Below, piece by piece: positions 1 through 22,195 of a DNA stretch of 22,195 bases (within the stretch, counting starts at the first letter, position 1; each line of letters starts with the position of its first letter). This DNA comes from a virus: positions 1 through 22,195 of the IMG/VR virus record IMGVR_UViG_3300025853_000748. One strand, written 5' to 3'. Both the position numbers and the translations under genes were made by a program. The notes under the pieces were generated by a model. It was not told where the DNA came from. It worked only from the letters and a program-made list of their open reading frames with translations, and did no database searches.

Positions 1-167
1 AGCACTGGCGTGACTCCATGAACGAGCGCAACCAAGACTGGATGAGCGGTCGTGAGAAGCCAAAAGAAATTGTAACTAAAGTTCCAACACAGAAGTATCG
101 TGATAACTGGGACAGAATCTTTGGAGATAAGAATGGAACTGGCACTACTGAAGAGCCTACTGAATAA
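1..167 (+). CDS. C-terminal part of a small unknown phage protein (5' end outside window)
   Basis: The frame beginning at base 3 is open from the window edge to a TAA at 165-167 and gives the last 54 residues of a protein. The tail is rich in charged residues and contains KYRDNWDRIFGDK near its end. I do not recognise a family and assign no function. The helicase gene starts inside it (ATG at 133), so the two overlap by 35 bases and are probably co-transcribed. That overlap, with a good ribosome site for the helicase inside this gene, supports it being a real coding frame rather than chance. Confidence 0.6.
   Translation, partial: HWRDSMNERNQDWMSGREKPKEIVTKVPTQKYRDNWDRIFGDKNGTGTTEEPTE
123..126 (+). 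promoter_or_regulatory. Ribosome binding site fixing the helicase start
   Basis: GGAG sits 6 bases before the ATG at 133. An upstream in-frame GTG at 100 has no comparable site, so 133 is the better start even though it overlaps the preceding gene. Confidence 0.6.
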
Positions 168-1344
168 GAAGTTCTACGATGAGTACAGGGGCGACAGATG
201 CCCGCATCGTTTGTTCAGCAAGGAAATGGGTAAGATCAAGACACTGATTGATCATGCAATGGATAAGTACAAGCGTGACTTAACAGTGAGTGAGATCGAG
301 GGATTGTTCTTAGCTAATGAGAAAGGTCTTACTACTTCTGAGATTGATGAGTACAAAGCACACTTCAATAAGATGAAGTATGAAGACCCTGTCGGTTCTG
401 ATGTAGCCAATGAGATTCTATCCAAGCTATTCCAGAAAGATGTGGGGTCACAACTGTATGCCCTGTCGTTTGATTACGTGAATAACAAGGATGTTAACCT
501 TGAGCCACTACGTAAGATACTCAACAATCATCGTGAGGATTTCTTACCTGACTTAAACATTGAATGGGAAGACATCTCCCTTGAGACATTACTTGAGAAG
601 GATGATGAAGAGGCACGATGGAAGTTCAACTTACCTACACTTGCACAGCATGTTGAGGGTGTGAATGCAGGACATCTAGTCGTAGGTGGTGCTCGCCCCA
701 ACACAGGTAAGACATCCTTCCATGCGTCACTGATTGCTGGACCCAACGGCTTCGCATCACAGGGTGCCAAGTGTGTTGTGCTCTGTAACGAGGAAGCCTA
801 TCACCGTGTTGGTACACGTTACCTGACAGCGTTGACTGGTATGACCATGAAGGAGATCAGGAAGAATCCCCATGAGGCACATGCTCGTTGGAACAAGCTA
901 AGTTCCAACATCAAACTCAAGGAATCTACCGGGCAGAATATGAACTGGGTTGAGCAGGTATGTAAGGCGTACAAGCCAGACATCGTCGTGTTAGATATGG
1001 GAGACAAGTTCGCTCAGGATCAATCGCATGAGGGACTCAAGCTCTGTGCCATTCACGCTAGACAGATAGCCAAGGAATATAACTGTGCAATCTTCTACAT
1101 GTCACAGCTAAGTGCTGAGGCAGAGGGACGTACTAATCTTAACCAGTCTATGATGGAGGGTAGTAAGACAGGTAAGGCCAGTGAAGCTGACCTGATGCTA
1201 CTTATAGCTAAAGATCCTCCGGTTGAAGGTATGGAAGATGACGGGTTTACTCGACATATTAACATCGCAAAGAACAAACTAACCGGGTGGCATGGTAGGA
1301 TTACTTGTAATCTTAACTACTACATAGGAAGGTATGAGGTGTGA
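133..1344 (+). CDS. Replicative DNA helicase, DnaB-like RecA fold
   Basis: A 403-residue protein expected to unwind DNA ahead of the phage polymerase as a hexamer. Residues 1-150 are helical with no primase zinc site or TOPRIM motif, resembling a DnaB N-terminal domain more than T7 gp4 primase. The RecA-like core follows: Walker A GARPNTGKTS at 186-195 (K193, T194), Walker B IVVLDMGD at 284-291 (D288), and a DnaB-type MSQLS sensor around 323-327. A primase is not visible in this window, so priming must come from elsewhere in the genome or from the host. The stop overlaps the next start (GTGA at 1341-1344), indicating translational coupling. The family call is firm; exact subfamily is not. Confidence 0.9.
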   Translation: MELALLKSLLNKKFYDEYRGDRCPHRLFSKEMGKIKTLIDHAMDKYKRDLTVSEIEGLFLANEKGLTTSEIDEYKAHFNKMKYEDPVGSDVANEILSKLFQKDVGSQLYALSFDYVNNKDVNLEPLRKILNNHREDFLPDLNIEWEDISLETLLEKDDEEARWKFNLPTLAQHVEGVNAGHLVVGGARPNTGKTSFHASLIAGPNGFASQGAKCVVLCNEEAYHRVGTRYLTALTGMTMKEIRKNPHEAHARWNKLSSNIKLKESTGQNMNWVEQVCKAYKPDIVVLDMGDKFAQDQSHEGLKLCAIHARQIAKEYNCAIFYMSQLSAEAEGRTNLNQSMMEGSKTGKASEADLMLLIAKDPPVEGMEDDGFTRHINIAKNKLTGWHGRITCNLNYYIGRYEV

Positions 1345-1835
1345 TTGAAATTATTGTATCGGATGAGGTATTGTTAGAAGCAAGGAAGCAGGCAGTCGAA
1401 ATGGGCAAGCTTAATAACAGCATTACCAAAGGACAAGGTAATGTGGCGGGCTTCGTTGGCGAGCTTGTAACTGCGGAGCTACTCAATGGGACACAAAAAA
1501 ATACGAGAGACTATGACATTGTATTAGTTAATGAGGAGACAGTGGACGTAAAGACAAAGCGTACATCTGTCAGACCGTTACCGCATTACGATTGTAGTGT
1601 GGCTAAATTAAGTGGACATCAACAATGTGATTATCTTGCATTTGTTCGCGTAAAGAATGATTACAGTGTCGCTTGGTTTCTCGGCATGATACCAAGGCTT
1701 CAGTACTATGAGATAGCTAGGTACATGAACAAGGGTGATGTAGATCCAGATAACGGATATGTTGTGAAGTCTAGTTGCTACAATTTATCCATTGATGAAT
1801 TATGGAAGGTATCAATACATGCGAGTAGTACTTGA
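1341..1835 (+). CDS. Small PD-(D/E)XK nuclease-like protein (copy 1)
   Basis: A 164-residue protein with a GTG start that overlaps the helicase stop. It has the spacing of a PD-(D/E)XK core: GFVGEL with E41 in a helix, D59 in DYDIV, and VDVKTK with D69 and K71 on the following strand. A DNA nuclease or nuclease-derived DNA-binding role is inferred. The same layout is found in the protein encoded at 9359-9856, including a shared block around the glutamate (I-K-x2-GN-x2-GF-x-GEL-x2-A-x-L-x-N), so the two look like paralogues. The 3' end overlaps the polymerase start at 1819. It could act in recombination, host DNA breakdown or processing of replication ends; the sequence does not decide between these. 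Confidence 0.65.
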   Translation: MIEIIVSDEVLLEARKQAVEMGKLNNSITKGQGNVAGFVGELVTAELLNGTQKNTRDYDIVLVNEETVDVKTKRTSVRPLPHYDCSVAKLSGHQQCDYLAFVRVKNDYSVAWFLGMIPRLQYYEIARYMNKGDVDPDNGYVVKSSCYNLSIDELWKVSIHASST

Positions 1836-3870
1836 CGTAGAGAACACTGTCACTAAGACAGATGGCAAGCTACATTTAGATCCATTCACACCGACTAACA
1901 CGTTAGTCATGATCGGCTTACTGGTTGAGGGCGAACAGCCCAAGCACTACACGTTTGATCATAGCGAGTACGATTGTAAGTACGAATACAGAAAGAGTGA
2001 CTGTGAAGAGATACAAGCACTGCTAGATAAGACAACACTATTGATCATGCACAATGCTAGCCATGATCTTCAGTGGATCTGGGAGACCAACTTCCAGTAC
2101 GAGGGTGCTGTGTGGGATACCATGCTAGGTGAATACATCCTACAGCGTGGACAGAAACAACCACTGTCATTGGAAGCATGTGCTGAGAGGCGCGATCTAC
2201 CAATCAAGAAGCAGGACACACTCAAGAAGTATCTCAAGGACGGGTACACAGTAGATAAGATTCCTTACGAGGAGTTGAAGGAATACTTGTACGGTGACCT
2301 TGAGACAACTATGGCTTTGTTCTACGAGCAACAGGCTGACTACAGGGACGATGCCAACAGAGGTCTTGTACCTGTCGCTGAACTAACCATGGATACTACT
2401 AAGGTGCTGACAAACATCTACCGCACAGGATTTCAGGTAGATACGGAGGCACTGGAGCAGGTACGTGAAGAGTTTGAGGCAGAGAAATTATCACTTATAC
2501 GTGATTTAAATGAGTCTGTTGCATTACTCATGGGCGACACTGCGGTCAACCTCAACTCACCTGAGCAGTTATCTTGTGTAATCTACTCACGCAGGCCACT
2601 GAACAAAACGCAATGGGCCAATGACGCTGATCCATATATGAGTCCTACTGACTTCAAACGATTCGTAAATGAATCAAGTGTTCCAGTGAGACGCACTAAA
2701 GCTGTCAAGTGTCCTGACTGTAAGGGCAACGGCACATTCTTCAAGCAGAAGAAAGATGGCAGTAACTACAAGAATGCAACTAAGTGTGGCACCTGTACTG
2801 GCAGGGGCTATGTATTAAATGAACTACCTAAACTAGCAGGGCTGAAGTTCAATGCACCCAGTGCTAAGTGGCACAGTGCGAATGGATTCAGTACAAGTAA
2901 AGATAAACTGGAGTACTTACGTAATGTCTCAGTCAGTAAAGGAATGCAAGAAGCCGCATCTTTCTTATCTAAACTCACCAGACTTTCGGCGGTCGATACA
3001 TATCTTTCTAGCTTCGTGGATGGTATCAATATATTTACTAAGCCAGATAGCAAGCTTCATGTACGGCTTACTCAGCACATGACATCCACAGGCAGGTTCT
3101 CAGGGCGTGACCCTAACATGCAGAACATGCCACGTGGCGGTACATTTCCTGTAAAACGGGTATTCATATCCCGATTTGCAGGAGGTAAGATCATGGAGGC
3201 TGACTTCGCTCAGCTAGAGTTCAGGGTAGCGGCGTACCTGTCGCAGGATGAGGTAGCAATCAAAGAAGTCACGGAGGGTTTTGATGTCCACTCATACACA
3301 GCACAAGTCATTTCGGAAGCGGGTCAGGCAACTGGCAGGCAGGAGGCGAAAGCACATACATTCGCCCCACTCTACGGAGCAACAGGATACGGAAGAACAT
3401 CTGCTGAAGCACGGTACTACGAGCACTTCACTGAGAAGTACAAAGGAATTGCCCGATGGCACAGAGAGTTAGCAAAGGAAGTCCTTACGTACAAGAAGAT
3501 CACTACGCCTAGCGGTAGGGAGTTTGCATTCCCTGATGTGAAGCGCAGGAAGAATGGGACAGTGACTAACTTCACAGCGATTAAAAATTATCCTGTGCAA
3601 TCGTTTGCTACTGCTGACATTGTACCTACAATACTATTAGAGATACAGAAACGCATGATTAATTTGCAATCCTGTATCGTTAACAGTGTGCATGACTCAA
3701 TTGTTATTGACATACATCCTGATGAAGAGGCACAGGTAATAGGTGTAATTGAGTCAGTTAATGGTGACCTGAAGGAAATCATTGACAATAAATTTAAAAT
3801 AAATTTCAATGTACCCCTTTTATTAGAGGCTAAACTTGGTGTAAACTGGCTTGAACAACAGGAGGTCTGA
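1819..3870 (+). CDS. Family A DNA polymerase with inserted DnaJ-type zinc-finger motifs
   Basis: A 683-residue replicative polymerase. The start at 1819 is preferred over the ATG at 1792 because GGAAGG lies at 1804-1809. The 3'-5' exonuclease has Exo I (D6, E8), Exo II (N79, D83) and Exo III (Y156, D160). The polymerase has TGRFSGRDPNMQNMP (424-438), motif A with D462, motif B R507-x3-K511-x3-F515-x3-YG, and motif C HDS with D626. F515 aligns with E. coli Pol I F762, the residue that affects dideoxynucleotide discrimination. Between the two parts lie CPDCKGNG (298-305) and CGTCTGRG (323-330), the CxxCxGxG knuckles of a DnaJ central domain, which probably bind one zinc ion. From memory, such an insertion was reported for the HMO-2011 phage polymerase. 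All catalytic residues are present. Confidence 0.96.
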   Translation: MRVVLDVENTVTKTDGKLHLDPFTPTNTLVMIGLLVEGEQPKHYTFDHSEYDCKYEYRKSDCEEIQALLDKTTLLIMHNASHDLQWIWETNFQYEGAVWDTMLGEYILQRGQKQPLSLEACAERRDLPIKKQDTLKKYLKDGYTVDKIPYEELKEYLYGDLETTMALFYEQQADYRDDANRGLVPVAELTMDTTKVLTNIYRTGFQVDTEALEQVREEFEAEKLSLIRDLNESVALLMGDTAVNLNSPEQLSCVIYSRRPLNKTQWANDADPYMSPTDFKRFVNESSVPVRRTKAVKCPDCKGNGTFFKQKKDGSNYKNATKCGTCTGRGYVLNELPKLAGLKFNAPSAKWHSANGFSTSKDKLEYLRNVSVSKGMQEAASFLSKLTRLSAVDTYLSSFVDGINIFTKPDSKLHVRLTQHMTSTGRFSGRDPNMQNMPRGGTFPVKRVFISRFAGGKIMEADFAQLEFRVAAYLSQDEVAIKEVTEGFDVHSYTAQVISEAGQATGRQEAKAHTFAPLYGATGYGRTSAEARYYEHFTEKYKGIARWHRELAKEVLTYKKITTPSGREFAFPDVKRRKNGTVTNFTAIKNYPVQSFATADIVPTILLEIQKRMINLQSCIVNSVHDSIVIDIHPDEEAQVIGVIESVNGDLKEIIDNKFKINFNVPLLLEAKLGVNWLEQQEV

Positions 3871-3871
3871 T

Positions 3872-4750
3872 ATGACAACAGACGTAGCTACACTAAATAC
3901 TGCGAACTTCGCAGAGATGGCGCAAGCCATGGGCATGGGTGCTGACATGAACAGTGGCCCATCTAAAGCATCTACACTTCCACGATTACGGATATGGAAC
4001 TCCGCAGTCATGGGGCAGGTAGAAGTCAAGGGTAAGATGAAGAACATGGAGGTTGTACCTGCTGGTATGTACCGTCTTCAACTACCAGACGAGTCATTCA
4101 TCTATGCGGAGAGCGCAGAGATCCGTGTGTTTGTACAGCGTTTTATGTACAAGCGTTACAACTCAGACGAGAAGTCTTATGTCAAGACCATCATGGCTGA
4201 AGATCTTAATGGTGATCTGAAGGACAACACAGGCAAGTTCAACTGTGGTAAGCCTGCTGGCTACATTGCAGACTTCCAAGCTCTCCCTGATGACACAAAG
4301 ACACTGATCAAGCAGATCAAACGTGTCCGTGTGCTCATGGGCGAAGTTAAACTAATCAATCCCGTTGACGCTGAGGGTAATGAAGTTGCGGCGGATGTAT
4401 CCCCATTCATCTGGGAGATTGATAACCGTGATGCCTTCAAGACGATGGGCGAACCATTCACACAGCTAGGAAGGCAGAAGCGTTTACCTGTACAGCACTG
4501 GATTAAGTGTGGCTCAGAGGAACGTAGCTTGCCTACAGGAGCATCTTTCTTCCTGCCTACCCAAGAGCTTGACCTGAGTAATAATGTCGAGCTACAGGAA
4601 GCTGATCAGCAAAGCTTCTCTGACTTCATTGAGTGGATTGGTAACTACAATCAATACATCGTTAACTCATTCAATGAGAAGAACGTGCCTCAAGCATCTG
4701 ATGAAGATGCTAAGTTAGTTGATGAGTTCATTGAATTCGATGGGGATTGA
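3872..4750 (+). CDS. Candidate single-stranded DNA-binding protein
   Basis: A 292-residue soluble protein. The ATG at 3872 follows GGAGG (3861-3865) by 6 bases. I do not recognise a catalytic motif. The N-terminal 35 residues are low in structure; the middle is mixed strand/helix with basic stretches (TLIKQIKRVRV near 143-154). The last 20 residues are strongly acidic and end in DEFIEFDGD, an acidic tail with aromatic residues as in T7 gp2.5 and bacterial SSBs. It sits between the polymerase and the exonuclease, a usual place for a phage SSB. The SSB call is inference from the tail and position only; a replication cofactor of another kind is possible. Confidence 0.45.
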   Translation: MTTDVATLNTANFAEMAQAMGMGADMNSGPSKASTLPRLRIWNSAVMGQVEVKGKMKNMEVVPAGMYRLQLPDESFIYAESAEIRVFVQRFMYKRYNSDEKSYVKTIMAEDLNGDLKDNTGKFNCGKPAGYIADFQALPDDTKTLIKQIKRVRVLMGEVKLINPVDAEGNEVAADVSPFIWEIDNRDAFKTMGEPFTQLGRQKRLPVQHWIKCGSEERSLPTGASFFLPTQELDLSNNVELQEADQQSFSDFIEWIGNYNQYIVNSFNEKNVPQASDEDAKLVDEFIEFDGD

Positions 4751-4752
4751 TC

Positions 4753-5628
4753 ATGAATCATCCTGCTGAGATAAAGATACACCGATATCTTGAGGATGTA
4801 CGTAAGGCGAAACGTGGCATGAGCAGTGCCACTATCGCTCGCATTGTAAGGGACGTACAGGAAGCTGTTGAGAAACAGTTCAATCAGAGTGAGCGAAAGT
4901 TCACATTACGTATGTCTAACATCGGTAGACCTTACTGCCAGTTATGGTTTGATAAGAACAAGCCAGAAGAAGGCATTGACATGCCCGCTAACTTCCTGAT
5001 GAACATGATGATTGGTGACATTGTGGAAGCTGTCTTCAAAGGAGTGTTGACAGAGGCAGGTGTGGATTTCAGTGATGGCTTCAAGTCTACCCTCACCGTA
5101 GGTAAGCATAAGATTGATGGCACACATGACTTGATCATGGATAAGCGTGTAGATGATATCAAGTCTGCATCACCGTGGTCATACAAGAACAAGTTCAAGG
5201 ACTATGAGACACTCAAAGCTCATGACTCCTTTGGCTACATCGGTCAGCTTGCAGGGTACTCCAAGGCTCTAGGTGTAGAACCCGGTGGATGGTGGGTACT
5301 GAACAAGGCAACAGGCGAATTCAAGTATGTGTCTGCATGGGACATGGCTGTCGATAGGCAGGACATCTTGGATGACGTTGAAGATAAGGCAGATAAGCTA
5401 GCTCAGAATAAGTTTGAGCGTTGCTTTGAGCCTGTTGAAGAAACATTCCGCAAGAAACCAACCGGCAACAAAATCCTCGGTGAGGAATGTGGTTGGTGCA
5501 AATACAGATACAAGTGCTGGCCCTCCCTTAAAGAGCTACCCTCACTGGCATCACAGGCAAAAGAACCGCCTATGGTTGCATACATTGAGATAGCTGATGA
5601 ATATAAAGAGAAGCAAGACAAGAAGTAA
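4753..5628 (+). CDS. Cas4/RecB-like exonuclease, PD-(D/E)XK with Fe-S-type cysteines
   Basis: A 291-residue nuclease starting two bases after the previous stop. The PD-(D/E)XK signature is GTHDLIM (D126) followed by VDDIKSA (D135, K137) and a QLAGY motif at about 165-169. Four cysteines are placed as in Cas4 and AddB nucleases: C62 in GRPYCQLW, then C246, C249 and C255 in ECGWCKYRYKC. These probably hold a [4Fe-4S] cluster that locks the fold. The expected activity is exonucleolytic resection of DNA ends, filling the role of T7 gp6 in recombination, host DNA degradation and concatemer processing. No CRISPR array or other cas gene is nearby, so a role in spacer acquisition is not suggested. 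The gene overlaps the next one by 32 bases. Confidence 0.85.
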   Translation: MNHPAEIKIHRYLEDVRKAKRGMSSATIARIVRDVQEAVEKQFNQSERKFTLRMSNIGRPYCQLWFDKNKPEEGIDMPANFLMNMMIGDIVEAVFKGVLTEAGVDFSDGFKSTLTVGKHKIDGTHDLIMDKRVDDIKSASPWSYKNKFKDYETLKAHDSFGYIGQLAGYSKALGVEPGGWWVLNKATGEFKYVSAWDMAVDRQDILDDVEDKADKLAQNKFERCFEPVEETFRKKPTGNKILGEECGWCKYRYKCWPSLKELPSLASQAKEPPMVAYIEIADEYKEKQDKK

Positions 5629-6064
5629 CGCAATCAAGCACGGCTATCGTTCTGGGCTAGAACAGACAGTTCTCAAATCATTGCAGGACAGAAAGTGTAA
5701 TGCCAAGTACGAATGCCTGAAGATAGAATGGGAAGAACTAAACTATCGGACATATACACCGGACTTCTTATTACCAAATGGAATATTGATAGAGACTAAA
5801 GGTAGGTTCACTACTGAGGACCGGAAGAAACATCTGGAGATACAGAAGCAACACCCAACCCTTGACATCCGATTTGTATTCACCAATAGTAAAGCTAAGA
5901 TTCGTAAAGGATCTAAGACATCATATGGAATGTGGTGTGATAAGTATGGCTTCCTGTATGCGGACAAGGATGTCCCACAGGAATGGATAACGGAAAAGAA
6001 AAAACCCGCCAAGGTTATGCCTAGTGAGTTTGTACAGTTCCCATTAAAAAAAATCAAAAGGTAG
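5597..6064 (+). CDS. Endonuclease I, T7 gp3-type Holliday junction resolvase
   Basis: A 155-residue protein clearly of the T7 endonuclease I family. It cleaves four-way and branched DNA, resolves recombination intermediates before packaging and helps break down host DNA. The catalytic set is complete: E22 (RSGLEQ), D56 (YTPDFLLP), E66 and K68 (IETKGRF), matching T7 residues E20, D55, E65 and K67. The later segment with SYGMWCDKYGF and VPQEWITEKK is also typical. It starts inside the end of the exonuclease gene. The ribosome site is weak, so translation is probably coupled to the upstream gene. The C-terminus carries about 20 extra lysine-rich residues (KKIKR end) that may aid DNA binding. Confidence 0.95.
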   Translation: MNIKRSKTRSNAIKHGYRSGLEQTVLKSLQDRKCNAKYECLKIEWEELNYRTYTPDFLLPNGILIETKGRFTTEDRKKHLEIQKQHPTLDIRFVFTNSKAKIRKGSKTSYGMWCDKYGFLYADKDVPQEWITEKKKPAKVMPSEFVQFPLKKIKR

Positions 6065-6071
6065 TTATACA

Positions 6072-6443
6072 ATGAGTGATGAAGTAAAAGATAAAAAACA
6101 TTCAATGTTTGGGATTGATATTGAGCCTGAATTTGTTGATGGCGTATGGACAGGTAATGTCTCTGCCGGTATGTACGAAGAGTTAGCGGGGGACTTATCA
6201 GATGAAGATATTTCTCAGCTACGTAGTGTGTGTGGCATGATGGCCTGTACACTAATGCTTATGGAAGAAGACCCAGAGTTCCTAACGTATGTTAAGTCAT
6301 ACTTTGCAGAAAAGTTTGCTGACTACTCCGACGATGAATACGAAGTAGACCTAGAAGAAAATAAGCCTACTGTTTTTACTCGCAGTAAAGATGGCAAGGT
6401 TATCACATTAGATTTCAATACGAAGACACATGGGAGTGCATGA
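6072..6443 (+). CDS. Acidic protein of unknown function
   Basis: A 123-residue, strongly acidic protein (runs such as SDEDIS, EEDPEF, DYSDDEYEVDLEE) with a hydrophobic helix-like centre around CGMMACTLMLM. AAAGG at 6057-6061 precedes the start by about 10 bases. No family is recognised. Its compact placement between endonuclease I and the DUF3310 gene, with a 1-base junction (TGATG) to the latter, shows it belongs to the early operon. Acidic small early phage proteins often bind host enzymes, but nothing here shows that directly. Confidence 0.75.
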   Translation: MSDEVKDKKHSMFGIDIEPEFVDGVWTGNVSAGMYEELAGDLSDEDISQLRSVCGMMACTLMLMEEDPEFLTYVKSYFAEKFADYSDDEYEVDLEENKPTVFTRSKDGKVITLDFNTKTHGSA

Positions 6444-6772
6444 TGAGTGAGTCAGAGAGCATTGAAAAGATTCAATCTGTAGGTGATGTATTTGATGATG
6501 TCCTTGAAGATGAAGACGATAGATTTTTTGATGAGGTAGACAGACCAGAGCATTACAACTCCGGTTTGATCCAGACGTTTGATTACATCTGTGACGTGAT
6601 GCGTTCCCTGCATCCCCTAGCTCCCATGTGGGGCTGTCAATGGCAGTGCTTGAAGTACTTAGGTACTCGCCTGTGGAGTAAGGGTGACCCTATCACAAAT
6701 GCCAAGAAGGCACGTTGGTATCTTGACAGGATGATCGAGATGATGGAAGAGACAGAAGGGAAACACTGGTAA
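6443..6772 (+). CDS. DUF3310 protein, related to part of T7 gp1.7
   Basis: A 109-residue protein. Two adjacent ATGs exist at 6440 and 6443; GGGAG at 6432-6436 is 6 bases from the second, so that start is preferred. Residues 1-30 are acidic and probably flexible. The rest has the DUF3310 pattern: RPEHYNSG, then a segment with KYLGTRLWSKGDP and KARWYLDRMIE. In T7 the related gp1.7 is a nucleotide kinase. Kinase activity is not shown by this short version, which has no P-loop. Its place just before the ribonucleotide reductase genes fits a role in nucleotide metabolism. Confidence 0.8.
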   Translation: MSESESIEKIQSVGDVFDDVLEDEDDRFFDEVDRPEHYNSGLIQTFDYICDVMRSLHPLAPMWGCQWQCLKYLGTRLWSKGDPITNAKKARWYLDRMIEMMEETEGKHW

Positions 6773-6957
6773 TGTCACAAGAGATTCAAGTAAAAGTTGA
6801 CTTAGAATTCAATGTAGATATAACTGAGGTTTCGCCCGGACAAAGGCATGAAGATGGAATCACAGAAATTGTCACCGAAGTACTCGATTCATGTGTCTAT
6901 GACATTCCGGGTGCGGAACTCAAGAAGTGCCAAATTTCTATTGAAGGAATTGATTAA
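6772..6957 (+). CDS. Small acidic protein of unknown function, containing the nrdA promoter
   Basis: A 61-residue protein whose ATG shares its first base with the preceding TAA and whose own TAA shares a base with the nrdA ATG. It is predicted to be mostly strand (EIQVKVDLEFNVDITEV, then KCQISIEGI) with a helix between, and is acidic. No family is recognised. The junctions argue that it is translated in the operon. The gene also contains a complete promoter-like sequence at 6797-6824, so its codons are under a second constraint. Confidence 0.65.
   Translation: MSQEIQVKVDLEFNVDITEVSPGQRHEDGITEIVTEVLDSCVYDIPGAELKKCQISIEGID
6797..6824 (+). promoter_or_regulatory. Sigma70-type promoter P1 ahead of nrdA
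   Basis: TTGACT (6797-6802), 16 bases, TATAAC (6819-6824). The same two hexamers with the same 16-base gap occur at 10045 and 11204. Predicted start of transcription is near 6831, giving nrdA a leader of about 126 bases. It lies inside a short coding gene, so nrdA could be transcribed both by read-through and from here. The call is sequence-based only. Confidence 0.65.
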
Positions 6958-8729
6958 TGGACATCGTGGATTACCTAGGAATAAAAATAGATCTAGATAG
7001 GGATGCTGATCTTGGCGATCAAGCACTAGCCCTGCTACGAGATTACTACATGTTAGACTCAGAGTTGTACGCACAACAGGCGTTTGCACGTGCCTCTGTT
7101 GCTTATTGTGAGGGAGACTATGACTTCGCCCAACGTATTTATGATTATGCTAGTAAGCGTTGGTTTATGTTCGCTAGTCCTGTCCTTTCAAACGCACCGG
7201 CTAGAGACGCTGAGCCAAAAGGATTGCCGATCTCTTGCTTTCTTACTTATGTTTCTGACACTCTTGAGTCTCTCATCAGCCATAATGCTGAAGTTGCATG
7301 GCTATCCGTAAAGGGTGGTGGTGTCGGTGGACACTGGTCTAATGTAAGACCTGTCAGTGACAAGGCACCGGGAGTGATCCCATTCATGAGAGTCGTAGAC
7401 TCACAGATGACTGCATACAAACAGGGCAAGACCCGTAAAGGTTCGTATGCGGCATACCTAGATGTGTCTCACCCTGAGATACTTGAGTTCATTAACTTCA
7501 AGTTACCTACAGGTGGGGATGCTAACCGCAAGTGTTTCAACTTGTTTAATGCAGTAAATATTACAGATGCTTTTATGGAGGCAGTACAAAATGGAGAACA
7601 ATGGGAATTACGATGCCCTGATTCAGGAGCTATCAGAGCTACAATCCAAGCTAGAGAACTGTGGCAAAGAATACTTGAAGCTCGCTTCAGAACAGGTAGC
7701 CCTTACCTCAACTTTATCGACACAGCCCAGCGAGGGTTACCAGATTCTCAAAGAGCACTTGGACTCACAATTAATGGCAGTAACTTGTGCAATGAAATCC
7801 ATCTCGCTACATCTGAAGAACGTACAGCAGTCTGTTGCCTCTCCTCAGTCAACCTTGAAAAGTGGGACGAGTGGCGAGACACCGGAATGGTTCAAGATTT
7901 GGTCAGACTCTTGGACAACGTCCTTAAATTCTTTATCCGCAATGCTCCGGAAGAGTTAGAGAAGGCTAAGTTCAGTGCGTACATGGAAAGATCAATTGGT
8001 CTTGGAGCAATGGGCTTTCACGGTTACTTGCAAAGCAAAGGAATTGCTTGGGAATCTTGGCAGGCGGCTAGTGAAAACTACCAGATGTTTAAACGCATCA
8101 AGGAGGATGCTCTTAAATCAACCTACAACCTTGGTAAGGAAAGGGGTGAAGCACCTGATATGGCAGGCACAGGGCGGCGTAATGCTCATCTACTTGCGAT
8201 TGCTCCGAATGCTAACTCGTCTATCATATGCGGGTGCTCAGCATCTATTGAGCCTATCAAGTCGAATGCGTACACGCACAGAACACGTGCAGGTGCGCAT
8301 CTGGTTAAGAACAAAGCACTAGAGCAGATACTGGAGGAGCATGGTGAAAATACAGAAGCCACATGGAAGTCGATCATTGCGAATGAAGGCTCTGTCCAGC
8401 ATCTGGATTTCCTCAGCGATCATGAGAAGGGCGTTTTCAAGACAGCCTTTGAACTTGATCAAGCGTGGGTTGTTGAACACTCGGCTAAGAGACAGGAGTT
8501 TATCTGTCAAGGGCAGTCAGTGAATCTGTTCTTCCCATCTGGTTCACCTAAACCCTACGTCAACTCTGTGCATATCAAAGCATGGAAGGGTGGACTCAAG
8601 GGACTGTACTACTTACGTACTAATGCAGGGGTATCTGCTGATAAAGTGGGTGCATCAGTGGAACGTGTAGCACTTAAAGACTTTACCGTAGATGAGGATG
8701 GAGATGAGTGTATCTCCTGCCAAGGCTAA
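6957..8729 (+). CDS. nrdA: Class I ribonucleotide reductase, large (alpha) subunit
   Basis: A 590-residue subunit that reduces ribonucleotides to deoxyribonucleotides together with the small subunit at 10131-11093. Key residues are present: C94 (PISCFL) and C293/C294 (CCLSSVNL) for the active-site disulfide pair, N276-C278-E280 (GSNLCNE) for radical chemistry, Y551-Y552 (YYLRT) for radical transfer, and a C-terminal CISC (C585, C588) for re-reduction by thioredoxin or glutaredoxin. It is about 170 residues shorter than E. coli NrdA. The N-terminus begins directly with the catalytic helical region, so the ATP-cone domain that senses dATP is absent. Phage enzymes of this kind should escape overall dATP shut-off; that is inference. 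It abuts small genes on both sides (TAATG junctions). Confidence 0.95.
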   Translation: MDIVDYLGIKIDLDRDADLGDQALALLRDYYMLDSELYAQQAFARASVAYCEGDYDFAQRIYDYASKRWFMFASPVLSNAPARDAEPKGLPISCFLTYVSDTLESLISHNAEVAWLSVKGGGVGGHWSNVRPVSDKAPGVIPFMRVVDSQMTAYKQGKTRKGSYAAYLDVSHPEILEFINFKLPTGGDANRKCFNLFNAVNITDAFMEAVQNGEQWELRCPDSGAIRATIQARELWQRILEARFRTGSPYLNFIDTAQRGLPDSQRALGLTINGSNLCNEIHLATSEERTAVCCLSSVNLEKWDEWRDTGMVQDLVRLLDNVLKFFIRNAPEELEKAKFSAYMERSIGLGAMGFHGYLQSKGIAWESWQAASENYQMFKRIKEDALKSTYNLGKERGEAPDMAGTGRRNAHLLAIAPNANSSIICGCSASIEPIKSNAYTHRTRAGAHLVKNKALEQILEEHGENTEATWKSIIANEGSVQHLDFLSDHEKGVFKTAFELDQAWVVEHSAKRQEFICQGQSVNLFFPSGSPKPYVNSVHIKAWKGGLKGLYYLRTNAGVSADKVGASVERVALKDFTVDEDGDECISCQG

Positions 8730-8995
8730 TGAGTAGAAAGAAACAATTACATATCTCAATAGGACCAATAGAGCACGTGAGCACAGAGAAAGATAGAAGT
8801 CACAATGAGCTAGTCTGCTCTGTGTGTCACTGCGAGTTCGACATTGAACTTGAAGGGGGGATTGATGGATACTTAGGTATCCTCCCCGTAGCCTTCTGCG
8901 CAATGTGTTATTCAGGTATGGATGAATTCTTCACACAGCTACACGGTTGTTACGATGATGAACACGAAGGGTATGAAGATCACGATGAAGATTAA
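8729..8995 (+). CDS. Small probable zinc-binding protein (two CxxC pairs)
   Basis: An 88-residue protein. ATG 8729 overlaps the nrdA stop and follows AAGG at 8722-8725; the in-frame ATG at 8708 inside nrdA is less likely. It contains CSVCHC, about 21 residues, then CAMC, which would form a four-cysteine zinc ribbon. The C-terminus is very acidic (CYDDEHEGYEDHDED). No family is recognised. It lies directly behind nrdA where phages often carry glutaredoxin, but it has no glutaredoxin fold signature, so a structural zinc site is the more likely reading. Confidence 0.7.
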   Translation: MSRKKQLHISIGPIEHVSTEKDRSHNELVCSVCHCEFDIELEGGIDGYLGILPVAFCAMCYSGMDEFFTQLHGCYDDEHEGYEDHDED

Positions 8996-9305
8996 CGGTA
9001 TACACATGAACGACAGAGGAAAGCCAGTAGATCGTTTTGATTTGGAAGATGCGATCATGAAAGCATGGCGTACATCCGATGACATCAAGGCTTTCTATAC
9101 GTCCGCTGAGCACATGAATGAGGATCAGGTAATGAATGCCCTTATGGGGTTAGAGATCTTCTCTGAGATGCGCTTTAACGAGCTATGGAATACATATGAG
9201 AAGTGCATACATAACGGGGTATTTGATGACAGCACGAAACGTGAAGCAGAAATTGCTAAAGCTATGGATGAAGTTACTCAAGGCTTCGGCCAAGAGAAGC
9301 TCTAG
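8985..9305 (+). CDS. Conserved-looking small phage protein of unknown function
   Basis: A 106-residue protein. Several in-frame ATGs (8922, 8973, 8985, 9006) are possible; 8985 (MKINGIHMNDRGK) is chosen because it overlaps the previous gene only slightly, but no start has a strong ribosome site. The segment RGKPVDRFDLEDAIMKAW followed by a predicted all-helical region resembles small hypothetical proteins I recall from T7-like marine phages, without an assigned function. It sits between the nrdA and nrdB genes in the early operon. Confidence 0.65.
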   Translation: MKINGIHMNDRGKPVDRFDLEDAIMKAWRTSDDIKAFYTSAEHMNEDQVMNALMGLEIFSEMRFNELWNTYEKCIHNGVFDDSTKREAEIAKAMDEVTQGFGQEKL

Positions 9306-9372
9306 AAAGATTGCTAAGATAGAATCTAAGCTTATCAAGTTAGAACTGGAGAGGAATAATGATTCGTGTTGA
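9268..9372 (+). CDS. Possible 34-residue basic peptide
   Basis: A short frame starting at ATG 9268 inside the end of the previous gene and stopping inside the start of the next. It bridges the only gap (9306-9358) in this part of the operon. The peptide is lysine/arginine-rich with a helical heptad-like stretch (KIAKIESKLIKLELER). No clear ribosome site precedes it, so it would depend on coupled translation. Chance is a real alternative. Confidence 0.3.
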   Translation: MKLLKASAKRSSRKIAKIESKLIKLELERNNDSC

Positions 9373-9856
9373 TTTTACTGACGATGACTTGCAATCTTGT
9401 AAGCACAAAGGAGAGGAGACTGTTCGTATCTGTCGAGGACAGGGTGCTAAACCCAGACTTAAAGAAGGCACTGAATCAATTAAGCGGGAGCAAGGCAATG
9501 AGATGGGATTTCGTGGCGAGTTAGCTTTCGCTAAACTATATAACTTGCCACCTACGGATGTTACTGTTGATGCTGACGATGGCATTGATTATGTTATGCC
9601 AGACGGTAGAACGGTTGACGTTAAGCTTTCTACTTACAAAAATGGCAATCTTATATTCGACAGCTTTGATAGGTTTAAATCTGACATCGCAGTCTTAGCG
9701 TATGGTGCGTACAATGATACTTATGTAGATGTCGCAGGATGGATATCTAAAGAAGACTTCATGACAGAATGCTATGAAAGAAACTTCGGATATGGAACAC
9801 GAAAAGTTGTCGATAAAAAGGCACTGCGCCCAATGGAGGAGTTACATGAGTATTGA
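9359..9856 (+). CDS. Small PD-(D/E)XK nuclease-like protein (copy 2)
   Basis: A 165-residue protein with GGAG at 9348-9351, 7 bases before the ATG. It has the same core as the protein at 1341-1835: GFRGEL with E54, IDYV with D77, and VDVKLS with D87 and K89, followed by a strand region and a C-terminal GWISKEDF segment. A DNA nuclease or restriction-like fold is inferred. The two proteins differ widely outside the core, so an old duplication or separate acquisition is likely rather than a recent copy. The N-terminal 45 residues are basic. The stop overlaps the next gene by 11 bases. Confidence 0.65.
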   Translation: MIRVDFTDDDLQSCKHKGEETVRICRGQGAKPRLKEGTESIKREQGNEMGFRGELAFAKLYNLPPTDVTVDADDGIDYVMPDGRTVDVKLSTYKNGNLIFDSFDRFKSDIAVLAYGAYNDTYVDVAGWISKEDFMTECYERNFGYGTRKVVDKKALRPMEELHEY

Positions 9857-10052
9857 TTTTGATGAAGAGTTTGACCTAGTAAAAGCGTTGCGTGAGGCGC
9901 AAGCACTTGAAATGGTTGAAGAAACAGAAAATGGGTGGCAGACTAAGGTAGTACCAGATGCCCTGTCACAGAAAGCCGCAAAAGAAATTGTTGATTTACG
10001 TCAACAAGTTAACGAACTTCGCAATAGATTGGCTAATAAATCAGTTGACTAA
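9846..10052 (+). CDS. Small coiled-coil protein of unknown function
   Basis: A 68-residue protein beginning at an ATG preceded by GGAGGA (9835-9840), the best ribosome site in this region, which rules out a longer frame from 9774. The first 40 residues are acidic. The last 25 form a leucine-zipper-like helix (AKEIVDLRQQVNELRNRLANK). It probably dimerises. No function is assigned. Its stop codon lies just after the -35 box of promoter P2 and it is the last gene before the terminator at 10083. Confidence 0.75.
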   Translation: MSIDFDEEFDLVKALREAQALEMVEETENGWQTKVVPDALSQKAAKEIVDLRQQVNELRNRLANKSVD

Positions 10053-10072
10053 TTTCCCTCGATGAGTATAAC
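10045..10072 (+). promoter_or_regulatory. Sigma70-type promoter P2 ahead of nrdB
   Basis: TTGACT (10045-10050), 16 bases, TATAAC (10067-10072), identical in both boxes and spacing to P1 and P3. The predicted transcription start is about 10079, only a few bases before the terminator hairpin at 10083 and about 52 bases before the nrdB ATG. It should serve nrdB. Confidence 0.7.
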
Positions 10073-10082
10073 TACCCTTGGT

Positions 10083-10105
10083 GCCCACTTCGGTGGGCTT
10101 TTTTT
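10083..10105 (+). terminator. Intrinsic terminator with C(UUCG)G tetraloop
   Basis: GCCCAC, loop TTCG, GTGGGC, then seven T. This is a textbook rho-independent terminator for transcripts arriving from the nrdA side. For transcripts from P2 it would instead be a hairpin at the very 5' end of the nrdB message. Confidence 0.9.
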
Positions 10106-10119
10106 ACTGTACAATAAAC

Positions 10120-10123
10120 GGAG
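10120..10123 (+). promoter_or_regulatory. Ribosome binding site fixing the nrdB start
   Basis: GGAG lies 7 bases before ATG 10131. The longer open frame from 10062 would read through the terminator stem and T-run and is rejected. Confidence 0.7.
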
Positions 10124-10130
10124 TGGTGGA

Positions 10131-11093
10131 ATGCCATTGCTACAAGAATCAAAGACTTATAAGCCGTTTCTATATCCATGGGCTGTGGAAAAGGCTATCT
10201 CACATGAGAAGGTACACTGGGGTGAATGGGAAGCTAAGCTACAGGATGATGTAGCACAGTGGAACAACGGGAAGTTAACTGATGTCGAAAGAAACCATAT
10301 TACACAGATCCTTAGACTCTTTACGCAGTCGGATGTCCAAGTTGGAACAAACTACTTGGAATCTTACATACCTAAATTTAAAAATAACGAAATACGGGCT
10401 ATGCTTACTAGCTTTGCTAACCGTGAATTTGTGCATCAGCGTAGCTATGCTTTACTTAATGATACGTTAGGATTGCCAGAAGAAGAGTTCTCAGCGTTCC
10501 TTGAGTACCAACAGATGGCAGATAAGATTGAGTTCATGGCTGACATTGACGTGAACACGCAGTCAGGTTTGTGCAAGGCAGTTGCCCGGTCAGTTATCAA
10601 TGAAGGCATGAGCCTGTTCAGCGCATTCGTAATGCTACTTAACTACCAACGTACAGGTAAGATGCGAGGCATGTGTGAGATCGTCGAGTGGAGTATCCGT
10701 GATGAGACGATGCACTGCGAAGGCATGACTAAACTGTTCCGCACATTCTGTGAAGAACACCCCCGAATTGTTACAGATGAATTTAAATCAGATATCTATC
10801 AAATGGTCAGAGACGCAGTTGCTCTGGAAGATAAAGTTATTGATCTTGCGTATGAGATGGGTGACTTGGAAGGCTTGTCGAGAGAGGAAGTTAAGTCATA
10901 TATCCGATACATTGCGGACAGACGGCTCATTCAGCTTGGACTCAAAGGTAACTACAAAGTCAAAGAGAACCCGCTACCATGGGTGGACTGGGTCATTGCA
11001 GGAGATTCTCACAAGAATTTCTTTGAGGGTGTTGTAACAGATTACAATAGCGCAGGTATGGAAGGTGACGATTGGGGGTGGCAAGCCGCATGA
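10131..11093 (+). CDS. nrdB: Class I ribonucleotide reductase, small (beta) subunit
   Basis: A 320-residue diferritin-like subunit that makes the radical for NrdA. Metal ligands are all present: D68, E99 and H102 (REFVHQRSY), E158 (INEGMS), E192 and H195 (RDETMH). Y106 is at the position of E. coli Y122, so a tyrosyl radical is expected rather than a Tyr-less variant. The C-terminus is acidic and aromatic (EGDDWGWQAA), as needed to dock on the large subunit. It is separated from nrdA by small genes and a terminator and appears to have its own promoter (P2). The stop overlaps the next small gene (ATGA). Confidence 0.95.
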   Translation: MPLLQESKTYKPFLYPWAVEKAISHEKVHWGEWEAKLQDDVAQWNNGKLTDVERNHITQILRLFTQSDVQVGTNYLESYIPKFKNNEIRAMLTSFANREFVHQRSYALLNDTLGLPEEEFSAFLEYQQMADKIEFMADIDVNTQSGLCKAVARSVINEGMSLFSAFVMLLNYQRTGKMRGMCEIVEWSIRDETMHCEGMTKLFRTFCEEHPRIVTDEFKSDIYQMVRDAVALEDKVIDLAYEMGDLEGLSREEVKSYIRYIADRRLIQLGLKGNYKVKENPLPWVDWVIAGDSHKNFFEGVVTDYNSAGMEGDDWGWQAA

Positions 11094-11194
11094 GCCAAGA
11101 TCAAGTTAAGCAAGAATTTGAAAAACTTAACAAGAAGATCAAGGAAATGGAGGCAGTCATCAGACACCTGAAACGACAAATAAGAAAGATTTAA
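11090..11194 (+). CDS. 34-residue coiled-coil peptide
   Basis: A short gene whose ATG overlaps the nrdB stop (ATGA), with GGGGG at 11074-11078 upstream. The product is one charged amphipathic helix with heptad spacing (QEFEKLNKKIKEMEAVIRHL). It is basic at the C-terminus (KRQIRKI). No function is known. The overlap with nrdB and the regular helix pattern support a real gene, though it is short. It ends ten bases before promoter P3. Confidence 0.55.
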   Translation: MSQDQVKQEFEKLNKKIKEMEAVIRHLKRQIRKI

Positions 11195-11203
11195 TATAAC
11201 CTA

Positions 11204-11231
11204 TTGACTTTTATATTCATTAGTGTATAAC
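11204..11231 (+). promoter_or_regulatory. Sigma70-type promoter P3 in the convergence zone
   Basis: TTGACT (11204-11209), 16 bases, TATAAC (11226-11231): third exact copy of the P1/P2 pattern. No open reading frame of note follows on the + strand before the terminator at 11307-11332, so its product would be a short noncoding RNA starting near 11238. Confidence 0.7.
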
Positions 11232-11242
11232 TATTAGTTATA
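11226..11242. repeat. Inverted repeat overlapping the P3 -10 box
   Basis: Perfect 8-base arms TATAACTA and TAGTTATA around a single T. The left arm contains the -10 box of P3. It could be an operator for a dimeric regulator or simply AT-rich chance; the other two promoters do not have it. Confidence 0.5.
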
Positions 11243-11332
11243 AGAGAGAAACTGCTAAGGCAGTTTTCCCTCCGCTGTTTGATCTCACCCTTACAGCAAA
11301 GCGTACAAGCCCCTCGCAATGAGGGGTTTTTT
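11238..11332 (+). ncRNA. Candidate small noncoding RNA of about 95 nt
   Basis: The stretch runs from the predicted P3 start to a strong terminator and has no plausible coding frame. It can form three hairpins: AAACTGC-TAAG-GCAGTTT (11249-11266), GCTGT with ACAGC (11274-11278 and 11293-11297), and the terminator stem. Between the first two lies an unpaired linker, CCCTCC (11268-11273), which is complementary to Shine-Dalgarno cores such as GGAGG. The layout is that of a bacterial trans-acting small RNA. The 3' end is antisense to the last three bases of the 1488-aa gene, so an effect on that message's end is also possible. Alternatively the hairpins only serve to end converging transcripts. 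No known RNA family is recognised. Confidence 0.45.
11307..11332 (+). terminator. Intrinsic terminator at the convergence point
   Basis: CCCCTC (11310-11315), loop GCAAT, GAGGGG (11321-11326), then six T; the stem may extend by A-T and G-T pairs. It points rightwards and stops + strand transcripts from entering the late genes. On the - strand the stem is not followed by a T-run. The hairpin at 11249-11266, followed by CTCTCTTAT on that strand, is a better but weak stop for the late operon. Confidence 0.85.
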
Positions 11333-14300
11333 ATTTGCGGCTCATTAATCCGCCTTTCTTGAAGGCAGGTATTTCCTCAAACCCTTCTGGTGCAGACTTA
11401 GTTCCATCCACTTCAACATAGTCGTATAGCTTGTGCTTATTCGTTCCTATACGAATTTCACCTACCACATTCCCAAGTTGAATATCTTCTGGACCACCTA
11501 CTGTTGCGGGTCGGAGGTTAGGTTGAGGTGCTTTTCCTTTCTTATCCACAGCGGTAGCTCTGTCCATTCTAACTGGACCTTTAAATTGTGCATCTAACGT
11601 ATAGAAGTGTGGAGCACTGTGATCTGGATTGCCCGGATGCTTACCAGACATTTGCTGTACAGCAACGATAGGGTGATCCAAGAATCTTTCACCTGACTCA
11701 GTGGCAATCTTGAACTTTTCTGGCTGAACTAAGTTAGTCCTTATGACACGTGCGTCATTAGCCTTTTTGCCTGTGTTAGCAACATAGTTGGCTTTCATCT
11801 CATCTACTGAAAGTTCTGGACCATCGTAAATGTTAGCCTTTGCCACAGCGGCATTCTGATCGTTACTTCTTTTAAATGATGTGCGAGGACTAACGAATAA
11901 ATTATTAAATGTTTTATTAGAAACATCTACTGCCTCTCTACCGGGGACAAGATAGTTCCCGAATGTCAAATCGACATCTACATTGCTATTCTCAGCCATC
12001 TTCAATAGTTTGGGCTTAAAATCCTTGCTGTCAGGATCAAAGAATCTTCCCGGTGCTGGCAGTATACTTGGAGCATCTGATGCTTTCGCTCTAGCTAACT
12101 TAGGATCTATGTCCTTTGTTGCTTCAGCAGTCTCTCTCATAACAGGTTCTGAGGGAACAGCTTGCTTATCGCCCTTCCTACCCTTCAATGTAATGGGGGT
12201 GAAAAACTCAGTAAAATTATCCACATTCTTTACAACTTTAGCTACACTTCGGGCAGGTATCCCTAACAATGGCAACGCTCCAATTGCACCTAGTGCCGCC
12301 ATACCGTAGTTACCTTCTTCAAAGTCCTCTACAGCGGCTTGTGCTGAACGTATCTCACCAGTTACAGGTGCAATGTCAAGACCAAGCTCAACCATCTGCT
12401 TTGTCTGATCATCAACACCGCTGTCATATATAGGTTGACCAGCACGTGTTTTACCAACTACTACACCACCTTCATCGAATGACTGCACTAGACCACCAGA
12501 AGCTAACTCTTGCGTTGACTTATTTTGTCCTTCCAATAAGTATTCACTGAAGTTAGAGTCCTCTGTAGGCTTACCGATTTCTGATTCAAGAGCGGCACGA
12601 TTATCTTTTGATATCTCAGTCTCATACCGATACTGCATGATATCGTTAATAGTGTATCCAAACTCCTCTTTGATCATGTCCTCTGTTACATCAGGATTTC
12701 TTTCTACAAAGAGTTCAATCGCATTGCCAAGTTCTTCTAAAATATTGGAAGAGATACCTGTAACAATTTCTCTAGCCTTTTCCTTGAAGAACTTTCTTTT
12801 GTTTTCATTGCTCTTCCTTTTGTACTCTTCGCCTCTGATGAACCCTGACATTTTCTGAGGCAGTTCGCTGGCTACCAGTTCACGGATTCTTACATCGGCA
12901 GGACCAAACTTGAACCTACGATATATTTCATAAGGACGCACTTGAAGTCTGTTAGCCTCTTTCTCCACTTCATTTGCATTCTCAGAGATGTTAAAACCAG
13001 TTGTTGCAGTACGTAGTGGGTCTACCTTCTTGGCAGGAGTAGAGCGCATCAAGCTGTAGCGTGGGTCTTCCTTATTATCTTCATAGTCTATTCCTAGGTA
13101 GTCCCCGATATCAGCTAACATTCCACGAATTGGTCCTAGTGATCTACCAGCACGTGCCAAAGCTATATCCCACCAATCTACTTCGTCACCAGTTTCTGGT
13201 ATTAGACGTAGCTGTTCATCAGTCAGGGAATACAGATCTCTTGCAACACTAATAGGTAAAGGAAAAGTAAATGTATTCAAGTAGTCCCCTGCTACCTTTC
13301 CCACTTTTTGTTCAAAGGCCAATGAAAACTTTCCTCCACTAGCACCTTCAGAGTCTAGTTCTGCAAGCATACTAGGTAGTAGCTCGTTAACTAACTGTAG
13401 TCCTGTCCCTGCTCTCATGGGAGATCCGATAGCAGTCTGTACCATATCCTGTGTAATTCCGACTAAGTCTGGCGTAGGTTGTCCTGTCCTTAATTTAAGG
13501 ATATAATCAGCAATATATAATTCTAGGTTCATCGGACCTATCATAGGCCGGAGGTCTAAAGTACCATGTTCAGTTTCTACATTATACCAAAGTGTTCCGG
13601 GGTCTTGAGTACCACGCAATGCGTAAAATATGCCTAACATTCCCGCGCCGCTAACCTGCTGAGATATTCTTTTTGCTAATGTTCTACCCGCAACCTTTCC
13701 TCCACCTCCCAGTTTTTCTGCCTGTATCATTCCTAGAACTGGAGCATGTTCATACATAAACTGGATCTGATTAATTACGAAACGAGGGAAGGGTATCAGT
13801 AAGCCTGTAATAAATCCGTACTGCTTATCTACGTCAAGATAATTCCTAGCTTGCTTAGCAAAGAATCCTTCTCCCTTGGGTGTCTTTTGATAGACCATTT
13901 CAAGGGATTTATCCATTGCCTCATTGAATAGCTTGGGGTTAATCTCGTTAAATCTTCCTTCACGTATAAGGTCAGTTAAATTTTCTCCGTAGTTTGCTTT
14001 AACTAGGCGACTAAGTTCCCCTGCAAATGTTGCTTTCTTAAAAAAGTTATCGGACATACGGTTAAGGATGTTTAGTCCATTACCTACGGTAGTCAGCATT
14101 TTTGAAACCGCTCCTTCTGGCTGACCACCCGATTTGGTTCCTGCTACAGCGGAGTCAATAAAGTTACCAAAAAATCTGTCAAAACCTTCTGCGTCTCTGT
14201 TCTTAAATAGATTAACAATCAAGTCTGCTTCGGGAGTATCTACAATATACTTTCCTACATCAGCAGAATTGAGAAAACTTCTTTTTGCCTCAGCTTGCTT

Positions 14301-15797
14301 AAAGCCTAATCTTTTCGCTAAACCGTTGTACAAGTAAAGACCGCCTGTCTCCACTGCCTCTTCAAACATGTCCAGTGTTAAACGAGACGCTCCGCCGAAT
14401 ACGTTACGTAAGGTAGTGACTGGCTGAGAAGTCATAATAGATCGACGGACACGCTCAAACTTGTTGCCCAAGTCCCTCGCCGTACTTCTTACTACTGCCT
14501 CCTGTCCTACAGCATTCGCTAGATTTAAATCCGCTCCAGTTACTTCAGTTGCTTTAGCTCCGTTCTTAACAGCTTCCTGCAATTGCTTTTTAAGCAAAAG
14601 TATGTCTGTTGCAGACTTTCCAGCAATTGTCTGTTGCGCCTTGAGTAATCTTGCCGCCTGAGATACGTTAGCCTGATAAATTAGTGCTATTTGAGATTGC
14701 GTTAAATTGTATTTCTCCATTGTTTTTACATACATATCCAATGGAATATCGCCATTTGCAATAGCAAGCGATAGGTCAGCAGTTATTCTGTTTCCGGGGT
14801 TCCTAGGAATGATTTCTTTCATCTCTAGTATGGCCGCTGTCATCTTATCAATATCGCCCTGCTCTAAACGAACCTCAAACCCTTCAGGTAAATCAATCCC
14901 ACTATCCTCTAGTGCCTCAACTTGTAACGATTTACCTTCCTTAACTAGCTCTGGGTCTAGGGGCTTGAGTCGTACAGCCTTTCCTGTTTCTGGGTCTATC
15001 GTTAATGCTTCAAGCTCAGCTAACGTCTCCTCAACCTCTAAAACGGATTTAGAGTCTGCACTCTTTGCTTTTTCAATTGTCTCTCTAGCTTGGACTTTAG
15101 CTTCGGCATCTCTTTTAGCAAATGCGGCTTCACCCTGCTGTTTCAGCAAAGTTGCATCAGCTTCTTTTGCGCCTAACCGAAGTGCATTAACACCGCCAAG
15201 GGCAACTCCGGGAAGTGCGGACAGTCCTGCTGTAAGAGCAACTTCAGTGCCACTAAACTCCCTTTCAGGGTCTAGCTCCATCCGTGTGCCTTGCTGTGCC
15301 ACACTTTGACCAGCACCAATAGCACCCTCCACGAGAGCACCTTGAAGTGCCCCCCTGAGCGTTCTACGCACGATTGCTTTAGTTGCCTGCTGTCCTGCAA
15401 CAGACACAGCTTTACCAGCGCCGCCTGTCAATAGTCCAAGAATCGTCGATGGGGCAGACGCAATACCAACACCGTAATCAACAATCTTCTCACCGAGATC
15501 TTCCATGCTTATCTCTGACTTGTCATACACATCAAACAGACGGGCCATTTCAGCCTTACTCTCTTCATCTGCTTCCTGCGCATACATCAGGTCACTCACA
15601 GTGTCTAATTCATTGACATCGTGATAACGCATCCGCTTGGCGAACTCGTCGTAGATTTCCTCTGGGTCAGTTAGGTCTACATCTCCTTCAGTGCTCTTAT
15701 ACAAATAGTTCGCGGCATCATTCAGAAAATCCTCATCTGCTTTCAAGTTCTCAGCGGTAATGTCTTCTGGGTCAAGATAGTTGTAAGCTTTTTTCAT
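11331..15797 (-). CDS. Very large virion protein, probable internal/DNA-ejection protein
   Basis: A 1488-residue protein, the largest in the window and last in the late block. Residues about 105-210 are rich in glycine, alanine and hydrophobics (STILGLLTGGAGKAVSVAG, then similar stretches), as in podovirus internal proteins that enter the cell envelope. Residues about 210-260 look coiled-coil. The middle is helical with aromatic-rich segments such as PFPRFVINQIQFMYEHAP. A glycine-pair motif occurs at 1099-1113 and a half copy at the C-terminus (FKKGGLMSRK). No lytic transglycosylase motif is seen. It is comparable in size and position to T7 gp16, but I see no clear sequence link. The region after 1115 may be a separate domain of unknown role. 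The start lies two bases after the upstream stop. Confidence 0.8.
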   Translation of the reverse strand: MKKAYNYLDPEDITAENLKADEDFLNDAANYLYKSTEGDVDLTDPEEIYDEFAKRMRYHDVNELDTVSDLMYAQEADEESKAEMARLFDVYDKSEISMEDLGEKIVDYGVGIASAPSTILGLLTGGAGKAVSVAGQQATKAIVRRTLRGALQGALVEGAIGAGQSVAQQGTRMELDPEREFSGTEVALTAGLSALPGVALGGVNALRLGAKEADATLLKQQGEAAFAKRDAEAKVQARETIEKAKSADSKSVLEVEETLAELEALTIDPETGKAVRLKPLDPELVKEGKSLQVEALEDSGIDLPEGFEVRLEQGDIDKMTAAILEMKEIIPRNPGNRITADLSLAIANGDIPLDMYVKTMEKYNLTQSQIALIYQANVSQAARLLKAQQTIAGKSATDILLLKKQLQEAVKNGAKATEVTGADLNLANAVGQEAVVRSTARDLGNKFERVRRSIMTSQPVTTLRNVFGGASRLTLDMFEEAVETGGLYLYNGLAKRLGFKQAEAKRSFLNSADVGKYIVDTPEADLIVNLFKNRDAEGFDRFFGNFIDSAVAGTKSGGQPEGAVSKMLTTVGNGLNILNRMSDNFFKKATFAGELSRLVKANYGENLTDLIREGRFNEINPKLFNEAMDKSLEMVYQKTPKGEGFFAKQARNYLDVDKQYGFITGLLIPFPRFVINQIQFMYEHAPVLGMIQAEKLGGGGKVAGRTLAKRISQQVSGAGMLGIFYALRGTQDPGTLWYNVETEHGTLDLRPMIGPMNLELYIADYILKLRTGQPTPDLVGITQDMVQTAIGSPMRAGTGLQLVNELLPSMLAELDSEGASGGKFSLAFEQKVGKVAGDYLNTFTFPLPISVARDLYSLTDEQLRLIPETGDEVDWWDIALARAGRSLGPIRGMLADIGDYLGIDYEDNKEDPRYSLMRSTPAKKVDPLRTATTGFNISENANEVEKEANRLQVRPYEIYRRFKFGPADVRIRELVASELPQKMSGFIRGEEYKRKSNENKRKFFKEKAREIVTGISSNILEELGNAIELFVERNPDVTEDMIKEEFGYTINDIMQYRYETEISKDNRAALESEIGKPTEDSNFSEYLLEGQNKSTQELASGGLVQSFDEGGVVVGKTRAGQPIYDSGVDDQTKQMVELGLDIAPVTGEIRSAQAAVEDFEEGNYGMAALGAIGALPLLGIPARSVAKVVKNVDNFTEFFTPITLKGRKGDKQAVPSEPVMRETAEATKDIDPKLARAKASDAPSILPAPGRFFDPDSKDFKPKLLKMAENSNVDVDLTFGNYLVPGREAVDVSNKTFNNLFVSPRTSFKRSNDQNAAVAKANIYDGPELSVDEMKANYVANTGKKANDARVIRTNLVQPEKFKIATESGERFLDHPIVAVQQMSGKHPGNPDHSAPHFYTLDAQFKGPVRMDRATAVDKKGKAPQPNLRPATVGGPEDIQLGNVVGEIRIGTNKHKLYDYVEVDGTKSAPEGFEEIPAFKKGGLMSRK

Positions 15798-15799
15798 AT

Positions 15800-17020
15800 T
15801 TACAGCACCATTGCCGTTGCATCAGCTTCCGCTTTTTTCACGTCGTATCCGTAGACCTGAATAAGAATATTTTTTATTATGCTGATGCGATCCTTTCTAG
15901 ATTTTCCCTGTTTAGCTTGAAACTGAGTCATAGTGGGTTTGGGAATTAAAGTACTGATTATATGATGTTGTTTAGGATCGGTTGGTACATTTGATGGAGT
16001 TGCTTGAGTAACTGCAGGAGTCTGAGCACCTGTTACTTTAGGAGCACCTGTTGCCAACGTCGAGCCTTTAGGATCTGACAGACCCTCTAGGCCAACTGCT
16101 TCTTTGTAAAATAGATTATCTTTGGAAGTTCCTTCTTCGATAGCCTTGTTGTTAAGCATATTGACATAAGACAGAGCGAAGTTACGAATTGTTGTTGGGT
16201 CTACCTGTTTGTCTTCGCCAGTAACAGGCTTAAAGCTGGAAATCCATGCCTGATACGCGCCTTCCATATCTTGTTTTAGCTTTGTGTTTGCGGCCGCTCT
16301 CTTGTCAGCAAATCTAAATGTTCCATCTGTATTTTGAGTAAGGTTAGTTCCTGCGAAATCAGCAAAAGCCTCTGTAAATGAAGACCTGTATCCTTTATCA
16401 TCTGTCCTGCTGATAGGCTCAAATGCGCCTCTCTTTTTGCTAGCTGTCAAATCTACAGTGGCACCCATTGACGATGGCACGTCACCTTCATACCCACCCT
16501 TCTCAGGAATGTACGCAGACTTAGTGGATTCTACTGTACTCTTATCCCCCAAGCTAACCTCACGGCCAAACACACCTGTCTTGAATCCTTCCGGTCCAAC
16601 ATAAACAGGAGCTTTTGTTTTTACGTATGCTCCACTATCAATATAGTCGATGATATCAAACCCAGTGATAGGTTCCTGCGCTTCTGCCAGTCGAACCAAT
16701 CCTTTATAGTCATCTAACTGTTGGAAATCTCTAGCATCTTTTGCATTGGCTACAAAGTCTTTGACAGCCAAGTCACCACGATCTAAAAGAACCTTAACCT
16801 GTGTATCATCCAAGCCTATGGTATCTTTTAGATACATTGCCTGTTCTTTTTTGTTTCGTATCTCTTCTTCGTACTTAGGCTTGTAGTCTTTAGCTTCTTC
16901 ACGAAAATCTTCCATTGCCTTCTTGAGAAGGTCCATTCCAATCTTGGCTGACTCTTCCTCAATCTTCTGTGCTTGGGTGGCAAACCCAGCGGCGAATGCT
17001 CTAAAATCTAATGCTGGCAT
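15800..17020 (-). CDS. Virion-associated protein of unknown function
   Basis: A 406-residue protein. Its ATG overlaps the preceding stop (TAATG). The first 90 residues form a long charged helix (KIEEESAKIGMDLLKKAMEDF and on), the middle is mixed, and residues about 320-355 are a threonine/proline/alanine-rich linker (GAPKVTGAQTPAVTQATPS) before a small basic C-terminal domain. No family is recognised. Its place directly before the 1488-aa protein and after other structural genes suggests a partner internal core or ejection protein, as T7 gp14-gp15-gp16 are adjacent. That role is inferred from order only. Confidence 0.7.
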   Translation of the reverse strand: MPALDFRAFAAGFATQAQKIEEESAKIGMDLLKKAMEDFREEAKDYKPKYEEEIRNKKEQAMYLKDTIGLDDTQVKVLLDRGDLAVKDFVANAKDARDFQQLDDYKGLVRLAEAQEPITGFDIIDYIDSGAYVKTKAPVYVGPEGFKTGVFGREVSLGDKSTVESTKSAYIPEKGGYEGDVPSSMGATVDLTASKKRGAFEPISRTDDKGYRSSFTEAFADFAGTNLTQNTDGTFRFADKRAAANTKLKQDMEGAYQAWISSFKPVTGEDKQVDPTTIRNFALSYVNMLNNKAIEEGTSKDNLFYKEAVGLEGLSDPKGSTLATGAPKVTGAQTPAVTQATPSNVPTDPKQHHIISTLIPKPTMTQFQAKQGKSRKDRISIIKNILIQVYGYDVKKAEADATAMVL

Positions 17021-17550
17021 TACATTGCACTCCTTGGAGCCATTAACCCGCGAGGCGGTGGTGATGCTTCATCCATGCCCTCTTCTTCTTGTGGGGCAAC
17101 CTCTTGTTCTTCAGGCATTGGCTCTTCATCCATGCCCTCTTCTTCTTTAAGACTCTTCATGACTTGATTGATGATGTCCTGCTTAGTACCCGGCTCATCG
17201 TCTGTGCGCTCATTACCTACAACGTAATCAATCTCAGCCATCTCAGCCATAGTGATCATTGTCTCTACCAGTACGGGAGCTACAAGCAATCCAACATCTA
17301 AGGTGTGCTTACCTTCCATTGTATTGCCGGTAATTAAAAGATCAGCAATAGAGGTCAAAGGAATGCCCGTTTGAATCTGACCAAGCAACATACGAGAGGT
17401 AGTCTTATCTGAGAAGATAGGAGCGTACAGAGCTACTGCTTCATCCACAGTAGACACCTGTGATGGTCTACGCCATGGGCGAGACTTAGGTTCTGCAGTC
17501 AAAGACATGCCCGCTACTGGGGCATCAAGAAAGTTTTCTGGGGTTGCCAT
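17020..17550 (-). CDS. Conserved-looking marine-phage virion protein, unknown role
   Basis: A 176-residue protein joined to both neighbours by TAATG overlaps. Residues 1-115 look like a folded domain, with PVAGMSLTAEPKSRPWRRPSQ near the start, then GIPLTSIADLL, MEGKHTLDVG and LLVAPVLVETM. I recall similar small structural proteins from marine phages but no proven role. Residues from about 130 on are an acidic, methionine- and proline-rich tail containing EEEGMDE twice. The acidic tail could act like a scaffold or chaperone segment or be a recent expansion. Confidence 0.7.
   Translation of the reverse strand: MATPENFLDAPVAGMSLTAEPKSRPWRRPSQVSTVDEAVALYAPIFSDKTTSRMLLGQIQTGIPLTSIADLLITGNTMEGKHTLDVGLLVAPVLVETMITMAEMAEIDYVVGNERTDDEPGTKQDIINQVMKSLKEEEGMDEEPMPEEQEVAPQEEEGMDEASPPPRGLMAPRSAM
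17067..17147. repeat. Direct repeat of 24 bases inside the 176-aa gene
   Basis: The same 24-base string (starting CTTCATCCATGCCC on the + strand) occurs at 17067-17090 and 17124-17147. The 57-base period keeps frame and duplicates EEEGMDE in the acidic tail. Confidence 0.85.
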
Positions 17551-17759
17551 TATGCATTCCTATATTCACGAATTGACTGAACTATCTCAGCCACTTTATC
17601 TAGTTCTGAATACTTAGTTTTAGATGGGGTTGCGCTTGTTCTCTTCATGCGAGCACCTAGCCCACTGGCAGTTTCCTGCTTCTTAGGTGTTGCCATGCTT
17701 TCTTTTTGTTGCATGTAAGATAAAAAGCCGTTGTACGTTTGCGATATTCTTCTAGACAT
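17550..17759 (-). CDS. Small basic protein of unknown function
   Basis: A 69-residue protein starting at ATG 17759 (MSRRISQTYNG); a TTG two codons upstream is less likely. It is rich in lysine, arginine, serine and threonine in the first two thirds (KKQETASGLGARMKRTSATPSK) and ends with a helix (ELDKVAEIVQSIREY). No family is recognised. Lying between two structural genes with tight spacing, it is probably a minor virion or assembly protein; DNA contact is possible from the charge. Confidence 0.65.
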   Translation of the reverse strand: MSRRISQTYNGFLSYMQQKESMATPKKQETASGLGARMKRTSATPSKTKYSELDKVAEIVQSIREYRNA

Positions 17760-17768
17760 CTTCAATAC

Positions 17769-19796
17769 CTATTTCATAAACTTCGTTAAGAATCCGGCAC
17801 TACCACCCGTACCAAACAATGCGGTAGCGGCGAATGAGCCTAGTGCAGAACTTGTAGACGCATCAGCGGCGGCATCAGCGGCACTTAACTCAGCATCTGC
17901 TAAGATACGTTGCTGTGCTAGCTTATTAATACGATCCAATTCGTTCTGCCCACCCTGCCATGCATATTCCATTTCATCTTCGTATGCCTGCCACAGGTTA
18001 GCGTAAGCCTGCTCGCTGACACCCAACACAGCTTGAGCATTAAATGCGTTAGCTTCGTTGATAGCGGCAGTGTTAGCAGTTGCAATTTCTCTACGCCATG
18101 TAGCATTAGACTGTGCAATAACTAATTGATTTTGCGCATTAAACTGATCACGTTGATTCTGTAGCTCAGAGTTAAACTTCTTCACTGCAGTACCTTGCTC
18201 AATGTTAAACTGCTCCATGGCGTTGCTCTGTGTCGCATTAAACTGAGACACTTGAGAATTTAAATTAGCGAAGAACTGTGTAGTCTGATTCTCTGAGGTA
18301 GCATTGAACTGCCTAGCCGCATTCTCAGCCGCTTGATCAGATAACAAAGCCTGAACACGAGACTGCGCATCAAACATGACAGATTGCTGATCGTTAGATA
18401 GGTTAGCCATATCCATCTGCAAGAATGACTGAGCATTCTGTACAGATGCTTGCTGACGGTTATTTAAGTTGGTCAATTCAAGCTGAGAGATCTGAGCAAT
18501 GTTAGCCATCTGTACAGCCTGACGATTAGTCAAGTTATTCAGATCGACTGTTTGAGCCATACGAGCATTCTCAAGTGCAATCTGTTGCTCAGCATTGAAA
18601 TTAAGATTGGCAATGTCAGAGATACGTGATGCATTCTGAACACGAGCTTGGAAGTTCTGATCAAACTCTTGTCCAATAAACTGGGCACGTTGTTGTGCAG
18701 AAAGCATTGCACGTTGCTGTCTGTTAGAGAGATTCTGCATTTCAAACTGAGACTGCGTCTGAGCATCCATCTGGGCGATGGGGAGTGCAGACTCCATAGC
18801 CGCTTGAATGATAGCCTGACCAGCCATAGATGAGGCAGATAAACCACGCTGTGCCATTATTGCAGTTGCATTACGCATCGCCCCCGCCGCCCATGGAGGT
18901 GTCTGCCCGTCTTCAAAGTCAGCCATTAGGTTAGCTAACTGACCTTGTACAGTAGCTTCAGGTGTAGGCTGTGCTTGTGCCGCTTCTACCTGTTCAGCAA
19001 ACTGTGCCGCTACTGTGGCATCAGCAGGTGCAGTTACTAGTTCTTCGGCGGATAAAGTACGGGCATTCGGTGCTGTCACACGAACCGCTTGATCAATCTG
19101 TGCGGCTTGTTGATTTGCAACCTCAGTAGATGTAGGTACAGTTGACTGAGCGACAGCAGGTGCTGAGACTGTCCCAATGGCAGGTGCAGTTGCAGGCACT
19201 TGTCCTGATGCTATCATTGCCTGATACTGTTGTGGGGTAGGGGTAATAGGTGCCTGCGCTTGGGCAGTGGTAGCTTGATCAGGAGCGGCAACAGTAGGTG
19301 CAGTACCGACCTGTGTGCCTGCAGGTGATACAGCTTGCTGTGTACCGAACTCAACACCCTGAGCTAATTGCTGAGCACCCGGTGGTAATCCCGGCTGGAA
19401 CATCTGTGTAGCACTGTACTCAGGAATGCTAGGAAACTGTGTTTCGTATGTAAGGTTACCTTCAGCATCAGTGACTGGGTTACCGTCTACGTCAAGAACC
19501 TGTTGCTGTACAGGATTGCCTTCAGCATCTAGCTTAGGACCGAAAGGTGTCATCTGTGGTACTGCCGCACCTACAGTTGGGGCACCAACACCTTCAGATG
19601 TTTGTACTACACCACCTTCCTGTAGCTTCTTGACGTAGCCACCGGCATTCATCTTCATCATTTTAGCTTTAGCTTCAAGACCGGCATAAGCACGTTGAGC
19701 ACCGGGACTGCTCGCCAAAAACTCATTGAACTTGTCCATCGGACCTTGATAGCCTAACTTATTAGCTATGCGTTCCATTTGGCCTTGATTAAACAT
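17769..19796 (-). CDS. Repetitive alanine/glutamine/asparagine-rich virion protein
   Basis: A 675-residue protein. Residues 1-65 are a short domain ending in a paired glycine motif (AGGYVKKLQEGGVV at 51-64). Residues 65-285 are a low-complexity A/P/Q/T region. From about 340 to 590 the chain is a long predicted helix with strict repeats: NL-x-N-x-Q at 355, 421, 443 and 465 (multiples of 22), then xFN at 496, 518, 529, 540, 551 and 584 (multiples of 11). The end is glycine/alanine-rich and hydrophobic (SSALGSFAATALFGTGGSAGF). An 11-residue period fits a slightly right-handed coiled coil or a membrane-lying amphipathic helix. An internal ejection protein or elongated tail component is inferred. 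It follows the endolysin gene by one base. Confidence 0.75.
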   Translation of the reverse strand: MFNQGQMERIANKLGYQGPMDKFNEFLASSPGAQRAYAGLEAKAKMMKMNAGGYVKKLQEGGVVQTSEGVGAPTVGAAVPQMTPFGPKLDAEGNPVQQQVLDVDGNPVTDAEGNLTYETQFPSIPEYSATQMFQPGLPPGAQQLAQGVEFGTQQAVSPAGTQVGTAPTVAAPDQATTAQAQAPITPTPQQYQAMIASGQVPATAPAIGTVSAPAVAQSTVPTSTEVANQQAAQIDQAVRVTAPNARTLSAEELVTAPADATVAAQFAEQVEAAQAQPTPEATVQGQLANLMADFEDGQTPPWAAGAMRNATAIMAQRGLSASSMAGQAIIQAAMESALPIAQMDAQTQSQFEMQNLSNRQQRAMLSAQQRAQFIGQEFDQNFQARVQNASRISDIANLNFNAEQQIALENARMAQTVDLNNLTNRQAVQMANIAQISQLELTNLNNRQQASVQNAQSFLQMDMANLSNDQQSVMFDAQSRVQALLSDQAAENAARQFNATSENQTTQFFANLNSQVSQFNATQSNAMEQFNIEQGTAVKKFNSELQNQRDQFNAQNQLVIAQSNATWRREIATANTAAINEANAFNAQAVLGVSEQAYANLWQAYEDEMEYAWQGGQNELDRINKLAQQRILADAELSAADAAADASTSSALGSFAATALFGTGGSAGFLTKFMK

Positions 19797-19797
19797 T

Positions 19798-20292
19798 TTA
19801 GATTAGCTCCATTGCCTTAGCACGTGTCTCTTCAATTCTACGTTCCCATCCTTTGCCGAATGTGTCGTAGATAGAGAGAGCACGAATAAATCCTTGACGC
19901 TGTTCAGTGACAGCATTAATGACATCTTCTTCACTGGTATTTTTTACAGTAGTCCACACAGCATTGAGAGAAGCAGGTCCAATGACCCCATCACCGTTTG
20001 CGATTCCACAGACGGATTGGAGAGCTTTTGATGCACGTGAGATTCCTGAATTGACAGCATAGTCCATGACAACACAAGCAACACCAACAGGAAGATCATC
20101 ACCTTTGATACGATCCCAGTAGTCACGTTTGTAAAGATCAGCCGCATCATCTTCAGTTAACTCAGCAATGTCCACATCTGGGTAAGCACGTTTAGAAATG
20201 CCATACTTAGTTTCCCCACCGGGATCAGATGGATGATTGACATAGCCACCTTCGTGGACAAGAATCATTTTAACTACAGAAGAGAAACTCAT
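19798..20292 (-). CDS. Endolysin, glycoside hydrolase family 108 muramidase
   Basis: A 164-residue peptidoglycan hydrolase. The GH108 signature is HEGGYVNHPSDPGGETKYGIS, with E14 the expected catalytic acid, and the second half matches the small peptidoglycan-binding domain usually joined to it (VVMDYAVNSGISRASKALQ and GVIGPASLNAV). It cuts the glycan backbone of the host wall at lysis. There is no signal peptide or SAR anchor, so it needs the holin at 20303-20671, encoded ten bases upstream, to reach the periplasm. AAGGA near 20295-20300 precedes the start. Length is normal for the family. Confidence 0.93.
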   Translation of the reverse strand: MSFSSVVKMILVHEGGYVNHPSDPGGETKYGISKRAYPDVDIAELTEDDAADLYKRDYWDRIKGDDLPVGVACVVMDYAVNSGISRASKALQSVCGIANGDGVIGPASLNAVWTTVKNTSEEDVINAVTEQRQGFIRALSIYDTFGKGWERRIEETRAKAMELI

Positions 20293-20302
20293 ATTCCTTA
20301 CC

Positions 20303-20671
20303 TTACTTTTTGTTCTTTGCGGATGTGACAGACTCTGCTAAGCCACCGCCGAAGTAGAAACCGACGATCATCAACATGATTTCACCAATCCAGAAGTCCC
20401 CAATAATCTGCTTCACAGCATCAATGTCACCTTCACCTGCGAGTGTCATCGCAAGCACTAATACGAACATACTGAGGAACACTGCTGTGAACATGAGAGC
20501 AATGTACCGCTGAGCAATTTTAAAAGGGGCATACGCATTCATAAGGTCAATTTTGGCTTTAGACTTAGCGGCAATAGCCTCTTCATCTGATGTGTGCATA
20601 TCGTCAATCAGATCCATGCCTTTCTTGATGACATCACCACTACCTAATATTTTACCTAGGATGCCGATCAT
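20303..20671 (-). CDS. Holin of the 3TM / gene-transfer-agent type
   Basis: A 122-residue membrane protein. An N-terminal amphipathic part (MIGILGKILGSGDVIKKGMD) is followed by two clear membrane segments at about 58-78 and 94-111 and a short charged tail. The APFKIAQRYIALMF entry to the first segment and GFYFGGGLAESV after the second are like the holin-of-3TMs family. It should form the lesions that release the endolysin. The ATG overlaps the previous stop (ATGA). The family match is by pattern; only two strong membrane spans are visible. Confidence 0.75.
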   Translation of the reverse strand: MIGILGKILGSGDVIKKGMDLIDDMHTSDEEAIAAKSKAKIDLMNAYAPFKIAQRYIALMFTAVFLSMFVLVLAMTLAGEGDIDAVKQIIGDFWIGEIMLMIVGFYFGGGLAESVTSAKNKK

Positions 20672-20850
20672 ATACCTTCTCCAAAGAAGTCAGTTTTCAC
20701 ACAGACAGCTTCGTAGTTAACTTTAGGCTCTGGGAACTGTTTTAGGATTACCTCACGTGCTTCAAAGCAAGTTGCCATGTCCACGAATGGGCCATTAGGC
20801 TTTACGTAAAATTGATTTGCTTTTAGTAGGATTGTAAATAACATCCACAT
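20668..20850 (-). CDS. Small protein with hydrophobic N-terminus in the lysis cluster
   Basis: A 60-residue protein. ATG 20850 follows AAGGGGGG (20857-20864), so longer frames are rejected. It begins MWMLFTILLKANQFYV, a short hydrophobic stretch that may be a signal or membrane anchor, and has two cysteines (ATCFEAR, EAVCVKTD) that could pair outside the cytoplasm. No family is recognised. Adjacent to the holin and endolysin, it may be a lysis accessory such as a spanin component or antiholin, but no lipobox or clear spanin feature is seen. Confidence 0.65.
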   Translation of the reverse strand: MWMLFTILLKANQFYVKPNGPFVDMATCFEAREVILKQFPEPKVNYEAVCVKTDFFGEGI

Positions 20851-20852
20851 AG

Positions 20853-21302
20853 TTAGCCCCCCTTTGTAGTTATAAGCCAATATAAGATGTAACCAAATAA
20901 GCCAACAGCAGAAAGGGCGGCAATGGTAACAACAATGCCAGTAGTCCATTCTTTAATTTGTTTGCGTTTACGTGCCTTGGCCTGCTCGATACGTTTGCGT
21001 TCATTTTCTTTGAGTTGTTTCCGGTTGGCGATAAATTTTTGATAGTCGTCCCAAAGACCGGCACGACCACTGTAGATAAATAATTGTTTAATCTCAGCTT
21101 CATGCCGATTAATTTTTTCAAGGGCAAAGAAAGCTTCCATATCACCGTGTTTTGCTTTTCTTTCAATCGTTTCTTTTGCGTCAGCAAGTTTAGTGAGTTG
21201 TGGACCTAGTTCACCGACAGAGTGAATATGACCTGCAAACTCTTTGATAGCACCGATAGCATCGTTGGCTATTTTTACTGCGGCTATCGCTTCAAAGATC
21301 AT
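20853..21302 (-). CDS. Coiled-coil protein with C-terminal membrane anchor
   Basis: A 149-residue protein starting at ATG 21302, which shares a base with the upstream stop (TAATG). Residues 1-30 are amphipathic, 40-115 are a charged helix with LFIYSGRAGLWDDYQKF in the middle and a very basic stretch (KARKRKQIKEW) just before a single membrane segment at about 120-144. The basic side should stay in the cytoplasm. That tail-anchored form is opposite to an Rz inner-membrane spanin, so a spanin role is unlikely. It may regulate or assist the holin. I recall similar proteins in T7-like marine phages without known function. Confidence 0.7.
   Translation of the reverse strand: MIFEAIAAVKIANDAIGAIKEFAGHIHSVGELGPQLTKLADAKETIERKAKHGDMEAFFALEKINRHEAEIKQLFIYSGRAGLWDDYQKFIANRKQLKENERKRIEQAKARKRKQIKEWTTGIVVTIAALSAVGLFGYILYWLITTKGG
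20869..20896 (-). promoter_or_regulatory. Possible promoter P4 inside the lysis cluster
   Basis: On the - strand TTGGTT (20896-20891), 16 bases, TATAAC (20874-20869). The -10 box, the following T and the spacing equal P1-P3, but the -35 box matches only four of six. It would give the 60-aa, holin and endolysin genes an extra start with almost no leader. Confidence 0.25.
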
Positions 21303-21475
21303 TAAATTTGCACCAGTAGAGCAACGACTGCGCACACAATGGCTAGGGTTGATCCCATAATCATTGCTTCTAATCTCCACATACGTTTGTCAAGACTGTC
21401 GAGTCTGGTCTGTACAGATTCGTATCTTAGCAAACATTCAGCCTCGTGCTTTTCAAGTTGCGATTGTGTGTCCAC
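21302..21475 (-). CDS. 57-residue coiled-coil/membrane protein, XhlA-like layout
   Basis: A short gene with a GTG start at 21475, preceded by GAGG about eight bases upstream and beginning just after the TAA of the 190-aa gene. The first 37 residues are a charged helix (QSQLEKHEAECLLRYES, then RLDSLDKRMWRLEAM) and the last 19 are one membrane span (GSTLAIVCAVVALLVQI). This helix-plus-C-terminal-span plan resembles hemolysin XhlA-type phage proteins that help holins. The stop shares a base with the next ATG. Together these features make it a confident gene despite its length. Confidence 0.75.
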   Translation of the reverse strand: MDTQSQLEKHEAECLLRYESVQTRLDSLDKRMWRLEAMIMGSTLAIVCAVVALLVQI

Positions 21476-21477
21476 TG

Positions 21478-22050
21478 TTAAACCTCATCAGGCCAATCGT
21501 GGATCGGTGCATTACCTGTCGGATTGCCATTGCTGTCCACAGGCGTATCGTATAACGCCATGAATGCCGCAAGGTCTGCCGCATTGGTTATTGCAGTTTC
21601 GATAGCTCCTGACGCAGTGCGGACAGCCGTTCTGTAATTCGATATGGTACTTGGTATCGCTGAGGAACCTCCCGTTTCGTAAGCTCTCGTGACCATCCAA
21701 TCAGTTTGGCTAAGCTTTGTGCCCGCTGTTCTTTTTGTTTGTTGGATTGCGTTGTATTTAAGTCCTCTTGTGATGATTTGATTTCCTTTTTCATCCAAGA
21801 TAGGGTTTCCTTCGGAGTCAACCTCGTTGATGTCTGCAAGAGATCGTTCGATGAGCGCAGTTTTGTCGCCATTCCACCCCCAATAAAAACGGTTGTCATA
21901 AGCTTTGGGGTCTAAAGAAGTATCGTTGGTCAGCCCTGCCGCCGCTTTTTCTTCATCAGTCCAGTTGTTCCAGTTGGAAGGGTGTTGGATGCCATCGACA
22001 GAAGTCCAAGCCTTTCCGACCCTTACTATTTTTCCTGCATGAACCCACAT
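21478..22050 (-). CDS. Tail-fibre assembly chaperone-like protein
   Basis: A 190-residue protein encoded right after the fibre gene. The N-terminus (MWVHAGKIVRVGKAWTSVDG, then HPSNWNNWTDEEKAAAGL) is a small strand-rich domain of the type found in phage tail accessory proteins. The C-terminal half has the pattern LSQTDWMVTRAYETG, AIPSTISNYRTAVR and AAFMALYD, which fits the phage tail assembly chaperone family (TDW-x-V-x-R and YR-x2-VR). It probably helps the fibre fold or trimerise. GAGG lies about 12 bases before the start. A minor virion protein is the other option. Confidence 0.7.
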   Translation of the reverse strand: MWVHAGKIVRVGKAWTSVDGIQHPSNWNNWTDEEKAAAGLTNDTSLDPKAYDNRFYWGWNGDKTALIERSLADINEVDSEGNPILDEKGNQIITRGLKYNAIQQTKRTAGTKLSQTDWMVTRAYETGGSSAIPSTISNYRTAVRTASGAIETAITNAADLAAFMALYDTPVDSNGNPTGNAPIHDWPDEV

Positions 22051-22056
22051 AATGTA

Positions 22057-22195
22057 TTACCTCGCATTTGAGAATTTAAAGGGTTGTTCGGCAAAGGCCA
22101 TGTAGATGTGCGTATCGCCCGATCTGTTGACGCTTGTATCTGTTCCACGAATTTTGAAACCATTGCTCAAAAAATCCAATCCACGACTTGATGCC
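22057..22195 (-). CDS. C-terminal end of a tail fibre/spike protein (5' end outside window)
   Basis: The last 45 residues are visible, ending GDTHIYMAFAEQPFKFSNAR after a segment with GLDFLSNGFKIRG. This ending (strand, then IYMAFAE and a short positively charged tail) is very common at the C-terminus of phage fibre or spike-like proteins with a lectin-like beta-sandwich. The host-binding role is inferred from this and from the following chaperone-like gene. The remainder lies beyond the window's right edge. Confidence 0.75.
   Translation of the reverse strand, partial: ASSRGLDFLSNGFKIRGTDTSVNRSGDTHIYMAFAEQPFKFSNAR

Follow-up and report, generated by a model that had tools for sequence, protein, structure and literature searches.

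The sRNAs alpha-r14/NfeR1 and AbcR1/2 of Alphaproteobacteria are free-standing, combine anti-Shine-Dalgarno-like unpaired motifs with diverging stems, and act at the start regions of mRNAs (PMC10746234, PMC3927594); in alpha-r14/NfeR1, the preservation of the anti-Shine-Dalgarno loops while the stems diverge is regarded as their mark (PMC10746234). Yfr1 of cyanobacteria is a short RNA with a 5' hairpin, a conserved C-rich unpaired motif and a terminator (PMC2190773), and RsaE and other UCCC-motif sRNAs of Staphylococcus aureus possess a UCCC seed that was proposed to bind start regions (PMC9266662). Phages also encode sRNAs that act through base pairing, namely AgvB, AsxR, IsrK and c4 RNA (PMC12197685). 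Among marine viruses, the HMO-2011-type phages form one of the dominant groups; a 2022 survey of them mentions neither a small RNA nor promoters (PMC9038755). Here we describe a locus of such a phage that, on comparison with its relatives, appears to represent a new phage sRNA family and a credible new regulatory RNA. Such an RNA, conserved and under a phage promoter of its own, provides a defined handle on post-transcriptional control by HMO-2011-type phages.

The carrier phage and the signals of the locus

Genes for a DnaB-like helicase, for a family A DNA polymerase that contains a DnaJ zinc domain, for endonuclease I and for class I NrdA and NrdB occupy the + strand of the window (the whole stretch of DNA analysed, a viral record of 22.2 kb), and genes directed leftward come after them. 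This polymerase shares 60% identity with its counterpart in Puniceispirillum phage HMO-2011, the map of which exhibits the identical rightward-then-leftward arrangement. Both features used for assignment to the HMO-2011 type, i.e. a family A DNA polymerase with a partial DnaJ domain and the HMO-2011 gene order, are present; the group and its DnaJ insertion have been described (PMC9038755), and judged by its genes the window is an HMO-2011-like marine phage.

The element lies at the end of the rightward genes. Its upstream neighbour is the ORF containing nrdB (10062-11093, + strand; PF00268, 240 bits), whose conserved start is probably the ATG at about 10131, followed by a 40-aa ORF (11072-11194, + strand) found in many, not all, relatives. 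The converging leftward gene of 1488 aa (11331-15797, - strand) has no PHROG match, and its stop codon falls inside the T-run of the terminator. On the - strand of this junction (11331-11204) a convincing terminator of the leftward operon was not seen, in contrast to the A-run/T-run hairpin of HMO-2011. No gene lies between promoter P3 and the terminator, as the 40-aa ORF stops at 11194 and the leftward ORF at 11331. A search for tRNA and tmRNA found none, and a hidden small protein was rejected for want of a conserved reading frame, the indels among relatives not being multiples of three.

P3 (11204-11232, + strand) consists of TTGACT (11204-11209), a 16-nt spacer and TATAACT (11226-11232), and is present in relatives. 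The window contains three exact copies of this motif (6797, 10045 and 11204) vs none in 100 dinucleotide shuffles, and nearly all matches in the window and 13 related contigs exhibit the fixed 16-base spacing and the extension TATAACTA. The near-complete genomes carry about six copies each: in the early region, within the small gene that precedes nrdA, ahead of nrdB, and at the element. The presence of one member of this fixed-spacing family at the element argues for an independent sRNA gene, and we regard it as very probable, from sequence comparison, that 11204-11332 is one. Judging from the common promoter type, the RNA would be expressed together with the early and nrd genes. The earlier note had placed its action at the switch to late expression, which is not supported, P3 being of the same class as the promoters before the early and nrd genes.

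Three further observations concern these promoters. At 10045-10106, just 5' of nrdB, a family promoter enters the terminator GCCCACTTCGGTGGGC-TTTTTTT within about 15 nt; the pair is kept in all relatives checked, with stem letters changing on both sides, and the promoter would yield a transcript of about 30 nt or serve as an nrdB attenuator. Another copy (6797-6825), conserved in seven records, lies inside the 61-aa ORF 5' of nrdA; this conservation is ambiguous because the same stretch also encodes protein. A perfect 17-bp palindrome, TATAACTATTAGTTATA (11226-11242), spans the -10 and start region of P3; the closest relatives retain it, L008 and L023 do not, and it is possibly an operator or a chance occurrence.

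The intrinsic terminator, GCCCCTCGCAATGAGGGG with its T-run (11307-11332, stem 11307-11329, + strand), is the first-listed site of a terminator scan, in which such sites are generally not in excess over shuffles; its weight therefore comes from conservation, the stem covarying from U-A to G-C in relatives. Near-identical copies of the stretch 11304-11336, including the GCAAT loop (94% over 33 nt), occur in the unrelated enterobacterial phages phiEB49 and Sd1, hence the terminator alone is not specific to the family. Thus, the element possesses its own intrinsic terminator and lacks coding potential, and the earlier reading of a promoter followed by a strong intrinsic terminator, with no gene in between, is borne out.

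Predicted structure and conservation of the RNA

The predicted transcript of about 94 nt (11239-11332, + strand; start placed at 11238-11241) folds with -33.1 kcal/mol (z = -4.6 vs shuffled sequence; -3.0 with the terminator removed) into two hairpins and the terminator hairpin. Hairpin 1 (11244-11272), with a 5' GAG/3' CTC extension, exhibits compensatory A-U/G-C changes at two pairs in relatives. It runs into the C-rich linker TCCCTCC (11267-11273; 93% pairwise identity, 12 sequences), in which CCCTCC (11268-11273) is predicted to pair mostly with the 5' GAGAG, extending hairpin 1; the mean unpaired probability of CCCTCC is 0.38 in the window and 0.38-0.65 in its relatives of form A (see below). 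In hairpin 2 (11274-11297), the stem GCTGT/ACAGC is 100% and the loop core 93% identical, and the loop around CTCACCC (11284-11290) is the fully open segment of the predicted fold. The two hairpins proposed earlier are therefore recovered, whereas the proposed exposure of CCCTCC is not, the CUCACCC loop being open instead. The conserved C-rich unpaired seed is to be sought in this loop (CTCACMC, open and about 93% identical), the linker being only partly open.

This variety of the element, which we call form A, was found in 18 of 80 viral contigs with a close nrdB at covariance-model scores of 81-117 bits, which are high partly by construction, since 13 of the 18 sequences were used to build the model. 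Pattern scans of IMG/VR added one contig (L096). Over the compared stretch there are 15 distinct sequences, in about 20 contigs; these relatives are metagenome sequences representing few independent lineages. Each of the 17 records searched whole contains a single copy, always between the end of nrdB and the converging genes. The distance to nrdB varies: the element follows directly, past the 40-aa ORF, or past phoH in L014 (about 4011-4690; PF02562, 192 bits), and both its promoter and its place are kept even where phoH or nothing intervenes. A promoter of the family precedes every distinct form A sequence except that of L035, which contains the RNA without it; with this sole exception, the element has the promoter of its own expected of an independently transcribed phage small RNA. 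The isolates HMO-2011 and CRP-1 lack form A and have only a plain terminator at the equivalent junction. No match to the form A core was found in 84,980 bacterial and archaeal species genomes. This also argues against a mimic of a CRISPR repeat (an RNA anti-CRISPR), for which a matching repeat array should appear among these genomes, the comparison covering near-exact repeats only.

Several patterns of substitution point to selection on the RNA. Hairpin 1 and the terminator stem of form A display compensatory changes, with 14 cells altered on both sides vs 5.3 in shuffles, and 98.7% of the cells are paired vs 38-56% when the partner is slid. However, the number of covarying pairs, three, is not above shuffles (170/500), so the covariation signal rests on few events, and the invariance of the hairpin-2 stem means that covariation neither supports nor refutes hairpin 2. 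Cells with G-U are far more frequent than cells with A-C: form A has 34 vs 2, with 12 of the 34 contributed by a single constant G-U pair, and form B, described below, has 22 vs 0. This indicates that the + strand RNA is the selected one and that a conserved structure exists on the transcribed strand. Between form A sequences, identity is 93-100% in the linker TCCCTCC, in the hairpin-2 stem and in the loop core CTCACCC, as compared to 47% at four-fold degenerate sites of nrdB, 41% in the 3' linker and 34% in the hairpin-1 loop. The covariance analysis in related phages for which the earlier note had called thus yields conserved stems with compensatory changes and a promoter kept save in L035; together with the conserved terminator and position, it lends good support to the proposal of a phage small RNA of about 95 nt.

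At the same site and behind the same promoter, about ten related sequences carry a different body, form B, composed of UCCCACCCG, a 10-bp hairpin and a terminator of the same kind. Its structure as a whole shows six pairs with changes on both sides, a number reached by 2 of 500 shuffles. The covariance models of the two forms match each other's family weakly (27-33 bits, partly via the terminator), and their common descent appears probable from these scores. Form B stands without rmf in L012, L031, L032, L042 and L117. In L004, L005, L015, L020 and L028 it lies 3' of a 58-aa gene for the ribosome modulation factor (PF04957; 31.5 bits, cut-off 27.9), whose stop codon is at the foot of the RNA hairpin; in these five contigs (about 4120-4350) rmf is found between the P3-type promoter and the RNA. 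An obligatory partnership with rmf was rejected, as 26 further, more distant phage rmf loci have no such RNA adjoining. A pairing between CCCACC of form B and the arm GGTGGGC in the short terminator 5' of nrdB was likewise discarded, since it is not kept in G011 and G014.

Proposed mode of action and alternative readings

A free-standing RNA whose stems drift while its C-rich unpaired segments remain fixed follows the pattern of base-pairing sRNAs with anti-Shine-Dalgarno seeds. We therefore propose, as the best explanation of the whole and one we hold to be reasonably probable, a free-standing sRNA gene acting by base pairing through its C-rich segments. Transcription by host RNA polymerase would run from P3 to the intrinsic terminator and produce a three-hairpin RNA of about 94 nt. 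Pairing would involve its nearly invariant C-rich segments, chiefly the open loop with CUCACMC, and the UUUCCCUCC linker may also pair once the 5' GAGAG/CUC clamp opens. The RNA would thereby bind purine-rich translation-initiation regions and block ribosome entry, like the alphaproteobacterial anti-Shine-Dalgarno sRNAs; as to whether start regions of mRNAs are indeed what it pairs with, we consider the chances about even. Against our proposal stand the missing promoter of L035, the three covarying pairs of form A that do not exceed shuffles, the largely paired state of CCCUCC, and the lack of a conserved phage target.

The search for targets bears on the last point. The earlier note had envisaged down-regulation of the candidate SSB gene (ribosome site at 3861-3865) and of a 68-aa gene (ribosome site at 9835-9840). 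GGAGG is present at 3861 and 9835 as part of ordinary Shine-Dalgarno sequences, but the match amounts to GGAGG only, and no ribosome-site target is common to seven form A genomes beyond those of shuffled seeds, so that this regulation finds no support. Runs of 8-10 complementary bases in the window are not at ribosome sites, the nearest being 8 bases at +24 of the 21478-22050 gene, and the top predicted duplexes vary from genome to genome. Perfect 7-mers are shared no more often than with shuffled seeds: counted by position they give 5 gene clusters (0-5 with shuffled seeds), and at start sites they give 1 (0-2). A shared target at the 61-aa gene (6772) was rejected for the same reason: it forms one gene cluster in 5 genomes, and shuffled seeds yield 0-2 such clusters. 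With no phage target conserved clearly above shuffled controls, host mRNAs would be the likelier targets.

The lack of a conserved phage target would also agree with a decoy or sponge, the conserved segments of which titrate Hfq, a host sRNA or some other RNA-binding protein as host partner rather than silence mRNAs. Phage RNAs such as AgvB act in this manner (PMC12197685), and Caulobacter is known to possess an RNA that acts as a sponge for anti-Shine-Dalgarno sRNAs (PMC12559287); however, the seeds of the element are C-rich like those of silencing sRNAs, whereas a sponge of such sRNAs is expected to be purine-rich, and we consider this reading unlikely. It is tempting to go beyond the base-pairing proposal and regard the small RNA as a broad anti-Shine-Dalgarno silencer of host translation, placed in the slot where sister phages carry the ribosome modulation factor. 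This we hold to be improbable; if true, RNA and protein would be two means to redirect host ribosomes, sometimes on one transcript. More generally, the slot held in common with the rmf gene suggests a testable link to host translation.

The element could instead represent the ordinary 3' end of the early operon: the nrd transcript would finish with a structured 3' UTR and a terminator, the promoter being incidental. It does close a rightward operon, where HMO-2011 and CRP-1 have plain terminators, and L035 is without the promoter. Yet the promoter is a strict member of the phage family, kept in all other distinct form A sequences, and a terminator needs neither the invariant linker nor the invariant loop, which makes this explanation quite improbable. 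A related scenario, in which promoter, rmf and 3' UTR formed an ancestral unit and the RNA was left as a by-product after the loss of rmf, draws on the location of form B, which is 3' of rmf under the same promoter in five contigs and alone in the others. It is very improbable: a remnant is expected to decay, whereas form A and the orphan form B either show stronger constraint than synonymous sites or exhibit covariation, and the distant rmf-bearing phages lack the RNA. A functional sRNA derived from a 3' UTR is possible and compatible with the base-pairing sRNA that we favour. Finally, the element might serve the late mRNA transcribed leftward, forming its 3' end or terminator or pairing with it as a cis-antisense RNA. 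In favour of this reading, no leftward hairpin with a good U-run was seen, so that late mRNA may run through the junction and thereby be antisense to the small RNA. However, the G-U pairs lie on the + strand, with almost never a - strand equivalent, and the promoter is directed rightward; we consider the reading highly improbable.

Relationship to described small RNAs

Membership in an Rfam family was rejected, as no family of Rfam 15 exceeds its gathering threshold and the best sub-threshold matches are far below the cut-off; an earlier description of the element was not found in the open-access full texts that constituted the literature covered. The element is like alpha-r14/NfeR1 and AbcR1/2 in its free-standing nature, its anti-Shine-Dalgarno-like unpaired motifs and its diverging stems, but it is phage-borne, has a linker partly closed by its own 5' end, and lacks an Rfam match. 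It differs from alpha-r14/NfeR1 also in the motifs, UUUCCCNCC and CUCACMC rather than three copies of CCUCCUCCC; the latter sequence, one copy of which is carried by each of the three hairpins of alpha-r14/NfeR1, is absent from the window sequence, and no significant Rfam match links the two. With Yfr1 it shares the short length, the 5' hairpin, the conserved C-rich unpaired motif and the terminator, and the forms in L011 and L023 have the 8-mer CCUCACAC in common with the Yfr1 undecamer ACUCCUCACAC. However, the motif of Yfr1 lies between two hairpins and the matching piece of the phage element in a hairpin loop; the window copy contains neither undecamer nor 8-mer, and no Yfr1 match was obtained from Rfam at E up to 10. 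The UCCC seed likens the element to RsaE and its counterparts in S. aureus, which belong to an unrelated host phylum and are unrelated in sequence. AgvB, AsxR, IsrK and c4 RNA are likewise phage-encoded and base-pairing, but they come from prophages or P1/P7 of enterobacteria, a sequence relation to them was not found, and the present element is from uncultured marine phages. By motif, the element is not a member of either the alpha-r14/NfeR1 (PMC10746234) or the Yfr1 (PMC2190773) family, but these two and RsaE (PMC9266662) are its closest working models.
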